This document shows, one piece after another, positions 1 to 64,000 of a stretch of DNA of 64,000 bases; within the stretch, counting starts at the first letter, position 1; the number at the start of each line of letters is the position of its first letter. Source of the stretch: Teichococcus rhizosphaerae (GTDB taxonomy: Bacteria; Pseudomonadota; Alphaproteobacteria; Acetobacterales; Acetobacteraceae); NCBI RefSeq assembly GCF_002631185.1, contig NZ_PDNU01000006.1, positions 1 to 64,000 on the forward strand. Reading direction: 5' to 3'. Both the position numbers and the translations under genes were made by a program. The notes under the pieces were generated by a model, which was given only the letters and a program-made list of their open reading frames with translations, was not told the DNA's origin and did not search any database.

Positions 1-5
1 AGGAA

Positions 6-23
6 GCCCCTCCCTTCAGGGGC
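6..23 (-). terminator. Hairpin over the stop of the first lipoprotein gene
   Basis: The arms GCCCCT (6-11) and AGGGGC (18-23) are perfectly complementary around a 6-base loop that contains the stop codon of the minus-strand lipoprotein gene. On the minus strand the stem is followed by TTCCT, a weak U-tract, so this is a possible but weak intrinsic terminator. Confidence 0.35.
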
Positions 24-642
24 GGGTCAGGCTTTCCTGCTGCACGGGGCCGGGCAGTGGCGCGGCGGGGGTGGCCGACATCAGCCAGTCGCGCAGGTTG
101 CGGCGGAGCTGGAACTCGAACTCCACGTTCAGGTCGTCCATGCCCTGGCGCACGATCTGGTCGGCGGCACGGGCGCGGCTGGCCGGGCCCTCGTCGATCA
201 CGGTGGCGGTGCGGCGCACCTCGGCCTCGGCGAAGGCCACGCGCCGCCCGTCATCGGCCAGCACCTCCACCCGCACGCGGATGGCGAGCGACAGGCGCTC
301 GGTGCGCTGGGTGAACAGGCCGCCCGCATCGGCCACCTCCCGCGCCAGTTGCGCCGTCTCCACCAGGAAGCGGCCGCGCCCGGTGGTGCCCACCGGCACC
401 AGCCGCTCGCGCCCCATCTGCACCGCCTGCACCACGGGCGAGAGCGGCGCCGGCGGATCGACGCGGATGCCGGGTCCGGGGCCGGGCTCCAGCACCTCGA
501 TGTTCAGCACGTTCAGCCGCAGCGGCGTCAGGTGGCCATAGGAGGGCGGCGGCTGCAGGGCCGGCTGGGCATCGCCGCCCGCGCAGGCCGCCGCCAGCAC
601 CGGCAGCGACAGCGCGAGCCCGCGGCGTGTGATGGACATCAT
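16..642 (-). CDS. Putative outer-membrane lipoprotein of unknown function
   Basis: The 208-residue product begins with a basic n-region (ITRRG), a short hydrophobic stretch and a lipobox LAAAC at about residues 16-20, so it should be cleaved by signal peptidase II and anchored by a lipidated Cys 20. The rest looks like a soluble alpha/beta periplasmic domain. A segment near residues 100-160 (RTERLSLAIRVRVEV, then VAFAEAEVRRT) is compatible with alternating strands. I do not recognise a named family. Two adjacent ATG codons (642 and 639) are possible starts. The gene points away from hslO's far end and lies 85 bp downstream of it on the same strand, so the two could be co-transcribed. Confidence 0.75.
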   Translation of the reverse strand: MMSITRRGLALSLPVLAAACAGGDAQPALQPPPSYGHLTPLRLNVLNIEVLEPGPGPGIRVDPPAPLSPVVQAVQMGRERLVPVGTTGRGRFLVETAQLAREVADAGGLFTQRTERLSLAIRVRVEVLADDGRRVAFAEAEVRRTATVIDEGPASRARAADQIVRQGMDDLNVEFEFQLRRNLRDWLMSATPAAPLPGPVQQESLTRP

Positions 643-727
643 GATCCCCTGTTCTCCCCCAGTTCAGGCCTCCCTTCCGCGCAGGGAAGGGCGCTCCCGT
701 GATTCCCCCCGCCCGTGGCGGGCGCCG

Positions 728-1690
728 TCAGGCCGGACCGCCGGCGGGCTGCACCTCGTCCCGCGCGAAGCGGAAGCCGACATTGCAGAACTCGCAGGTC
801 ATGGTGATGTCGCCGTTCTCGGCCATGTGGTCCAGGTCGTCGGCGCCGAAGCCGGCCAGCACCGAGGCCAGCCGCGCGCGCGAGCAGCGGCAGCCATAGG
901 AAAGCGGGCGCGGCCGGTCCAGCATCAGCCCCTCGGCGTGGAACAGGCGGTGCAGCAGCCGGTCGGAGGAGAGGGCGTCGTCCAGCATCTCCGCCTCGGT
1001 GATGGTGGAGGCGAGCGCGAGCGCGGTTTCCCAGGCGTCGTCCTGGGCGGCGTTGTCCATGTCCGGGCCGAGGCCGCCCTCGCCCGCCACCCGCTCCAGG
1101 ATCAGCGCCGCGGCGCGCCAGCCGGTGGGGGTGTGGCCGGCCGCCAGCCAGACGCGGCTGGAAAGCTGCTCCGAGGTGGCGAAGTAGTGCCCCGTCATCT
1201 CCGCCAGGCTTTCGCCCTCGATGGCGACGATGCCCTGGTAGCGCTCCATCTCCGGCCCCTGGTCCACCGTGAAGGCGAGGTAGCCCTGGCCGAGCAGCGC
1301 GCCCGCGGCGGGGGTGCCTCCCGGCAGGGCGTCCGGCTCGGCCCGCGCATAGCCGCGCAGCGCGCCGGCATCGGTGCAATCGGCCAGCAGCATGCCGACG
1401 GGGCCGTTGCCCTTGGCCTGCAGGCTGAAGCTGCCCTCGAACTTCAGCGCGGCGGCGAGGCCGGCGGTCAGCGCCAGGGCCTGCCCCATCAGCGCGGCCA
1501 CGGCGGGCGGGTTGTCGTGGCGGGTCAGCAGCACGTCGGCCAGCGGGCCGAGCCGCACGAGGCGGCCGCGCACCGGCTTCTCCTGCAGGTGGAAGGGCTG
1601 CACCCCGCGCGGCACCGTCAGGTCCGGCACGGGGGGGCGGTCATGGTTCAGGAAGTCGGGGGTGGCGGAAGGCTGTGTGGGATCGGTCAC
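728..1690 (-). CDS. hslO: Hsp33 redox-regulated holdase chaperone HslO
   Basis: This 320-residue protein is the cytosolic chaperone Hsp33, which is activated when oxidation releases its zinc and exposes a substrate-binding surface. The diagnostic C-terminal zinc site is present as a C-x-C pair (GCRCS, residues 267 and 269) and a C-x-x-C pair (CEFC, residues 299 and 302) separated by about 30 residues, as in the family. Length is somewhat above the usual 290, mainly because of an N-terminal extension. I chose a GTG start at 1690 (VTDPTQP). An upstream TTG at 1714 would add eight residues. It lies 103 bp downstream of ubiM on the same strand. Pairing with oxidative-stress genes elsewhere in the window (oxyR, ahpC) is functional, not positional. 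Confidence 0.93.
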   Translation of the reverse strand: MTDPTQPSATPDFLNHDRPPVPDLTVPRGVQPFHLQEKPVRGRLVRLGPLADVLLTRHDNPPAVAALMGQALALTAGLAAALKFEGSFSLQAKGNGPVGMLLADCTDAGALRGYARAEPDALPGGTPAAGALLGQGYLAFTVDQGPEMERYQGIVAIEGESLAEMTGHYFATSEQLSSRVWLAAGHTPTGWRAAALILERVAGEGGLGPDMDNAAQDDAWETALALASTITEAEMLDDALSSDRLLHRLFHAEGLMLDRPRPLSYGCRCSRARLASVLAGFGADDLDHMAENGDITMTCEFCNVGFRFARDEVQPAGGPA

Positions 1691-1793
1691 GCGGCAGGGG
1701 CCTGAAATTTCCAAAACGCATAAATAGGGAACTCCGCCCCGCTCTGCGACAGGGCAAAGCCATCGGTGCCATGCGGGCCACGCGGGGGGGGGC

Positions 1794-2984
1794 TCAGGCC
1801 GCGCCGCGCTCCACCCGGTTCTCCATCAGCTGCGACACGACGAGCTGCCGCACCGGGCGCAGGTGGTTGCCGAGCCGCAGCGCGGCGCCGCGCAGCAGCC
1901 GGGCGGGCAGCGTTTCCTGCCCGTAGAGCACCGCCGTGGCGTTGGTGGCCAGAAACAGCGGCCGGGTGGCGCGCCGGTGCGCATGGGCGTAGCGGCGCAG
2001 CACGTCGGGCGCCGCGAAGTCCCGCCCCGCCGCGCGGGCGGCGCGGATCTCGCCCGCCAGCGTGTCCTGGCCGCGCAGGCCGAAGTTGAAGCCATGCGCC
2101 GTGACGGGGTGCATGCCCACCGCCGCGTCCCCCAGCAGCACGGCGCGCGTGGTGGCGAAGCGCTCGGCATAGACCGCCACCAGCGGATAGACATGCCGGG
2201 TGCTGACCAGCTCCATGGCGCCGAGGCGCTGGCGGTAGCGGCGGGCGATCTCGGGGCCGAACTCCGCCTCCGGCATCGCCTCCAGCCGCGCCATCTCCTC
2301 GGGCGGCAGGGTCAGCACCACGGAGGAGCAGTTGCCGTTCAGCGGCAGCATGGCCATGGTCTGGCCGTAGTCGAACCATTCGGTGGCGACGGCGTGGTGC
2401 GGCGCCTCGTGGCGCACCCGCGCCACCATCATGCGCTTGCCGAAATCCCGCGTCTCGGCGCCGATGCCGAGCGCCCGGCGCACGCCGGAGAAGCGGCTGT
2501 CCGCCCCCGCCAGCAGGCCGGCGCGCAATTCCCGGCCATCCTCCAGCCGCAGCCAGGCGCCGTCCACGTCGGTGCCCATGGCCGCCACGCCCTGGCCGGC
2601 CAGCAGCGTCACGTCCGGGCAGGCGCGCGCCACCCGGTGGAGGGCGCGGCGGATGGCGTGGTTGGAGACCAGCCGGCCCAGCTCCGCCTCCGGCCGGCCG
2701 CGCGTGTCGAAGCGCAGCGCATAGCCGGAGCCGCCATTGAGCACCCGCGCCTCGCGCAGCGGCGAGACGCTGTCCGCCGGGATGTGCGCCCAGGCGCCGA
2801 GGCGCTTCAGGATGTCCTGCGAATGGTAGGTGAGCGCGATCTCGCGCCCGTCGAAAGCGGCGTTCTCCAGCGCCGCCCCGTCCTGCCGCTCGACCACGCC
2901 GATGGCCAGGCCCAGGCCGGACAGCGAGGTGGCGAAGGCCAGCCCCACCGGGCCGCCCCCCACGATGACCACGTCAAAGCGCAT
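1794..2984 (-). CDS. ubiM: UbiM-type flavin-dependent ubiquinone hydroxylase
   Basis: The product (396 aa) is a class A flavoprotein monooxygenase of the UbiH/COQ6 group. The N-terminal FAD-binding GGGPVG motif is at residues 9-14. The second FAD motif GDAAVGMHPVTAHGFN is near residue 300. The FDGREIALT segment, the REARVLNG stretch and the VTAHGFNFGL tail closely follow the UbiM branch (as in Neisseria) rather than UbiH or UbiF. Some UbiM proteins hydroxylate several ring positions during ubiquinone synthesis, so a single enzyme can replace UbiF and others. ATG at 2984 places the FAD motif at the usual distance. An upstream in-frame start at 3068 would add 28 arginine/glycine-rich residues and is unlikely. 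Confidence 0.88.
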   Translation of the reverse strand: MRFDVVIVGGGPVGLAFATSLSGLGLAIGVVERQDGAALENAAFDGREIALTYHSQDILKRLGAWAHIPADSVSPLREARVLNGGSGYALRFDTRGRPEAELGRLVSNHAIRRALHRVARACPDVTLLAGQGVAAMGTDVDGAWLRLEDGRELRAGLLAGADSRFSGVRRALGIGAETRDFGKRMMVARVRHEAPHHAVATEWFDYGQTMAMLPLNGNCSSVVLTLPPEEMARLEAMPEAEFGPEIARRYRQRLGAMELVSTRHVYPLVAVYAERFATTRAVLLGDAAVGMHPVTAHGFNFGLRGQDTLAGEIRAARAAGRDFAAPDVLRRYAHAHRRATRPLFLATNATAVLYGQETLPARLLRGAALRLGNHLRPVRQLVVSQLMENRVERGAA

Positions 2985-3356
2985 CGCCCCATCCATCCCC
3001 GGGTCCATCCTCTGCGTCTCGCCGCCGGAAACGGAACGCCCGCCGCGGCGCGGTTCGTGTCTGGCCATGCCTGGCCATGCTCATGCCCGGCCCTTGCCGG
3101 CGCCGCCATCCGGGCGGCGCCCTTGCTCAGGTGGGGTGGCGCCGCGGTTCGGCCAAGCCGCCGGCGTGCCGGAACGGCACCGCGCCCGGGCGCCGCCGCC
3201 CAAGGGCCTCGCCTGGGCGCCTCCGCCTGGGCGCGGCATGCGGGGCCGGGGGCGGTGGGCCAGGGAAGGCTGGCCGGAACGCGCGGGCAAGCTCCGGCGC
3301 CCGGCCTCAGCCGCGCGCCACGGCTCCCCCAGCCCGAGCCCTGACAAAAACCCCTG
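2985..3356. other. Non-coding gap between ubiM and argF
   Basis: This 372-bp stretch carries the upstream region of ubiM and the downstream region of argF, both on the minus strand. It is GC-rich and has no convincing gene. The only structure seen is an inverted repeat CTGACA/TGTCAG (3341-3346 and 3355-3360) that overlaps the argF stop codon. Its loop holds the T-run, so it is a poor intrinsic terminator. Confidence 0.5.
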
Positions 3357-4367
3357 TCAGAGCCCCGCCAGCGCCCAGAGCAGCACGCCCTTCTGCGCGT
3401 GCAGCCGGTTCTCCGCCTCGTCGAACACCACCGATTGCGGGCCGTCGATCACCCCCTCGGTGATCTCCTCGCCGCGATGCGCGGGCAGGCAGTGCATCAC
3501 CACCGCATCCGGCGCCGCGTGGGCCAGCAGCGCCTCGTTGAGCTGGTAGGGCGCGAGGCTGTTGTGGCGGGCGGTGGGGCCGCCCTCCTTCTCGTCCGAC
3601 ATGCTGACCCAGGTGTCCGTGACGACGCAGTGCGCGCCGCGCACCGCCGCCTCCGGGTCGGCCGTCAGCTCCACCCGGGCACCCTCGCGCCGGGCCCAGT
3701 CCACCAGCTGGGCGGGCGGCGCCAGCTCGGGCGGGGTGGCCAGGCGCAGCGTGAAGTCGAAGCGCGCCGCGGCCTGGATGAAGCTCTGCGCCACGTTGTT
3801 GCCGTCGCCCGTCCAGGCCACGACCTTGCCGGCGATCGGGCCGCGATGCTCCTCGAAGGTGAGGATGTCGGCCATCAGCTGACAGGGGTGCGACACGTCG
3901 GTCAGGCCGTTGATCACCGGCACGGTGGCGTGCTGCGCCAGCTCGCGCAGCTTCGCCACGCTGTCGGTGCGCAGCATGATGGCGTCCACGTAGCGGGACA
4001 GCACTCGCGCCGTGTCCGCCGGCGTCTCGCCGCGGCCGAGCTGCATGTCCTTCGAGGACAGCACGATGGCGTGGCCGCCGAGCTGGTGGATGCCCACCTC
4101 GAAGGAGACGCGGGTGCGGGTGGAGGGCTTCTCGAAGATCAGCGCCACCGTCTTGCCGGCCAGCGGCCTGTCCGGCACCTGCCCCGCCTTGGCGCGGGCG
4201 GCGAGGTCCAGCATGCCGCGCAGCGTGGCGCCGTCGAAGTCCGACAGCTCCAGGAAGTGGCGAGGGCGGCCCCGTGCCGCCCCTCCTCGCTCCGCCGCGC
4301 GCCGCGGCGCCGCGCCCAGCACCGCGTCCGGCACCGCGTCCGGCACCGCGTCCGACACGGTGCTCAC
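3357..4367 (-). CDS. argF: Ornithine carbamoyltransferase
   Basis: ArgF makes citrulline from ornithine and carbamoyl phosphate in arginine synthesis. The carbamoyl-phosphate loop STRTR is at about residues 82-86, HPCQ at 160-163 and the ornithine/catalytic motif [10 protein letters not shown] from 292. The family core begins at [13 protein letters not shown], about residue 35. A GTG at 4367 overlaps the argD stop as GTGA and gives a 336-residue protein with a roughly 30-residue N-terminal extension that starts with three short DAVP-type repeats. This extension is unusual, and internal GTG codons could be used instead. The overlap indicates translational coupling with argD. Confidence 0.95.
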
Positions 4368-5566
4368 TTGGCCATGGCCTTGGCGCTGGCCGGGGCCATG
4401 CGGCGCGCCGCGCGGTCCAGCATCTCCAGCGCCGCGTCCACCTCCGCCTCGGTGACGATCAGCGGCGGCGCCACGCGCAGCACGTTCTGCCCGGCGGCCA
4501 CCGTCAGCAGGCCCTCCTCCACGGCGGCGGCCTGCATGTCGCTGTTGATCACCTCCGGCGTCAGTTGCAGCCCGACCAGCAGGCCGGCGCCGCGCACGCC
4601 GCTGGCAACCGCCGGGTGGCGCGCCGCGAGCTCGCCCATGCCCTTCCAGAGATGGCGCGCCACGCGGTCCACCTGCTCCAGGAAGCCGGGGGCCAGCACC
4701 ACGTCCAGCACGGCGTTGCCGGCGGCGCAGGCCAGCGGGTTGCCGCCATAGGTGGTGCCGTGGGTGCCGGGCTTGAGGTGCCTGGCCACCTTCTCCTTGG
4801 CCAGGATGGCACCCAGCGGGAAGCCGCCGCCGATGCCCTTGGCCGAGGACATCACGTCCGGCTCGATGCCCGCCCACTGGTGCGCCCAGAGCCTGCCGGA
4901 GCGGCCCATGCCGGTCTGCACCTCGTCCAGCGCCAGCAGCAGGCCGAACTCGTCGCACACGGCGCGGAGCTCCTGGAGGAAGCGGAGATCGGCCGGGCGC
5001 ACGCCGCCCTCCCCCTGGATCGGCTCGATCATGATGCCGGCGGTCTGCGGCCCGATGGCGCCGCGCACCGCGTTCATGTTGCCGAAGGGCACGTGGTCGA
5101 AGCCCTGCACCGGCGGGCCGAAGCCGGCGAGGTACTTCTCGTTGCCGGTGGCGGACAGCGTGGCCAGGGTGCGGCCGTGAAAGGCGCCCTCGAAGCAGAT
5201 CAGGTGGAACTTCTCGGGATGGCCGTTCTCCGCGTGATACTTGCGGACGGCCTTGATCATCCCCTCATTCGCCTCGGCGCCCGAGTTGCAGAAGAAGACG
5301 CTGTCGGCGAAGGACGCCTCGACATGGCGCGCGGCCAGCCGCTCGGCCTGCGGCACGCGGTAGAGGTTGGAGACGTGCATCACCTTCGCCGCCTGCTCGG
5401 CGATGGTCCGCACCAGATGCGGGTGGCCGTGGCCGATGCTGGTGGTGGCGATGCCGCTGCCGAAATCCAGGAATCGTCGCCCCTCCGCCGTCCACAGCCA
5501 GGCGCCCTCGCCCCGCTCGAAGGCGAGGTCGGCACGGTTGTAGGTCGGCATCAGGGCGGGGATCAC
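4364..5566 (-). CDS. argD: Acetylornithine aminotransferase
   Basis: ArgD is a class III PLP-dependent transaminase that converts N-acetylglutamate semialdehyde to acetylornithine, and it often serves as succinyldiaminopimelate aminotransferase too. The [15 protein letters not shown] region, the LALDEVQTG motif with the PLP-binding Asp, and the Schiff-base lysine segment SSAKGIGGG are all present. I start it at GTG 5566 ([13 protein letters not shown], 400 aa). This matches the conserved [12 protein letters not shown] start of alphaproteobacterial ArgD and has a GGAG ten bases upstream. An ATG at 5551 is the alternative. Its end overlaps the start of argF by four bases, so the order argD-argF forms an operon. 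Confidence 0.95.
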
Positions 5567-5813
5567 GCGGATACGTCTCCGGCTGCATCCGCGGCGCACG
5601 CAAACCCTTCGCGTGCCCGACCGCGGAAACGGCGAGAGTGCCGCAAACCGCCGGCGCGGTCAAAGGTCCGGAAAGGACCGGCAGGCGGCCGGCGGGGCCG
5701 CGGCGGAAGGCCGCGCAAACTCGGCCGTCGCAACTTTGCCCCGCCAGGCCGGTTACCTCCGGGCCAGCGCCCTGCCGGGCGCGACCCGTCTCCCCCCTGG
5801 AGGATCCGACACG

Positions 5814-6242
5814 ATGCGCAACCCGATGATCGCCCTGACCGCCGCCGCCCTGATCGGCCTTTCCGGCATGGGTGGCGCCGCGCTGGCCCAGAGCGGCGCC
5901 AACGCGCCGAGCAGCGCCGGCAGCGCCCCCGGCGCCACGCCCGTGCCGCCCCGCGCGCAGTCCGGCGAGCCCACGCCCAACACCCGCGCCGGCAGCCCTT
6001 CCACCCCCACCACCACCGGCCCCGCGGGCGCCAACGCGCCGAGCAGCGCCGGCAGCGCCCCCGGCGCCACGCCCGTGCCGCCCCGCGCGCAGTCCGGCGA
6101 GCCCACGCCCAACACCCGCGCCGGCAGCCCTTCCACCCCCACCACCACCGGCCCCGCGGGCGCCAACGCGCCGAGCTCCCGCACCACGGCCCCGGGCAGC
6201 TCCCCCGTGCCGCCGCCGATCCGCGGCAACAGCAGCAACTGA
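5814..6242 (+). CDS. Secreted low-complexity Pro/Ser/Thr-rich protein with tandem duplication
   Basis: The 142-residue product starts with a typical Sec signal peptide (MRNPMIALTAAALIG, cleavage probably after ALAQ near residue 26). What follows is almost entirely Ala, Pro, Ser, Thr and Gly, so the mature part is likely disordered and exported. A GGAGG at 5799-5803, ten bases before the ATG, supports the start. Two exact 132-bp (44-residue) copies make up most of the mature protein. No domain is recognisable. It is divergent from argD (start to start about 250 bp) and followed by a good intrinsic terminator. Confidence 0.7.
   Translation: MRNPMIALTAAALIGLSGMGGAALAQSGANAPSSAGSAPGATPVPPRAQSGEPTPNTRAGSPSTPTTTGPAGANAPSSAGSAPGATPVPPRAQSGEPTPNTRAGSPSTPTTTGPAGANAPSSRTTAPGSSPVPPPIRGNSSN
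5895..6176 (+). repeat. Two identical 132-bp in-frame repeats plus a partial third
   Basis: Copies span 5895-6026 and 6027-6158 and read as identical by eye. A truncated third copy begins at 6159 and diverges after about 18 bases. Each unit encodes 44 residues starting GANAPSSAGSAPGATP. The lack of even synonymous change points to a recent duplication or continuing homogenisation. Confidence 0.9.
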
Positions 6243-6322
6243 GCCCGGCGCGCCGCCGCGCAGGGGCACGCCATCCTCTCCCGGGGGCAGCCTCGCGGAG
6301 AGGGGCGGCGCCCCGCCCTTCC

Positions 6323-6355
6323 GCCCGGTCCGGCACCAGCCAGGCCGGGCTTTTT
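6323..6355 (+). terminator. Intrinsic terminator after the low-complexity protein gene
   Basis: GCCCGG (6323-6328) pairs with CCGGGC (6345-6350), and five T residues follow directly at 6351-6355. It is on the sense strand of the 5814-6242 gene, about 80 bp past its stop. Confidence 0.65.
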
Positions 6356-6506
6356 CATGCCCTCCCGTCACGCCCGCCACCGGCGGCCGGCCCATTGTCC
6401 TGGCCCCGCCCAGGGAAGCGGCGCCAGGGGTAGCGGCACCATGAGCAGGGGCGCCATGGGCAGCGGCGCTATGGGCAGTCTGGCCGCTTCATGGCAGTTT
6501 GGCGCC

Positions 6507-7112
6507 ATGGACAAACGGGAGGACAGGCGGCCACGGCCGCAGGCGGGCCGCCCGCCCGATGCGGCCGTGCTGCGCGAGGCGGCCCTGCGGCACCTGGCGC
6601 GCTTCGCCGCCACCGAGGCGGGGCTGGCGCGCGTGCTGCAGCGGCGCGTCGCCCGCTGGGCGCAGCGTGCCGAGGCGGAGGGCCAGGATGGCGCCGCCAT
6701 TGCCCGCATCGCCGCGGCAGGCCGCGCCGCCGCGCTGGAGGTAGCGCACCGGCTGGCGCAGGCCGGCGCGGTGGACGATGCCGCCTTTGCCGCCGCGCGC
6801 GCCCGGCGCCTGCAACAGGGCGGCCGCTCCCGCCGCGCCATCGCCGCGCATCTGGCCGCCAAGGGCGTGGCGGCCTCCGCCGCCGAGGCCGCGCTGGCGG
6901 AGGCGGCGGCCGACGAGCTGGCCGCCGCGCTGGGCCATCTGCGCCGCCGCCGCGCCGGCCCCTTCGCCGCCACCCCGCCCGACGCGGCGGCGCGGCTGAA
7001 GGCGATGGCCGCCCTGGCCCGCGCCGGCTTCCCGCGCGAGGTGGCGGAACGCGCGCTCGACCTGCCGCCCGGGGAGGCGGAGGAGCGGCTGCTGGCCTCC
7101 CGCCGTGGCTGA
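6507..7112 (+). CDS. recX: RecX-family regulator of RecA
   Basis: The 201-residue product is built of three-helix repeats typical of RecX, with LAQAGAVDDAAFAAARARRL and SRRAIAAHLAAKGV in the middle repeat and LARAGFPREVAERAL at the C-terminus. RecX binds within the RecA filament groove and limits recombinase and coprotease activity. recA is not in this window. ATG 6507 (MDKREDRR) was chosen because upstream in-frame ATGs add only repetitive SGAMGS-type sequence. The stop overlaps the GTG start of azlC by eight bases, which suggests coupling. Confidence 0.85.
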   Translation: MDKREDRRPRPQAGRPPDAAVLREAALRHLARFAATEAGLARVLQRRVARWAQRAEAEGQDGAAIARIAAAGRAAALEVAHRLAQAGAVDDAAFAAARARRLQQGGRSRRAIAAHLAAKGVAASAAEAALAEAAADELAAALGHLRRRRAGPFAATPPDAAARLKAMAALARAGFPREVAERALDLPPGEAEERLLASRRG

Positions 7113-7905
7113 GCCGCCGCCCTCCCGCCCGGTGGTGTTCACCCGCGCCGGCGTCTGGCGCGGGGCGCGCGGGGCCCTGCCGCTCTATCTCGGCATGCTG
7201 CCCTTCGGCCTGGTGGTGGGGGTCATCTCCGCCGGCAAGGGGCTTTCCCTGGCCGAGACGCTGCTGATGTCGGCGATCGTCTATGCCGGCGCGGCCCAGC
7301 TCCTGGCGCTGGAGCTGTGGGCGGAGCCCGTGCCCATCCTGGCCGTCGTCTTCGCCGCGCTGGTGGTGAACATCCGCCTGGCGCCGATGGGGGCCGCCCT
7401 CGGCTTCTGGCTGGACCGGCTGTGCGGCTGGCGGCTCTGGGGCACGCTGGCCACGCTGGTGGACCACTCCTTCGCCATGAGCATCGCAGAGCAGCGCGGC
7501 GGCGGGCGGGACGCGGGCTACCTGCTGGGCATGGGCGTCTCGCTGTGGCTGGCCTGGCAGGCCGCCACGCTGGCCGGGCATGTGCTGAACGGCATGGTGC
7601 GCCTGCCGCCCGGGCACGCCCTGTTCTTCGGCGGCACGGCGGCGTTTGTCGGGCTGCTGGTGCCGATCTGGCGCGGCGCGCGGCAGGACCTGCTGCCCTG
7701 GGCGCTGGCCGGGCTGGCGGCGCTGGCGGCGCAGGGCCTGGGCCTGCCGCAGCCCCTGCCCCTGCTGGCCGGCGCCCTGTCCGGCGCGGCCCTCGCCGCC
7801 TGGAACGAGACGCGCGGCCGCGCCGGAACCGCTCCCAGCCCTGGCACCACCCCTGGCCTCAATCCTGGCCCTCAAACTGATGCGGCGCGGAGGCCGGGGC
7901 CATGA
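7105..7905 (+). CDS. azlC: AzlC-family branched-chain amino acid exporter subunit
   Basis: The product (266 aa) is a polytopic inner-membrane protein with the AzlC signature near the start: LPLYLGMLPFGLVVGV, then the SAIVYAGAAQLLALELW segment, and NIRLAPMGAALG. AzlC and AzlD together form an exporter of branched-chain amino acids or similar substrates. The GTG start at 7105 overlaps the end of recX, and the stop overlaps the azlD ATG as ATGA. The C-terminal 30 residues are Pro/Thr-rich and look like a disordered tail with short repeats (PGTTPGLNPGP). Confidence 0.9.
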   Translation: MAEPPPSRPVVFTRAGVWRGARGALPLYLGMLPFGLVVGVISAGKGLSLAETLLMSAIVYAGAAQLLALELWAEPVPILAVVFAALVVNIRLAPMGAALGFWLDRLCGWRLWGTLATLVDHSFAMSIAEQRGGGRDAGYLLGMGVSLWLAWQAATLAGHVLNGMVRLPPGHALFFGGTAAFVGLLVPIWRGARQDLLPWALAGLAALAAQGLGLPQPLPLLAGALSGAALAAWNETRGRAGTAPSPGTTPGLNPGPQTDAARRPGP

Positions 7906-8207
7906 TCCGCGAGGACGTGCTGCTCGCCATACTGGGCATGGCGCTGGTCACCTATCTCTGTCGCGCGGGCGGCTATGCGGTGCTGCGCGTGGTGCGGCCG
8001 CCCCCCTTCGCCGAGGCGATGCTGCGCCACCTGCCGGGGCCGATCTTCATCGCCTATGTGACGCTCGCGCTGTCCCGCACGGGCCTGGCGGGGCTGGCGG
8101 GGGCTGCGGCGGTGGTGCTGGTGCAGTGGCGCACCGGCCATCTCAGCGCCTCCATCCTGGCGGGCGTGGCGGCGGTGTGGCTTTACGGCCTGCTGGCCGG
8201 AGGCTGA
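7902..8207 (+). CDS. azlD: AzlD-family transporter subunit
   Basis: The 101-residue protein has about four hydrophobic helices and the usual AzlD pattern, with LVTYLCRAGGYAVLR early and LRHLPGPIFIAYVTLAL in the middle. It is the small partner of AzlC, and the four-base ATGA overlap with azlC supports joint translation. Length is normal for the family. Confidence 0.9.
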   Translation: MIREDVLLAILGMALVTYLCRAGGYAVLRVVRPPPFAEAMLRHLPGPIFIAYVTLALSRTGLAGLAGAAAVVLVQWRTGHLSASILAGVAAVWLYGLLAGG

Positions 8208-8532
8208 CGGCCCCGCCCGCCGTGGCACACGCTAACGCACGGATTGATGAGCCGCCTCCACTCCATGCACGCCGTGCATCAGGAGGGCTTTCCACACGCC
8301 TCTCAAGAAGAAGCGCAATCATTCCGTGCAGAAGCACAACATAAAACAAGATCAGCGCGAAGTTTCCATCATTTTCGAGTTATCACTCAAATGTTTGCAG
8401 GGAATCTGGAGCTTTCTATTTTTTCAGCGGCCGCCCTGCCTTATCGCCAGTTTCAACAGGAGCGTGGCATCTGGCCGCCTTGATCAGCGGGCACTCCCCT
8501 CTCCTTCGTCTTGACCTATCATGGAGAACCCG
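8208..8532 (+). promoter_or_regulatory. AT-rich leader of the glycoside hydrolase genes
   Basis: This 325-bp gap is much less GC-rich than its surroundings, especially 8280-8460. It contains several dyads: a perfect 15-mer at 8265-8279, GTGC-AGAA-GCAC near 8316-8330, and GAGT-TATC-ACTC near 8387-8399. No gene is convincing here. It most likely holds the promoter and binding sites of regulators for the GH26-like gene that follows. I cannot name the factor. Confidence 0.5.
8265..8279. promoter_or_regulatory. Perfect 15-bp palindrome, candidate operator
   Basis: ATGCACG and CGTGCAT flank a single central C, giving a perfect dyad in the AT-rich leader upstream of the GH26-like gene. The size fits a dimeric helix-turn-helix regulator. 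No cognate regulator gene is adjacent. Confidence 0.4.
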
Positions 8533-9636
8533 ATGACCCAGCTAGGTGTCTATCTCGGCAACCGGCCGCAGGACCTGCCTGCCTTCGAGGAGTGGCTCGG
8601 CCGCGAGGTGGACAATGTCCATGTCGTGTCCGGCTACCAGAGCTGGGCGGACCTGATCGACAGCACCCGCTGGAACGCCCGCGAGCTCTGGCACGAGACG
8701 CCGCGCGACCATCAATGGTCGATCCCGCTGATCCCGCTCGGGGCCACGCTGGAGGAGGCCGCGACGGGCGCCTACAACGCCCGCTACCGCGAGCTCGCCA
8801 CCATCCTGGTCGAGAACAGCCAGACGGACGGGCCGATCGACGTCCGCACCGGCTGGGAGTTCAACGGGGACTGGTTCCCGTGGTCGGCCATCGGGCGCGA
8901 GGAGGCGTATATCGGCGCCTTCCGCCAGTTCGTGGACGCGTTCCGCGCCGTGTCGGACCGCTTCGTCTTCGAGTGGAACGTCAACGAGGCCTGGGGCGGC
9001 ATGGACCCCGCCGCCGCTTATCCCGGCGACGACTATGTCGATATCATCGGCATGGATGTGTACTGGAACACCCTCTACTTCACCAGCGACCCCTACCAGG
9101 CCTGGGACATGCTGCTGAAGGAGAAATACGGGCTGCAGTGGCACCAGGACTTCGCCGCCGCGCGCGGCAAGCCCACCGCCTATTCCGAATGGGGCGTGAT
9201 GACCAACAACGCCGAGCCCTTCGTCAAGGCGATGAAGGTCTGGTTCGACACGCATGACGTGGTGTTCCAGTCGCGCTGGGACTCGGATGACAGCTTCCCC
9301 GGCCGCCTGTCCGACGGCAGCGAGCCGAACACCGGCCGCGCCTATGTCGAGACCTTCTCGGATGCGGGCATGGACTGGAGCCTGGACGGGCTGCAATACA
9401 TCGCCGGCTATGGCGACCTGATCGAGGCCTTCGGCCCTGACGCCAAGGCGGGCCAGCGCCACTACTTCCACTACGGCATCGAGGAAGGCCGCAGCACCGA
9501 CCGCTTCGACGCCCAGACCTACCTCGCCAACTACGCCGACCTGCGCGCCGCCTTCGGCTGGGACGAGACCGACGCGGCACGGCACTTCATCCTGCACGGC
9601 CATGGCGAGGGGCGCACCGACAGCGCGCTGTTCTGA
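8533..9636 (+). CDS. GH26-like glycoside hydrolase with two C-terminal repeats
   Basis: The N-terminal 280 residues resemble the TIM-barrel of family 26 beta-mannanases. A putative acid/base Glu 109 lies in GWEFNGDWFPW and a putative nucleophile Glu 219 in YSEWGV, a spacing typical of clan GH-A. Residues 287-367 hold two copies of a roughly 40-residue repeat of the form YIAGYGDLIEAFG...HYFHYGIEEGR. There is no signal peptide, so the enzyme is cytosolic or leaves by a route such as type I secretion. ATG 8533 is preferred over 8521 because GGAG lies six bases upstream of it. The substrate is unknown. A mannan-like or self-made polysaccharide is a guess. Confidence 0.75.
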   Translation: MTQLGVYLGNRPQDLPAFEEWLGREVDNVHVVSGYQSWADLIDSTRWNARELWHETPRDHQWSIPLIPLGATLEEAATGAYNARYRELATILVENSQTDGPIDVRTGWEFNGDWFPWSAIGREEAYIGAFRQFVDAFRAVSDRFVFEWNVNEAWGGMDPAAAYPGDDYVDIIGMDVYWNTLYFTSDPYQAWDMLLKEKYGLQWHQDFAAARGKPTAYSEWGVMTNNAEPFVKAMKVWFDTHDVVFQSRWDSDDSFPGRLSDGSEPNTGRAYVETFSDAGMDWSLDGLQYIAGYGDLIEAFGPDAKAGQRHYFHYGIEEGRSTDRFDAQTYLANYADLRAAFGWDETDAARHFILHGHGEGRTDSALF

Positions 9637-9697
9637 GGCACCGCTCCGCCCCGGCCCAAGGCGCTGGAGGCGGCATCATTTTTTGAGACTTTTCTCA

Positions 9698-9732
9698 CCC
9701 GATCGGGCACAACCGCCTGATCGGGCTTTCCT
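9698..9732 (+). terminator. Intrinsic terminator between the two hydrolase genes
   Basis: CCCGATC (9698-9704) pairs with GATCGGG (9719-9725), followed by CTTTCCT. A second small dyad, TGAGA-CTTT-TCTCA, lies just upstream near 9684-9697. Together they suggest that the GH26-like and GH5-like genes are separate transcripts or are attenuated between each other. Confidence 0.5.
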
Positions 9733-9773
9733 CCGTGGGCGCCCGGCCTCCCTCCCTCTGCGGAAGCGCCTCC

Positions 9774-11753
9774 ATGCTCTCACGCCACCAGCCGGGCGAC
9801 GGCTTCTTCTCCACCCGCGGCAACGAGATCGTCGATGCCGCCGGCGACCCGGTGCGGCTCGCGGCGGTGAACTGGTTCGGCATGGAGACGGTGCGCGGCG
9901 CGCCGGACGGGCTGAAGGCACGCAACTGGCAGGAGATGATGGACCAGATGAAGGCGCTTGGCTTCAACGCCATCCGCCTGCCCTTCTCCAGCGAGGTGCT
10001 GGACGGCAAGCTGGCCCCCACCGACATCGACTACGCCCGCAACCCCGACCTCGCCGGCCTGTCCGGGCTCGGGCTGCTCGACAGGATCGTCGGCTATGCG
10101 GGCGAGATCGGCCTGCGGATCATCCTGGACCGGCATCGCGGCCCGGCGGGGGACGGCCCCAATGGCAGCGGCCTCTGGTATGACAGCGCCCACCCCGAAT
10201 CCGAATGGATCGCCGACTGGGTGATGCTGGCCCAGCGCTACCGGGGCAACCCCGCCGTCATCGGCGCGGACCTGCACAACGAGCCGCACAACGAGGCCAG
10301 TTGGGGCGGCGGCGACCCGCGCACCGACTGGCACGCCGCCGCCCAGCGCGCCGGCGCCGCGATCCAGGGGGTGAACCCGGACTGGCTGATCCTGGTCGAG
10401 GGCATCGGCCAGCACGAGGGCGACCACTACTGGTGGGGCGGCAACCTGCAGGGCGTCGCCGCCAGGCCGGTGGTGCTGCCGGTCGGCAACAAGGTGGTCT
10501 ATTCGCCGCATGACTACCCGAACTCCGTCTATGCCCAGCCCTGGTTCGGGGGCGACGACCTGACCGCCACCCTGCCGGCGGTGTTCGACAGGCAATGGGG
10601 CTACATCTCGCGCGAGGGCATCGCGCCCATCCTGCTCGGCGAGTTCGGCAGCCGGCTGCAGGACCCCAAGGACGTGCAGTGGCTGCTGGCGCTGGCCGGA
10701 GACCCGGCCCGCAACCGGCCCGGCACCCTCAACGGCGACCATGACGGTGACGGCACCGTCGATGCCGGCGCACCCGCGGCCGGCCTGTCCTGGGCCTGGT
10801 GGTCCTGGAACCCCAATTCGGGCGACACGGGCGGCATCCTGACCGACAACTGGACCACCCCCGACCGGGGCAAGCTGGCCATCCTGGACTTCATCGCCGG
10901 CACCGATTTCGGCGCCACCCGGATGCTGGTGGCGCCGCTGCAGGGCGGCCTCGTCAGCGGCGGCGAGGGGCTGGACATGCTGCGGATCGACCAGAACAGC
11001 GCCCCCTGGCGGGTGCTGCGCGACGGCGAAGCGCTGCTGGCGCGCAACCTGAACACGGGCGCCACCCTCTCGGGCGGCGCGGTCGAGATGGTGCGCTTCG
11101 CCGACGGGGTGCGGGTGGACCTGCGCAGCCTCGCCTCCGAGCGGCCGCTCGAATACGTTGCCAGCCATGCCGACCTGGTCGCGGCCTTCGGCGCCGACGC
11201 GCTGGCGGGCTCCGTCCACCGCCTGCAGCACGGCCTGGCCGAGGGGCGCGCCACCACCTTCGACGGGCTGGCCTACATCGCCAGCCATGCCGACCTGATG
11301 GCCGCGTTCGGCGCCAGCGAGGATGCGGGCGCGCTGCACTACATCCGCTTCGGCCGCGCCGAGGGCCGCGCCACCGCCTTCGACCCCGCCAGCTACCTCG
11401 CCGCCCATGAGGACCTGCTGGATGCCTTCTGGCGGGACACCGAGGCGGCCGCCGCGCACTACATCCGCTTCGGCCATGCGGAGGGCCGCGCCACCGCCTT
11501 CGGCGCCGCGCACTACATCGCCGGCCATGACGACCTGATCGGCGCCTTCGGCACCGACCTGCGGGCCGGCACGCAGCACTGGCTGGCGCATGGCCATGCC
11601 GAGGGGCGCTCCGCCACCGCCTTCGACGCCGCGCAATACCTGCGCAACTACGCCGACCTGCGCGACGCCTTCGGCGCGGACGAGCAGGCGGCGGCGCTGC
11701 ACTACATCGCCTTCGGCCATGCCGAGGGGCGCGACGACGCGCCGCTCGGCTGA
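9774..11753 (+). CDS. GH5-like cellulase-type hydrolase with five C-terminal repeats
   Basis: The 659-residue product opens with a family 5 barrel (about residues 1-390). The acid/base Glu 170 lies in LHNEPH and the nucleophile Glu 290 in LLGEFGS, and there is an EF-hand-like calcium loop DHDGDGTVD near residue 325. A linker (about 395-458) contains VEMVRFADG, which resembles segments of RTX/type I secreted proteins. Residues 459-659 are five repeats of the form YIASHADLMAAFG...HYIRFGRAEGR, the same module as in the upstream GH26-like protein. No signal peptide is visible. GGAAG seven bases before ATG 9774 supports this start. GH5 members cleave cellulose, mannan or related glucans, and which applies is not known. 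Confidence 0.8.
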   Translation: MLSRHQPGDGFFSTRGNEIVDAAGDPVRLAAVNWFGMETVRGAPDGLKARNWQEMMDQMKALGFNAIRLPFSSEVLDGKLAPTDIDYARNPDLAGLSGLGLLDRIVGYAGEIGLRIILDRHRGPAGDGPNGSGLWYDSAHPESEWIADWVMLAQRYRGNPAVIGADLHNEPHNEASWGGGDPRTDWHAAAQRAGAAIQGVNPDWLILVEGIGQHEGDHYWWGGNLQGVAARPVVLPVGNKVVYSPHDYPNSVYAQPWFGGDDLTATLPAVFDRQWGYISREGIAPILLGEFGSRLQDPKDVQWLLALAGDPARNRPGTLNGDHDGDGTVDAGAPAAGLSWAWWSWNPNSGDTGGILTDNWTTPDRGKLAILDFIAGTDFGATRMLVAPLQGGLVSGGEGLDMLRIDQNSAPWRVLRDGEALLARNLNTGATLSGGAVEMVRFADGVRVDLRSLASERPLEYVASHADLVAAFGADALAGSVHRLQHGLAEGRATTFDGLAYIASHADLMAAFGASEDAGALHYIRFGRAEGRATAFDPASYLAAHEDLLDAFWRDTEAAAAHYIRFGHAEGRATAFGAAHYIAGHDDLIGAFGTDLRAGTQHWLAHGHAEGRSATAFDAAQYLRNYADLRDAFGADEQAAALHYIAFGHAEGRDDAPLG

Positions 11754-11836
11754 CCTCCCCAGAGGCTGACCTCCCCAGAGGCTGACCTCCCGAGAGGCTG
11801 AACTCCCGAGGGGCTGACCTCCCGCGGGGCTGATCC
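11748..11836 (+). repeat. Five 16-bp tandem repeats spanning the GH5 gene stop
   Basis: Units of the form GGCTGACCTCCCCAGA start at 11748, 11764, 11780, 11796 and 11812, with a partial sixth at 11828. Changes accumulate gradually along the array. The first unit contains the TGA stop of the GH5-like gene, so the array appears to have grown by copying the end of the gene. Confidence 0.9.
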
Positions 11837-11875
11837 GCCGTCCCGCCTGGGGCGGGCGGGCCGCGCCGCCGCCGC

Positions 11876-12205
11876 TCAGCCCTGCGGCAGCAACGCCAGC
11901 AGGCGGGCCGCCGGCGGCCAGGCGGCGGCGATCTCCGCGCGCCAGTGCCACAACGCGGCACCCCCCGCCGCCACCGCCGCGAGGGAGGCCGCCCAGGCCA
12001 CCGCCACCCCCGCCAGCCCCGGCGCGGCGGGCGGCCCGGAAGGCCGCAGCGGCGGCAGCGCGAGCCGCCGCGGCGGCGCCTCCAGCCGCGGCGGCACCGG
12101 CACCCAGCTTTGCGCGCAGCGCACGCAGCGCACTGCCCGCCCCGGCGCCAGGAGCGAATCCGGAACGTCGTAGGCGGCAGCGCAGGCCGGGCATTCGAGG
12201 CGCAT
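11876..12205 (-). CDS. MJ0042-type zinc-ribbon membrane protein
   Basis: The 109-residue product starts with the zinc-ribbon CPACAAAYDVPD...VRCVRCAQSW, in which two C-x-x-C pairs (about residues 5-8 and 27-30) form the MJ0042 zinc finger. A Pro/Arg-rich linker and one transmembrane helix (about residues 60-85) follow. In alphaproteobacteria such proteins commonly sit beside ftsE and ftsX, as here, where it is divergent from ftsE. The function is unknown. ATG 12205 is chosen because the zinc finger starts at once. The start at 12262 would add 19 residues. Confidence 0.75.
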   Translation of the reverse strand: MRLECPACAAAYDVPDSLLAPGRAVRCVRCAQSWVPVPPRLEAPPRRLALPPLRPSGPPAAPGLAGVAVAWAASLAAVAAGGAALWHWRAEIAAAWPPAARLLALLPQG

Positions 12206-12315
12206 GCCACCGCTATGCCGGGGCGCCCCAGGCCCTGCAACCTTTGCTTCGTCCAGGCTCATTCCTTCACCGGGGCGGGTGGCGGCGCGCGGCCGGGCGT
12301 GGCATTCCGTGCCGC

Positions 12316-12990
12316 ATGGTGCGCTTCACCGCGGTCGGCCTGCGCTACCCCTCCCCCGACGGGCAGGAGGGGCCGGAGGCCCTGGCCGACCTGACCTTCA
12401 CGCTGCCCGAGGGCAGCTTCACCTGGCTGCTGGGGGCCTCCGGCGCCGGCAAATCCTCGCTGCTGCGGCTGATGCACCTGGCATTGCTGCCGACGCGGGG
12501 GGAGCTCGAGGTGCTGGGCGTGCGCGTCAACGCGGCGCGGCGCGGCGCGCTGCCGGCGCTGCGCCGGCGCATCGGCGTGGTGTTCCAGGACTTCCGGCTG
12601 CTGCCCTATCTCTCGGCCTTCGACAACGTGGCGCTGCCGCTGCGCCTCGCCGGCCGCTCCGAGGCCAGCCTGCGGCCGGACGTGACGGAGATGCTGCGCT
12701 GGGTCGGGCTGCAGGGCAAGGAGCTGTCCCTGCCGCAGCAGCTCTCGGGCGGCGAGCAGCAGCGCATCGCCATCGCCCGCGCGGTGGTGACGCGCCCCGC
12801 CCTGCTGGTGGCCGACGAGCCCACCGGCAACCTCGATTCGCACCAGGCGCGCCGCCTGCTGGCGCTGCTGGCGCAGATGAACCGGCTGGGCACCACCGTG
12901 GTGGTGGCCACCCACAGCGAGGACCTGGTGGAGCAGTTCCCCGCCCAGGCCCTGCTGCTGGAGGATGGAAGGGTGGTCCATCATGGCTGA
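12316..12990 (+). CDS. ftsE: Cell-division ABC ATPase FtsE
   Basis: FtsE is the cytosolic ATPase of the FtsEX complex, which links the Z-ring to peptidoglycan hydrolases at the septum. The 224-residue protein carries Walker A GASGAGKS (40-47), the Q-loop QDFRLLP (about 91), the signature LSGGEQQ (143-149) and Walker B LLVADEPT (163-170) with a following NLDS. ATG 12316 fits the family start. The stop overlaps ftsX by eight bases. Confidence 0.92.
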
Positions 12991-13846
12991 GCGCCGCACC
13001 CGCTACGCGCGAGACCCGCTGGGGCTGAAGCGCGCGCTTTCCGACCGGCTGCTGCCCGGCCTGGTCGCCGCCATGGCGCTGCTGGCGGCGCTGGCGCTGG
13101 CCGGCAGCCGCGGCGCCGCGGCGCTGAAGGACCGCTGGCAGCAGGGCGCCGCCGCCGCCGTGACGGTGCAGCTGCCGCCCGAGCAGGCCGCCCGCATGGA
13201 CGACGCCCTTTCCCTGCTGCGCGCCATGCCCGGCGTGGCCGCCGCCGAGGCGGTCGATTCGGCCCGGATGCGCGAGCTGCTGCGCCCCTGGCTGGGCGAG
13301 GTGCCGGCGCTGCCGCTGCCCTCCGTGCTGGAGCTGCGGCTGGAGAACCTCTCCATCGACCCCGCGCCGATCGGCCGCCAGCTCGCCGAGGCGGTGCCGG
13401 GGGCGGAGCTGGAGGCGCACGGCATCTGGGTCGCGCGGCTCGCCGCCCTGGCCCGCAGCGTGCAGGGCGTGGCGCTGGCGGTGCTGGCGCTGGTGGTGGG
13501 CGTCGCCGTGGCGGTGGTGGCGGTGGCCACCCGCGCCGGCCTCGCCTCCCGCCGCCAGGCCATCGAGATCCTGCACGACCTCGGCGCCACGCAGGGCGAC
13601 ATCGCCGGCCGCTTCGCCCGCCGCATCGGGCTGCTGGCGGCGGGCGGCGCGCTGGCCGGCGCGGCGCTGGCGGTGCCGACGCTGGGCGCCATGGCGAGCC
13701 TCGCCGCGCCGCTCTCGGGCGGCGTGGTGCAGCCCTGGTCGGCCCTGCCCTGGCTGGACCTGCTGCTGCTGCCGCCGGTGGCAGGCGCGATCGGCTGGGC
13801 CACGGCGCAGTTCAGCGTCCGCCGCTGGCTGAAGCGCCTGCCGTGA
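12983..13846 (+). CDS. ftsX: FtsX-like permease
   Basis: FtsX is the membrane partner of FtsE. The 287-residue product has one N-terminal membrane helix (about 25-45), a periplasmic domain, and three more helices. The cytosolic loop RRQAIEILHDLGATQGDIAGRF corresponds to the coupling region of FtsX/MacB-type permeases. ATG 12983 lies inside the end of ftsE, and the stop overlaps the next gene's GTG, so the four genes ftsE-ftsX-ydcF-plsC are tightly coupled. Confidence 0.88.
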   Translation: MAERRTRYARDPLGLKRALSDRLLPGLVAAMALLAALALAGSRGAAALKDRWQQGAAAAVTVQLPPEQAARMDDALSLLRAMPGVAAAEAVDSARMRELLRPWLGEVPALPLPSVLELRLENLSIDPAPIGRQLAEAVPGAELEAHGIWVARLAALARSVQGVALAVLALVVGVAVAVVAVATRAGLASRRQAIEILHDLGATQGDIAGRFARRIGLLAAGGALAGAALAVPTLGAMASLAAPLSGGVVQPWSALPWLDLLLLPPVAGAIGWATAQFSVRRWLKRLP

Positions 13847-14445
13847 CAAGGCTGCCCGATGGCAGCCGGAAGGGCGCGCGCCGCCCCAGCCGGCTGTGGC
13901 TGCTGCCCGCCATCCCGGCGCTGCTGCTGCTGGGGGGGCTCGCCCTGTTCGCCGGGCAGAGCCGCGCCCGGCCGGAAGCGCCGCTGGCCTATACGGACGG
14001 CATCGCCGTGCTCACCGGCGGGCCGCAGCGCGTCGATGCCGGGCTGCACCTGCTGGCCTCGGGGCGCGCGCGCTGGCTGATCATCTCCGGCGTCGGCCGG
14101 GACGCCACGCTGGAGGAGCTGGCCCAGCGCGCCGGGCTGGACCCGGCGCCGCTTTCCGACCGCGTGACGCTGGGCCGCGCCGCCACCAGCACGCGCGGCA
14201 ACGGGCTGGAGGTTGCGGAATGGGCGCGGGCGCGGCAGATCGGCTCGCTGCGCGTCGTCACCGCCGCCTTCCATATGCCCCGCGCCCTGCTGGAGCTGCG
14301 CCGGACCCTGCCCGAGGCCAGGCTGGTGTCCCATCCGGTGCAGGCCAACGGCCCCCGGCTCGGGCTGCTGCTGCGGGAATACGGCAAGCTGATCGGGGCG
14401 ATGTTCGGCCTGTCCGTCCTGAAACCGGAGAACCCGCCCTCGTGA
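13843..14445 (+). CDS. YdcF/SanA-like DUF218 membrane protein
   Basis: The 200-residue protein has one N-terminal transmembrane segment (about residues 20-40) and a DUF218 domain recognisable by IAVLTGGPQRVDAGLHLL, the WLIISGVGRDAT strand and the STRGNGLEVAEW and VTAAFHMPRALLEL motifs. DUF218 proteins are implicated in envelope integrity and vancomycin-type barrier functions, but the reaction is not established. It is coupled to ftsX (GTG overlapping TGA) and to plsC downstream in the same way. Confidence 0.85.
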   Translation: MTRLPDGSRKGARRPSRLWLLPAIPALLLLGGLALFAGQSRARPEAPLAYTDGIAVLTGGPQRVDAGLHLLASGRARWLIISGVGRDATLEELAQRAGLDPAPLSDRVTLGRAATSTRGNGLEVAEWARARQIGSLRVVTAAFHMPRALLELRRTLPEARLVSHPVQANGPRLGLLLREYGKLIGAMFGLSVLKPENPPS

Positions 14446-15200
14446 CCGCCCTGCGTTCGGCCCTGTTCAACGCGCTGTTCTTCAGCGTCACCGCCCTGAC
14501 CTGCGTGCTGGGCCTGATGCTGCTGCCCTTTCCGCGCCGCATCCTGCGGCGCTACGTGCAGGGCTGGGCGAGGCTGATCCTGTGGCTGCTGCGCGTCGTC
14601 TGCGGCATCGGGCTGCGCGTGACGGGGTGGGAGCACATGCCCGAGGGGCCAGTGGTGGTCGCGGCCAAGCACCAGTCGGCCTACGACACGGTGGTCTGGC
14701 TCGCCCTGCTGCCGGACCCGGTCTATGTGCTGAAGCAGGAGCTGCTGAAGATCCCCGCCTGGGGCCGGCTGGCGCGGCATTACGGCTCGGTCGCGGTGGA
14801 CCGCAAGGGCGGCGCCACGGCGCTGAAGCGCATGGTGCGCGAGGCCGGCGCCGTGCTGGCCGAGGGGCACCAGATCGTCATCTTCCCCGAGGGCACGCGC
14901 ACCATGCCCGGGCAGCGCATCCCCTACCAGCCGGGGGTGGTGGCGCTGGCCGCCGCCAGCGGCGCGCCCGTGGTGCCGGTGGCGACCGACAGCGGGCTGC
15001 GCTGGGGGCGTGGCGCCATGTCCCGCAAGCTGCCGGGGCCGATCACGGTGGCCGTCATGCCGGCGCTGCCGCCCGGCCTGCCGCGCGCCCGGCTGGTGGC
15101 GGCGCTGGAGACGGCGATCGAGGGCGAGACGGACCGGCTGGTGGTGGCCGCGGGCGGCCCCTCGCTGTCTCCGCCGCTTGTGGATAAATCTGTGGGATAA
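14442..15200 (+). CDS. plsC: 1-acyl-sn-glycerol-3-phosphate acyltransferase (PlsC family)
   Basis: This 252-residue membrane-bound enzyme would acylate lysophosphatidate in phospholipid synthesis. It has an N-terminal hydrophobic helix, the catalytic H-x4-D box HQSAYD, the VDRKGG block and the glycerol-phosphate-binding FPEGTRT motif. GTG 14442 overlaps the preceding stop as GTGA. The last codons run into an AT-rich region and contain a perfect DnaA-box sequence, which is odd for this genome. The C-terminal 20 residues could be non-conserved. Confidence 0.88.
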   Translation: MTALRSALFNALFFSVTALTCVLGLMLLPFPRRILRRYVQGWARLILWLLRVVCGIGLRVTGWEHMPEGPVVVAAKHQSAYDTVVWLALLPDPVYVLKQELLKIPAWGRLARHYGSVAVDRKGGATALKRMVREAGAVLAEGHQIVIFPEGTRTMPGQRIPYQPGVVALAAASGAPVVPVATDSGLRWGRGAMSRKLPGPITVAVMPALPPGLPRARLVAALETAIEGETDRLVVAAGGPSLSPPLVDKSVG

Positions 15201-15426
15201 GGGTCACAGATGATTTCGAAAGTGTTTCAGCCACGCCGGGCAAGCCGCTGCCAAAGCTTGTTTTTCCCTTTTCATCACCCCCTCTTGACCGTTCCGCCGC
15301 AGCCGAAAATACAATCAAACCATTGAAATTGCTCGTTTTGCATTTCGGGCAGCGGGAGGCTGGCGCGGGAAGGGCCTGATGTGCCAGCAGCTTTCCACGG
15401 CGGCTTGTGGATAAGTTTGCGGATAA
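15178..15426. promoter_or_regulatory. AT-rich convergent gap with DnaA boxes
   Basis: Two perfect DnaA boxes (TTATCCACA on the minus strand, read as TGTGGATAA) lie at 15179-15187 and 15406-15414. A one-mismatch copy TGCGGATAA lies at 15418-15426, and a looser TGTGGGATAA at 15191-15200. The sequence between them (about 15210-15350) is near half A/T in a genome that is mostly G/C. The flanking genes plsC and the cyclotransferase gene converge here, so a promoter is not needed to explain the composition. Candidate roles are a replication origin element or a DnaA-titration site. Confidence 0.5.
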
Positions 15427-15467
15427 GCCGTTCCGCCCGTTGCGCCGCCTGAGGCGAATCGGCGCCG

Positions 15468-16040
15468 CTACGGCATCGTGGCGGCGGGCAGCAGGGCCAC
15501 GATGCGGTCGAGCCCCGCATCCCGCACGCCGAGCGCGCGCAGATGCGCCACCGTGTTCAGCAGGTATTCCCGGTTCGGCCCCATGCAGCCCTGCCCGGCC
15601 GCGATGGCGGCGGCGGCGCTCTCCGGGGCCAGCTCGCGGCAATAGGCCTCGGCGCGGCGGTCGACGATGAAGGCCACCGCCCGCCGCACCGCGCCGGGCC
15701 GGTCCAGCAGCCGCACCGGGACCAGCCGCCGCTCATACACGCCGCCCGACATCTCCCGCTCGTCCAGATAGTCCAGCACCGCCGGCGCCGCCTCCGCCTC
15801 CACGCGGAAGGCCACGCCGCGGCAGGCGCCGCCCCGGTCCAGCCCCAGCACCAGGCCCGGGGCCTCGGGCGTGCCGCGGTAGCGGCGGGACCAGATGCAG
15901 AAGCGGCGGTGAAAGCCGCGCAGCAGCGCCGGATGCATGGCGCTGTGCGCGAAGCCGGGCTTCCAGATCAGCGATCCGTAGCCGAAGACGTAGAGCGAGC
16001 CGTCCGGGTCGAGCAGCGGGGCGATGGCGGAAGGGGTCAT
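15468..16040 (-). CDS. ChaC-like gamma-glutamylcyclotransferase
   Basis: The 190-residue protein has the glycine-rich substrate loop FGYGSLIWKP (YGSLIW at 21-26) and the acidic catalytic region YLDEREMSGGVYERR (Glu 94/96), as in glutathione-specific cyclotransferases of the ChaC group. Such enzymes release 5-oxoproline and Cys-Gly from glutathione in the cytosol. Length fits the family. The C-terminus contains NREYLLNTVAHLRALG, also typical of ChaC. Confidence 0.88.
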   Translation of the reverse strand: MTPSAIAPLLDPDGSLYVFGYGSLIWKPGFAHSAMHPALLRGFHRRFCIWSRRYRGTPEAPGLVLGLDRGGACRGVAFRVEAEAAPAVLDYLDEREMSGGVYERRLVPVRLLDRPGAVRRAVAFIVDRRAEAYCRELAPESAAAAIAAGQGCMGPNREYLLNTVAHLRALGVRDAGLDRIVALLPAATMP

Positions 16041-16185
16041 GCGGCGGGCCAGGGCGCGCGGCCGCGCGCCACCCGCCCCGGCCTGCGCCGGGGGGAGGAG
16101 GGGAAGCGGCCGGCCGGATCGGGGTCGGGGAAGGAGCCGCGCCGCGTTTCCGCGAACGGCCTATCCTCCTATACCCTGGCCGGCG

Positions 16186-17247
16186 ATGACCCGGAAGCCG
16201 CCTGCCTCCCCGCCCCGCTCCCGCCCCGCGTTCCGCCGGCGCGCCGGGCGGTGGCTGCTCGGCCTGGCCCTGCTGCTGGCGCTGGCCGGCGCGGGTCACA
16301 CCCTGCTGTGGCGCCTGGTGGAACAGCGGCTGGAGGATGGCTTCCAGGCCTGGGCCGAAGCGCGCCGGGCCGAAGGCTGGCGGATCGCCCATGGCACGCC
16401 ACGCCGGGGCGGCTGGCCCATGGCGGCCGCCCTCACCCTGCCCGCGCCGCGCGCGGCGGCCCCCGGCGGCACGGAATGGCAGGCGGAGTCGCTGACGCTG
16501 CGGGTGCCCCTGCTGCGGCCCGGCACGCTGCAGGCCGAGCCGGAGGGCCGGCAGTCGCTGCGCCTCGGCGGCGCCACCCTGCCCTTCGCCGCCGACCGGA
16601 TGCTGGCCACCCTGCCCCTGGCGGCCGGCGCCATGCCGGACCATGCCGACCTCTCCGCCGCGCAGCTCCGCATCGGCGCGGGTGCGGAGGGCGTGGCGGT
16701 GGAGGCCGCCGCCGCCCGTCTCGCCCGGCAGCCCCGTGCCGGCGAGGGCGAGGCGGCCCTCACCCTGTCCCTGACGGCGGAGGAGCTGACGCTGCCGGTG
16801 GCCACGCCGCTGGGGCGCACGCTGCGCGGCGCCACGCTGGAGGTGGCGCTGACCGGCCCGCTGCCGGACCCGCGCCCCTGGCCCGCGCGGGCCGCGCAAT
16901 GGCGCGATGCGGGCGGCACGTTGGAAGTGCGGGCGCTGACCCTGCGCGCCGACGAGGTGGCCGCCAGCGCCGCCGCCACCCTGGCGCTGGACGCCGCCCT
17001 GCAGCCCAGGGGAGCGGGCACGCTGCGCATCACTGGCGCGCCGCTTCTGCTGGAGGCCCTGGGCAGGGCGGGAATGGTGCCGGAGCGCACCGCCACCCTG
17101 GCGCGCGGCCTGCTCCCCCTGCTGTCCCGCCCCGACCCGGAAACCGGCCAGCCCAGCCTGGAAGTCGCGGTGACGCTGGAGAACCGGACCCTTTCCGCCG
17201 CCCGCCTCCCGCTCGCGCGCCTGCCGGCCCTGGTCCTGCCGCCCTGA
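16186..17247 (+). CDS. DUF2125 domain protein, probably envelope-associated
   Basis: The 353-residue product has a basic N-terminus and one membrane helix (about residues 20-42, LLGLALLLALAGAGHTLLW). A long beta-rich periplasmic region follows with GWRIAHGTPRRGGWP, AESLTLRVPLLRPGTL and repeated strand patterns, which match DUF2125 proteins of alphaproteobacteria. The role is unknown. ATG 16186 puts the helix at the usual place, and longer starts read through GC-rich non-coding sequence. The last codons belong to a 14-bp tandem repeat. Confidence 0.75.
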   Translation: MTRKPPASPPRSRPAFRRRAGRWLLGLALLLALAGAGHTLLWRLVEQRLEDGFQAWAEARRAEGWRIAHGTPRRGGWPMAAALTLPAPRAAAPGGTEWQAESLTLRVPLLRPGTLQAEPEGRQSLRLGGATLPFAADRMLATLPLAAGAMPDHADLSAAQLRIGAGAEGVAVEAAAARLARQPRAGEGEAALTLSLTAEELTLPVATPLGRTLRGATLEVALTGPLPDPRPWPARAAQWRDAGGTLEVRALTLRADEVAASAAATLALDAALQPRGAGTLRITGAPLLLEALGRAGMVPERTATLARGLLPLLSRPDPETGQPSLEVAVTLENRTLSAARLPLARLPALVLPP

Positions 17248-17319
17248 GACTGCCGCCCTGAGACTGCCGCCCTGGTCCTGCCGCCCTGAGACTGCCGCCT
17301 TGAGACTGCCGGACTGACA
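17236..17319 (+). repeat. Six 14-bp tandem repeats spanning the DUF2125 gene stop
   Basis: Units of CTGCCGCCCTGAGA start at 17236, 17250, 17264, 17278, 17292 and 17306, with increasing change in the last two and a GTC variant in the third. The first unit contains the TGA stop codon of the DUF2125 gene. This is the same arrangement as the 16-bp array at the end of the GH5-like gene, but with an unrelated unit. Confidence 0.9.
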
Positions 17320-17372
17320 TTCCGCCGGACCGGCGCGCGGTGACCGGGGGGCGGTCCCCCCCCGGCGGCCCT

Positions 17373-19988
17373 TCAGAACGACTTCAGCAGCCGCTCGATG
17401 TAGTCGAGCTCGCTGGCCGGCCGCTCCCGCTCCGCGCCCCGGCGGCGCAGCTCCTCCAGGATGCGCCGGCTGCGCAGCATCTCGGCCTCCTCCGGCACCT
17501 GGGTGTCGCTGCCCTCGTCATGGGCGCCGGGCGCGTCGCGGGTGGGGCGGCCCAGCGGATCGCGGCCCTGGTTCTGCCCCGTCATGCGCTCCTGGCCCTG
17601 GCCGTCGCCCTGCTCCTGGCCCGGCATGGCCCGGCCCTCGCCGGGCCCCTCGCCGAACTGCCGTTGCATGGACTGCGCCATCTGCCGCCCGCCTTCCTGC
17701 AGGGCGCGGATGGCCTGCTGCTGGTGCGCGCTGGCATCCTGGCCCTGGCCCAGCGCCTCCTGCGCCTGCCGCATCGCCTGGTCGGCGCGGCCGAGGGCCT
17801 CGGGGATCTCCCCGGTCAGGTCGCCGAATTGCTGCATCAGCTCGCCCAGCGCGCGGCGCAGGGCCCGCTGCTGGCTCGCATCGCGCCGCGCCTGCTGGCG
17901 GGCCTGTTCCTGGGCCTGTTCCTGGGCCTGTTCCTGGGCCTGTTCCTGGGCCTGCCGCTGGGCCTGCCGCTGGGCCTGCCGCTGCGCCGGGGAGTTCTGG
18001 CGCTGGCCCGGGGGCTGGGCGCCGTTGTTCTGCGGGCCGCCGGGCGGGCGGGCCTCGCCGCGCTGGTGGCTGCGGTCCAGCATCTCGCCCTGGCGCTGCA
18101 CCATGTCCTGCACCGCGCCCATCTGCTGCTGACCCCGCTCGCGCTGCTGCTGCTGGCGGCGCGCCTCGCCGCCTTCGGGGCGGGCAGCCACGCGGCCCTC
18201 CTCCAGGGCGTCCAGCATCTGCTCCAGCGCGGCCAGCTCCTGCTCCAGCCGGTCGGTGCGGCCTTCGCGGGCGGCCTCCTGCATCTCCCGCGTGCGGCGC
18301 TCCAGCTCCCGCTGGTCCATCAGGCGCTGCGCGGGGTCGAAGGGCATGGCCTCGGCGTTCTCCTGCCGCAGCCGCTCGGCCAGCGCCTCCAGGTGGCGCC
18401 GCACGGCCTCGCGCAGCGCCTCGACGCGGCGCTCCAGCTCGGCGCGGGCGGCGGCGTCGGGGGGCGTGCGCTCGGCCTCGGCCAGTGCCTCGCGCAGCGC
18501 CTCGCGCGCGGCGGCCAGCACCCGGGCCGTGCGGTCGGCGCGGCCCTCCTCCAGCGCGATGGCCGTCTGCCACATCAGCGCCTGCGCCTCCTCCACCCCC
18601 TCCGGGCGGCGGTCCCGCTGCAGCCGGTGGCGCGCCACGCGCAGCGCCAGGAAGGTGGTGATGTCATGCTCGAAGGCTTCCGGCGCGGCGGCCAGCCGGT
18701 CGAGCCCCATCCGGGCCGCCTCCCGCCCGCCGGGATCGGCCGAAAGGGCCTTGCGCAGCTCCGCCAGGGCGCGGGCCACGGGGTGGTTGAAGCTGCGCTC
18801 GGGCAGGGTGAGGGTCATCTCCCCGGAGGCGCCCTCCTGGCCCGCGCCGTCGCGCGCCACGATGCGGGCGCGCACCGGCAGCCCCGCCCAGGGGTGGGCG
18901 GACAGGTCGGGCTGCGCCACGCCGCGCTGCTGGCGCGGATTGCCGCCGGAAAGCGGCAGCTCCAGCGCCAGGGCGGGCGCCTGGGGGCGGGCCATCAGCC
19001 GCAACTCGGCACGGGCGGCGCTGACCCCCCAGTCATCCTCGGCGCCCCAGGGCAGGCGGATGGCGAGCCCGCGCGGCGCCGGCCCCGGCGCCTCGGCGAA
19101 GGTGGCGACGGGCGGCGCATCGGCCTGCACGCTGACGGTCCAGGCCGCCAGCTCGCGCCCGTCCCGCCGCAGGGTGAGGCGGGCGCCGCGCTCCAGCGGC
19201 ATCTCCAGCGCGTAGCTTCCGGCATCCAGCGCGCGGAAGGGGGTGGCCCGCTCGTCCAGCCGCAGCTCGGGCACGCCGCCCTGGCCGCCCGAAAGCGCCA
19301 GTTGCAGCGTGCTGCCCTGCGGCACCCTCAGGCTGCCGCCCTCCAGCCCAAGGAAGACGGGCGCCGCGCCGGTATAGCCGGGCGGCGTGATCCAGGCTTC
19401 GAGCCGCAGCGCCGCGATGCCGGCCGGGGCGGCGGCGAGGCTCGGCCACAGCGCGCGGCGCAGCCGCTCGCCGCTTTCGCCACCCGCCATGGCCAGCGCC
19501 GCGCAAAGCCCGACCAGCAGGCCGCCGCGCAGGGCACGCCGGTCCCGCGCCGCCAGGTTGGGGCGCGGCGCGCCGACGCGGAGCCGGCTCAGCCCCGCCA
19601 CGGCGCGCGCCTGGTGCGCCCGCCACAGCGCCAGCGCCGCCGGATCGTCCGTGGCCGCGTGGTCGCGCAGGGTGGAGAGGGGACGGTGCCGCAGGCCGGA
19701 GGCGGCCTCGATGCGGCGCTCGGCGGCGGCGTCGCCCGGCCAGGGAAAGCGGCGGAAGCCGCGCCACAGCGCCAGGCCCAGCGCCAGGGCGAAGCCCAGC
19801 AGCAGGAGCAGGTGAAGCCAGGCCGGCAAGGCCATGAACAGGCCCGCCAGCGCCGCCACGAGGAACAGGCCGATGACGCCGAGCGCCGGCCAGAGCCGGG
19901 GCCAGAGCGCCTCCCATCCGAGCGCCATCCGCGCGAGCCGCCGCCCGCGCGCCAGGCGCCGGGCCAGCGGGTCGCGCCGTTCCGTCAC
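17373..19988 (-). CDS. DUF4175 / TIGR02302-family large membrane protein
   Basis: The 871-residue protein has two N-terminal membrane helices (about residues 30-75), a third near residue 170, and a beta-rich domain around LEAWITPPGYTGAAPVFL. The long C-terminal half is charged and Gln/Arg-rich, with predicted coiled coils (EREL, EQELAALEQMLDALEEG) and glutamine repeats (QRQAQRQAQEQAQEQAQ). It matches TIGR02302-type proteins found beside lysA in alphaproteobacteria. The function is not established. GTG 19988 overlaps the lysA stop as GTGA, so the two are coupled. The conserved C-terminus ERPASELDYIERLLKSF is intact. Confidence 0.85.
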   Translation of the reverse strand: MTERRDPLARRLARGRRLARMALGWEALWPRLWPALGVIGLFLVAALAGLFMALPAWLHLLLLLGFALALGLALWRGFRRFPWPGDAAAERRIEAASGLRHRPLSTLRDHAATDDPAALALWRAHQARAVAGLSRLRVGAPRPNLAARDRRALRGGLLVGLCAALAMAGGESGERLRRALWPSLAAAPAGIAALRLEAWITPPGYTGAAPVFLGLEGGSLRVPQGSTLQLALSGGQGGVPELRLDERATPFRALDAGSYALEMPLERGARLTLRRDGRELAAWTVSVQADAPPVATFAEAPGPAPRGLAIRLPWGAEDDWGVSAARAELRLMARPQAPALALELPLSGGNPRQQRGVAQPDLSAHPWAGLPVRARIVARDGAGQEGASGEMTLTLPERSFNHPVARALAELRKALSADPGGREAARMGLDRLAAAPEAFEHDITTFLALRVARHRLQRDRRPEGVEEAQALMWQTAIALEEGRADRTARVLAAAREALREALAEAERTPPDAAARAELERRVEALREAVRRHLEALAERLRQENAEAMPFDPAQRLMDQRELERRTREMQEAAREGRTDRLEQELAALEQMLDALEEGRVAARPEGGEARRQQQQRERGQQQMGAVQDMVQRQGEMLDRSHQRGEARPPGGPQNNGAQPPGQRQNSPAQRQAQRQAQRQAQEQAQEQAQEQAQEQARQQARRDASQQRALRRALGELMQQFGDLTGEIPEALGRADQAMRQAQEALGQGQDASAHQQQAIRALQEGGRQMAQSMQRQFGEGPGEGRAMPGQEQGDGQGQERMTGQNQGRDPLGRPTRDAPGAHDEGSDTQVPEEAEMLRSRRILEELRRRGAERERPASELDYIERLLKSF
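17901..17984 (-). repeat. Seven 12-bp in-frame repeats encoding Gln-rich coiled sequence
   Basis: Four exact copies of GGCCTGTTCCTG (17901-17948) are followed by three of GGCCTGCCGCTG (17949-17984). On the coding minus strand they give QEQA and QRQA units within the DUF4175 protein. As 12 is a multiple of three, copy-number change would alter length without breaking the frame. Confidence 0.9.
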
Positions 19989-21328
19989 GGGGCCAGCCAC
20001 TCCGGCAGGCGCTGCTGCGCCAGCAGGTCCTGATGGGTCTGCCGCGGCCGGACAACGGCGAAGCGGGTGCCATCCACCATCACTTCGGCCGCCAGCGGGC
20101 GGGCGTTGTAGGTGCTGCTCATCACCGCACCATACGCGCCCGCATCGAGGAATGCGATGAATTCCCCCGGAGGCAGGTCCGGCATGGCGCGGTCGCGGGC
20201 GAAGGTGTCGCCGCTCTCGCAGACGGGGCCGACAATGTCGGCCGGCGCCAGCGGCGCCGCGTGGCGGGCGGGGCTCAGCGGCAGGATGCCGTGCCAGGCC
20301 TCGTAGAGGCTGGGGCGCAGCAGGTCGTTCATCGCCGCGTCCGCCACCAGGAAGCGGCGGCCCCGCCCCTGCTTCTGCAGCACGATGGAGGCCAGCAGCA
20401 CCCCGGCGGGGCCGGCGATCCAGCGGCCCGGCTCCAGCATCACCGGCAGTCCGAGCCCGCCGAGCGTGGCCTTGATGGTGCCGGCCAGCGCCTCGGGGGC
20501 GGGCGCCACCTCGTCGCGATAGGGAATGCCGAGGCCGCCGCCGCAATCGACGCGCTCCACCGGCAGGCCGGCGGCGCGCAGGCCCCGCACCATCTCGGCC
20601 AGCCGGGCATAGGCGGCGTGGTAGGCGGCCATGCCGGCGGTGATCTGGCTACCGATATGGGTGGCGATGCCGATGGGGCGGATGCCCGGCAGCGCGGCCA
20701 TGTGGGCGTAGAGCGCGTGCGCGTCCTCATAGGCGATGCCGAACTTGTTCTCGGCCTTGCCGGTGGTGATCTTGGCGTGGGTGCCGGCATCGACATCGGG
20801 GTTGACGCGCAGCGCCACCGGCGCGCGCACCCCCATCCCGGCGGCGATGGCGGAGATCATCGCCACCTCCTCCACGCTCTCGGCGTTGAGCTGGAAGATG
20901 CCCTCGGCAAGCGCGAGGCGGATCTCCTCCGGCGCCTTGCCGACGCCGGAGAACACCGTGGCCGCGGCGGGGATGCCGGCGGCCATGGTGGCGCGCAGCT
21001 CGCCCCCGCTCACCACGTCGGCCCCCGCCCCCTCGGCGCGCAGCACGCGCAGCACGGCCTGGCTGTCATTGGCCTTGGCGGCGTAGTGGATGGTGGCCTC
21101 CAGCCCGGCGCCGTCCAGCGCCGCGCGCAGCGCGCGGTAGCGGCGGCGCAGCGTGCCGGCGGAATAGACCCATGTCGGCGTGCCCACCTCGCGCGCGATG
21201 CGGGCGAGCGGCACCTCCTCCAGCAGCAGCCCGTCATGGGCGTGCAGCGAGAGCGCCGGGCGGGCGGCGAGAAGATCGGCGAAGGACGGGTCGGCGGTAT
21301 CCCGCGCGACGGGAAGCGGAGCGGCCAT
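19985..21328 (-). CDS. lysA: Diaminopimelate decarboxylase
   Basis: LysA makes L-lysine from meso-diaminopimelate with PLP. The 447-residue protein has the Schiff-base lysine in HYAAKAND (Lys 85), the HIGSQI motif, the phosphate-binding GGGLGI, the EPGR motif and the second-subunit CESGD motif that binds the substrate. ATG 21328 gives the normal length. Longer readings run backwards through a tandem repeat and are not real. It overlaps the DUF4175 gene by four bases. Confidence 0.95.
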   Translation of the reverse strand: MAAPLPVARDTADPSFADLLAARPALSLHAHDGLLLEEVPLARIAREVGTPTWVYSAGTLRRRYRALRAALDGAGLEATIHYAAKANDSQAVLRVLRAEGAGADVVSGGELRATMAAGIPAAATVFSGVGKAPEEIRLALAEGIFQLNAESVEEVAMISAIAAGMGVRAPVALRVNPDVDAGTHAKITTGKAENKFGIAYEDAHALYAHMAALPGIRPIGIATHIGSQITAGMAAYHAAYARLAEMVRGLRAAGLPVERVDCGGGLGIPYRDEVAPAPEALAGTIKATLGGLGLPVMLEPGRWIAGPAGVLLASIVLQKQGRGRRFLVADAAMNDLLRPSLYEAWHGILPLSPARHAAPLAPADIVGPVCESGDTFARDRAMPDLPPGEFIAFLDAGAYGAVMSSTYNARPLAAEVMVDGTRFAVVRPRQTHQDLLAQQRLPEWLAP

Positions 21329-21457
21329 GCCCCATCCTAGAGCAGATCGCGCCCCGTTGGGATCGGCGGCCGGCGTGAATCTGCCCTGCGGCGGCCAGGG
21401 GCCGCGGCAGCGGGAGCCCTCCCCCGGCATGAGAGCGCGCCCGGCAGGTGCGCCCCC

Positions 21458-21639
21458 ACTGGCCGCCCCCACTGGCCGCCCCCACTGGCTGCCCCCACTG
21501 GCCGCCTCCACTGGCTGCCCCCACTGGCCGCCTCCACTGGCCGCCTCCACTGGCCGCCTCCACTGGCCGCCTCCACTGGCCACCCTCATTGGCCACCCTC
21601 ATTGATCGCCTTCATTGGCCGTGCCCATTGGCCATGCGC
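21458..21639. repeat. Fourteen 13-bp tandem repeats between lysA and the LigT-like gene
   Basis: Units of the type ACTGGCCGCCTCC recur every 13 bases from 21458, and I count 14. They start ACTGG on the left and drift to ATTGG in the last four. The array lies between two divergent starts (21328 and 21664), so it is where the promoters of both genes would be expected. The period is not a multiple of three and the array is open in several frames only because it lacks stop codons. Confidence 0.9.
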
Positions 21640-21663
21640 CGCCCCGCTCCCAGCTTGGGCGGC

Positions 21664-22176
21664 ATGACCGACGCCGCGCCGCTGATCCTCAGCCTCGCCC
21701 TCGACCCGGCCAGCCAGGCCCGCCTCGGCCAGCTGCGGCAGGCGCATTTCCCGCCCGCGCGCAACCACCTGCCCGCGCATCTGACGCTGTTCCACGCCCT
21801 GCCGGGCGCGGCGCTGCCCGAGGTGGGCGCCCGGCTCGCGGCCCTCGCCGCCGCCACCGCGCCCATGCCGCTGCGCTTCGCGGGGTGGCGCGGCCTGGGG
21901 CGGGGCGTGGCCTGCGCGGTGGCATCGCCCCCCCTCCTGGCGCTCCGCGCGGGGCTGGCCGGCGAATGGCGGGACTGGCTGACGCCGCAGGACCGGCAAG
22001 GCTTCCGGCCGCATGTGACGGTGCAGAACAAGGTGGCGCCGGAGGCGGCGCGCGCCCTGCTCACCCTGCTGGAGGCCCGGGTGCCCCCCTGGGCCGGGCT
22101 CGGGCGCGGGCTGCTGCTGTGGCACTACCGCGGCGGCCCCTGGGAAGCGGCCGGGGAATTTCCCTTCACCGCCTGA
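21664..22176 (+). CDS. LigT-like 2H phosphoesterase (2'-5' RNA ligase family)
   Basis: The 170-residue protein has the two H-x-T motifs that define the 2H superfamily: HLTLFH near residue 40 and HVTVQNK near residue 119. These enzymes act on 2'-5' or cyclic phosphodiester bonds in RNA or nucleotides, and the physiological substrate here is not known. ATG 21664 excludes the repeat-encoded upstream reading. It is 24 bases downstream of the 13-bp array. Confidence 0.82.
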   Translation: MTDAAPLILSLALDPASQARLGQLRQAHFPPARNHLPAHLTLFHALPGAALPEVGARLAALAAATAPMPLRFAGWRGLGRGVACAVASPPLLALRAGLAGEWRDWLTPQDRQGFRPHVTVQNKVAPEAARALLTLLEARVPPWAGLGRGLLLWHYRGGPWEAAGEFPFTA

Positions 22177-22228
22177 AACCGCCGCCACCGGGCCGTCATT
22201 GCGCAGGCACCCCCGCCGAGCCGGAACC

Positions 22229-23122
22229 ATGCCGCGCAACCTGCCCACCCAGCCCAACCCGCCCTATCCGCCCCACCACGGCCCGGAGGCCGAGGTCGAG
22301 CAGGCCGCCGGCCCGCTGACGCCGGAGGAGCGGGAGGAGGTGGATGAGCACGCCAAGCTCCGGCCGCTGGCGATCTACGAGGTGGTGCGCAAGGAGGGGG
22401 CGGAGGAGCTTGGCCGCCCCTGGCGCAGCCTGTGGTGGTCGGGCCTGGCGGCGGGGCTTTCCATCGGCCTCTCGGTGGCGACCGAAGGGGTGCTGCACGC
22501 CCTGCTGCCCGACGCCCCCTGGCGCCCGCTGGTGGAAAGCTGGGGCTACACGGTGGGCTTCCTGGTCGTCATCCTGGCGCGGCAGCAGCTCTTCACCGAG
22601 ATCACCCTGACGGCCTTCCTGCCGGTTCTGGCCCACCCGACGGGCCGGATGGTGGCGACGCTGGCGCGCAACTGGTCGGTGGTGTTCCTGGCCAACATGG
22701 TGGGCACCGCGATCTTCGCGCTGCTGCTGTCCTGGGAGGGGCTGCTGCCACCCTTCGTGCGGGCGGGCGCGCTCGCCATCTCGGCGCACGTGACGGAGCT
22801 GACGCCGCTCCAGGCCCTGCTGCGCGCCGTCTTCTCGGGCTGGATGATGGCCATGCTGGTGTGGCTGCTGCCGCCGGCCGAGACGGCGCGCTTCTGGGCG
22901 ATTGCGCTGGTCACCTACCTGATCGCGCTGTTCGAGCTTTCACACGTCGTGGCCGGCTCGGTGGAGGTGTTCCTGCTCGTCTTCGAGGGGCAGCTCGGGC
23001 TGGCGCAGGGGCTGGGCCGCTACATGCTGCCCTTCCTGGTGGGCAACATCATCGGCGGCTCGGCGCTGTTCGCCCTGCTCTCCTACGGGCAGGTGCATGA
23101 CGAGCTGGAGGAAGGGGGCTGA
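22229..23122 (+). CDS. Formate/nitrite transporter (FNT) family channel
   Basis: The 297-residue protein has a 60-residue cytosolic N-terminal tail and about six hydrophobic helices. Residues LWWSGLAAGLSIGLSV, FLVVILARQQLFTEIT and LFELSHVVAGSVEVFLLVF correspond to FNT helices and the loop that lines the pore. This branch (YfdC-like) is less well characterised than FocA or NirC, so formate as substrate is not certain. The extended charged N-terminus is usual for this branch. Confidence 0.82.
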   Translation: MPRNLPTQPNPPYPPHHGPEAEVEQAAGPLTPEEREEVDEHAKLRPLAIYEVVRKEGAEELGRPWRSLWWSGLAAGLSIGLSVATEGVLHALLPDAPWRPLVESWGYTVGFLVVILARQQLFTEITLTAFLPVLAHPTGRMVATLARNWSVVFLANMVGTAIFALLLSWEGLLPPFVRAGALAISAHVTELTPLQALLRAVFSGWMMAMLVWLLPPAETARFWAIALVTYLIALFELSHVVAGSVEVFLLVFEGQLGLAQGLGRYMLPFLVGNIIGGSALFALLSYGQVHDELEEGG

Positions 23123-23137
23123 CGGCCCCCTGTCCCC

Positions 23138-23317
23138 TCAGCGGCTCGGGTAGCTGCGCGGATAGGTGATCTCCTCCGGCGGCCCGGGCGCGCGGATCGG
23201 GCCCGGGCGGCCGCAGGCGGCCAGCAGCAGCGGCGCCAGCAGCGCCACCGCCAGCAGCCCGGCCAGGCCCCTGACGCCCCGCCCCATGCCCCCGCCCCTC
23301 ATGCCCCCGCTCCTCAT
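23138..23317 (-). CDS. LptM-like small lipoprotein
   Basis: The 59-residue protein has a signal sequence and lipobox LLLAAC followed by GRPGPI, which matches the LptM (YifL) motif in which lipidated Cys is followed by GxKGPL. LptM assists maturation of the LPS translocon LptD. ATG 23317 overlaps the argH stop as ATGA. The order argH-lptM-(lysA) is commonly conserved in alphaproteobacteria, although here lysA lies apart. The N-terminal region before the hydrophobic part is a short Gly/Met/Arg repeat. Confidence 0.75.
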
Positions 23318-24714
23318 GCCAGCCGCTCCCGCCATTCGGCGGCCATGCGGCGCACATTCACCGGCGCCGTGCCGCCATAGGAGGTGCGGGACGCGACCGA
23401 GGCCTCGACGCTCAGCACATGGAAGATGCCGCTGTGGATGCGCGGCTCCTCCGCCTGTAGCTCCTCCAGCGACAGGCCGGACAGGTCGACGCCCCGCGCC
23501 TCCGCCTTGGCCACGAGGCGGCCGGTGACGTGGTGCGCGTCGCGGAAGGGCAGGCGCAGCTCGCGCACCAGCCAGTCGGCGAGGTCGGTCGCGGTGGAGA
23601 AGCCGGCGCCGGCGGCCTCGCGCAGGCGGGCGGTGTCGGGCTTCATGTCGCGCACCATGCCGGCGGTGGCGGCCAGCGCCAGCGCCATGGTCTCGGCGGC
23701 GTCGAAGATGCCTTCCTTGTCCTCCTGCATGTCCTTGCCATAGGTCAGGGGCAGGCCCTTCATCACCGTCATCAGCCCGATCAGCGCGCCCGAGACGCGG
23801 CCCACCTTGGCGCGCACCAGCTCGGCCGCGTCCGGGTTGCGCTTCTGCGGCATGATCGAGGAGCCGGTGGTGTAGGCGTCCGACAGCTTGACGAAGCCGA
23901 AATACGGGTTGGTCCAGAGCACGATCTCCTCGGCGAAGCGGGAGAGGTGCGTGGCGCAGATGGACAGCGCCGCCAGGAACTCCAGCGCGAAGTCGCGGCT
24001 GGCCACCGAATCCAGGCTGTTGCGCGTGGGCCCGTCGAAGCCCAGCGCCGCCGCCGTCATGTGGCGGTCGATGTTGAAGCCGGTGCCGCAGAGCGCGGCC
24101 GCGCCGAGCGGGCTCTCGTTCATCCGCGCCCGGCAGTCGCCGAGGCGGGAGCGGTCGCGCCCCAGCATCTCCACATAGGCCAGCAGGTGGTGGCCGAGCG
24201 TGGTGGGCTGGGCGGGCTGGAGGTGGGTGAAGCCCGGCATCACGGTGGCGGCGTGCTCGTCGGCGCGCTCGGTCAGCGCGCGCATCAAGTCGGCGAGCTG
24301 GCCGTCGAGGCCGTCGATCGCGTCGCGCACCCAGAGGCGGACGTCGAGCGCCACCTGGTCGTTGCGCGAGCGCGCGGTGTGCAGGCGCTTGCCGGCCTCG
24401 CCCACGCGCTCGGTCAGCCGCGCCTCGATGTTCATGTGGATGTCCTCCAGCGCCTCGCTGAAGGGGAACTCGCCGGACTCGATCTCCGTGCCGATGGCGG
24501 AGAGGCCCTCGCGGATCGCCGCCTCGTCATCGGCCGAGATGATCCCCACATGCCGCAGCATGGCGGCATGGGCCAGGCTGCCGCGGATGTCCTGCCGCCA
24601 CATCTTGCGGTCGAACCCGATGGAGGCATTGATGGCCTCCATGATCGCCGAGGGTCCGGCGCTGTAGCGCCCGCCCCACTGCTGGTTGCCCTGGCTGCGA
24701 CTGTGACTGGACAA
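23314..24714 (-). CDS. argH: Argininosuccinate lyase
   Basis: ArgH cleaves argininosuccinate to arginine and fumarate, the last step of arginine synthesis. The 466-residue protein contains [13 protein letters not shown] at the start, [12 protein letters not shown], the catalytic [13 protein letters not shown] region and the fumarase-superfamily signature [11 protein letters not shown]. Length is normal. The divergent gene for a TlpA-like protein starts only 15 bases away, so its promoter must lie inside that neighbour. Confidence 0.96.
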
Positions 24715-24729
24715 GGAAGGATCTGCCTC

Positions 24730-25344
24730 GTGCTGCTGGAACGCCGCTCCCTGCTCTCGCTCTTCGCGGCGGGGGCGACCCTAACCACGCTGCTTCCGGC
24801 ACGGCAAGGGATTGCGGCGGCGCCGCTGCAACGGATTTCGGCGGAGCAGGCGGAGGGAATGAGCAAGCTGGCCCGCTCCGCCCCCCGCCCGCTGCCGGCC
24901 TTCGACTTCACCGACGCGGAGGGTCGGCCGGTGAACCTGGCCGCCTTCCAGGGGCGCCCGCTGCTGATCAACTTCTGGGCCACCTGGTGCCCGCCCTGCG
25001 TGGCCGAGATGCCGGCGCTGGACCGCGCCCAGGCGGCGCTGCGGGACGAGGGCTGGGCCGTGCTGGCGCTTTCCTCCGACCGGGGCGGCGCGGCGCAGGT
25101 GCGGCCCTTCTATGAGCGCACCGGCATCAGGCATCTGGAGATCTGGCTGGACCCGCGCGGCGCCGCCGCCCGCGCCACCGGCTCGCGCGGCCTGCCCACC
25201 AGCCTGGTCGTCAACCGCCAGGGGCAGGAGGTGGCGCGGCTGGAAGGCGCCGCCGCCTGGGACCATCCGGATTTCCTGGCGGCGCTGCGCCAGCTCGCCG
25301 GCCCCGCCGCCCCCGCCACCCACCCCGATACCGGCGCCACCTGA
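24730..25344 (+). CDS. TlpA-like periplasmic thioredoxin
   Basis: The 204-residue protein begins with a hydrophobic signal region preceded by ERRS, possibly a twin-arginine or Sec signal with cleavage near AAAP. The thioredoxin-fold domain that follows (about residues 60-190) carries the redox motif WCPPC within [15 protein letters not shown]. Such proteins reduce apo-cytochrome or copper-site cysteines in the periplasm. I start at GTG 24730. An ATG at 24859 would remove the export signal. The argH neighbour is usual in alphaproteobacteria. Confidence 0.85.
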
Positions 25345-25369
25345 CGCCCTTTCCCGAGGAGAAGCCCGG

Positions 25370-25708
25370 ATGCCCAAGCCACGGATCGTCGTCGCCGGCG
25401 ACAGCGAGCAGGCCGTCGCCTTCGGGCTGCTGCGGATGCTGATGCGGGAGGCGGACGCGCCGCGCGGCCGCCCCGCCATCCTGGCCGCCTTCCAGGAATG
25501 CCTGGCGGCGGTGCGCGGCGCGGCGCCGCCCCCCGGACAGGCGGTGCCCGGACAGGCGGTGCCCGGCAAGGCTCCGCCGGAAGAGGACATGCCCAGGGAG
25601 GAGATGCCAAGGGAGGACGTGCCCGAGGAGGAGGAGCTGCCCGCCGAGGAGGACGCCGCCTTCCACCCTCCCCCGCCGCCCCGCCGCCGCAAGCGCCGCC
25701 TGGGCTGA
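25370..25708 (+). CDS. Small acidic-then-basic hypothetical protein
   Basis: The 112-residue product starts PKPRIVVAGDSEQAVAFGLLRMLM, a compact alpha/beta-like region of about 55 residues, and then turns repetitive: GQAVP twice, then MPREE/MPRED units rich in Glu and Pro, and an Arg/Lys-rich tail. GAGGAGAAG just upstream of ATG 25370 supports translation. I recognise no family. It follows the TlpA-like gene by 25 bases and is likely co-transcribed. Confidence 0.6.
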   Translation: MPKPRIVVAGDSEQAVAFGLLRMLMREADAPRGRPAILAAFQECLAAVRGAAPPPGQAVPGQAVPGKAPPEEDMPREEMPREDVPEEEELPAEEDAAFHPPPPPRRRKRRLG

Positions 25709-25824
25709 GCCCCCGGCCCCTTCCCGCCCCCTCGACGCCGCCGGCGGCCGGGGCGACACTCGCCCCATGTTCCGCAAGACAGGGATGACCGGCATGATGG
25801 GGCTTGGCATGGGGGGGCTTCGGC

Positions 25825-27231
25825 ATGGGTGAGCTTTGGCGCCTGGGTGCTGGCGAGATCGCCGCCCGCGTGGCGGCCCGCCAGGTTTCGGCGCGCGAGG
25901 TGGCGCAGGACGCGCTGGCGCGGCTGGCGGCGGCGAACCCCCGGATCAATGCCGTGGTGCAGGAGATGCCGGAACAGGCGCTGGCCGCCGCCGGGGCGGT
26001 GGACGCCGCCCTGGCGCGCGGCGAGGCGGTGGGCCCGCTGGCCGGCGTGCCCGTCACGGTCAAGGTGAACGTGGACCAGGCGGGCTTCGCCACCACCAAC
26101 GGGCTGCGCATCCAGCAGGACCTCGTCGCCGCCGAGGACAACCCGGTGGTGGCCAACCTGAAGCGCGCCGGCGCGGTGATCATCGGCCGCACCAACACGC
26201 CGGCCTTCAGCCTGCGCTGGTTCACCCGCAACAGCCTGCACGGCCACACGCGCAACCCGCGCAACCCGGCGCTGACGCCGGGCGGCTCCTCGGGCGGGGC
26301 GGGGGCGGCGGTGGCCGCGGGCATCGGCGCCATCGCGCATGGCACGGACATCGCGGGCTCCATCCGCTACCCGGCCTATGCCTGCGGCGTCCACGGGCTG
26401 CGGCCGACGCTGGGGCGCGTGCCGGCCTGGAACCCCTCCGGGCCGGAGCGTGCCATCGGCGCCCAGCTCATGGCCGTCTCGGGCCCATTGGCCCGCAGCA
26501 TCGACGATCTGCGCCTGTCCTTCCACGCCATGGCGGCGGAGGACCTGCGCGACCCGTGGTGGGTGCCGGCGCCCCTGGAGGGCCCGCCCATGCCGAAGCG
26601 CGCCGCCCTTTGCGTCCGCCCCGAGGGGCTGGACACCGCGCCCGAGGTGGAGGCCGCGCTGCGCGACGCCGCGCTGCGCCTGCAGGCCCAGGGCTGGAGC
26701 ATCGTCGAGACCGCCTGCCCGCCGCTGCGCGAGCCGATGCGCCTGCAGCTGATGCTCTGGCTGGCCGAGTTCCGCCGCGGCGGCAACGCCGCCGTGGCGC
26801 GCGAGGGGGACCCGGATGCCGGCTTCGTGCTGCAGCAGATGGAGCGCATCGCCCAGCTGCCGGACCTGCACCAGTTCCAGGACCTGCTGCAGGCGCGGGC
26901 CGGGCTGGTGCGGCAGTGGCAGATCTTCCTGAGGAACTATCCGGTGCTGCTGGTGCCGGTCTGCGCCGAGCTGCCCTTCCCGGACCTGCTGGACGTCGAA
27001 TCGCCCGAGGCCTTCGACCGGGTGGCCGAGGCGCAGCTCGTGCAGATCGGGCTGCCGCTGATGGGACTGCCGGCGCTGACGGTGACGACAGGCAGCGTGC
27101 AGGGCAGTGCCGGGCAGAGCCCGGTGGGGGTGCAGCTCATCGCGGGGCGCTACCGCGAGGACCTGCTGCTCGCCGCCGGCGCCGCCATCGAGGCCGCCGG
27201 GCCGCGCGTGGAGGCCTGCGAGCCGGCCTGA
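25825..27231 (+). CDS. Amidase-signature family hydrolase
   Basis: The 468-residue protein has the Ser-cisSer-Lys machinery of the amidase signature family: the lysine in VTVKVNVD (about residue 79), the Gly/Ser-rich GGSSGGAG and the nucleophile segment GTDIAGSIRYPA. Such enzymes hydrolyse amides in the cytosol, and the substrate cannot be told from sequence. It is not a GatA, as no gatC/gatB is nearby. ATG 25825 (MGELWRLG) gives the normal start. Confidence 0.85.
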   Translation: MGELWRLGAGEIAARVAARQVSAREVAQDALARLAAANPRINAVVQEMPEQALAAAGAVDAALARGEAVGPLAGVPVTVKVNVDQAGFATTNGLRIQQDLVAAEDNPVVANLKRAGAVIIGRTNTPAFSLRWFTRNSLHGHTRNPRNPALTPGGSSGGAGAAVAAGIGAIAHGTDIAGSIRYPAYACGVHGLRPTLGRVPAWNPSGPERAIGAQLMAVSGPLARSIDDLRLSFHAMAAEDLRDPWWVPAPLEGPPMPKRAALCVRPEGLDTAPEVEAALRDAALRLQAQGWSIVETACPPLREPMRLQLMLWLAEFRRGGNAAVAREGDPDAGFVLQQMERIAQLPDLHQFQDLLQARAGLVRQWQIFLRNYPVLLVPVCAELPFPDLLDVESPEAFDRVAEAQLVQIGLPLMGLPALTVTTGSVQGSAGQSPVGVQLIAGRYREDLLLAAGAAIEAAGPRVEACEPA

Positions 27232-27452
27232 GGAAAGGGGCGCCCCTCCGGTTCCGCCCCGCCTCTTGCGGGCCGGTTTTCCGGCGGCGGCCCGCGCCGC
27301 CCGGCACGGAGCATGACGGGCGGAAGCGGGGCACGCGGTGGAGATGCGGGCACGGCGGAGCCCCGGCGGACGCCAGACGCGGCCGGAGCACAGGCGGCAA
27401 CAAGGGAGGCATCGCCTGCTTCCGGCAAAGCGCGCGGAAGGGGGGCGGTGCC

Positions 27453-27887
27453 TCAGTCCAGCGGACGGCCCTGAGACTGGGCCGCGAGGGCGCGGGCCAT
27501 CTGGCTCAGCGCCTCCTGGTGCCGCTCATTGTCGATGAGCGCGAAGTTGCGGGCCAGTTCCAGGCACATGCGTTGCCGCACGCCCAGCGGCTGGGCCGCT
27601 CCCTCCTCGTTCAACCCCTCGAAGAACCACGACACCGGGACGGCCAGGACGAGAGCGATCTCGAACAGGCGCCCGGCGGAGATTCGGTTCAGGCCCCGTT
27701 CGTACTTGTGGGCCTGCTGGTAGGTGACGCCGATCATACTGGCCAGTTGCTGCTGCGACAGGCCAAGCATCAGGCGGCGTTCACGGATACGGGCCCCGAC
27801 ATGGCGGTCGGCCAGGCGGGCGCGCTGTGTGGAGGTGTCGTCCGGCTCGTCGCTCGTGGCGACGACGCCGGCCTCAATATCGGCCAT
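27453..27887 (-). CDS. XRE-family transcriptional regulator
   Basis: The 144-residue protein has a Cro/CI-type helix-turn-helix (about residues 30-85): VGARIRERRLMLGLSQQQL, then IGVTYQQAHKYERG and NRISAGRLFEIA. An alpha-helical tail follows. This pattern is that of the SinR-like XRE regulators widespread in alphaproteobacteria. Targets are unknown. The 118-bp upstream gap before phaR is AT-rich and contains TATACT on the minus strand (27933-27938), a possible -10 of its own promoter. Confidence 0.88.
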   Translation of the reverse strand: MADIEAGVVATSDEPDDTSTQRARLADRHVGARIRERRLMLGLSQQQLASMIGVTYQQAHKYERGLNRISAGRLFEIALVLAVPVSWFFEGLNEEGAAQPLGVRQRMCLELARNFALIDNERHQEALSQMARALAAQSQGRPLD

Positions 27888-28005
27888 GCTCTACCCTGTT
27901 AGGCTGAAAAATGATCCCATCCCTTATTAAGTAGTATATGGCCGCCGCGGTGTTGCCTTTCAGGTTACGAAGACTGACAACAGCGTGAGAGGCGCAACCG
28001 AGGCG

Positions 28006-28623
28006 TTATTGTCCTCCCTTGCTACCTCCCCGTTGCAGTTGTGCCAACTGCTGCCGCAACTGCCGCAACTCAGCCTTGAGCGCGGCCACATCCTCAGGCT
28101 CCTCGGCGGCGGAACGGGTGGACGCGGCCGATTCGTCCTTGCGCGGAAACGGGCTGAACAGCGACATGGCGCGCTCCATCATCGCCATGTTCTGCTTGCT
28201 CACCTCTTCCAGCCCGGCGAGCGGGTTGAAGCCGCCCATCGCCTGCTCCACCGAGACCCGCATCTGCTCCTGCTGCCGCGAGAAGCTGCCCATGGCGAAT
28301 TCCAGGTAGCGCGGCACCAGCGATTGCAGGCTGTCGCCATAGAAGCCGATCAGCTGCCGGAGGAAGGAGGTGGGCAGCAGGCTCCGCCCCTTCGCCTCCT
28401 CCTCGACGATGATCTGCGTCAGCACGCCGCGGGTGATGTCGTCGCCCGTCTTGGCGTCATAGACGACGAAATCGCGCCCTTCCCGAACCATGCCCGCCAG
28501 GTCCTCCAGCGTCACATAGGAAGAGGCCTCGGTGTTGTAGAGCCGGCGATTGGCATATTTCTTGATCACAACCGTGGGTTTGGCTTCCGCCTCGGCGCCA
28601 CGCTGCCTTGCCTGTTCGGCCAT
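28006..28623 (-). CDS. phaR: PHB synthesis repressor PhaR
   Basis: PhaR binds DNA and PHB granules and represses phasin and PHB genes until polymer forms. The 205-residue protein has the N-terminal PhaR DNA-binding domain (about residues 15-80), with VVIKKYANRRLYNTEASSYVT and YDAKTGDDITRGVLTQII. A PHB-accumulation domain follows, then a C-terminal coiled coil (ALKAELRQLRQQLAQLQ). A strong GGGAGGAA lies seven bases upstream of the ATG (28631-28638). It is divergent from the PhaE/PhaC-like pair. Confidence 0.95.
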   Translation of the reverse strand: MAEQARQRGAEAEAKPTVVIKKYANRRLYNTEASSYVTLEDLAGMVREGRDFVVYDAKTGDDITRGVLTQIIVEEEAKGRSLLPTSFLRQLIGFYGDSLQSLVPRYLEFAMGSFSRQQEQMRVSVEQAMGGFNPLAGLEEVSKQNMAMMERAMSLFSPFPRKDESAASTRSAAEEPEDVAALKAELRQLRQQLAQLQRGGSKGGQ

Positions 28624-28821
28624 TGCCGCCTTCCTCCCGCCATGTGGTGGTGGTCAGGCTAGCATGGCGCTTGGTGCGGTGCGAACAGGAGGATGGCGCC
28701 TCGGCCCTTCCGTGGCGGCGCCGCGTCGCTATGTTCGCCCGGCGCGGCCCGGCCGGCGGCCGGATGCCTGCGGAGGCGTCTCCCGCCTTCCCGGCCACGT
28801 CGCGCAGGCACAGGATCTGGC

Positions 28822-29661
28822 ATGGCAGGCCCCGAGGACGACGCGCAAAGGAAGCGGCCCGACGCGGCCCGGGAGAGCGGCACCGGTCGTGCCACCGGGG
28901 GCGCCGCCGGTGATGGCGGCCCTGGCGATGGCGGCGCTGGCGATGGCGGCCCTGGCGATGGCGGTTCCGGCCGCGGCGGCCAGGGTGAGGGGAGCCAGGG
29001 CAGACCCGAGGCGCTGGAGAAACTGGCAGAGGATTGGATCACGCTGTGGCAGAGCGAGATCTCGGCACTGGCGGCCGATCGCGAACTGGCGGAAGGCTGG
29101 TCGTCATGGACAGCCTATGGAGCGGCCCTCGGCGCCGCCTGGATGCGCGCCGCCGCCGCGCCGCCGCCATGGCCCGTCCCGCCCGCGCCATGGAGCCGGG
29201 GCTGGGGGGAGCCGGGATGGAACGATCCGGTCTGGGGCATGCCCTGGCCCGGCTTCACGGCGCCCCAGCGGCCTGCTTCCCAGGGCTCTGCTTCCCAGGG
29301 CTCTGCTTCCCAGGGCTCTGCTTCCCCAAGCTCTGCTTCCCAGGGCTCTGCTTTCCGGCCGCCCTTTCCGTTCCCGCCACCGCCTTTCCCCTGGCCCCCC
29401 GCCTCGCCGCCGCCGCCCGGCAATGCCGCGGCGCCGCCCGCCGATGACCCCGCCCCGCCGCGGCCCGCGCCCCCTGCCGCTGCATCTGGGCCTGGCGCTG
29501 CTGCGCGGGATGGGCGCGGTGCTGAGCCTGGACCCGGTGAGCGGGATGCCCTTGTCGCCCGCCTCGCCGAGCTGGAGCGGCGCCTGGCCGGTCTCGAGGG
29601 CCGGCCGGCAGGAGATGCAGCGGATCGCCGGCGCCCTCGCCGCCGGCGGCCATCCGCCTGA
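28822..29661 (+). CDS. PhaE-like / phasin-like partner of the PHA synthase
   Basis: The 279-residue product has a Gly/Asp-rich start with GDGGPGDGGAG repeats and a helical core (about residues 55-105) EALEKLAEDWITLWQSEISA typical of PhaE or phasin-type proteins. A Pro/Trp-rich middle with five 5-residue SQGSA repeats and a C-terminal leucine zipper [20 protein letters not shown] complete it. It likely assists the synthase gene that follows. Its last 218 bp overlap that gene in another frame. Assignment to PhaE is tentative because the sequence is mostly low complexity. Confidence 0.6.
   Translation: MAGPEDDAQRKRPDAARESGTGRATGGAAGDGGPGDGGAGDGGPGDGGSGRGGQGEGSQGRPEALEKLAEDWITLWQSEISALAADRELAEGWSSWTAYGAALGAAWMRAAAAPPPWPVPPAPWSRGWGEPGWNDPVWGMPWPGFTAPQRPASQGSASQGSASQGSASPSSASQGSAFRPPFPFPPPPFPWPPASPPPPGNAAAPPADDPAPPRPAPPAAASGPGAAARDGRGAEPGPGERDALVARLAELERRLAGLEGRPAGDAADRRRPRRRRPSA
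29281..29355 (+). repeat. Five 15-bp in-frame repeats in the PhaE-like gene
   Basis: CAGGGCTCTGCTTCC occurs exactly at 29281, 29296 and 29311. A variant follows at 29326 and another at 29341. Each encodes QGSAS-type pentapeptides, so copy-number changes would keep the frame. Confidence 0.9.
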
Positions 29662-30709
29662 GCAGTTCCGCGCCGCCGTGCTGCGCCGCCTGGCGCGGCA
29701 GGACCGCGCGCTGATCGCAGGCCTCGCCGCCTATCGCCGCCATCCGGCGCGGCGGCGGGCGCCATCCCTTCCCGTGCTGTGGCAGGAGGGCGACAGCCGC
29801 CTGCTGGACTATGGCGGCGAGGGCCCGCCGCTGCTGGTGGTGCCCTCCCTCGTCAACCGCGCCTATGTGATGGATCTCGCCCCGGGCCACTCCATGCTGC
29901 GCGCCCTGGCGGAAGGCGGGGCGGCGGGGGGCGGCTCCCGCGTGCTGCTGCTGGACTGGGGCTGGCCCGACGAGGCGGCGCGCGGCTTCACCCTGACCGA
30001 CTACATCGCCGGGCGGCTGGAGCGCGCCCTGGCGGCGCCGGCGCTGCGGCCGCTCGGGCCGGTGGCGCTGCTCGGCTACTGCATGGGCGGGCTGCTGGCG
30101 CTGGCCGCCGCGCTGCGCCGGCCGGAGCGGCTGCGCGGCCTGGCCCTGCTCGCCACGCCCTGGGACTTCCACGCGGGCGGCGGCGAGGCGCAGGCGCGCG
30201 CCCTCGCCCTGGCCGCCCTGCTGCCGGGCCTGGAGCCGGTGCTGGAGGCTCATGGCACCCTGCCGGTGGACCTGATCCAGACCCTGTTCGCCGGGCTCGA
30301 CCCCTGGGGGGTGGCCGCCAAGTTCCGCGCCTTCGCGGCCATGGACCCGGCCAGCGAGCGTGCCCATCTGTTCGTGGCGCTGGAGGACTGGCTGAACGAT
30401 GGCGTGCCGCTCGCCGCCCCCGTGGCGCGCGAGGCGCTGGGCGGCTGGTATGGCCGCAACGAGACGGCGGCGCTGCGCTGGCGCGTGGCGGGCGCGGCGG
30501 TGGACCCGGCGGCGCTCGCCCTGCCGAGCTTCGTGGCCGTGCCGGGGGCGGACCGCATCGTGCCGCCCGCCTCGGCCATGGCGCTGGCGGCGCGGCTGCC
30601 GGGGCCCAGGGTGCTGCCCGTTCCGGCGGGGCATATCGGCATGGCCGCGGGCGGCCGCGCCGAGGCGGTGCTCTGGCGGCCATTGCGGGAATGGCTGGCG
30701 GGCTTGTAA
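29444..30709 (+). CDS. PhaC-like poly(3-hydroxyalkanoate) synthase
   Basis: The 421-residue alpha/beta hydrolase has a synthase-type box GYCMG with catalytic Cys 213 where lipases have Ser, Asp 370 in GADRIVPP and His 397 in PAGHIGM. The [12 protein letters not shown] and LLDWGWPDE segments are typical of PHA synthases. It would polymerise 3-hydroxybutyryl-CoA at granules. ATG 29444 ([15 protein letters not shown]) gives an N-terminus I consider conserved in the group, but it overlaps the PhaE-like gene by 218 bp. The next ATG candidates (for example 29615) would shorten that. Confidence 0.8.
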
Positions 30710-30851
30710 GCCGGCCATGACGCGGCGCACACTGGCCCGCCACGGTGGCGCGGGACGAGATGCCGCCCGCGCGCCCGGACAGCGCGATGGCCTCGCCGAG
30801 ACACGGCCCCGCAAGGACCGACCGGCCAACACAAGGGGGAGTTACCCAGCC

Positions 30852-32027
30852 ATGACGGATATCGTGATCGCCGCCGCCGCGCGGACACCGGTCGGCGCCT
30901 TCAACGGCGCCTTCGCCGCCCTGCCCGCCCACGACCTCGGCACCATCGCCATCAAGGCCGCGCTGGAGCGCGCCGGCGTCGAGCCCGGCGCGGTGGACGA
31001 GGTCATCATGGGCCAGATCCTGGCCGCCGGCGCCGGGCAGAACCCGGCCCGCCAGGCCGCCATCAACGCCGGCATCCCGGCCGGCGCCACCGCCTTCGGC
31101 ATCAACCAGCTCTGCGGCTCCGGCCTGCGCGCGGTCGCGCTGGCGGCCCAGCAGGTGGCCTCGGGCGACGCCTCCATCGTCGTCGCCGGCGGGCAGGAAA
31201 GCATGACCCAGGCCCCCCACTGCGCCAATCTGCGCGGCGGCGTGAAGATGGGCGACTTCCAGATGATCGACACGATGATCCGGGACGGGCTGTGGGACGC
31301 CTTCAACGGCTACCACATGGGCAACACCGCCGAGAACGTGGCCCAGAAGTACCAGATCAGCCGCGACGAGCAGGACGAGTTCGCCTTCAACAGCCAGCGC
31401 AAGGCGGGCGAGGCGATGAAGGCCGGCGCCTTCCGCGACGAGATCGCCCCCGTCACGGTGAAGGGCCGCAAGGGCGACACCGTGGTCGAGAACGACGAGT
31501 ACCCGAAGCCCGACACCAGCCGCGAGATCCTGGCCAAGCTGCGCCCGGCCTTCGCCAGGGACGGCTCGGTGACCGCCGGCAACGCCTCCGGCATCAATGA
31601 CGGCGCCGCGGCGCTGGTGGTGATGTCGGCGGCCGAGGCGGCGCGGCGCGGCCTGACGCCGCTGGCGCGCATCGCCTCCTGGGCCACGGCGGGCGTCGAT
31701 CCGGCGATCATGGGCACCGGCCCCATCCCCGCCAGCCGCAAGGCGCTGCAGAAGGCGGGCTGGAACATCCAGGACCTCGACCTGATCGAGGCCAACGAGG
31801 CCTTCGCGGCGCAGGCCTGCGCGGTGAACAAGGACCTGGGCTGGGACACCGCCAAGGTGAACGTGCATGGCGGCGCCATCGCGCTGGGCCACCCGATCGG
31901 CGCCTCGGGCGCGCGCGTGCTGACCACCCTGCTCTACGGCATGAAGGCGCGCGGCGCGAAGAAGGGCCTGGCCACGCTGTGCATCGGCGGCGGCATGGGC
32001 GTCGCCATGTGCCTCGAGGCGGCCTGA
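30852..32027 (+). CDS. phaA: Acetyl-CoA C-acetyltransferase (beta-ketothiolase)
   Basis: PhaA condenses two acetyl-CoA into acetoacetyl-CoA, the first step of PHB synthesis. The 391-residue protein has the acyl-carrying Cys 88 in [10 protein letters not shown], the catalytic His 347 in [12 protein letters not shown] and Cys 377 in LCIGGGMG. Substrate-loop features NEAFAAQA are present. Context beside the PHB repressor and synthase favours the biosynthetic role over fatty-acid breakdown. AAGGGGGAG upstream is a good ribosome-binding site. A double hairpin terminator follows. Confidence 0.95.
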
Positions 32028-32044
32028 CGCGGAAGGGAAAGGCC

Positions 32045-32096
32045 GGGGGGAAGGAATTCCCCCCGCGAACCTACAGGTTCGCGCCCATCTTTTTTC
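32045..32096 (+). terminator. Double-hairpin terminator after phaA
   Basis: The first stem is GGGGGGAA (32045-32052) with TTCCCCCC (32057-32064), and the second is GCGAACC (32065-32071) with GGTTCGC (32076-32082). Both are perfect. A run of six T residues ends near 32096. As the next gene converges, it may act on both strands. Confidence 0.65.
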
Positions 32097-32103
32097 TGTC
32101 AGG

Positions 32104-32712
32104 TCAGGGCGTGCGTCGCCAGAGGCCGCGCACCACCTCCGCCGGGCCCTGGTGGCGCGGGCCCTCGTCCAGCCGCACCGTGCCCTCCAGGCATTCCTGC
32201 ACCTCCAGCCCGGCGAACAGCCTTTCCGCCTCGGCGCGGGTCCAGAGCAGGTCGGGATCCCTCGGCCCGCCGCTGCGGCGCCCGTGCTGGGCGGGGGTGA
32301 AGCCCTCCAGCAGCAGCAGCCCGCCCGGGGCCAGGGCGCGGCAGGCGGCCTCGGCCACGATGCGGCGGTCGGGCGTGGGCAGGTGGACGAACACCCAGGC
32401 GATCAGGTCGAACCCGCCCTCCGGCCAGTGCCACGCGGTGAGGTCGGCCACCACCGTCTCCAGCGGCACGCCGGCCCGGGCGGCCAGCGCGGCGGCGCGC
32501 GCCATGCCGGTGGCGGACCAGTCCACCGCCGTCACCGCCAGGCCCTGGCGCGCCAGCCACACGCCGTTGCGGCCCTCGCCATCGCCCAGCGCCAGGGCGC
32601 GCATCCCCGGCCGCAGGCGGGGGGCCAGGGTTTCCAGGTAGCGGTTGGGCGCCTGGCCGAACAGCCACGCGCCGGCGGCGTAGCGCGCCTCCCAGGCTTC
32701 CGCCTCGCTCAT
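32104..32712 (-). CDS. Class I SAM-dependent methyltransferase
   Basis: The 202-residue protein has a Rossmann methyltransferase fold with ALALGDGEGRNGVWLA as motif I (about residues 40-55), VTAVDWSATGM as motif II and LLLEGFTPAQH later. This order and the FGQAPNRYLE start resemble TehB/thiopurine-type small-molecule methyltransferases. The substrate is unknown. The start overlaps the stop of the cupin gene by four bases (ATGA), so the two are translationally coupled. Confidence 0.82.
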   Translation of the reverse strand: MSEAEAWEARYAAGAWLFGQAPNRYLETLAPRLRPGMRALALGDGEGRNGVWLARQGLAVTAVDWSATGMARAAALAARAGVPLETVVADLTAWHWPEGGFDLIAWVFVHLPTPDRRIVAEAACRALAPGGLLLLEGFTPAQHGRRSGGPRDPDLLWTRAEAERLFAGLEVQECLEGTVRLDEGPRHQGPAEVVRGLWRRTP

Positions 32713-33161
32713 GGCGCGCCTCCGCCGGGGCTCCAGCCGGGCGGCGCCAGGGTGAAGCCGGCGAAGTCGAAGGCGGGGCTCACCGTGCAGCCCACCAGCG
32801 TCCAGGCGCCGAGGCTTTCCGCCGCCTGCCAGTGGCCGGGCGGCACCAGGGCGAAGGGCTCCTCCCCCGCGCCAAGGCCAGGGCCGAGGCGGCGCTCCGC
32901 CTCCCCCGCCCCGCCGGCCGAAAGGCGCAGGCGCAGCGGCGCGCCGGCATACCAGTGCCACGCCTCGGCGGCGTCCACCCGGTGCCAGTGGCTGGCCTCG
33001 CCCGCCGCCAGCAGGAAGTAGATGGCGGTGCCGGCGCCACGCCCGCCGCCGGCGGGCACGTCGCGCCAGATCTCGCGGTAATGCCCGCCCTCCGGATGCG
33101 GGGCGAGGCCGAGCGTGGCGATCACCGCCGCCGCCGGCAGGCCAGGGTCGCGCAGGTCCAC
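32709..33161 (-). CDS. Cupin-type DUF985 protein
   Basis: The 150-residue protein has the DUF985 (cupin_5) motif HPEGGHYREIWRD and the barrel strands SHWHRVDAAEAWHWYAGAPL and PGHWQAAESLG. His and Glu residues in these strands probably hold a metal. The function of the family is not established. GTG 33161 is chosen because it is just upstream of the conserved core and does not overlap the GST gene upstream. It is the middle gene of a minus-strand run GST-cupin-methyltransferase. Confidence 0.8.
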   Translation of the reverse strand: MDLRDPGLPAAAVIATLGLAPHPEGGHYREIWRDVPAGGGRGAGTAIYFLLAAGEASHWHRVDAAEAWHWYAGAPLRLRLSAGGAGEAERRLGPGLGAGEEPFALVPPGHWQAAESLGAWTLVGCTVSPAFDFAGFTLAPPGWSPGGGAP

Positions 33162-33174
33162 CGGGCGGGCTTCC

Positions 33175-33784
33175 TCAGGCCTCGGGCGGCGCGGTGCGGG
33201 CGATGGCCGGGCTGGCCGAGACCTCGGCATACCAGGCGGCGAGCGCCGGGTGCCCCTCGCGCCACGGCTCATGGGCGTAGCGGAAGTCGAGATAGCCCAG
33301 CGCGCAGGCCACGGCGACGGCGCCGATATCGGCCAAGCCCCGCGGCGGCGCCTGCTCCAGCGCATCCAGCGCGCGGGACACGGCGGCCTTCTGCCGGGCG
33401 GAGAAGGCGGCGCGGCCCTCGTCCTGCGGCAGGGTGGTGTCGTTGCCGCGGCGGGCCACGGCGGCGTCCATGATCCCGTCCGCCAGCGCCTGCATCACCA
33501 GCGCGGCGATGCGCCGGGGGCCGGGGGCCGGGGGCGGGAAACAGCGGCGCGGCGTCGCCCAGGCCGTCGAGATACTCGCAGATCACCGGGCTGTCGTAGA
33601 TCGCCTGGCCCTCGTCGGTGAGCAGGGCGGGCACCTTGCTCAGCGGGTTGGCGGCGAGCAGCGCCGGCGGGCTGGCATGGGCGCTGGTGGCGACAGGCTC
33701 GACCCGCCCTTCCAGGCCGCGCAGGATGGCGCAGGCCATCACCTTGCGCACAAAGGGGGAGGTGGGCGAGTGGAAGAGCTGCAT
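33175..33784 (-). pseudogene. Glutathione S-transferase, frameshifted at a 7-bp repeat
   Basis: The N-terminal half (from ATG 33784) is a normal GST thioredoxin domain, MQLFHSPTSPFVRKV through the SPVICEYLDGLG segment. The C-terminal half (QALADGIMDAAVARR to the stop at 33175) is a normal GST helical domain in the next frame. The switch lies at three CCGGGGG units (33514-33534). Removing one 7-bp unit rejoins the halves as ...LFPAPGPRRIAALVMQALADG, which is a good GST sequence. So the gene is either a recent slippage mutant, a phase-variable locus, or a sequencing error. Intact length would be about 200 residues. Confidence 0.85.
33514..33534. repeat. Three CCGGGGG units at the GST frameshift
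   Basis: Three perfect 7-bp units at 33514-33520, 33521-33527 and 33528-33534 sit exactly where the GST reading frame changes. Two units would leave the gene open. Confidence 0.95.
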
Positions 33785-33864
33785 CGACGCATCCTGTGCT
33801 TCTGGCCTGTGGCGGGCGCCATCCGGCCCCCGCCCCGGCAGGATGCCGCCCTTCCGCCGCCGCG

Positions 33865-34596
33865 TCAGCCCCGGAAGTTGTCCTTGCCGGCGCGGATGCG
33901 GGCCAGCTCCTCCACGCTCGCGGCCCGCAGGAAGGGGTTGGTTTCCAGCTCCTGCCCCAGCGTCACCGGCAGGGTGGGCTGGCCGGCGGCGCGCGCCGCC
34001 TCGACCTCGGCGGCGCGGGCGCGCAGCGCGGCATTGCCCGGTTCCACCGTCAGCGCGTAGCGGGCATTGCTGGCGGTGTATTCATGGCCGCAGCACACCA
34101 GCGTCTCGGGCGGCAGCACCTTCAGCAGAGACAGGGCGCGGAACATGTCGGCCGCCTTGCCTTCCAGCAGCCGGCCGCATCCGAGCGAGAACAGCGTGTC
34201 GCCGCAGAGCAGCACGCCGCCCTGGGGGAAGTGGAAGGCGACATGGCCGATGGTGTGGCCGGGGCTGTCGATCACCGTGCCGGCGGTGGCGCCCACCAGC
34301 ACCGTGTCGCCGGGCTGCACCGCCTGGTCGAGCTTCGGCAGGCGGTGCGCGTCGGCCGCGGCGCCGATCACCTTGCTGCCGTAGCGGGCGCGGATCTCGG
34401 CGACGCCGTCGATGTGGTCGGCATGGTGGTGGGTGAGCAGGATGATGTCGCAGCGGCCGCCCGCGGCTTCCAGCGCCTCGATCACCGGCGCGGCCTCTCC
34501 GGGGTCGCAGACCGCCACGGTGCCGGTGGCGCCGTCGCGCAGCATCCAGGCATAGTTGTCGGACAGGCAGGGCACGGCCTGGACGGTCACGGCCAT
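33865..34596 (-). CDS. gloB: Hydroxyacylglutathione hydrolase (glyoxalase II)
   Basis: GloB hydrolyses S-lactoylglutathione in methylglyoxal detoxification. The 243-residue protein has the metallo-beta-lactamase motif THHHADH, the SPGHTIGH and CGDTLFSLGCGRL segments, the HEYTASNARYAL motif and the C-terminal ETNPFLR block that binds glutathione. ATG 34596 gives a normal length, and the start at 34677 is unlikely. It is divergent from a methyltransferase gene. Confidence 0.95.
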   Translation of the reverse strand: MAVTVQAVPCLSDNYAWMLRDGATGTVAVCDPGEAAPVIEALEAAGGRCDIILLTHHHADHIDGVAEIRARYGSKVIGAAADAHRLPKLDQAVQPGDTVLVGATAGTVIDSPGHTIGHVAFHFPQGGVLLCGDTLFSLGCGRLLEGKAADMFRALSLLKVLPPETLVCCGHEYTASNARYALTVEPGNAALRARAAEVEAARAAGQPTLPVTLGQELETNPFLRAASVEELARIRAGKDNFRG

Positions 34597-34705
34597 CGCG
34601 GATCTCCTCGGTTGCGGCGGCATGGCGGGCGCGGCGGCGTTCGCGGCGGCCCGGCCGGTGCCGCGAAGGCGTGTCACGCCTCGAACGAGACCCTATATCA
34701 GCCTT

Positions 34706-35473
34706 ATGAGCGACGAGGTCCACGCCGAGATGCCCGCCGGCCTCCCGCCCGACCCGCACGGGCACCGGGAGTTCTACGCCTCGGCCACCGGCCGGGTCGC
34801 GGCGCGGCTGCTGCGCAACCGGCTGCAGCGCCTCTGGCCCTCCCTGCCGGGGCGGCAGGTGCTGGGGCTCGGCCATGCCGCGCCCTATCTGCGGCTGTGG
34901 CGGGACGAGGCGGCGCGCATCCTCTGCGCCAGCCTGCCGGAAACGGACCCCGTGCCCTGGCCGCCCGGCGCGCCCGGCCTCGCCGCCCGGGTGGAGGAGG
35001 GCGCCCTTCCCTTTCCCGACCTCAGCTTCGACAACGTGCTGCTGGTGCACGGGCTGGAAGGCTCGGAGAATGCCCGCCGCATGCTGCGCGAGGTGTGGCG
35101 CGTGCTGAAGGACGAAGGCCGCGTGCTGATCGTGGCGCCCAACCGGCGCGGCGTCTGGGCGCATCTGGACAGCACGCCCTTCGGCCAGGGGCGCCCCTAT
35201 TCCCCCGGCCAGCTCACCCGCCTGCTGGAGCGCAACCTCTACACCGTGACGCGGCGGGACAGGGCGCTGTTCATCCCGCCCTTCCAGGCGCGGCTGCTGC
35301 TGCGCGGGGCGCGGGTGTGGGAAGGCGCGGGCCGCGCCCTGGCGCCGCGCTTCGCGGGGGTGGTGATCGTCGAGGCGCGCAAGGAGCTCTACGGCGTCAT
35401 GCCGAAGGGCAACGCGGCGGCGGCCACGGCCCGCCTGCCGGGGCGGCGCGTGCTGGTGCCGGCCGGCGCCTGA
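34706..35473 (+). CDS. SAM-dependent methyltransferase next to gloB
   Basis: The 255-residue product has a degenerate methyltransferase fold (VLGLGHAAPYLRLWRDEA for motif I, ALPFPDLSFDNVLLVHGLE and EVWRVLKDEGRVLIVAPNRRG for later motifs). Proteins of this type sit beside gloB in many alphaproteobacteria and are annotated only as class I methyltransferases. TATATCAGCCTT just upstream of ATG 34706 may be part of the promoter, giving a very short leader. The substrate is unknown. Confidence 0.8.
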   Translation: MSDEVHAEMPAGLPPDPHGHREFYASATGRVAARLLRNRLQRLWPSLPGRQVLGLGHAAPYLRLWRDEAARILCASLPETDPVPWPPGAPGLAARVEEGALPFPDLSFDNVLLVHGLEGSENARRMLREVWRVLKDEGRVLIVAPNRRGVWAHLDSTPFGQGRPYSPGQLTRLLERNLYTVTRRDRALFIPPFQARLLLRGARVWEGAGRALAPRFAGVVIVEARKELYGVMPKGNAAAATARLPGRRVLVPAGA

Positions 35474-35509
35474 CGGGGCGGGCGGGAGGCGGGCGCCTCC
35501 CCGCCTTCC

Positions 35510-37582
35510 TCACCGCGGCCGGGCGCCCTCCAGCATGGCCCGCACCTTGGCCGCCAGCGCGCCCAGCGCGAAGGGCTTGCCGATGACATCCATGCCGGCC
35601 TCCATGCCGCCCTCCTCCAGCCAGGCGCTGTCGGCGTAGCCGGTCATGAACAGCACCGGCATCTCCGGGCGCACGAGGCGGGCCCGGGCGGAAAGCTGGC
35701 GCCCGTTCAGCCCGGGCAGGCCGACATCGGTCACCATCATGTCGATCCGCTCGTCGCTGTTCAGCAGGGCCAGGGCCGAGGGGCCGTCCGCCGCCTCGCG
35801 CGTCACATAGCCGAGCTCGCCCAGCGCGTCGGTCACCAGCAGGCGCACGGCGGGCTCGTCCTCCACCACCAGCACCACCTCGCCGCCGCCCTGGGGCGGC
35901 TCCGGCGCCGCCACGCCCTGCGCCTCCTCGGCCACGCCGCCCGCCGCCACGGGCAGGTAGAGCTCCACCCGGCAGCCATGGCCGGGGCGGCTGTGCAGCC
36001 GCACATAGCCGCCGGACTGGCGGATGAAGCCATAGATCATCGCCAGCCCCAGCCCGGTGCCCTGCCCGGCCGGCTTGGTGGTGAAGAAGGGCTCGAAGAC
36101 GCGCGCCAGCACCTCGGGCGGCATGCCGATGCCGGTGTCGCTGACGGCGATGCGCACATAGGTGCCCGGCCGCGCCTCGGCGTGGCGCTGCGCCTCCTGC
36201 GCGGTGAGCTGGGCGGGGGCGGTCTCGATGGTCAGCGCGCCGCCCTGCGGCATGGCGTCCCGCGCGTTGATCACGAGGTTGAGGAGCGCGCTTTCCAGCT
36301 GGTTGGCGTCGGCGCGGGCGAGCGGCAGGTCGGGCGCGGGCAGCACGCGCAGCACCACCTGCTCGCCCAGCGTGCGGGTCAGCAGCTCCTGCAGGGAGCC
36401 GATCAGCGCGTTCACGTCGAGGGGGCGGCTGTCCGGCGCGTGCTGGCGGGAAAAGGCGAGCAGCCGGTTGGTGAGCGCCGCGGCGCGCCGGGCGGAGCCG
36501 GCGGCGCCATCGAGGTAGCGGCGCAGCCCGGCGGCGTCGCCCTGCTCCAGCCGCCGCCGCATGATGTCGATCGAGCCGATGATGCCGGTCAGCATGTTGT
36601 TGAAGTCGTGCGCGATACCGCCGGTGAGCTGGCCCACCGCCTGCATCTTCAGCGCCTGGCGCAGCGCCGCCTCGGCGCGCTGGCGCTCCAGCATCTCGGC
36701 GCGCAGGTCCTCGGTGCGGCGCTCCACCCGCCGCTCCAGCGCCGCCTCGGTGGCCTTGCGGGCGCTGATGTCCTGCACCACCGCCACCACCATCTCCGGC
36801 GCGCCGGAGGCGTCATGCGCCACGGAAAGGCTGCTGTTGGCCCAGACCACGCCGCCATCGGGCCGCACGTAGCGGCGCTCGATGATCAGCGATTCCGAGC
36901 GGCTCACCCGCTCCAGCGCGGCCACCAGCTCGCGCCGGTCGTCGGGGTGGGTCAGCTCCTGCTTGCGGAACTGCCGCAGCTCCGGCCAGGGCCGGCCGAC
37001 AATGGCGCAGTAGCGCTCGTTGGCGGCGATGTAGCGCCCGTTCAGGTCGGCGAAGGCGATGCCGACGACGCCCTGGTTGAAGATGGTGGAAAGCCGCTCC
37101 TCCAGGCCCCGCACCGTTTCGCGCGCATGCTGGCTCTCGCGCACGAAGGCGGTGGCGTCCTCGCTCTGGACCAGGATGTGCAGCAGCGCCCCCGTCTCGT
37201 CGTGCAGCGGCACGCAGCTGATGTTCCACCAGCGCTCCTCGAACGCGCCGCCCGGGCGCCAAAGGGCGTAGCGCAGGTGCCGCAGGCGCTCCGGCTCGCC
37301 CGTCTCCAGCACGCGGAGCAGCGCGGCGCGGAGCGTGGTGATGCCGGGCGCCTGCGGGTCGCTGTCGGCGAAGATGGCGAAGAGCGGATGGCCGAGCACC
37401 GCCTCGCGCCGCTGCAGGGCGGTGCCAAGCAGGTCCTTGCTGATGGCGAGGACGCGGAAGGAGGGTTCCGCCGAGAGCAGCAGGTTGTTCCCTGGCAGCG
37501 TCTCGTAGACCCGGCGATAATCGAGCTGCGGTGCCGGCGCCACGCCCTGCCCCTCGTCCCGCGCGGTGTTCAGCGGCGCCAT
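35510..37582 (-). CDS. PAS hybrid histidine kinase with receiver domain
   Basis: The 690-residue cytosolic sensor has two PAS domains (about residues 25-145 and 165-290), a short coiled coil, a HisKA domain with the phospho-accepting His 325 in GGIAHDFNNML, and a HATPase domain with LVINARDAMP, DTGIGMPPEV and GTGLGLAM. A C-terminal receiver carries Asp 619 in VTDVGLPG. No membrane helix is seen, so the signal is probably internal (redox, light or a small molecule). No separate response regulator is adjacent. The start at ATG 37582 omits 18 doubtful residues. Confidence 0.88.
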   Translation of the reverse strand: MAPLNTARDEGQGVAPAPQLDYRRVYETLPGNNLLLSAEPSFRVLAISKDLLGTALQRREAVLGHPLFAIFADSDPQAPGITTLRAALLRVLETGEPERLRHLRYALWRPGGAFEERWWNISCVPLHDETGALLHILVQSEDATAFVRESQHARETVRGLEERLSTIFNQGVVGIAFADLNGRYIAANERYCAIVGRPWPELRQFRKQELTHPDDRRELVAALERVSRSESLIIERRYVRPDGGVVWANSSLSVAHDASGAPEMVVAVVQDISARKATEAALERRVERRTEDLRAEMLERQRAEAALRQALKMQAVGQLTGGIAHDFNNMLTGIIGSIDIMRRRLEQGDAAGLRRYLDGAAGSARRAAALTNRLLAFSRQHAPDSRPLDVNALIGSLQELLTRTLGEQVVLRVLPAPDLPLARADANQLESALLNLVINARDAMPQGGALTIETAPAQLTAQEAQRHAEARPGTYVRIAVSDTGIGMPPEVLARVFEPFFTTKPAGQGTGLGLAMIYGFIRQSGGYVRLHSRPGHGCRVELYLPVAAGGVAEEAQGVAAPEPPQGGGEVVLVVEDEPAVRLLVTDALGELGYVTREAADGPSALALLNSDERIDMMVTDVGLPGLNGRQLSARARLVRPEMPVLFMTGYADSAWLEEGGMEAGMDVIGKPFALGALAAKVRAMLEGARPR

Positions 37583-37699
37583 CCGAAGGCGTCCAGGGCG
37601 GAGATGAGCGGGGAGAAGGTGACCGGGGATCGGCAACCGCGCGCGGGCGGCCGCGTTCCGCCCGCGAACCGGCCGCGCGCAGCAACAAGGAGTTCCCGC

Positions 37700-38059
37700 A
37701 TGGGTTTTCTGGCCCGCACCCTGATCACCGCCTTTGCCTTCTGGTGTGCCGATATGCTCATCGAGGGGATCAATTTCACCGGGCCGCTCAACCTGGTGCT
37801 GGCGGCCATCGTGTTCGGCATCGTCAACGCGCTGATCCGGCCGGTGTTGCTGCTGCTGTCGCTGCCCCTCAACATCATCACCCTCGGCCTGTTCACGCTG
37901 GTGGTCAATGCGGCCATGGTGGGGCTGACGGCGCTGGTCATGCCTGGCATGCGTGTGGAGGGATTCTGGGCGGCGTTCTTCGCCGCGATCATCGTTGCGG
38001 TTGTGTCCTGGTTCGTCAATCGCCTCCTGGGCGACCGGGAGGCGGTGGCCAACCGCTGA
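37700..38059 (+). CDS. Phage_holin_4_2 family small membrane protein
   Basis: The 119-residue protein has about four hydrophobic helices with LVLAAIVFGIVNALIRPVL and LPLNIITLGLFTLVVNAAM, the pattern of the Phage_holin_4_2 (YvlD-like) family. AAGGAG is eight bases upstream of ATG 37700. Despite the family name these are ordinary chromosomal membrane proteins of unknown function, and nothing phage-like surrounds it. Confidence 0.85.
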   Translation: MGFLARTLITAFAFWCADMLIEGINFTGPLNLVLAAIVFGIVNALIRPVLLLLSLPLNIITLGLFTLVVNAAMVGLTALVMPGMRVEGFWAAFFAAIIVAVVSWFVNRLLGDREAVANR

Positions 38060-38116
38060 GCCTGCCAGACGCCCCGATCGGGCCGGCGGGCGGGACGTCG
38101 CCCGCCCGCCGCGGCT

Positions 38117-38839
38117 TCAGTACATGTGCTGCCCGCCATTGATGGAGAGGGTGGAGCCGGTGATGAAGTCGGCATCGTCGGCGGTCAGGAAGCAGACGCC
38201 GCGCGCGATGTCGTCCGCCGTGCCGAGGCGGCCGCGCGGGATGCGGGCGATGATCTTCTGCAGCACGTCCTCCGGCACGGCGCGGACCATCTCGGTGTCC
38301 ACATAGCCGGGCGCGATGGCGTTCACGGTGATCGAGGAGCGCGCCCCCTCCTGCGCCAGCGCCTTGGTGAAGCCGTGGATGCCGGACTTGGCGGCGGCGT
38401 AGTTCACCTGGCCATACTGCCCGGCCTGTCCGTTGATCGAGCCGATGTTGACGATGCGGCCGAACTTGCGCTCCGTCATGCCGTCCCAGACCAGCTTGCA
38501 GAGGTTGAAGCAGGAGCCGAGGTTGGTGTCGATCACCTCGTCCCACATGCGGCGGTCCATGCGCTTCATGGTGGCGTCGCGGGTGATGCCGGCATTGTTG
38601 ACCAGGATCTCGACCGGGCCGTGCTCGGCCTCGATCCTCGCCACCGCCGCCTTGCATGCCTCGAAGTCGGCGACGTCGAACTTGATGGTGGGGATGCCGG
38701 TCCGCTCGGTGAAGGCGGCGGCGGCGGCGTCGTTGCCGGCATAGGAGGCGACCACCTTGCGGCCGGCCTTCTGCAACTGCTCGCTGATCGCGGCACCGAT
38801 GCCGCGCTGACCACCGGTGACGAGGGCCACTCGTGCCAT
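38117..38839 (-). CDS. phaB: Acetoacetyl-CoA reductase (NADPH)
   Basis: PhaB reduces acetoacetyl-CoA to (R)-3-hydroxybutyryl-CoA for PHB synthesis. The 240-residue SDR has the cofactor motif TGGQRGIG, NNAGITRD, the catalytic Ser in NIGSINGQAG and the Tyr-x3-Lys in YAAAKSG. The QYGQVNYAAAK stretch and the C-terminal GGQHMY are typical of PhaB rather than FabG. AAGGAGG lies nine bases upstream of ATG 38839. It is about 6 kb from phaA, so it is not in one operon with it. Confidence 0.92.
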   Translation of the reverse strand: MARVALVTGGQRGIGAAISEQLQKAGRKVVASYAGNDAAAAAFTERTGIPTIKFDVADFEACKAAVARIEAEHGPVEILVNNAGITRDATMKRMDRRMWDEVIDTNLGSCFNLCKLVWDGMTERKFGRIVNIGSINGQAGQYGQVNYAAAKSGIHGFTKALAQEGARSSITVNAIAPGYVDTEMVRAVPEDVLQKIIARIPRGRLGTADDIARGVCFLTADDADFITGSTLSINGGQHMY

Positions 38840-39043
38840 AGGCGAAGTCCTCCTTGCTGCTGTCTTGGAGACGCCCCGCGAAGCCTGGCGCGGCGTCACG
38901 GGCACATGGCATCACAGCAGCGCGCCAGATGCCACGTCATTGTAAGGATCGGTCCGCAGGAAAACCGGCCCGGGCGGGGATCGCCGGGGCCGGCCCTGGG
39001 GAGCTCGGGGATTCGGGAGGGGAATGCGGAGGCGGCCGCCCGC

Positions 39044-40063
39044 TCAGCGCAGCGGCAGGGCGTACATCAGGCCGCCGCGCGTCCAGAGGTCGTTCAGGCC
39101 CCGCTCCAGCCCGATGGGCGAGCCCTTGCCGAGGTTGCGCTCGAACACCTCGCCATAGTTCCCCACCTGCCGGATGGCCTGGTAGGCCCAGTCCTCGGGC
39201 AGGCCGAGCGCCTTGCCGAAGCCCGGGGTCACGCCCAGCAGCCGCTGCACGTTCGGGTCCTGCGCGCCGCGCATCGCCTCGGCATTGGCGCGGCCGACGC
39301 CCAGCTCCTCCGCCTCGATCATCGCCAGCAGCGTCCAGGCGACGATGTCGCGCCACGCCTCGTCGCCATGCCGCACCATCGGGCCGAGCGGCTCCTTGCT
39401 GATGCGCTCGGGCAGGATCACATGCGCCGCCGGGTCGCGCAGGGCGGACACCCGCAGCGCGGCGAGCTGGGAGGCGTCCGAGGTCATGGCGTCGCAGCGG
39501 CCGGCCTGGTAGGCGGCGGTCATCTCGTCCATGGCGCTCAGCACCACGGGCTCGATGCGCAGCTTCTCGCGCCGCGCGAAGTCGCCGAGGTTCAGCTCGC
39601 TGGTGGAGCCGGGCAGCACGCAGACCGTGGCGCCGTCGAGCTGCCTCGCGCTGGCGATGCCGCTCGCCTTCGGCACCACGAAGCCCTGCCCGTCATAGAA
39701 GTTCACCCCCGCCATGTTGAAGCCGAGGGCGGTGTCGCGCATCAGCGTCTGCGTGACGTTGCGGGTCAGCACGTCGATCTCGCCCGATTGCAGGGCGACG
39801 AAGCGCGTCTGGTAGGTGGTCGGCACGAAGCGGACCTTGCCCGCGTCGCCCAGCGTGGCGGCGGCCACGGCGCGGCAGAAATCGGCGTCCAGCCCCTGGT
39901 AGTTGCCCTGGCTGTCCGGTGCCGAGAACCCCGCCACCCCGCTGTTGACGCCACAGACGAGCTGGCCGCGGGCCTTCACCCCCTCCAGCGTCGGGCCGGC
40001 GAGGGCCGGCAGGGCCACCAGGGCGGGCAGCAGGGACAGCAGGCGGATCAGGGGGCGCAGCAT
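39044..40063 (-). CDS. Periplasmic amino-acid-binding protein (AapJ-like)
   Basis: The 339-residue product has a Sec signal (LIRLLSLLPALVALPALAG) and a bacterial solute-binding domain starting TLEGVKARGQLVCGVNSGVAGFSAPD. This is the sequence type of general L-amino acid binding proteins AapJ/BztA, with VTQTLMRDTALGFNMAGVNFYDGQGF and EPLGPMVRHGDEAWRDIV. The permease and ATPase genes aapQMP are not next to it, so it is either an orphan or works with a distant transporter. Confidence 0.88.
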   Translation of the reverse strand: MLRPLIRLLSLLPALVALPALAGPTLEGVKARGQLVCGVNSGVAGFSAPDSQGNYQGLDADFCRAVAAATLGDAGKVRFVPTTYQTRFVALQSGEIDVLTRNVTQTLMRDTALGFNMAGVNFYDGQGFVVPKASGIASARQLDGATVCVLPGSTSELNLGDFARREKLRIEPVVLSAMDEMTAAYQAGRCDAMTSDASQLAALRVSALRDPAAHVILPERISKEPLGPMVRHGDEAWRDIVAWTLLAMIEAEELGVGRANAEAMRGAQDPNVQRLLGVTPGFGKALGLPEDWAYQAIRQVGNYGEVFERNLGKGSPIGLERGLNDLWTRGGLMYALPLR

Positions 40064-40146
40064 CGAATCGCTCCGGAGGCTATGTGGCGAGCCTATGGGG
40101 CACCGCCCTGCCAAGCCAAGGCCTGATGGACGCGCCGCCTGGAGTG

Positions 40147-40175
40147 TTGATACCGGCGCCGTTATGGATTAATCA
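40147..40175 (+). promoter_or_regulatory. Candidate sigma-70 promoter of the small-protein genes
   Basis: TTGATA (40147-40152) and TAATCA (40170-40175) are separated by 17 bases in an AT-rich pocket. A transcript would start near 40182, just upstream of ATG codons at 40189 and 40228. Confidence 0.5.
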
Positions 40176-40227
40176 CGATTTTGTGAACATGCCTGCCAGC
40201 CGTTCCTCCTTTCCTGGGTCCACCGCC

Positions 40228-40440
40228 ATGGCCTCCTCCCTCGCCCCTGACCGCTCCCCTGCCCAGCAGCAGATGCGCGTCGATCACGAGGCGCTGCTGC
40301 TGATGCTCTCCTATGTGGAGGCCGAATGCGCGCGGCTCGGCGCGCCGGAGGCGGCGCGCCACGCGGCCCTCGCCGCCGCCCTGCTGCCGCAGATCCAGCC
40401 CGGCGGCTGGGGCGGGCCCCGGCGCGGCCTGCCGCAATAG
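40228..40440 (+). CDS. Small helical protein A (paralogue of the next gene)
   Basis: The 70-residue product has a central helix ALLLMLSYVEAECARLG followed by APEAARHAALAAALLPQI. It resembles the protein encoded 300 bp downstream over about 27 residues without gaps (roughly 10 identical positions, with shared L-x3-E-x2-C and EAA blocks). No known family is recognised. The start is uncertain because ATG 40189 is also in frame and close to the predicted transcript start. No clear ribosome-binding site is seen. Confidence 0.45.
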   Translation: MASSLAPDRSPAQQQMRVDHEALLLMLSYVEAECARLGAPEAARHAALAAALLPQIQPGGWGGPRRGLPQ

Positions 40441-40530
40441 GGGGAAGCGGCGCCGCGCTTTCTGCTGGCCTCACGCGGCCGCGAAATGTTAAGCGGCGCC
40501 CCCACCGAAACCTCCGGGCACCCTTCCCCC

Positions 40531-40719
40531 ATGGACACTCCCATCGCTGCGGTCCTCTGGACCCACCAGGCGCAACGCGATCTCGCCGCCGTGCTGCGGC
40601 TGCTGGGCCATGCCGAGCGCTGCTGCCTGGATGCCGGCTCCGACGAGGCGGCGAGCCTGGTGGCCGAGGCGATGTCGGTGCTGGCGCGCGACAGCGCCGC
40701 CCGCAAGATGGCGGCCTGA
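40531..40719 (+). CDS. Small helical protein B (paralogue of the previous gene)
   Basis: The 62-residue product MDTPIAAVLWTHQAQRDL continues with LRLLGHAERCCLDAGSDEAASLVAEAMSVLARD, two amphipathic helices split by a Gly/Asp turn, and ends with SAARKMAA. It aligns with the upstream small protein over its core. No family is recognised. ATG 40531 lacks a Shine-Dalgarno, as does the upstream gene. Confidence 0.45.
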   Translation: MDTPIAAVLWTHQAQRDLAAVLRLLGHAERCCLDAGSDEAASLVAEAMSVLARDSAARKMAA

Positions 40720-40780
40720 TCCGCCACAGCCCCTCCCGACCTTCCGCCGCGCCGGCCTTTCGCCCCCCTGGTAGCCCGCC

Positions 40781-42139
40781 CTATTCGGCGGCCACCGGGG
40801 CGGCGGGGCCTTCCGGCCGGTCGCGGGGCAGGCTTTCGGGCAGGGAGGCGGGCCGCGGGCCGCCCGCCATCCAGTCCAGCAGCTCCACCGTGTGGATGGC
40901 GGGCATCGCTTCGCCACCGAGCTGCGTCAGGCAGCCGATGTTGCCGCTGGCGATCACCGCGCCGCCGGTGCGCCGCAGGTTCTCCAGCTTGCGCGCCCTG
41001 AGCTGCCCCGCGATCTCGGGCTGCATCAGGTTGTAGGTGCCGGCCGAGCCGCAGCAGAGATGCCCCTCCGCCGGCTCCTTCACCGTGAAGCCCGCCTGCC
41101 GCAGCAGCTGCTTCGGCACGCCGGTGATCTTCTGCCCGTGCTGCAGGCTGCAGGCGGCGTGATAGGCGACCGTGAGGTCCGGCGCCGGGCGGGTGGGCGC
41201 GTAGCCGAACCGCAGCAGCACCTCCGAGACGTCCTTCGCCCGCGCCGCCACCGCCGCGGCGCGCGCCGCCCAGGGCTCCGGCTCCTCGCGGAACATGAAG
41301 CCGTAATCCTTGACCGTGGTGCCGCAGCCCGAGGCATTGACCACGATCGCGTCCAGCCCCTCGCCGTCAATCTCGCGCGTCCAGGCGGCGATGTTGGCGC
41401 GCGCCAGCGCCATGGCGGGCTCGTGCTGGCCCATGTGGTGGTTCAGCGCGCCGCAGCAGCCCTGCTCCGCCGTCACCACCACCTCGATCCCCATGCGCGT
41501 CAGCAGCCGGATGGTGGCCTCGTTGATGGAAGGCGCCAGCACCGTCTGGGCGCAGCCGGTGAGCAGCGCGACGCGGCCGCGCCGCTGCCCCTCGGCGCGG
41601 TGGATGCGCGGGCGCTGCGCCGCGCCGGCGGGCGGCAGGCGGGCAGGCGCCAGCGACAGCATGGCCCGCAGCCGCCGCGCGGTGGTGCCCTGGCCGGGGA
41701 TCAGCCCGCCCAGCGGCCGCGCCAGCCGCGCCGCCGCCAGCGCCGCGCGGAAGCGGCGCGGATAGGGCAGCGTGGCGCCCAGCACCCGGCGCAGCATCCG
41801 CTCCGGCCAGGGGCGGGTGTAGGTTTCCTCGATGTAGCGCCGGGCATGGTCGACCAGGTGCATGTAGTGCACCCCGGACGGACAGGTCGTCATGCAGGAC
41901 AGGCAGGACAGGCAGCGGTCCACATGCCGCACCACCGCCTCGGTCGCGGGCTTGCCGCCCTCCAGCATGTCCTTGATCAGATAGATGCGGCCGCGCGGCG
42001 AATCCAGCTCGTCCCCCAGCAGCACGAAGGTGGGGCAGGTTGCGGTGCAGAAGCCGCAATGCACGCAGCTCCGCAGGATGGCGTTGGATTCGCGCGTGTC
42101 GGGGTCGGTGAGCTGCGCGGGCGAAAAGCTGGTTTGCAT
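40781..42139 (-). CDS. glcF: Glycolate oxidase iron-sulfur subunit
   Basis: GlcF carries electrons from GlcD/GlcE to the membrane quinone pool during glycolate oxidation. The 452-residue protein has two 4Fe-4S clusters: Cys 25, 28, 31 and 35 in CVHCGFCTATCP, and Cys 76, 79, 82 and 86 in CLSCLSCMTTCP. Two CCG-type domains follow (GCCGALNHHMG, ASGCGTTVKDYG and CCGSAGTYN). It is separated from glcE by 380 bp that hold a small divergent gene, so it may have its own promoter. Confidence 0.94.
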   Translation of the reverse strand: MQTSFSPAQLTDPDTRESNAILRSCVHCGFCTATCPTFVLLGDELDSPRGRIYLIKDMLEGGKPATEAVVRHVDRCLSCLSCMTTCPSGVHYMHLVDHARRYIEETYTRPWPERMLRRVLGATLPYPRRFRAALAAARLARPLGGLIPGQGTTARRLRAMLSLAPARLPPAGAAQRPRIHRAEGQRRGRVALLTGCAQTVLAPSINEATIRLLTRMGIEVVVTAEQGCCGALNHHMGQHEPAMALARANIAAWTREIDGEGLDAIVVNASGCGTTVKDYGFMFREEPEPWAARAAAVAARAKDVSEVLLRFGYAPTRPAPDLTVAYHAACSLQHGQKITGVPKQLLRQAGFTVKEPAEGHLCCGSAGTYNLMQPEIAGQLRARKLENLRRTGGAVIASGNIGCLTQLGGEAMPAIHTVELLDWMAGGPRPASLPESLPRDRPEGPAAPVAAE

Positions 42140-42294
42140 CGGTCGGTCCGTTCCTCACCCGCCAAGGTGGAAAGCCCGGGGCGGGGATGCAAGCCGGATC
42201 AAAAATGCATCGATCCTGGCAATTATTCATAAATATGATAAATTTACAGTCGATCGGGAAAAGCCCGGACGGGTTCCATCGCCCTGAGGACAAC

Positions 42295-42474
42295 GTGACC
42301 ACCCAGACCACCCCGCGCTCCACTCCCGCCCCCGCGCCCGCCGCGCCCAGCCCCGTTCTGGGCGGCAGTTCCGAGGCTTCCCGGCAGGCCCGCCTGCGGG
42401 AAGTCTATCGCCCGGGAACGCGCCTGCCGCAGGAGCCGGCGCGCCGCGGCCCCTCCTGGTTCGACCGCCCCTGA
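42295..42474 (+). CDS. Small Pro-rich hypothetical protein between glcE and glcF
   Basis: The 59-residue product has a Thr/Ala/Pro-rich first half and a conserved-looking second half SSEASRQARLREVYRPG and then GPSWFDRP. A GTG start at 42295 follows GAGGA by a few bases. An AT-rich stretch (42205-42255), rare in this genome, lies just upstream and may hold promoters for both this gene and the divergent glcF. I know no function. The gene is antisense-oriented within the glc cluster. Confidence 0.45.
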   Translation: MTTQTTPRSTPAPAPAAPSPVLGGSSEASRQARLREVYRPGTRLPQEPARRGPSWFDRP

Positions 42475-42519
42475 CCCGCGCCGCCGCACGGAAAGGGCGG
42501 GCAAGCCCCTGCGGGCCGC

Positions 42520-43713
42520 TCAGGCGCGCAGGCGGCCAGGGTTGAGGATGCCGAGCGGGTCCATCGCCGCCTTCACCCGCACCCCGATGGCCGCCAGAGC
42601 GGCGGGCTCCTCCGGCACCACGGGCACGGCGGCACGCAGCGAATCGGGGGCGCGGAACAGGGTGAAGGTGCCGCGCGCCGCCCGGGCCGCCGCCATCACC
42701 GCGCGGTGCGCCGCCTCCAGGGCGGGCCCCGCCGCCCACACCAGCCCGCCGCCCCAGTCCAGCAGCAGCCGGGCGCCGAAGGCCTCCTCCAGCGCGCGCG
42801 CCACGGCGGGGGCCGCGGTCGGCCGCACCGAAAGGCGCCACACCGCCTGATCCGCCGCGGCCTCCAGCGGGGCCGCGTCGCGCACCGCGCGCCACAGCAC
42901 CAGCGAGGCCTCGCCCTCCACCATTGAGACGGCGCCATGCGCCGCCAGGATGCCGCGCAGCGCCCCCGCCCGGTGCGGCAGGAACGGGGAAAAATCCTCC
43001 AGCCGCAGCAGGGCGGCGGGACCGTCCAGGCCCAGCTCCGGCGCGCCGCCCGGCAGCAGCGCCGCGCCGCTGACGCCGAAGGGGCTGCCCAGCCCCGCCG
43101 AGAGCGCCCGCACCCCGGCCGCGAGGTCGGCCACCCGCACCGCCAGGCTCAGGCTGTCCTCCGGGCGTGGCGCCAGCTTCAGGGTGATCTCGGTGAGCAC
43201 GCCGAGCGTGCCGTGGCTGCCCGCCAGCAGCTTGCACAGGTCGAGCCCCGTGACGTTCTTGTGCACCCGGCCGCCGGAGCGGATCACGGCGCCATCACCC
43301 GTCACGGCGCGCACGCCCAGCACCTGGTCGCGCAGCGCGCCGCCCGGGCCGATGCGGCGGGGGCCCGAGAGGTTGGCCGCCACCATGCCGCCCAGCGTCG
43401 GCGGCAGGGCGGCGCCGAAGAGGGCGGAGAAATCCGGCGGCTCGGCCGGCAGCATCTGGCGGTGCTCGGCCAGCGCCGCCGCGATCTCCGGCATCGGCGT
43501 GCCGGCGCGGGCGGACAGCACCATCTCCGCCGGCCGGTAGAGGGTGATGCCGGACAGGCCGCGGGTGGACAGGGTGCGCGCCGCCTGGACCGGGCGCAGG
43601 CTGGCGCGGCGCGTGCCATGGCCCTCGATGGCCAGCGGCTCGCGCGCGGCGGCGGCCGCGCGCACCGCCTCGGCGAGGCTGTTCTCGTCAGGCGGCACCA
43701 GCAGGTCGGTCAT
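42520..43713 (-). CDS. glcE: Glycolate oxidase FAD-binding subunit
   Basis: GlcE is a shorter relative of GlcD needed for an active glycolate oxidase complex. The 397-residue protein has the VAO-type FAD domain with PLAIEGHGTRR near residue 35 and the ANLSGPRRIGPGGALRDQVLG and RVHKNVTGLDLCKLLAG segments. It ends with DPLGILNPGRL, which is normal for the family. It begins 14 bases after the glcD stop on the same strand, so glcD and glcE are co-transcribed. Confidence 0.92.
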   Translation of the reverse strand: MTDLLVPPDENSLAEAVRAAAAAREPLAIEGHGTRRASLRPVQAARTLSTRGLSGITLYRPAEMVLSARAGTPMPEIAAALAEHRQMLPAEPPDFSALFGAALPPTLGGMVAANLSGPRRIGPGGALRDQVLGVRAVTGDGAVIRSGGRVHKNVTGLDLCKLLAGSHGTLGVLTEITLKLAPRPEDSLSLAVRVADLAAGVRALSAGLGSPFGVSGAALLPGGAPELGLDGPAALLRLEDFSPFLPHRAGALRGILAAHGAVSMVEGEASLVLWRAVRDAAPLEAAADQAVWRLSVRPTAAPAVARALEEAFGARLLLDWGGGLVWAAGPALEAAHRAVMAAARAARGTFTLFRAPDSLRAAVPVVPEEPAALAAIGVRVKAAMDPLGILNPGRLRA

Positions 43714-43727
43714 CGGCTTCCGGCTTC

Positions 43728-45188
43728 TCAGGCGGCGGCGCGGGCGGCGGCGGGCAGCCCGTCCAGCGGAAACACCTTGGCGGGGTTCAGCAGCCAGGCG
43801 GGGTCGAAGGCGCTCTTGATGGCGCGCTGCCGGTCCAGCTCCTCGCGCGTGAACTGCACGCCCATCAGGTCGCGCTTCTCGACGCCCACGCCATGCTCGC
43901 CGGTCAGGCAGCCGCCCACCTCGACGCAGAGCTTCAGGATGTCGGCGCCGAAGGCCTCGGCCTTGCGGAAGCTTTCCGGGTCGTTGGCGTCGAACATGAT
44001 CAGCGGGTGCAGGTTGCCGTCGCCGGCATGGAAGATGTTGGCCACCTGCAGCCCGTAGCTGTCGCTCATCTCGCCGATGCGGCGCAGGACGTGCGGCAGC
44101 TCGCCCGTGGGGATGGTGCCGTCCATGCAGAGATAGTCCGGGCTGATGCGTCCCACCGCGCCGAAGGCGCCTTTGCGGCCCTTCCAGATGGCCAGGCTCT
44201 CCTCCGCCGTCTCGGCCACGCGCAGGCTGATCGGGTCGAAGCGGGCGCAGATCTCGCGCAGCTTGCCGAGCAGGGCGTCCTGCTCCTCCGCATTGCCCTC
44301 CACCTCGATGATCAGCATCGCCTCCGCGTCCAGCGGGTAGCCGGCATGGGCGAAGGCCTCGCAGGCATGGATGGCGGGGCGGTCCATGAACTCCAGCGCC
44401 ACGGGGATGATGCCGCTGCCGATGATGGCGTCCACCGCCTGCCCCGCCACCTCGTTGGAGCGGAAGGCGGCCAGCATGGCGCGCGCGCCCTCGGCCGCGC
44501 GCAGGATGCGCACCGTCACCTCGGTGACGAGGCCGAGCTGCCCCTCGGAGCCGGTGATCAGCCCGAGCCAGTCATAGCCCGCGGCATCCAGGTGCCCGCC
44601 GCCGATCTCGATCACCTCGCCCTCGATCGTGACAAAGGTGACGCCGAGCAGGTTGTTGGCGGTGACGCCGTATTTCAGGCAGTGCGCGCCGCCCGAGTTC
44701 ATCATGACGTTGCCGCCGATCATGCAGGCGAGCTGGCTGGAAGGGTCGGGGGCGTAGAAGAACCCCTCCTCCGCCACGGCCTGGGTGATGCCGATATTGG
44801 TGACGCCCGCTTCCACCACCGCGAGGCGGTTGTCGGTGTCGATCTCCAGGATGCGGTTCATCCGCATCAGCCCGATCACCACGGCATCGGCCAGCGGCAG
44901 GGCGCCGCCCGAGAGGCTGGTGCCGGCGCCGCGCGGCACCACGCGGATGCCGTTCTCGTGGCAATAGCGCAGCACCGCCGCCACCTGCGCCGTGCCGGTG
45001 GGCAGCACCACGGCCAAAGGCGGCTGGCGGTAGGCGGAAAGCCCGTCCGTCTCATAGGCCTTGAGGCGGATCTCGTCGCCGATGACGCCATGGCCGAGGG
45101 GCGTGTCCGGCACCAGCTTCCGCAGCGCCTCGACAATCTCCGCCCGCCGCGCCAGCACGGCCGGATTCGGGGAGGGCAGCTCGATCAT
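43728..45188 (-). CDS. glcD: Glycolate oxidase catalytic subunit (FAD)
   Basis: GlcD oxidises glycolate to glyoxylate. The 486-residue VAO-family flavoprotein has VVPRGAGTSLSGGALP and GGNVMMNSGGAHCLKYG in the FAD domain, and NIFHAGDGNLHPLI and GCLTGEHGVGVEKR in the substrate/C-terminal domain. It ends with FDPAWLLNPAKVFP. ATG 45188 gives the usual MIELP-type start. A perfect palindromic terminator lies upstream between it and rpmJ, so it has its own promoter. No GlcC regulator is nearby. Confidence 0.94.
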   Translation of the reverse strand: MIELPSPNPAVLARRAEIVEALRKLVPDTPLGHGVIGDEIRLKAYETDGLSAYRQPPLAVVLPTGTAQVAAVLRYCHENGIRVVPRGAGTSLSGGALPLADAVVIGLMRMNRILEIDTDNRLAVVEAGVTNIGITQAVAEEGFFYAPDPSSQLACMIGGNVMMNSGGAHCLKYGVTANNLLGVTFVTIEGEVIEIGGGHLDAAGYDWLGLITGSEGQLGLVTEVTVRILRAAEGARAMLAAFRSNEVAGQAVDAIIGSGIIPVALEFMDRPAIHACEAFAHAGYPLDAEAMLIIEVEGNAEEQDALLGKLREICARFDPISLRVAETAEESLAIWKGRKGAFGAVGRISPDYLCMDGTIPTGELPHVLRRIGEMSDSYGLQVANIFHAGDGNLHPLIMFDANDPESFRKAEAFGADILKLCVEVGGCLTGEHGVGVEKRDLMGVQFTREELDRQRAIKSAFDPAWLLNPAKVFPLDGLPAAARAAA

Positions 45189-45267
45189 CGGTCCATTCCT
45201 CGCGCCAGTCCTGTTCTCGCGGAGGATGGGGCGGCGGCCGGCGCCGGGCAAGCGCGGCGCGCACGCA

Positions 45268-45303
45268 AAAACGACGCCGCGGTGCGCACCGCGGCGTCGT
45301 TTT
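45268..45303 (-). terminator. Perfect 36-bp palindrome terminating rpmJ
   Basis: Two 18-base arms (45268-45285 and 45286-45303) are exact reverse complements. The outer A/T ends supply a T-run on either strand (TTTTT on the minus strand at 45271-45267). This makes a strong intrinsic terminator for the minus-strand rpmJ and would also work on the plus strand. Confidence 0.85.
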
Positions 45304-45351
45304 CAGGCGGAAGAAGCCTGCTGGCACCGCCCCGGAGGGCGGCCGCCGGTG

Positions 45352-45477
45352 TCAGCCCTGGCGGGCCTTCAGCCGGGGGTTCTTCTTGTTCAGCACGTAC
45401 AGGCGGCCACGGCGGCGCACCAGCACGCAGTTCTTGTCGCGCGTCTTCGCGCTCTTCAGGCTGTTACGGATCTTCAT
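45352..45477 (-). CDS. rpmJ: 50S ribosomal protein L36
   Basis: The 41-residue basic protein begins [16 protein letters not shown], continues [18 protein letters not shown] and ends KARQG, an unmistakable L36 of the alphaproteobacterial type. It has a single Cys and so lacks the zinc-binding Cys4 site (the C-minus form). L36 sits in the large subunit near the peptidyl-transferase region. AGAGGG upstream is the likely ribosome-binding site. It is monocistronic, or follows a small putative gene at 45526-45714. It is easily missed because of its size. Confidence 0.95.
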
Positions 45478-45525
45478 GGGGCACCCTCTTAGAGCGGGCG
45501 CGTTTAGGGGCGGGGCGCGCGATTG

Positions 45526-45714
45526 TCAATCGCGGCGTGTCGCGCGGGGCGGCATCTCGCCATGCGGCATGGGACCGCGCCGGCCGCCGCGCAGCGCGCG
45601 CAGCAGGTCGAGCTTCCAGCCGCGCAGCCCCACCGCGCCCATGGCCCGGTATTGCTGCCGCCGCACCGCACCCTGCACCAATGCCCTGGCGATCCGCCCG
45701 ATCGTGCCTGCCAC
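45526..45714 (-). CDS. Possible small basic protein upstream of rpmJ
   Basis: A GTG at 45714, preceded by AGGGAG at a good distance, opens a 62-residue frame rich in Arg, Gly and Leu (VAGTIGRIARALVQGAVRR, then GLRGWKLDLLRALRGGRRG). It ends 48 bases before rpmJ. No family is recognised, and GC-rich sequence often opens such frames. The Shine-Dalgarno and position are the only support. Confidence 0.35.
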   Translation of the reverse strand: MAGTIGRIARALVQGAVRRQQYRAMGAVGLRGWKLDLLRALRGGRRGPMPHGEMPPRATRRD

Positions 45715-45799
45715 AAGCTTTCTCCCTGTCGTGAAACGGACAAGGGCAGAACGGCCGGGCGCCAGGGCGGTTGCCAGGGCGCTTGCCTGGCGGCTGCCT

Positions 45800-46738
45800 T
45801 CAGCCGGCCTCCTCCAGCACCCGCTCCAGGCTGGCCGGCGTGGCGATGGCGGCCGAGACGGCCGGCACCATGCCGCGGAACTCCGACGCGCGCGGCGAGC
45901 GCGCCCGCCAGGCCAGGCCCAGCCCCCGCCCCTGCGGCATCTCCAGCGGGCGCAGCGCCACCCGGGCGCCGGCCAGCACGCCGCCCTCCACCGCCAGCCG
46001 CGGCAGCAGCGTGATCCCGAGCCCGCCCGCCACCATCTGCACCAGCGTGTGCAGGCTGGTGGCGGCGAAGGTGTCGCCCCCGCCGGCGCCGGGCAGGCCG
46101 CAGGCGGCCAGCGCATGGTCGCGCAGGCAGTGGCCATCCTCCAGCAGCAGCAGCCGCTCCGCCCCCAGCGCGGCCAGCGGCACGGCGGGCAGCGCCGCCA
46201 GCCTGTGCCCCTCGGGCAGCGCGACGACGAAGGGGTCCTCCGCCACCCGCACCACCTCCGCCTCGGGCAGCACGGCGGGCAGGGCCAGCAGCAGCAGGTC
46301 CAGCCGGCCGGAGGCCAGGTCCTCGGCCAGCCGCTCCGTCAGGTCCTCGCGCAGCCAGAGCTGCAGCCGGGGAAAGGCCTCGCGCAGCGCCGGCATCAGC
46401 CGCGGCAGCAGGAAGGGCCCGATGGTCGGGATCACCCCCAGGCGCAGCGGCCCGGCCAGCGGGTCGCGCGCCGCCGCCGCCGTTTCCGACACCGCCGACA
46501 GGGCGGCGAGCGCGGCGCGGGCGCGGCGCACGAGCTCCAACCCGAGCGGCGTGAAGACCGGCCGCTTGCCGGGTCCGCGCTCCAGGATGGAGGCATCGAG
46601 CTGGCGCTCCAGGGCGATGATGCCGGCCGACAGGGTGGACTGCGTCACCGCGCAGGCCGCAGCCGCCCGCCCGAAATGGCCGAGATCGGCCAGGGCGACG
46701 AGGTAGCGGAGCTGCTGCGGGCTGGGGAGAGGGGTCAT
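45800..46738 (-). CDS. oxyR: Peroxide sensor OxyR (LysR family)
   Basis: The 312-residue regulator has an N-terminal LysR helix-turn-helix (QLRYLVALADLGHFGRAA, then VTQSTLSAGI) and an effector domain with the two redox cysteines of OxyR, Cys 204 and Cys 213 in GHCLRDHALAAC. Their nine-residue spacing is the same as Cys199-Cys208 of E. coli. Oxidation by H2O2 forms a disulfide and activates transcription. It is divergent from ahpC, the usual target, with a 131-bp shared upstream region. Confidence 0.94.
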   Translation of the reverse strand: MTPLPSPQQLRYLVALADLGHFGRAAAACAVTQSTLSAGIIALERQLDASILERGPGKRPVFTPLGLELVRRARAALAALSAVSETAAAARDPLAGPLRLGVIPTIGPFLLPRLMPALREAFPRLQLWLREDLTERLAEDLASGRLDLLLLALPAVLPEAEVVRVAEDPFVVALPEGHRLAALPAVPLAALGAERLLLLEDGHCLRDHALAACGLPGAGGGDTFAATSLHTLVQMVAGGLGITLLPRLAVEGGVLAGARVALRPLEMPQGRGLGLAWRARSPRASEFRGMVPAVSAAIATPASLERVLEEAG

Positions 46739-46748
46739 CGATCCAGAC

Positions 46749-46800
46749 GATAATTCCGTCGAAAACTATTCATTGGCCTGTGTGCGCTGCAGCATACATA
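46749..46800 (+). promoter_or_regulatory. oxyR/ahpC regulatory region
   Basis: An AT-rich imperfect dyad, GATAATTCC...AAACTATTC (46749-46771), is a candidate OxyR operator because its ends resemble ATAG/CTAT half-sites, although the spacing is not canonical. Downstream, TTGGCC (46773-46778) and TACATA (46795-46800) are 16 bases apart and could be the -35 and -10 of ahpC. Confidence 0.45.
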
Positions 46801-46869
46801 AAAGGCCGCGTCTGGGGCAGGAGCAATCCGGCCCCCCGCATGAAACGCCGAAATTGGGGATAATCACGC

Positions 46870-47442
46870 ATGCTGACCGTTGGCGACAAGTTTCCCGCCT
46901 TCAACCTGACCGCCGTGAAGGGCGGCCCGGAAGGTCTGGAAGGCCCCGGCAAGTCCTTCGTCGACATCTCCAACGAGTCCGATGCCGGCAAGTGGAAGAT
47001 CGTCTTCTTCTGGCCGAAGGACTTCACCTTCATCTGTCCGACCGAGATCGCGGCCTTCGGCAAGCTGAACCAGGAGTTCGAGGACCGTGACGCCGTGGTC
47101 TATGGCGCCTCGACCGACAGCGAGTTCGTGCACCTGAACTGGCGCGTCCACAACAACGACATCCGCGACCTGCCCTTCCCGATGCTGGCCGACGTGAAGC
47201 GCGAGCTGTCCGCCGCCCTCGGCATCCTGGACAAGCAGGCCGGCGTCGCGCTGCGCGCCACCTTCATCGTCGACCCCGAGGGCACCATCCAGTGGGCCTC
47301 GGTGAACGGCCTGAACGTCGGCCGCAACCCGCAGGAGGTGATCCGCGTGCTGGACGCCCTCCAGACCGACGAGCTCTGCCCCTGCAACTGGAACAAGGGC
47401 GGCGACACGCTGAAGCCCGCCGAGCTGTTCCAGGCCGCCTGA
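46870..47442 (+). CDS. ahpC: Alkyl hydroperoxide reductase AhpC-type peroxiredoxin
   Basis: The 190-residue 2-Cys peroxiredoxin has the peroxidatic Cys 56 in [10 protein letters not shown] and resolving cysteines near the C-terminus in [10 protein letters not shown] (Cys 170/172). This C-terminal CPC is typical of AhpC proteins that are recycled by AhpD. It reduces hydrogen peroxide and organic peroxides in the cytosol. It is divergent from oxyR and followed by ahpD. Confidence 0.94.
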
Positions 47443-47469
47443 ACCGGCCCTTCCCGGCCTGAACAGCGG

Positions 47470-47489
47470 GCCGGCGCCTTGGCGCCGGC
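47470..47489 (+). terminator. Hairpin between ahpC and ahpD
   Basis: GCCGGCGCC and GGCGCCGGC form a near-perfect stem (47470-47478 and 47481-47489) with a very tight loop, followed by TCCTCTCC. The U-tract is poor, so partial termination or mRNA processing that sets the AhpC:AhpD ratio is possible. Confidence 0.35.
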
Positions 47490-47650
47490 TCCTCTCCCCC
47501 CGGGCCTCCCCCCTGGAAGCCCGCACCAGGGGGGCGGTGCGCCGAACCGGCGCTGTACGCCAGCCCCGCCCACCGCCTCCCCGCCCGGCCGCCCCTTCCA
47601 GATCCCCCCGGAAGCGCCCCCCGAACCGTCCCACGAACCGGAGGACAACC

Positions 47651-48181
47651 ATGTCGCTCGAAGCCCTGCGCGCGCGCCTGCCCGACTATGCCCGCGACCT
47701 GAAGCTGAACCTCGGCAGCCTGGCCACCGAGCCGGCGCTGGACCAGCAGAAGCTGGCCGGCACCTTCGTGGCCAGCGCCATCGCCAGCCGCAACGCCGAG
47801 GTGATCCGCGCCATCGTCGCCGAGTTCGGCCCGAAGCTGTCGCCGGAGGCGCTGACCGCCGCCAAGGCCGCCGCCGCCATCATGGGCATGAACAACGTCT
47901 ACTACCGCTTCACCCACCTGGTGGGCGGCGACTATCCGGGCCTGCCCGCCAAGCTGCGGATGAACGTCATCGGCAAGCCCGGCGTCGAGAAGGTGGATTT
48001 CGAGCTCTGGTCGCTGGCCGTTTCCGCCATCAATGGCTGCGGCATGTGCATGGAGGCGCATGAGAAGGTGGTGAAGCATGGCGGGGTGAGCACCGAGCAG
48101 GTGCAGGCCGCCGTGCGCATCGCTTCCGTGGTGCACGCGGTCGCCGGCGTGATCGACGCCGAGGACGCGCTCGCCGCCTGA
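47651..48181 (+). CDS. ahpD: AhpD-family alkylhydroperoxidase
   Basis: AhpD hands electrons from lipoylated enzymes to AhpC. The 176-residue all-helical protein contains the active-site C-x-x-C and His, [12 protein letters not shown] (Cys 130, Cys 133, His 137), and the preceding [11 protein letters not shown] segment seen in AhpD. GGAGG lies upstream of ATG 47651. Its position 208 bp after ahpC is the usual arrangement. A strong terminator follows at 48211. Confidence 0.93.
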
Positions 48182-48210
48182 GGCCCCGCCCGGCCGCCCG
48201 GCCTGTCGGC

Positions 48211-48246
48211 AAAGCCCCGCACCGGCCCCTGCTGGTGCGGGGCTTT
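48211..48246 (+). terminator. Terminator of the ahpC-ahpD unit
   Basis: AAAGCCCCGCACC pairs with GGTGCGGGGCTTT around a ten-base loop, giving a 13-bp perfect stem that ends in T residues. It closes the ahp transcription unit. Confidence 0.8.
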
Positions 48247-48344
48247 CGTTGTGCAACCTCCGCACCGCCCGGATGTTATGCAGATGGCGCATGAGGGGTC
48301 GTTGAAAATGCAGGCAGATATCGTGTTGCAGCGCGAAAAACTGC

Positions 48345-48372
48345 TTGCATACGAACGACCTTGGACTTAAGT
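48345..48372 (+). promoter_or_regulatory. Candidate promoter of mmgR
   Basis: TTGCAT (48345-48350) and TTAAGT (48367-48372) are 16 bases apart in an AT-rich stretch. They place the transcript start near 48380, at the base of the first sRNA hairpin. Confidence 0.45.
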
Positions 48373-48379
48373 TCCCTCT

Positions 48380-48459
48380 CGCAGCAACGCCCTGCGTTGT
48401 TGTCTTTCTTGGACGTTTCCTCCCTAAACTCGGCGGTGCTTCGGCACCGCCTTTTTTTT
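48380..48459 (+). ncRNA. mmgR: Trans-acting sRNA MmgR (alpha-r8 family)
   Basis: The RNA is predicted to be about 80 nt. A 5' hairpin AGCAACGC-CCT-GCGTTGTT (48383-48401) leads to a single-stranded region with the exact 10-mer TTTCCTCCCT (48416-48425). A terminator follows in which GGCGGTGC pairs with GCACCGCC around a TTCG loop (48432-48451), then eight T residues. The 10-mer plus a rho-independent terminator, next to an N-formylglutamate amidohydrolase gene, is the published hallmark of the alpha-r8 family. In Sinorhizobium meliloti MmgR limits PHB accumulation. No open frame explains this region. Only the exact 5' end is uncertain. Confidence 0.88.
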
Positions 48460-48512
48460 GCGTTCGCGCACATTCCGGCGCATGCCGCACCATGCCGGCA
48501 TGCGCCTGGCGG

Positions 48513-49388
48513 TCAGCCGCGCAGGAAGGCCCAGTCCATCTTCGTCAGCGCCGCGATCATGGCGGTGAGGTCGCGCTGGAGCTGACCCATGGAAGGCAGG
48601 CGCTCGATCGCCGCCTCGTCCATGTAGAGGCTGCGCGCCATCTCGATCTGCAGCACATGCACCGCCTCGCGCGGGCGGCCGTAGTGGCGCGTCACATAGC
48701 CGCCGGCATAGGGGTCATTGCGCCGCACCCGGTAGCCCATCGACCAGAGCAGCTCCTCCATCCGGCGCACCGCGCGGGGCGCGCAGGCGGTGCCATGCGC
48801 GTCGCCCAGCACCATGTCGGGCGCGTTGTGCGGCTGCGCGGGGTGGGTCGGCATGGAATGGCAATCGACCACCAGGCAGCAGCCGAACAGCGCCTTCGAC
48901 TCGGCGATCAGCCCGCTCAGCGCCGCGTGGTAGGGCTGCCAGCAGCGCTGCACCCGCTCCTCCGCCTCGCGGAAGGGCAGGCGCCGGCGATAGACCGGCT
49001 CGCCGCTGGCGACGATGCGGGCGATGGTGCCGAGCCCCGCCCCCACCCGCGGGCTGGCGCTGTTCACCCAGGAGGGCAGTGGCCCGTCGAACATCGCCGG
49101 GTCCAGCTCCCACGGCTCGCGGTTGGCGTCGCAATAGACGCGCGGAAAGGTGGCGGCCAGCAGCGGAACGCCATGCAGGGGCGCCGCGGCGAACAGCTCG
49201 TCGACGAAGCCGTCTTCCGAGCGCCGCACCGAGCGCGCGTCGAGCCGCGATTCGGCCAGGAACGCCGCCGGGTAGTCGCGCCCCGAATGCGGCGAGGCGA
49301 ACACCAGCGGCGCCCGCCACGCCGCCGGGCGCGAGAGCAGGAAGGGGCCGGGCTGCTGCCCGGCGGAGAGCGCGAGTGGAAGATCCAT
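48513..49388 (-). CDS. N-formylglutamate amidohydrolase family protein
   Basis: The 291-residue protein has APLVFASPHSGRDYP, the RSEDGFVDELF segment, FPRVYCDANREPWELDP and DCHSMP, the metal-binding and substrate motifs of the N-formylglutamate amidohydrolase family. Members hydrolyse N-formylglutamate to glutamate and formate in histidine breakdown, but no other hut genes are here, so the true substrate is uncertain. It converges on mmgR, and this neighbour relationship is conserved across alphaproteobacteria. Confidence 0.92.
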   Translation of the reverse strand: MDLPLALSAGQQPGPFLLSRPAAWRAPLVFASPHSGRDYPAAFLAESRLDARSVRRSEDGFVDELFAAAPLHGVPLLAATFPRVYCDANREPWELDPAMFDGPLPSWVNSASPRVGAGLGTIARIVASGEPVYRRRLPFREAEERVQRCWQPYHAALSGLIAESKALFGCCLVVDCHSMPTHPAQPHNAPDMVLGDAHGTACAPRAVRRMEELLWSMGYRVRRNDPYAGGYVTRHYGRPREAVHVLQIEMARSLYMDEAAIERLPSMGQLQRDLTAMIAALTKMDWAFLRG

Positions 49389-49522
49389 GATCCGGCCGTA
49401 TCAAGCCATAGCGCCCTTCTCCTGTCACGGCTTGCGCGGACGGGCGGGCTTTTGCGGCTGCTCCGCGCAATCGCCTCTTGCCAGCCCGTCCCGGCCGCGA
49501 TAGTTAGCCCGCCCGACCGGAT

Positions 49523-49597
49523 GGGCGCGTAGCTCAGCGGGAGAGCGTCCCCCTGACACGGGGAAGGTCACAGGTTCAATCCCTGTCGCGCCCACCA
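49523..49597 (+). tRNA. tRNA-Val (anticodon GAC)
   Basis: The acceptor stem GGGCGCG pairs with CGCGCCC, and the D-arm GCTCAGCGGGAGAGC is present. The anticodon arm TCCCC-CTGACAC-GGGGA has GAC, and the T-arm is ACAGGTTCAATCCCTGT. A genomic CCA follows the discriminator A at 49594. It stands alone and is followed by a hairpin terminator at 49641. Confidence 0.95.
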
Positions 49598-49640
49598 TCC
49601 ATCGGTTCCCCGCCAAGACACGCCCGCCCCAGGCCCGACC

Positions 49641-49669
49641 GCCCGCTTCCGCCCGGATGCGGGCTTTTT
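49641..49669 (+). terminator. Terminator downstream of tRNA-Val
   Basis: GCCCGC (49641-49646) pairs with GCGGGC (49659-49664), followed by TTTTT. It lies 45 bases past the tRNA on the same strand. Confidence 0.65.
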
Positions 49670-49857
49670 CATGTTCCATGGCCGGGCCAGGACCTCGCGC
49701 GCCGTGCAGCGGCCAGCACGGCGCGTGTTGCGCGCGAGCGGGAAAATTTGAAACAAACATACGCAGCGAGCGGCAAAATCTTGCCGGAACCGTTGACCCT
49801 CGCCGCCCGCCGCCGCAAAGACGGCGCACAAGCCTTCCAGCGGGGGAAACACGCTCC

Positions 49858-50859
49858 ATGCAACGCCGCCATCTGCTCCTGGCCGCCACCGCCGGCCTCG
49901 CCGCGCCTGCCCTGCCGCGCCTGGCGCGGGCGCAGGCTGCGGTCACCATGCGCCTGTCGCACCAGTTCCCGCCCAGCCACCAGCATGCCGGCATCCTGGT
50001 GGCCTTCGCCGAGCGGGTGAAGGCGAGGAGCCAGGGTGCCATCGACGTGCAGGTCTTCCCGGCGGAGCAGCTGGCCAAGGCGGGCGAGAACTTCCCCGGC
50101 GTGGCGCGCGGCGCCTTCGAAGCGGCGGCGGCGGTGAACTTCCAGTGGGGCAACACCCTGCCGGAGATGAACGTCATCACCCTGCCCTACCTGTTCACCG
50201 AGCTGGAGCGGATCCGGAAGTTCCCCGGCTCCCCGGCCGCGCAATACCTGGAGGGGCTGCTGCAGAAGCGCGCCGTGCGCAACCTGATGTGGCTCTACAC
50301 CACGCGGCAGGCCATCTTCACCAGCGGCCGCAAGCCGCTGGTCACGACCGACGACTTCAAGGGCGTCAAGATCCGCGGCCTGAACGCGCTGACCGACCAC
50401 GCGCTGACCGCCGTCGGCGCCGCCCCCTCCTCCATGCCGGGGCCGGAGGTGCCGCAGGCGCTGCAATCGGGCGTGCTCGATGCCGGGCTGACGGACGTGT
50501 CCGCCGCCGTCTCGCGCCGCTTCTACGAGTTCCAGAAGTTCGGCACCGTGACACCGTGGTTCTGCGTGTTCACCCATGTCTATGTGAACCCGCGCTGGTT
50601 CGACCGGCTGAGCCCCGAGCACCGCGCCATCATCACCGAATCCGCCGCCCAGGCGGAGCGCGACCAGATCCCGCTCACCGAGGAGGTCGCGGCCAAGGCG
50701 CTGGCCGAGCTGAAGGCGCGCGGCATGACCGTGCACGAGCAGACGGAGGCCGAGCGCGCCGCCTGGAGCGCCGCCATGCAGAAGCCGGTGGTCGACGCCT
50801 TCCTGAAGCTGGCGCCGGAAGGCGGGGCGCGCGCCATCGAGCTGCTGCGCGCCCTGTGA
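49858..50859 (+). CDS. dctP: TRAP transporter solute-binding protein (DctP family)
   Basis: The 333-residue periplasmic protein has a signal peptide beginning QRRHLLLAATAGLAAPALP with cleavage after ARAQA. The twin Arg suggests possible Tat export. A DctP domain follows, with LSHQFPPSHQHAGILVAFAERV, GVKIRGLNALTDHAL and the conserved arginine region that grips a carboxylate. Ligands of this family are organic acids, and the exact one is unknown. ATG 49858 gives a complete signal. It is the first gene of dctPQM. Confidence 0.92.
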   Translation: MQRRHLLLAATAGLAAPALPRLARAQAAVTMRLSHQFPPSHQHAGILVAFAERVKARSQGAIDVQVFPAEQLAKAGENFPGVARGAFEAAAAVNFQWGNTLPEMNVITLPYLFTELERIRKFPGSPAAQYLEGLLQKRAVRNLMWLYTTRQAIFTSGRKPLVTTDDFKGVKIRGLNALTDHALTAVGAAPSSMPGPEVPQALQSGVLDAGLTDVSAAVSRRFYEFQKFGTVTPWFCVFTHVYVNPRWFDRLSPEHRAIITESAAQAERDQIPLTEEVAAKALAELKARGMTVHEQTEAERAAWSAAMQKPVVDAFLKLAPEGGARAIELLRAL

Positions 50860-50873
50860 GGGAACCGGCGGCG

Positions 50874-51428
50874 ATGAGCCCGGCGGCGCGCGCCGTTTCC
50901 GCCCTGGCGGCGGGGGTGGCGCGGGCGGCGGCGGCCCTTGGCGCCCTGGCCACGCTCCTGTGCCTGGCGCTGGTCACCATCTCGGTGCTGGCGCGCTACC
51001 TGGCCGGGCTGCCGCAGCCCTGGATCGACAAGACCGCCGGCTGGCTGGTGGTGGCGCTGGTGCTGCTGGCCGCGCCCGAGGCGCAGCGGCGCTTCGAGCA
51101 TATCGGCGTCGACGTGCTGACCAACCGCCTGTCCGGCCGCGCGGCGCGCGGCGCGCGGCTGCTCGGCACCCTGTCCGTCGCGCTGGTGGCCGGCATCCTG
51201 CTGAACGCCGGGCTGGAGACGGTGGCCTTCAGCCGCATGATCGGGGTGATGACCGAGATCGACGGCGTGCCGGTCTGGTGGATCCAGGCGCTGCTGCCGC
51301 TCGGCGCCGCGCTGCTGATGGTGGTGGCCCTGGCGCAGTCGGTGGTGCTGGCGCTGGGCCAGGACCCGGATTACCTGCCCCACGGGGCGGAGGAGCTGCC
51401 GCGCGACACGCTGGCGCGCGGCGAATAG
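50874..51428 (+). CDS. dctQ: TRAP transporter small permease (DctQ family)
   Basis: The 184-residue protein has four hydrophobic helices, with PWIDKTAGWLVVALVLLAAPEAQRRFEHIGVDVL in the second part, the DctQ pattern in which the conserved H-I-x-V-D follows helix 2. It binds the large subunit DctM in the inner membrane. ATG 50874 is 14 bases after the dctP stop. Confidence 0.9.
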   Translation: MSPAARAVSALAAGVARAAAALGALATLLCLALVTISVLARYLAGLPQPWIDKTAGWLVVALVLLAAPEAQRRFEHIGVDVLTNRLSGRAARGARLLGTLSVALVAGILLNAGLETVAFSRMIGVMTEIDGVPVWWIQALLPLGAALLMVVALAQSVVLALGQDPDYLPHGAEELPRDTLARGE

Positions 51429-51444
51429 GGATCGAACACCGCCC

Positions 51445-52734
51445 ATGACCTTCCTGGCCCTGCTCGCGGCGCTGTTCGTCGTGCTCTATCTCGGCGTGCC
51501 GATGTTCGTGGCGCTGTTCCTGCTGCCGCTTGGCGTGCTGATCTGGGTGGAGGGCGGCGTGCCGGCGCTGGGCGAGCTGGTGATCGGCCAGCTCGACGGC
51601 TACCTGCTGGTGGCCATCCCGCTCTTCATGCTGATGGCGCATGTCATGGTGCGCGGGCGGGTGGTGGACGACCTCTACGCCGCCGCCTTCCGCCTGCTGC
51701 GCGGCGTGCGCGGGGGCGTGGGCATCGCCACCGTCGCCGCCAGCACCGTCTTCGCCGCCATTTCCGGCTCCTCCGTCGCCACCGCGCTCACCGTGGGCAA
51801 GATCGCCATCCCGCAGATGCTGCGCTACGGCATGAGCCGGCGCGGCGCCTTCGGCGTGGTGGCGGGCGGCGGCACGCTCGGCATCCTGATCCCGCCCTCG
51901 GCGCCCATGGTGCTCTATGCCTATGTCACCGAGACCAGCGTCGGCGCGCTGTTCCTGGCGGGCGTCATCCCCGGCCTGATGATGGCGGCGATGTTCGCCC
52001 TCTACTGCTTCCTCACCGAGAAGCGCGCCGTGGCGCCGGAGGATGCCGAGATCGACGCCGCGGCGCCGGAGCAGTTCTCCCTCGCCCGCGCCGGATGGAG
52101 CCTGTCGCTGCCGGTCTTCGTGCTGGGCGGCATCTACATGGGCATCTTTACCGCCACGGAGGCCGCCGGCACCGGCTCGCTCTACGCCATCCTGATCGCG
52201 GCCCTGGTCTACCGCAGCCTCACCTGGCGCGACATGCTGGACGGCGTGCAGGAAGCGACCCGCACCAGCGCCATGCTGCTGATGATCATCGCAGGCGCCG
52301 CCATCTACGGCTACATGCTGACCAAGCTGCGCGTGCCGCAGGAGCTGACCGCGCTGGTGCTGGAGTGGGGCCTGTCGCGCACCGGCTTCCTGGTCGCCAT
52401 GATGGTGCTGCTGTTCATCCTCGGCCTGGTGCTGGAAAGCTTCTCCATCATCCTGCTGACCATGCCGGCGGTGCTGCCCCTGCTGGCGCAGCTCGGCATC
52501 GACAAGGTGTGGTACGGCATCCTGCTGACGCTGAGTCTGGAGATGGCGCTGATCTCGCCGCCCGTGGCGATGAACCTCGTGGTCATCAAGGCCATCACCG
52601 GGGCGCCGCTGGCCGAGGTGAACCGCTCCATCATCCCCTACATGCTGATGCTGGCCTTCGGCACGGGGCTGATCGTCGCCTTTCCCGACATCGCCCTCTG
52701 GCTGCCGCGCGTGGCCGGCTACGGGGCGAACTAG
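51445..52734 (+). CDS. dctM: TRAP transporter large permease (DctM family)
   Basis: The 429-residue protein has about 12 membrane helices and the DctM motifs GELVIGQLDGYLLVAIPLFML, GSSVATALTVGKIAIPQM, GGGTLGILIPPSAPMVLYA and PPVAMNLVVIKAITGAPL. It carries the sodium-coupled transport path and completes the dctPQM operon. Its 3' side ends in a block of four repeats. Confidence 0.94.
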   Translation: MTFLALLAALFVVLYLGVPMFVALFLLPLGVLIWVEGGVPALGELVIGQLDGYLLVAIPLFMLMAHVMVRGRVVDDLYAAAFRLLRGVRGGVGIATVAASTVFAAISGSSVATALTVGKIAIPQMLRYGMSRRGAFGVVAGGGTLGILIPPSAPMVLYAYVTETSVGALFLAGVIPGLMMAAMFALYCFLTEKRAVAPEDAEIDAAAPEQFSLARAGWSLSLPVFVLGGIYMGIFTATEAAGTGSLYAILIAALVYRSLTWRDMLDGVQEATRTSAMLLMIIAGAAIYGYMLTKLRVPQELTALVLEWGLSRTGFLVAMMVLLFILGLVLESFSIILLTMPAVLPLLAQLGIDKVWYGILLTLSLEMALISPPVAMNLVVIKAITGAPLAEVNRSIIPYMLMLAFGTGLIVAFPDIALWLPRVAGYGAN

Positions 52735-52770
52735 AACAGGGTTTTGCCCTGTTCCAGTTTGCTGTTTTGG

Positions 52771-53205
52771 TGCCCTCAGGCGCCGGGCGCCGCCTCCGGC
52801 GGCTGGGCTTCCGCCGCATGGGCGGCGGGCCGCGGTCGCGGCCTCGGCCCGGCAAGGCCGGGCCGCATGGTTTTCGGCTGCCCTCAGGCGCCGGGCGCCG
52901 CCTCCGGCGGCTTGGCTTCCGCCGCATGGGCGGCGGGCCGCCTTCGCGGCCTCGGCCCGGCAAAGGCCGGGCCGCATGGTTTTCGGCTGCCCTCAGGCGC
53001 CGGGCGCCGCCTCCGGCGGCTGGGCTTCCGCCGCATGGGCGGCGGGCCGCAGTCGCGGCCTCGGCCCGGCAAGGCCGGGCCGCATGGTTCTCGGCTGCCC
53101 TCAGGCGCCGGGCGCCGCCTCCGGCGGCTTGGCTTCCGCCGCATGGGCGGCGCGCCGCGGTCGCGGCGTCGGCCCGGCAAAGGCCGGGCCGCCTTGCTGC
53201 GCTGG
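52771..53205. repeat. Four 108-bp direct repeats between dctM and hemA
   Basis: Copies begin with TGCCCTCAGG at 52771, 52879, 52988 and 53096 (periods 108, 109 and 108). The same ten bases reappear at 53206, where they form the 3' end of hemA. Each unit is rich in short palindromes such as GGCGCCGGGCGCC and GGCCCGGCAAGGCCGGGCC and so could fold tightly as RNA or single-stranded DNA. They lie between two converging genes. Any reading frames across them are Arg/Pro-rich and not credible genes. Confidence 0.9.
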
Positions 53206-53210
53206 TGCCC

Positions 53211-54425
53211 TCAGGCCGCCTTGGGCATCCGCAGCACCTCTCCCAGCGCCCGCACCAGCCCCGCGATCATCGCGTCGTCGTGGAAGGGCGTGGCGCAAAG
53301 GCGCAGGCGCTCCGTGCCGCGCGGCACGGTCGGGTAGTTGATCGGCGTGACGTAGATGGAGAACTCCTCCAGCATCCGGCGCGCCACGGCGCGGCAGGCA
53401 TCGGCGCCCGGCACGGGGACGGGCACGATGTGGCTGTGGCTGTCGAGGCGCGGCAGGCCGGCGGCATCCAGCGCCGCCTTCAGCGCCGCGGCGCGCTCCG
53501 CCAGCCGCGCGCGCAGCGGCGCATCGGCGCGGATGTGGCGGATGCTGGCCAGCGCGGCCGCCACGGTGGGGGGCGGCAGGGCGGTGGTGAAGATCAGCCC
53601 CCCCGCCACCGAGCGCACATAGTCCACCAGCTCCGCCTCGCCGGCGATGTAGCCGCCGAACACGCCGACGCCCTTGGCCAGCGTGCCCTCGATCACGTCG
53701 ATCCGCGCCGCGGCCCCGTCACGCTCGGCGATGCCCGCCCCTTCCGCGCCATAGAGGCCGACCGCGTGCACCTCGTCCAGATAGGTGAGCGCGCCGTATT
53801 TCTCCGCGAGGTCGCAGAGGGCGTGCAGCGGCGCGATGTCGCCCTCCATGGAATAGACGCTCTCGAAGGCGATGACCTTCGGCGCCGCCGGGTCGGCGGC
53901 GCGCAGCAGGCTTTCCAGGTGGTCCAGGTCGTTGTGCCGCCAGATGTGGCGCCTGGCCGGGCTGCGGCGCATGCCGTCGATCATCGAGGCATGGTTCATC
54001 GCGTCCGAGAACACCTCCATGCCCGGCAGCGCGGCCAGCAGGGCGGACAGCGCGGCCTGGTTGGCGAGATACCCGCTGCCGAACAGCAGCGCCGCCGGCT
54101 TGCCGTGCCAGCCGGCCAGCTCCGCCTCCAGGGCCGCGTGCAGCGGCGAGGTGCCGGAGATGTTGCGCGTGCCGCCCGCGCCCGCGCCATGCGCCGCCAC
54201 CGCCTCGGCCGCCGCCCGCTGCACCGCCGGGTGCGTGCCCATGCCGAGATAGTCGTTGGCCGACCAGACGGTGATCTCGCGCGCGCCGCCCGGGCCGTGC
54301 CAGCGATAGGTCGGGAAGCGGCCGGCGATCTTCTCCAGCCGCGTGAAGTCGCGGTAGCGGCCCTCGCTGCGCAGGGCGCCGAGGTGCCGCGAACAATGGT
54401 CGAGCAGGGTCTGACGCGTATTCAT
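53211..54425 (-). CDS. hemA: 5-Aminolevulinate synthase
   Basis: HemA condenses glycine and succinyl-CoA to 5-aminolevulinate, the start of haem synthesis in alphaproteobacteria. The 404-residue PLP enzyme has [51 protein letters not shown] and the Schiff-base Lys 251 in [14 protein letters not shown]. Most family members read LAKAFGVMGGY, so the residues after Lys are slightly unusual. Length is normal. Its 3' end provides the seed of the neighbouring 108-bp repeats. Confidence 0.95.
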
Positions 54426-54478
54426 GGGCGGCCTCTATAAACCCTGCGTCATCTCCTTGCAGCGGCGATGGTGGCGGA

Positions 54479-55363
54479 TCAGCCCTGCCCAAACGCCGTG
54501 CCCGGCTCCTCCGCGAGAATGGCGCGCAGCCCGGCGCGGTAGTCCGGATGGCGCCAGCGCAGGCCCAGCGCCGCCCGCGTGGCGCGGCTGTCCACCCGCC
54601 GGTTCTCCGCCCAGAAGGAGCGCGCCATGGGCGACATCCCCGCCCACGCCTCCTCGAACGGCACCAGCGGCGGCGGCGCAACCCCCAGCAGCCGCGCCGC
54701 CTCCGCCGTTACGGCGGCGCCGGCGGCGGGCTCGTCATCGGCCAGGTGCAGCACGCGCGGGGCTTCCACGTCCCACCCCCCCTGGCCGGCGGCGGCCAGC
54801 ACGGCGGCGGCGATGTCGTCGCGGTGGATGCGGGAGAACAGGTGGCCGGGCCGGTCCACCCGGCGGGCGCGGCCGGCGCGCAGCTCGTCCAGCGCGCTGC
54901 GGCCGGGGCCGTAGATGCCGGCGGTGCGGAAGATGTCGAGCGCCACGCCGCGCCCGGCGAGCGCCGCCCACCACGCTTCCTCGGCCGCCAGGCGGCGGCG
55001 GGAGCGTTCCTGCGCCGGGGCAGGCGGCGTCGCCTCGTCCACCCAGCCGCCCTGCCGGTCGCCATAGACGCCGGTGGTGGAAAGGTAGCCCACCCAGCGC
55101 AGCGCCGTGGCGCGGGCCAGCGCCCCGGCATGGGCCTCCAGCACCGGGTCGCCCCCCTCCCCGGGCGGGACGGTGACGACGAGATGGGTGGCGGCGGCGA
55201 TCGCCGCGCCCGCCTCCGCGAAGGGGAGCACGGCCAGGCCGGGCGGCGCCTCATCACCGGGGCGCGGCGCGCGGCGGGTGCCGGCCACCGCCCATCCCGC
55301 CGCCCGCGCCGCCGCCGCCACGGCCAACCCGGCATATCCCAGCCCCAGCACGAGCATCGCCAT
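54479..55363 (-). CDS. NAD(P)-dependent epimerase/dehydratase-like SDR
   Basis: The 294-residue protein starts with a Rossmann motif LVLGLGYAGLAVAAAARAAG and has YLSTTGVYGD and FRTAGIYGPGRS plus an IHRDDIAAAVLAA stretch, as in the atypical SDR group often called NAD-dependent epimerases (YeeZ-like). The classical YxxxK is not clear. The substrate is unknown. I start at ATG 55363 because AGGAG is six bases upstream. ATG codons at 55369 and 55357 are also possible. It is divergent from a TPR protein gene. Confidence 0.82.
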   Translation of the reverse strand: MAMLVLGLGYAGLAVAAAARAAGWAVAGTRRAPRPGDEAPPGLAVLPFAEAGAAIAAATHLVVTVPPGEGGDPVLEAHAGALARATALRWVGYLSTTGVYGDRQGGWVDEATPPAPAQERSRRRLAAEEAWWAALAGRGVALDIFRTAGIYGPGRSALDELRAGRARRVDRPGHLFSRIHRDDIAAAVLAAAGQGGWDVEAPRVLHLADDEPAAGAAVTAEAARLLGVAPPPLVPFEEAWAGMSPMARSFWAENRRVDSRATRAALGLRWRHPDYRAGLRAILAEEPGTAFGQG

Positions 55364-55430
55364 CAACATCTCCTGCGCCTTGCCGCCCCCCATGTGGCGC
55401 CCGGGCCGCCCCCCGGCTAGAGTGGGCCGG

Positions 55431-56330
55431 ATGCGAGCCCCCCTCCGCCACGCCGTGCTGGGCATCCTCGCCGCCGCCCTGCTGGCGGGGCTGGCCGGGG
55501 GCGCCTTGCTGCTGCACGCCCCCGCCTCGCCCGAGGCGGCGGAGGCGCCGGGCCCCGCCGGCGCCTCGCCAGAGGCAGCCCCGGCTTCGCCCCCGGAGGC
55601 GGCCCTGCCGCTGCCGCCGGAGCCGCCGCGCCTGGCGGAAGGGCCGGAATACGAGGCCTGCCTCGCCCTGCTGCGCATCGACCCGGAAGGCGCCGCGCAG
55701 CGCGCCATGCAATGGGAGGAGCGCGGCGGCGGCGATGGCGCCCGCCACTGCCTGGCGCTCGCCCTGCTGGCCCTGGGCGAGCCGGACCGCGCCGCAGCCC
55801 GGCTGGAGCGGCTGGCGGGCGGCCTCGCGGGCGGCGGGCCGGGCGGCAACGCGGCGCGGGCCTCGGTCTATGCCCAGGCCTCGCAGGCCTGGATGATGGC
55901 GGGCGACCCCGGCCGCGCCTATGGCGCCGCCACCCTGGCGCTGGTGCTGATGCCGGACGACCCCGCCCTGCTGGTGGACCGGGCGCTGGCCGCCGGCGCC
56001 CAGGGCCGCTACGCCGAGGCGCTGGAGGACCTCAACCGCGCGCTTTCCCTCGATCGCGGCCGCGCGGATGCGCTGGTGTTCCGCGCCGCCGCGCTGCGCC
56101 ACCTGGACCGCCCGGAAGCGGCGATGCAGGACATCGAGGCGGCGCTGCGGCTGAACCCCGAGAGCCCGGAGGCGCTGCTGGAGCGCGGCATCCTGCGCCA
56201 GCTCAAGGGCGATGCGGGCGGCGCCCGCGGCGACTGGCAGCGCATCATCGCCCTCGCCCCCGACAGCGCGGCGGCCGACCTCGCGCGGCAGAACCTGGCG
56301 CTGAACGAGGCCGGCCCGCGGCGGCGCTGA
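55431..56330 (+). CDS. Tetratricopeptide-repeat protein with membrane anchor
   Basis: The 299-residue protein has an N-terminal hydrophobic segment (about residues 9-28), an Ala/Pro/Glu-rich linker, and a domain of at least three TPR-like units (about residues 140-290), such as AEALEDLNRALSLDRGRADAL and AAMQDIEAALRLNPESPEALL. It probably faces the periplasm and binds protein partners. The function is unknown. Confidence 0.82.
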   Translation: MRAPLRHAVLGILAAALLAGLAGGALLLHAPASPEAAEAPGPAGASPEAAPASPPEAALPLPPEPPRLAEGPEYEACLALLRIDPEGAAQRAMQWEERGGGDGARHCLALALLALGEPDRAAARLERLAGGLAGGGPGGNAARASVYAQASQAWMMAGDPGRAYGAATLALVLMPDDPALLVDRALAAGAQGRYAEALEDLNRALSLDRGRADALVFRAAALRHLDRPEAAMQDIEAALRLNPESPEALLERGILRQLKGDAGGARGDWQRIIALAPDSAAADLARQNLALNEAGPRRR

Positions 56331-56388
56331 GCCGCCTTACCTCCTTACTTCCCCGCTTTCTTACTTCCCCGCCTTCTGGCCGGCGCCC

Positions 56389-57240
56389 CTAGCCATGGCT
56401 CCGGTGCGCGCGCTGGCTCATCACGCAGCCCAGCACCACGATGGCGGCGCCCGCCAGCGTCATCGGCGCCGGCAGCACGCCCCAGACGGCGAAGTCGGCC
56501 AGCACCGCCCAGAGCAGCGCCGAGAACTCCAGCGGCGCGAGTTGCGCCGCGCTGGCGTTGCGGAAGGCCAGCGCCAGGCAGATGGTGCCGCCCCCCGCCA
56601 GCACGCCGTTCAGCGACAGGAACAGCCAGTCCGTCCCCAGGGGCGGCACCCAGTGGGCCACGGCGAAGGGCGCCAGCACCAGCGCCCCCGGCAGCGAGGA
56701 CCACAGGATCAGCCGCGCCACCCCCGCCTCGTGCCGCAGGCGCCGGTTGATGGTCATCACCAGCGCGTAGCTGAAGGTGGCCATGAACGCGTAGCCATAG
56801 GCCAGCAGGCTGCCCCCCGCGCGCAGCCCCGGCAGCATGGCCAACAGCACGCCGCCGAAGCCCACCCCGCACCACAGCCACACCGCGCGCGGCAGCCGCT
56901 CGCCCAGCACCAGCGTGGCCAGGCCCAGCGTCATGAAGGGGGCGGTGAAATAGACGAGGTATCCCTCGGCCAGCGGGATCTCGCGCAGCGCCAGGAAGAA
57001 GCCCAGCGCCGAGCCCATCATGCCGGCGGCGCGCAGCAGGTGCAGCGCCGGATGCGCCGTGCCGAGCGTGCCCCCCGCTCCCGGCCGCAGCGCGCGCAGC
57101 GCCAGCAGCAGGCCGAGCAGCACCAGGTGGCGCAGCAGCACCACCTGCTCCACCGGATAGCTCCCCGACAGCAGCTTGCTGTTGGTGTCCAGCAGGGCGA
57201 ACAGGCCGAGCGCGGCCAGCATCAGCACGGAACCGCGCAT
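56389..57240 (-). CDS. DMT-superfamily (EamA) transporter
   Basis: The 283-residue protein has ten hydrophobic helices in two EamA repeats, with SVLMLAALGLFALLDTNSKLLSG at the start and APLEFSALLWAVLADFAVWGVLP in the second. The LVYFTAPFMTLGLATLVLGE stretch at the end of repeat 1 is characteristic. Such proteins export metabolites or amino acids, and the substrate is unknown. It is divergent from pyrD. Confidence 0.86.
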   Translation of the reverse strand: MRGSVLMLAALGLFALLDTNSKLLSGSYPVEQVVLLRHLVLLGLLLALRALRPGAGGTLGTAHPALHLLRAAGMMGSALGFFLALREIPLAEGYLVYFTAPFMTLGLATLVLGERLPRAVWLWCGVGFGGVLLAMLPGLRAGGSLLAYGYAFMATFSYALVMTINRRLRHEAGVARLILWSSLPGALVLAPFAVAHWVPPLGTDWLFLSLNGVLAGGGTICLALAFRNASAAQLAPLEFSALLWAVLADFAVWGVLPAPMTLAGAAIVVLGCVMSQRAHRSHG

Positions 57241-57355
57241 CCCCGTGTCAGGTCCTTCTCGCAGCGGCGGGTGGGGCGGCTTCTCGGGCCGCGGCGGGGC
57301 GGCGTCAATCTCCGCCCTTCCCTTGTGCGGCGCGGCAAGGCACAAGCGGCCGGCC

Positions 57356-58417
57356 ATGACCCCTGCCCTCGCCTCCGCCCTGATGCCGCTGATGCGCGGC
57401 GTGGACCCCGAACGCGCGCACCGCCTGGCGCTGAAGGCGCTGGCCCTCGGCCTCGCCGGGCGCGACGCCACGCCGGACGACCCCGTCCTCGCCACCCATG
57501 CCCTGGGGCTGGCGTTCCGCAACCCGCTCGGGCTGGCGGCGGGCTTCGACAAGGACGCGGTGGCGGTGGCGGCGCTGATGCGCCTGGGCTTCGGCTTCGT
57601 CGAGCCCGGCACCACCACGCCGCGCCCGCAGGCGGGCAACCCGCGGCCGCGGCTGTTTCGCCTGCCGGAGGACGCGGCGGTCATCAACCGCATGGGCATG
57701 AACAACGAGGGGGTGGAGGCCTTCGCCGCGCGGCTGGCCGCGCTGCGGCGCCCGCTGCCCGCCGTGCTCGGCGCCAATATCGGCATCAACAAGGAAGGCG
57801 CGGAGCCGGAGCGGGACTACCCGGCGCTCTACCGCGCCGTGGCGGGGGTGGCGGACTACGTCACCATCAACGTCTCCTCCCCCAACACGCCGGGCCTGCG
57901 CGACCTGCAGGGCGAGGCGCGGCTCGCCGCCATCCTGGAGGCGGTCGCCGCCGCGCGGGCGGAAGCGCCGCGCCAGCCCCCCGTGCTGGTCAAGATCGCC
58001 CCCGACCTGGCCGATGCGGCGGTGCCCGCCCTGGTCGGGACCTGCGTGGCGGCGGGCGTCGCCGGGCTGATCGTTTCCAACACCACCATCGCCCGCCCCG
58101 CCAGCCTGCGCGGCGCGCACCGGGGCGAGACGGGCGGGCTGTCCGGCCAGCCGCTGTTCGAGCCCTCCACGGCGCTGCTGCGGCGGGTCCACCGCCTGGC
58201 CGCCGGGCGGCTGACGCTGATCGGCTGCGGCGGCGTCTCCAATGGCGCGCAGGCCTATGCCAAGATCCGCGCCGGCGCCTCGCTGGTGCAGCTCTACGCC
58301 GCCTTCGCCTATGCCGGCCCCGCCCTGGTGCCGCAGATCAAGCGGGAGCTGGCCGCGCTGCTGCGGCGCGACGGCTTCGCCCATGTCCATGACGCGGTGG
58401 GAGCCGACAACGCATGA
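57356..58417 (+). CDS. pyrD: Dihydroorotate dehydrogenase (quinone, class 2)
   Basis: PyrD oxidises dihydroorotate to orotate at the inner membrane. The 353-residue protein has the N-terminal membrane-associating helices of class 2 enzymes (LMPLMRGVDPERAHRLAL), FRNPLGLAAGFDKDA, the catalytic Ser in NVSSPNTPGLRDLQ and FMN-binding IGCGGVSNGAQAY. ATG 57356 fits the family start. The stop overlaps the next gene's ATG (ATGA). Confidence 0.94.
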   Translation: MTPALASALMPLMRGVDPERAHRLALKALALGLAGRDATPDDPVLATHALGLAFRNPLGLAAGFDKDAVAVAALMRLGFGFVEPGTTTPRPQAGNPRPRLFRLPEDAAVINRMGMNNEGVEAFAARLAALRRPLPAVLGANIGINKEGAEPERDYPALYRAVAGVADYVTINVSSPNTPGLRDLQGEARLAAILEAVAAARAEAPRQPPVLVKIAPDLADAAVPALVGTCVAAGVAGLIVSNTTIARPASLRGAHRGETGGLSGQPLFEPSTALLRRVHRLAAGRLTLIGCGGVSNGAQAYAKIRAGASLVQLYAAFAYAGPALVPQIKRELAALLRRDGFAHVHDAVGADNA

Positions 58418-59271
58418 AGATCCTCGAAAGCGCCGCCCCCCTGGCCGAGCGGTATGACGGCTTCGTCCTCGACATCTGGGGCGTGCTGCACGATGGCGAG
58501 AAGCCCTATCCCGGCGTGCCCGAGGCGCTGCGCGAACTGCGCGCGCGGGGCAAGCGCGTCGTGCTGCTGTCCAACGCGCCGCGCCGCGCCTGGACGGTGG
58601 GCGAGGCGCTGGCCGGCATGGGCCTCGGGCCCGAGCTGTTCGACGGCATCGTCACCTCGGGCGAGGTGGCCTGGACGCTGCTGCGCGACCGCACCCACCC
58701 CTTCTTCGCGCCCCTCGGCCGCCGCGCCTTCCACATCGGGCCGGAACGCGACCTTTCGGTGATCGAGAGCCTCGACATCGCGGTGACGCGGGACGCGGCG
58801 GCGGCCGACTTCGTGCTCAACACGGGCCCGGATTTCGAGCATGGCCGGGAAAGCGTGGCGCCCTACCTGCCGATGCTGGAGGCGGCGGCGGCGCGGAAGC
58901 TGCCCATGGTCTGCACCAACCCCGACCGCGCGGTGATGGTGGCGGGCCAGCGGCTGATCTGCGCCGGCGCCTTCGCCGACCGCTACACCGGCCTCGGCGG
59001 CGCGGTGATCGAGATCGGCAAGCCGGACCCGATGGTCTACGAGACGGTGCTCGCCACGCTGGGCCTGCCGCCCGGCCGCATCGCCGCCGTGGGCGACACG
59101 CCGCACACCGACCTGGCCGGCGCCGCCGCGGTGGGCATCGACGCCATCTGGGCGCTGACCGGGCTGGCGGGGGACCATTTCGGCCCGGACCCGTCGCCGG
59201 AGGCGCTGGATGCCGAGGCGGCGCGGGAAGGCGTCTCGCCGGTGGCCGCGCTGCGCAGCCTGCGCTGGTGA
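58414..59271 (+). CDS. TIGR01459-family HAD phosphatase
   Basis: The 285-residue protein is a class IIA HAD hydrolase. The nucleophile motif is DIWGVLHDG (about residues 20-28), motif II is VLLSNAPR, and the late motifs are IGKPDPMVYE and AVGDTPHTDLAGAAAVG. It is related to NagD-type nucleotide/sugar phosphatases, and the natural substrate is unknown. It overlaps pyrD by four bases and is probably co-transcribed with it. Confidence 0.88.
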   Translation: MKILESAAPLAERYDGFVLDIWGVLHDGEKPYPGVPEALRELRARGKRVVLLSNAPRRAWTVGEALAGMGLGPELFDGIVTSGEVAWTLLRDRTHPFFAPLGRRAFHIGPERDLSVIESLDIAVTRDAAAADFVLNTGPDFEHGRESVAPYLPMLEAAAARKLPMVCTNPDRAVMVAGQRLICAGAFADRYTGLGGAVIEIGKPDPMVYETVLATLGLPPGRIAAVGDTPHTDLAGAAAVGIDAIWALTGLAGDHFGPDPSPEALDAEAAREGVSPVAALRSLRW

Positions 59272-59411
59272 GGCGGCGGGCGGGGGAGGCGTTTCCCCGC
59301 CCGTCCCGCCCGCCCCGCCCCGGGGCTGCCCCGCGCGGGGCGCATGGAAAAGCCGGCAAAGGTGATCGGGCGCGGGTGGCCCGCCGGGGGCGCAGCCCAT
59401 AGGTTGGCGGC

Positions 59412-60674
59412 ATGAGCCCCCGCGACACCGTCCACGAGAATCCGGCCCACGAAAATCTCGTCCGGGAAAAACCCGAGGGACTCGCCTCCCCGCCGCCGCG
59501 CCGCGTGCCGGCGACATGGCTGCTGACCCTGCTGATGGGCCTCGGCCCCTTCAGCATGCAGATCCTCATCCCCTCCCTGCCGCTGCTGGCCGGGATCTTC
59601 GCCGTGCCCTACGCCACGGCGCAGATGACGCTGACCATCTACCTCATCGGCATCGCGCTGGGCCAGCTCATCTACGGGCCGCTGTCGGACCGCTACGGGC
59701 GGCGGCCGGTGCTGCTGGCGGGGCTGGCCATCTATCTCGCGGGCTCGCTGGCGGCGCTGCTGGCGCCCTCGATCGGCGCCCTCACCCTGGCGCGGGCGGC
59801 GCAGGCGGCGGGCGGCTGCGCCGGCATGGTGCTGACGCGCGCCATCATCCGCGACGTCTTTCCGCGCGACCAGGCGGCCAGCAAGATCGGCTTCGTCATG
59901 ATGGGCATGACGGTGGCGCCGATGCTGGCGCCGTTGCTGGGGGCGGAGCTGACCACCGCCTTCGGCTGGCGCACCACCATGCTGGCCTGCGTGGGCTTCG
60001 GCGTCGCCCTCGGCCTGCTGGCGCTGCGCCTGCCGGAAACGCTGGCGGAGAAGCAGCCGCTCCCCGGGCTGGCCGGCATGCTGCGCGCCTACTGGCAGCT
60101 CGCCCGCATCCGCAGCTTCCGCTGCTACGCCGCCATCACCACCTGCACCACCGGCGTGTTCTTCGCCTTCATGGCCGGCGCGCCGCGCGTGCTGATGGAC
60201 GGCATGGGCTACACGCCGCGCGCCTATGCCATCGCCTTCATGGCCATCTCGGTGGCCTTCGGCGGCGGCTCCTTCCTGGCGGGGCGCTATTCGGCGCGGT
60301 TCGGCCTGGCGCGGATGCTGCGCTGGGGGCTGGTGGTGAGCAGCGCGGGCGCGGTGCTGGCGGTGCTGGGGCAGGCGCTGCTGCCGCTGTCCATCGTCGT
60401 CTTCTTCCTGCCCATGACCATCGTGGCGCTCGGCAACGGCGTGTCCCAGCCCAACGCGGTGGCGGCGGCGGTGAGCGTGAAGCCGCAGCTCGCCGGCACC
60501 GCCTCGGGGCTGGTGGGCGCGCTGCAGATGGGCTTCGGCGCGGTGATGACGCTGCTGGCCAGCGCGGTGGAGCTGGGCTCGGGCATCGGCACCGCGGCCA
60601 CCATGGCCGGCTGCGCGCTGGGCGCCCAGCTCGCCCTGCGCGGCGCGCGAAGGGCGCGGGAAGACCAGGGTTAG
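59412..60674 (+). CDS. Bcr/CflA-type MFS drug exporter
   Basis: The 420-residue protein has 12 membrane helices, with GLGPFSMQILIPSLPLLAGIF in helix 1, the motif LIYGPLSDRYGRRPVLL between helices 2 and 3, and LTRAIIRDVFPRDQAASKIGFVM after helix 4. These match the drug:H+ antiporter-1 Bcr/CflA group. The long hydrophilic N-terminus contains a small HENP/HENL repeat. The substrate range is unknown. Confidence 0.88.
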   Translation: MSPRDTVHENPAHENLVREKPEGLASPPPRRVPATWLLTLLMGLGPFSMQILIPSLPLLAGIFAVPYATAQMTLTIYLIGIALGQLIYGPLSDRYGRRPVLLAGLAIYLAGSLAALLAPSIGALTLARAAQAAGGCAGMVLTRAIIRDVFPRDQAASKIGFVMMGMTVAPMLAPLLGAELTTAFGWRTTMLACVGFGVALGLLALRLPETLAEKQPLPGLAGMLRAYWQLARIRSFRCYAAITTCTTGVFFAFMAGAPRVLMDGMGYTPRAYAIAFMAISVAFGGGSFLAGRYSARFGLARMLRWGLVVSSAGAVLAVLGQALLPLSIVVFFLPMTIVALGNGVSQPNAVAAAVSVKPQLAGTASGLVGALQMGFGAVMTLLASAVELGSGIGTAATMAGCALGAQLALRGARRAREDQG

Positions 60675-60831
60675 GGCTCGGCCAGAGGGGGCCGTCCGGT
60701 TGGCCATCCGGTTGGCCATCTGGGCGGGCCGGGGAAGCGGATGGGGGAAAGGCGGGAGAGTTCACCGCCAGGGCCACGCTCTTACAATTCGCCACATTGA
60801 CCGCTCGCGGCGGGTTTGTCAGGCTCGCGGC

Positions 60832-61188
60832 GTGAATGCCCTTGACCCCCAGATCGCCCGCCAGCTTGCCGAGGATCTCCCCTCGGATGTTTTCATCAAC
60901 GTGCTCCGCACCTTCGAGGACGATCTGTCGCGGCTGGCCGCGCAGATGGTCGCCGCGGCCGAGCGGGGGGACCTGGAGGGCTACCGGCGGGGCGCGCATG
61001 GCCTGGCCGGGGCGGCCGGGGCCATCGGGGCGCGGCGGCTGGAAAGCCTCGCGCGCCAGGCCATGAACCCGCGCGACGCAACCCCGCCCGCGCAGCTGCT
61101 GCCGCAGCTCAGCCTGGCCGCCCAGGAAACGCTGCGGGAGCTGGAGGCGCTGAGCGCCGCCCCACCGCCGCCCGGCCCGGCGCGCTGA
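60832..61188 (+). CDS. Histidine phosphotransfer (Hpt) domain protein
   Basis: The 118-residue all-helical protein has the Hpt core with the phospho-accepting His in RRGAHGLAGAAGAIGARRLE (about residue 61). It could relay phosphate between a hybrid kinase and a response regulator. The hybrid kinase at 35.5 kb is a candidate donor, but that is speculative. GTG 60832 (VNALDPQIARQLAEDLP) is used because the conserved helix starts there. A stand-alone Hpt next to a c-di-GMP protein may reflect a shared signalling role. Confidence 0.8.
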   Translation: MNALDPQIARQLAEDLPSDVFINVLRTFEDDLSRLAAQMVAAAERGDLEGYRRGAHGLAGAAGAIGARRLESLARQAMNPRDATPPAQLLPQLSLAAQETLRELEALSAAPPPPGPAR

Positions 61189-61500
61189 GCCGGCCGCCCT
61201 TCCGCCCTCCACGAATCGCGCCGCGGCGCTCCGGCGCCTGCCGTTTCGCCACCGCCGGCACGCGCCGCCCGGGCCGCCAGAGCCACGCCGGCAGGAAAAC
61301 CGGTGGCAGCCCCACGCCTGCCCCGCCGCGGCGGGCGTGCGGATGGCGCGGCCCCTCGCGCCCCGCGTGTGGCGGCGGGATTCGGCAAACGCTTTCGGGA
61401 AATGTTTTGGTAACCTATACGCCGCTCAGATAGGCATGGTGCATCGCTGGCGCCGTTTCGGCCGGAGCCGTTGCCAGAAAAACTCGAGGGTTCACGGCGG
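61189..61500 (+). promoter_or_regulatory. Upstream region of the MHYT-GGDEF-EAL gene
   Basis: This 312-bp gap is GC-rich up to 61380 and then AT-richer. TTTCGG (61393-61398) and CTATAC (61415-61420), 16 bases apart, are a plausible promoter. No gene is apparent. Confidence 0.35.
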
Positions 61501-63834
61501 ATGATGCGGGTCTATTGGTGCGTGACGGAACAGCATGACCTGCGGCTCGTGCTGCTGGCGGCGCTGGTGTGCCTGGCGGGCTCGGTCACCGCGCTCGGGG
61601 TGCTGCGGCGCGCGGCGCAGGCCCGCTCCTGGTCGCGCGCCGGCTGGCTGCTGCTGAGCGGCATGGCGGGCGGCTCGGCCATCTGGTGCACCCACTTCAT
61701 CGGCATCCTGGCCTATGAACCCGGCACCCGGCTGGGCTTCGAGCCGGGACTGACCCTGGCCAGCCTGGTGATCGCCATCCTCGCCTGCACCGGCGGCTTC
61801 GCCGTGGCGGCGGGGCGGGCGCGCGGCGCGGCGCTGCTGGGCGGGGCGCTGGTGGGCGGCGGGGTGGGCGCCATGCACTACACCGGCATGCTGGCCTATG
61901 GCGCGGGCGGGGTGGTGACCTATGACCGGCTCTACCTCGCCGCCTCGCTGGCGCTGTCGGTGCTGTTCGGCATGGCGGCGCTCTGGCGCGGCCTGCGCGG
62001 CGGCGGCTGGCGCGGCATCCTGGGCGGCGCGCTGCTGTTCAGCGCCGGCATCGTCGCGCTGCACTTCACCGGCATGGCGGCGGTGCAGGTGCTGCCCCTG
62101 CCGCTCGACATGGAGGGCAACGGCACCCATGCCGCGCTGGCCCTGACGGTGGGGCTGGTGACGCTGATGGTGATGGCCGCCGCCGCCGCCGCCCACCTGA
62201 TCGACCACCGCAACGAGGAGGACGGGATGCTGCGCATGCGCCGCCTCGTGGACTCCGCGATCGAGGGGCTGGCGATCGTGCAGAATGGCCGCATCCTGGA
62301 GGCCAACCAGAGCTTCCAGGCCATGGCCGGGCTGCCGCGCGCGGCGCTGGTGGGCCAGGAGATGCCGGGCGCGCTGCTGCCGCCGCTGCACCTGCCGGAG
62401 GGCCGGCCGGAGGCCACGGTGGAGACGCAGCTGCGCCGGGCGGACGGCACGCTGCTGGATGTGGAGCTGGTGGTGCGGGACAACGTGCCGCGCCCCGGCA
62501 AGCGCGTCTTCGCGCTGCGCGACCTGCGGGAGCGGCGCGAGCAGGAGCGGCGCATCCGCCACCTGGCGCTGCACGACGCCCTGACCGGCCTGCCCAACCG
62601 CGCCCGCTTCACCCAGCAGCTCGAGCAGACGCTGCGCGCCGCGGGCCTGGCACGGCAGAGCGTGGCGCTGATCCGGCTGGGGCTGGACCGCTTCAAGGAG
62701 ATCAACGACCTGTACGGCCACATGGCGGGCGACGCGGTGCTGCGCAGCTATGCGCGGCAGATCTCCACCCTGGCGCCGCCCGGCAGCGTGGCGGCCCGCC
62801 TCGGCGGCGACGAGTTCGCCCTGCTGCTGCCCTATGTGGCCGAGGGCGAGCTGCGCGCCGTGCTCGACGCGCTGGAGGCGCTGGCGCGGCAGCCGCACTG
62901 GGTCGGGCCCGCGGAGATCCTGGCCAGCGCCGCCATCGGCGTCGCGCTGTTTCCGCTCGACGCCCAGGCGGGCGAGGCGCTGCTGGCCGATTCGGACGTG
63001 GCGATGCGCCGCGCCAAGGCGCTGCGCAGCGGCGGCGCCTGCTTCTACCAGGCGGAGATGGATGCCAGCGTGCGGGTGCGCCGCCGGCTGGCGGAGGACC
63101 TGCGCGGCGCCCTGGCGATGGGCCAGCTTCGCCTGTTCTACCAGCCCCAGGTGGAGCTGGCGACCGGCCGGCGCACCGTCCACGAGGCGCTGATGCGCTG
63201 GCGGCACCCGATGCGCGGCTTCGTCTCGCCCGCCGAGTTCATCCCGCTGGCGGAGGAGAGCGGGCTGATCCTGACGCTCGGGGAATGGGCGCTGCGCACC
63301 GCCTGCGCCGCCGCCGCGGCCGACCCGCGCATGGGGCGGGTGGCGGTGAACCTCTCGCCGTTGCAGTTCATGCAGCCCGGGCTGCCGCAGGCCATCGCCA
63401 CCATCCTGGCCGAGACGGGCCTGCCGCCGGGGCGGCTGGAGCTGGAGATCACCGAAAGCACGCTGATGCAGGACCAGGACCGCGCCACCGTCATGGTGGG
63501 GCAGATCCGGGCGCTCGGCGTGCAGGTGGCGATGGACGATTTCGGCACCGGCTATTCCTCGCTCGGCACGCTGCGGGCCTTCTCCTTCGACAAGATCAAG
63601 CTCGACCGCAGCTTCCTGCGCGAGATCGGCAGCAGCCGGCAGGCGATGACCATTCTCCGCGCCGTGCTGGCGATCGGCCAGGGGCTCGGCGTGCCGGTGC
63701 TGGCCGAGGGGGTGGAAACGGAGGAGCAGCGCGCCCTGCTGCGCGCCGAGGGCTGCGCCGAGGCGCAGGGCTACCTGTTCGGCGAGCCGCTGCCGCCCGA
63801 GGAGCTCGGCCTGCGCGGCAGCGCGGCCGCCTGA
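61501..63834 (+). CDS. MHYT-PAS-GGDEF-EAL cyclic-di-GMP protein
   Basis: The 777-residue inner-membrane protein starts with a seven-helix MHYT sensor whose three motifs are THFIG (His 65), MHYTG (His 126) and LHFTG (His 188), thought to bind copper or a diatomic gas. A PAS-like domain (about 245-340) precedes a GGDEF domain with an intact GGDEF (435-439) and an EAL domain with an intact EAL (562-564) and DDFGTGYSSL. The RxxD inhibitory site is absent upstream of GGDEF. Both cyclase and phosphodiesterase activity are therefore possible. ATG 61501 or 61504 is the start. Confidence 0.92.
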   Translation: MMRVYWCVTEQHDLRLVLLAALVCLAGSVTALGVLRRAAQARSWSRAGWLLLSGMAGGSAIWCTHFIGILAYEPGTRLGFEPGLTLASLVIAILACTGGFAVAAGRARGAALLGGALVGGGVGAMHYTGMLAYGAGGVVTYDRLYLAASLALSVLFGMAALWRGLRGGGWRGILGGALLFSAGIVALHFTGMAAVQVLPLPLDMEGNGTHAALALTVGLVTLMVMAAAAAAHLIDHRNEEDGMLRMRRLVDSAIEGLAIVQNGRILEANQSFQAMAGLPRAALVGQEMPGALLPPLHLPEGRPEATVETQLRRADGTLLDVELVVRDNVPRPGKRVFALRDLRERREQERRIRHLALHDALTGLPNRARFTQQLEQTLRAAGLARQSVALIRLGLDRFKEINDLYGHMAGDAVLRSYARQISTLAPPGSVAARLGGDEFALLLPYVAEGELRAVLDALEALARQPHWVGPAEILASAAIGVALFPLDAQAGEALLADSDVAMRRAKALRSGGACFYQAEMDASVRVRRRLAEDLRGALAMGQLRLFYQPQVELATGRRTVHEALMRWRHPMRGFVSPAEFIPLAEESGLILTLGEWALRTACAAAAADPRMGRVAVNLSPLQFMQPGLPQAIATILAETGLPPGRLELEITESTLMQDQDRATVMVGQIRALGVQVAMDDFGTGYSSLGTLRAFSFDKIKLDRSFLREIGSSRQAMTILRAVLAIGQGLGVPVLAEGVETEEQRALLRAEGCAEAQGYLFGEPLPPEELGLRGSAAA

Positions 63835-63858
63835 GGCCACAGCACCCCAGGCGACAAA

Positions 63859-63882
63859 GCCCCAGGCGACAAGTCCTGGGGC
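63859..63882. terminator. Hairpin between converging genes
   Basis: GCCCCAGG (63859-63866) pairs perfectly with CCTGGGGC (63875-63882). There is no T-run, so it may act as a weak bidirectional terminator. A tandem copy of CCCCAGGCGACAA lies just upstream. Confidence 0.4.
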
Positions 63883-63892
63883 CGGCGCGTCC

Positions 63893-64000
63893 TCAGCCCT
63901 CGCGGTGGACGCGCAGCGGGCCGAAGCTCTGGCAGACCGGCATCACCTGCAAGGTGTTGACATTGACCCGCGCCGGCCGCGAGGCCACCCAGTGGACGGC
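63893..64000 (-). CDS. C-terminal end of a YdfG-like SDR oxidoreductase (partial)
   Basis: Only the last 35 codons are in the window. They read AVHWVASRPARVNVNT, then VMPVCQSFGPL and VHREG to the stop, which closely follows the C-terminus of YdfG-type short-chain dehydrogenases that oxidise serine or 3-hydroxy acids with NADP. The catalytic part lies outside the window. Confidence 0.75.
   Translation of the reverse strand, partial: AVHWVASRPARVNVNTLQVMPVCQSFGPLRVHREG

Follow-up and report, generated by a model that had tools for sequence, protein, structure and literature searches.

An alpha-r8/MmgR-type small RNA gene preceded by a PhaR-type palindrome in Teichococcus rhizosphaerae

The small RNA locus

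The window, the whole stretch of 64,000 nucleotides of T. rhizosphaerae DNA that was analysed, carries between ahpD and a convergent gene of the N-formylglutamate amidohydrolase (FGase) family a predicted gene that, judged by covariance score and fold, is an alpha-r8/MmgR small RNA (sRNA) gene and a further member of a known family (Table 1). In a cmscan search of the whole window against Rfam two matches were obtained, one tRNA and RF00519, labelled in Rfam as suhB, 'Makes More Granules Regulator RNA (mmgR)', the latter at 48395-48466 of the plus strand with 59.3 bits (E 1.1e-9, gathering cut-off 41) over all 77 positions. The name alpha-r8/MmgR proposed in the first-pass annotation is borne out by this score. 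A model built from relatives, R1, gives 48381-48464 a score of 89.3 bits; its 48 training rows comprise the window itself, 46 FGase loci and the second copy of the same genome.

Table 1. Positions in the window of the sRNA gene, its elements and the surrounding genes.
Feature	Position	Strand	Basis and remarks
phaR	28006-28623	-	TIGR01848 151.3 bits, above cut-off; PF07879
PhaC-like frame	29570-30709		TIGR01836 (class III) 126 bits, far under cut-off 365
phaA, a thiolase	30849-32027		TIGR01930 above cut-off; PhaA equivalog below its own cut-off
phaB	38117-38905		TIGR01829 347 bits, above cut-off
OxyR-like LysR regulator	45800-46738	-	Best NCBIfam match OxyR, below cut-off
ahpC-like peroxiredoxin	46870-47442	+	PF00578
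ahpD, upstream of sRNA	47651-48181	+	TIGR00777 242.5 bits
PhaR-type operator box 1, TGTTGCAGCGCGAAA	48324-48338	+	Core TGCAGCGCG at 48327-48335
Inferred promoter, TTGCAT (48345-48350), 17 nt, TAAGTT (48368-48373)	48345-48373	+	Promoter alignment
Degenerate box 2, just the GCAGCA half-site remaining	48374-48387	+	In many relatives TGCATCGCAGCA
Predicted alpha-r8/MmgR sRNA gene, class I copy	48380-48459	+	RF00519 and model R1; predicted transcript ~80 nt
5' hairpin, AGCAACG/UGCGUUGUUG	48383-48401	+	Fold
Conserved 10-mer seed UUUCCUCCCU, anti-Shine-Dalgarno-like	48416-48425	+	Exact match, inside CUUGGACGUUUCCUCCCUAAACU
Intrinsic terminator, 8-bp GC stem, UUCG loop, T8	48432-48459	+	Fold
FGase, N-formylglutamate amidohydrolase family	48513-49388	-	PF05013 E 1.1e-75; convergent, synteny marker

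With both strands of the window considered, the 10-mer TTTCCTCCCT occurs exactly just once (shuffles predict 0.01), and the surrounding CUUGGACGUUUCCUCCCUAAACU does not vary among the 47 class I rows of alignment A2. The RNA from 48383 to 48459 folds with -30.1 kcal/mol versus -15.8 for shuffles (z -5.95), so that the 10-mer, the upstream hairpin and the TTCG terminator described earlier were all recovered, by exact match and by folding. In the alignment of relatives a constant core round the 10-mer is combined with 5' arms of differing sequence; nevertheless the 5' hairpin folds in all 52 copies, window included, and 37 of the 41 distinct 5' segments are equalled in folding by no more than 2 of 50 shuffles. 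The intrinsic terminator is equally present in 52/52 copies, with compensatory pair changes among relatives. In the 77-nt fold the seed is unpaired with a weak hairpin on its 5' side, and in a longer fold three seed bases are weakly paired; at least nine of the ten seed bases are unpaired in the minimum-energy fold in just 9 of 52 copies. The 5' end of the predicted sRNA was placed from the promoter alignment. A sigma-70 consensus scan did not call the promoter at 48345-48373, which is a point in favour of a chance resemblance or a pseudogene, an explanation that is hardly conceivable in view of the covariance score, the identical core in the 47 class I rows and the conserved promoter and synteny.

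The FGase gene, whose product is 95% identical to the FGase of Pseudoroseomonas aestuarii, lies 53 nt from the convergent sRNA, with a tRNA further downstream; its adjacency, put forward in the first-pass annotation as the published signature of alpha-r8, agrees with PMC12559287. When species genomes were scanned with the FGase protein and the best 80 of 161 loci were taken, R1 located the sRNA at 54 of these 80 loci of other genomes, always 3' of FGase and convergent, in 43 cases within 232 nt and in the other eleven between 350 nt and 2.5 kb away; R1 was trained on 46 of the 54 and not on the remaining eight. Two of the 26 loci lacking the sRNA have less than 25 nt of contig at this place. 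One contig filed as Nostoc (L042) carries FGase and an alpha-r8 of Acetobacteraceae type and is probably a contamination.

With respect to PHB metabolism, the first-pass annotation had placed the sRNA within 20 kb of phaR, a phaE/phaC-like pair, phaA and phaB and considered this neighbourhood meaningful. The distance is right (phaR lies 20.0 kb away) and phaR and phaB are confirmed, while a thiolase stands for phaA, the 'phaE' frame (28693-29661) matched no NCBIfam family and the PhaC-like frame stays below its cut-off. A functional cluster would draw on the presence of phaR, phaA and phaB within 20 kb here and on phaB alone lying near the sRNA in L012 (86% identity) and L015 (91%), six further matches at 29-33% identity being taken for other reductases. 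On the other hand, eight other genomes among the matches listed carry phaR on the contig of the FGase-adjacent copy, at a distance of 229 kb to 2.5 Mb; the sRNA-phaR distance is 841 kb in G135, where FGase lies 2.5 kb away on the same strand, and 455 kb in G062, where FGase is not adjacent, and the nearest pair among the matches listed involves an unlinked copy (G024, 86 kb). Within the same genus, phaR, phaA and phaB are absent from the 40 kb preceding the sRNA in G016 and from the 20 kb preceding it in G107. As, in addition, the single PhaC_N synthase match of the T. rhizosphaerae genome is on contig C92 and its two phasin matches are on contigs C92 and C52, outside the window, proximity is uninformative: the closeness of the sRNA to PHB genes is an accident of this genome without a role, and functional clustering, rejected on the sRNA-phaR distances and the same-genus upstream regions, is very improbable.

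Family spread and paralogue classes

Among 150 Acetobacteraceae genomes 123 have an RF00519 match, which exceeds the cut-off in 120; for the class as a whole, 57 of 114 genomes have one with E no higher than 1e-6. The T. rhizosphaerae genome is counted in both sets, and stricter filters apply. The FGase match is present in 26 of the 27 Acetobacteraceae genomes without RF00519, of which the 20 listed are of 1.9-3.7 Mb; in 14 FGase flanks from 11 of these 27 genomes no alpha-r8 remnant was found, with 18.9 bits as the best score and the 10-mer absent by eye from the stretch concerned. The sRNA and phaC occur together in 104 genomes, the sRNA only in 19, phaC only in 1 and neither in 26; the corresponding numbers for phaR are 116, 7, 1 and 26. 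This co-occurrence is strong but carries little weight, as one clade losing all of these genes could produce it.

A second alpha-r8 gene of T. rhizosphaerae (C37:173834-173911, 50.3 bits) is also above the cut-off, weaker RF00519 matches of 26.8 bits or less having been set aside, and lies between genes that we take from their sequence to be proS and dnaE. It has the seed of class I and a different 5' domain and promoter region. With ten other copies, nine of which adjoin a proS-like gene, it has in common a strong 5' hairpin and, ahead of the seed, GTGTGACTGGCG, and the seed and the bases just 3' of it are identical in this proS-linked class and class I. A further genome carries three tandem alpha-r8 copies (L092 1257-1860), each with one PhaR-core box.

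A PhaR-type operator at the promoter

Alignment of the upstream regions displays a promoter layout in which TGYTGCRNYGCRAAA is followed by CTTGC, CCTANNTT and, in many loci, TGCATCGCAGCA at the predicted start. Both TGYTGCRNYGCRAAA and TGCATCGCAGCA fit the core YGCRNYGCR published for PhaR of S. meliloti, where PhaR is reported to shift the mmgR promoter in EMSA and altered palindromes to fail (PMC12542648). In the window the putative PhaR-type palindrome, box 1, is located just upstream of the -35 element assigned by the alignment. A link between the sRNA and PHB, missed in the first-pass annotation, likely runs through a predicted promoter operator.

A core within 125 bp is found in 52 of 52 promoters (51 FGase-linked loci and the window), compared with a mean of 11.9 and a maximum of 21 in dinucleotide shuffles and with 16.8% in random stretches from these loci; of the 54 FGase-sRNA loci, this count omits L013 and L081, whose contigs extend less than 150 nt upstream, as well as L042, which has no 15-mer anchor match. 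Two or more cores are present in 32 of the 52, versus a shuffle mean of 1.6 and maximum of 5. At fixed places box 1 occurs in 48 promoters, box 2 in 34 and both in 30, with a spacing of 47-49 bp in 29 of the 30; the single-box promoters are 18 with box 1 only and 4 with box 2 only. The window and the ten other Pseudoroseomonas-group loci scanned have kept box 1 and lost box 2. The 12-mer TGCRNYGCASMA, derived from the footprint of PhaR of B. diazoefficiens (PMC6201568), occurs on either strand in 36 of 52 promoters and is not found in the window, where box 1 ends in G. Box 1 takes nineteen different 9-mer forms with 0.1 bit at the centre base, and its GC steps are invariant by the site selection itself and hence no evidence; beyond the selected pattern, the conserved bases are T at -3 (1.9 bits) and A at +11 (2.0 bits).

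In a second set of 51 copies, partly of the same species, the core is present in 15 of 15 FGase-linked copies, defined by FGase within the 3-kb locus, and in 29 of 36 unlinked ones, many of which are of class I type and carry PhaR-type boxes. In the proS-linked class, 8 of 11 copies are without a core PhaR box; among those with a core are the T. rhizosphaerae copy (TGCGTTGCA at -79) and the G016 copy. Class-wide, with one locus per family, the core is found in 20 of 28 loci versus 14% of random stretches (binomial 1e-11), the set being drawn from the 56 other genomes that had a match, of which the 29 with the highest scores were taken, less L272, which was not located; the eight loci without a core box count against a PhaR link. 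In a further round of promoter scoring, L240, L256 and L257 yielded no scored promoter.

Similar sites occur elsewhere. The 15-mer TGYTGCRNYGCRMAA, composed after the sRNA and phaP promoters had been inspected, has 9 sites in the 4.65 Mb genome and none in the reversed control. One site is that of the sRNA promoter itself, one lies ~165 bp ahead of the predicted start of the C92 phasin, one 56 bp before a weak phasin-like protein (L212 974-1444 on the minus strand, PF09361 E 0.0099, below cut-off) that may be an unannotated phasin, others before a gene of the BacA family, a DUF1194 gene and a frame presumed from its sequence to be lpxC, and three of the nine are without an assigned gene. Among phasins of the genus, a count that leaves out G107:C39 (one of 25) and six matches from other families, the 14-mer form is present within 300 bp in 11 of 24 versus 4.6% of random stretches and the core in 18 of 24 versus 38%; on the coding strand the 14-mer is found in 36 of 52 sRNA promoters. 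One of the two phasin matches of T. rhizosphaerae lacks the extended box, which counts against the PhaR reading. PhaR-core boxes were also seen in the divergent phaR/PhaC-like intergenic region (TGGTGCGGTGCGAA at 28672-28685), where autoregulation is possible, and on the minus strand around 46782 in the oxyR/ahpC intergenic region (TGCTGCAGCGCACA).

Boxes in genomes with and without PHB synthase

Twelve genomes of at least 99% completeness have kept alpha-r8 while a PhaC_N match is absent, which suggests that the role of the sRNA is wider than PHB; PhaC_N may miss class III synthases. The class I copies of these twelve genomes, which span 8 genera, have two boxes in 0/12 and none in 6/12, all six box-less promoters being contributed by three genera with two genomes each; the second copy of one of the PhaC_N-negative genomes (G123) has one box. 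Among 15 FGase-linked copies of PhaC_N-positive genomes, 11 have two boxes and 4 have one. Less complete PhaC_N-negative genomes (G004, G027, G080, G087 and G103, 84-94%) go against the trend with two boxes each; a further one with the sRNA, G009, has no box, and the seventh, G069, was left out of box scoring. With due caution, the contrast between the twelve genomes and the 15 PhaC_N-positive copies fits an operator that PHB metabolism maintains and an sRNA that has further roles.

The palindromes might instead belong to the core promoter or be bound by a different regulator that recognises TGC. The boxes abut the -35 element and the start site; six near-complete genomes with phaR have box-less class I promoters, and boxes are present in 7 of 7 copies from six PhaC_N-positive genomes that lack a PF07879 (phaR) match, both of which count against the PhaR reading. 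The latter genomes, however, are incomplete drafts (77-96%), and the box-less promoters keep -35/-10-like elements by eye, so that the boxes appear dispensable for the promoter. As, moreover, the core equals the published PhaR core, the footprint-derived 12-mer recurs in most of the promoters (PMC6201568) and the same form precedes phaP, an origin of the boxes other than PhaR is considered unlikely.

On a wider scale, chances are about even that alpha-r8 belonged ancestrally to the PhaR regulon throughout Alphaproteobacteria. The double operator of Acetobacteraceae, with its spacing of ~48 bp, would clamp the promoter and would erode to a single box or none in lineages that lost the PHB synthase but kept the sRNA, and duplicates would have split into a PhaR-controlled class and a mostly box-less proS-linked class with one shared seed. 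This extended reading is rated lower because the second copy of T. rhizosphaerae itself has the core match at -79.

Candidate targets

Perfect complements of the seed, AGGGAGGAAA, occur six times in the genome, two of them being the sRNA genes. Two are at Shine-Dalgarno position, 4 and 6 nt before start codons, the first belonging to an AMP-binding ligase gene (PF00501) and the second to a gene that, from its sequence, we take to encode a periplasmic solute-binding protein. A CrfA-like sponge of seed complements was rejected, the remaining sites being one intergenic (C25:47808) and one without a nearby gene start. The former region (L119, G000:C25:47808) contains two repeats of GGAGGAAAGGGGAGGGAGGAAA near an ahcY-like gene, a U-tract terminator being absent by eye.

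Among 55 start regions, taken from home-made gene calls with approximate starts, those of the ligase and the binding protein, added to the set on purpose, rank first and second for pairing energy. The PHB gene starts rank an unremarkable 8th to 53rd, and the phasin and phaR starts are only 11th, 15th and 8th, which counts against PHB targets. The phaR mRNA as a conserved target was also rejected, as its Shine-Dalgarno sequence fits the seed in 2 of 21 genomes, T. rhizosphaerae and one of the same genus.

These rankings bear on the alternative that the sRNA regulates nutrient uptake in general, as SisA-D do in Caulobacter, a system into which PhaR feeds the carbon status while PHB genes are not direct targets. 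The sole perfect complements at Shine-Dalgarno position precede the ligase and the putative solute-binding protein genes, pairing to PHB gene starts is unremarkable, and the sRNA persists in the twelve near-complete genomes without PhaC_N. In Caulobacter, the 10-mer of SisA represses mRNA by pairing upstream of the start codon, and a TonB receptor is among the targets (PMC12559287). On the other hand, the PhaR core in every one of the 52 promoters ties the sRNA to PHB, and reviews describe that MmgR of S. meliloti lowers phasins and PHB. The alternative is a tentative one, somewhat on the doubtful side of even.

Proposed mechanism and relation to known systems

The preferred reading, held with reasonable confidence, is that of an alpha-r8 (MmgR/SisA-type) trans-acting sRNA that is repressed by PhaR when PHB is scarce and brakes storage and uptake genes via its seed. 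Its support in the sequence consists of family membership, FGase synteny, the seed, the terminator and the palindrome shared with the phasin promoter. PhaR, encoded 20 kb away, would act in trans on box 1 and repress the sRNA while PHB is scarce; PHB granules would titrate PhaR, upon which the sRNA would be made together with phasin. With Hfq, the gene of which is present in the genome, the UUUCCUCCCU seed would then cover the Shine-Dalgarno sequences of target mRNAs and lower their translation, which would hold back genes of storage and uptake.

An ortholog of this kind was to be expected; the value of the locus lies in a testable rule, that PhaR probably switches the sRNA far from rhizobia. 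If so, the PHB level would set an anti-Shine-Dalgarno RNA, and the two paralogue classes and the synthase-less lineages that have the RNA but lost the boxes provide natural controls for PHB versus non-PHB roles. A literature search, with Lagares 2016 and Ceizel Borella 2018 outside its scope, did not find mmgR together with Acetobacteraceae or Rhodospirillales; for mmgR and PhaR the relevant ones among the matches listed are reviews, the PhaR study of S. meliloti and a Methylorubrum paper, which cites the S. meliloti PhaR result and has sRNAs outside its study.

The closest counterpart is S. meliloti MmgR (RF00519), with which the 10-mer, the terminator, the size and the PhaR-type promoter palindrome are shared, the S. 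meliloti mmgR site CAATTGTGCACCGCAGCATTA resembling box 2 of the relatives (PMC12542648). In contrast to S. meliloti, for which one alpha-r8 gene is given in PMC12559287, two are above cut-off here, and the box kept is box 1, upstream of the -35 element. As in Caulobacter crescentus SisA-D, the same seed is used, FGase adjoins (in the case of SisA) and paralogues have unrelated promoters (PMC12559287). Caulobacter, however, has four copies and a known sponge, CrfA, a clear counterpart of which was not seen in T. rhizosphaerae. The AbcR sRNAs (alpha-r15) likewise possess a CU-rich anti-Shine-Dalgarno motif and are described in PMC7143759 as Hfq-binding and partly homologous to RF00519; while AbcR is 114-120 nt long with three stem-loops and two motifs, the window RNA has a predicted length of ~80 nt, one motif and FGase synteny.
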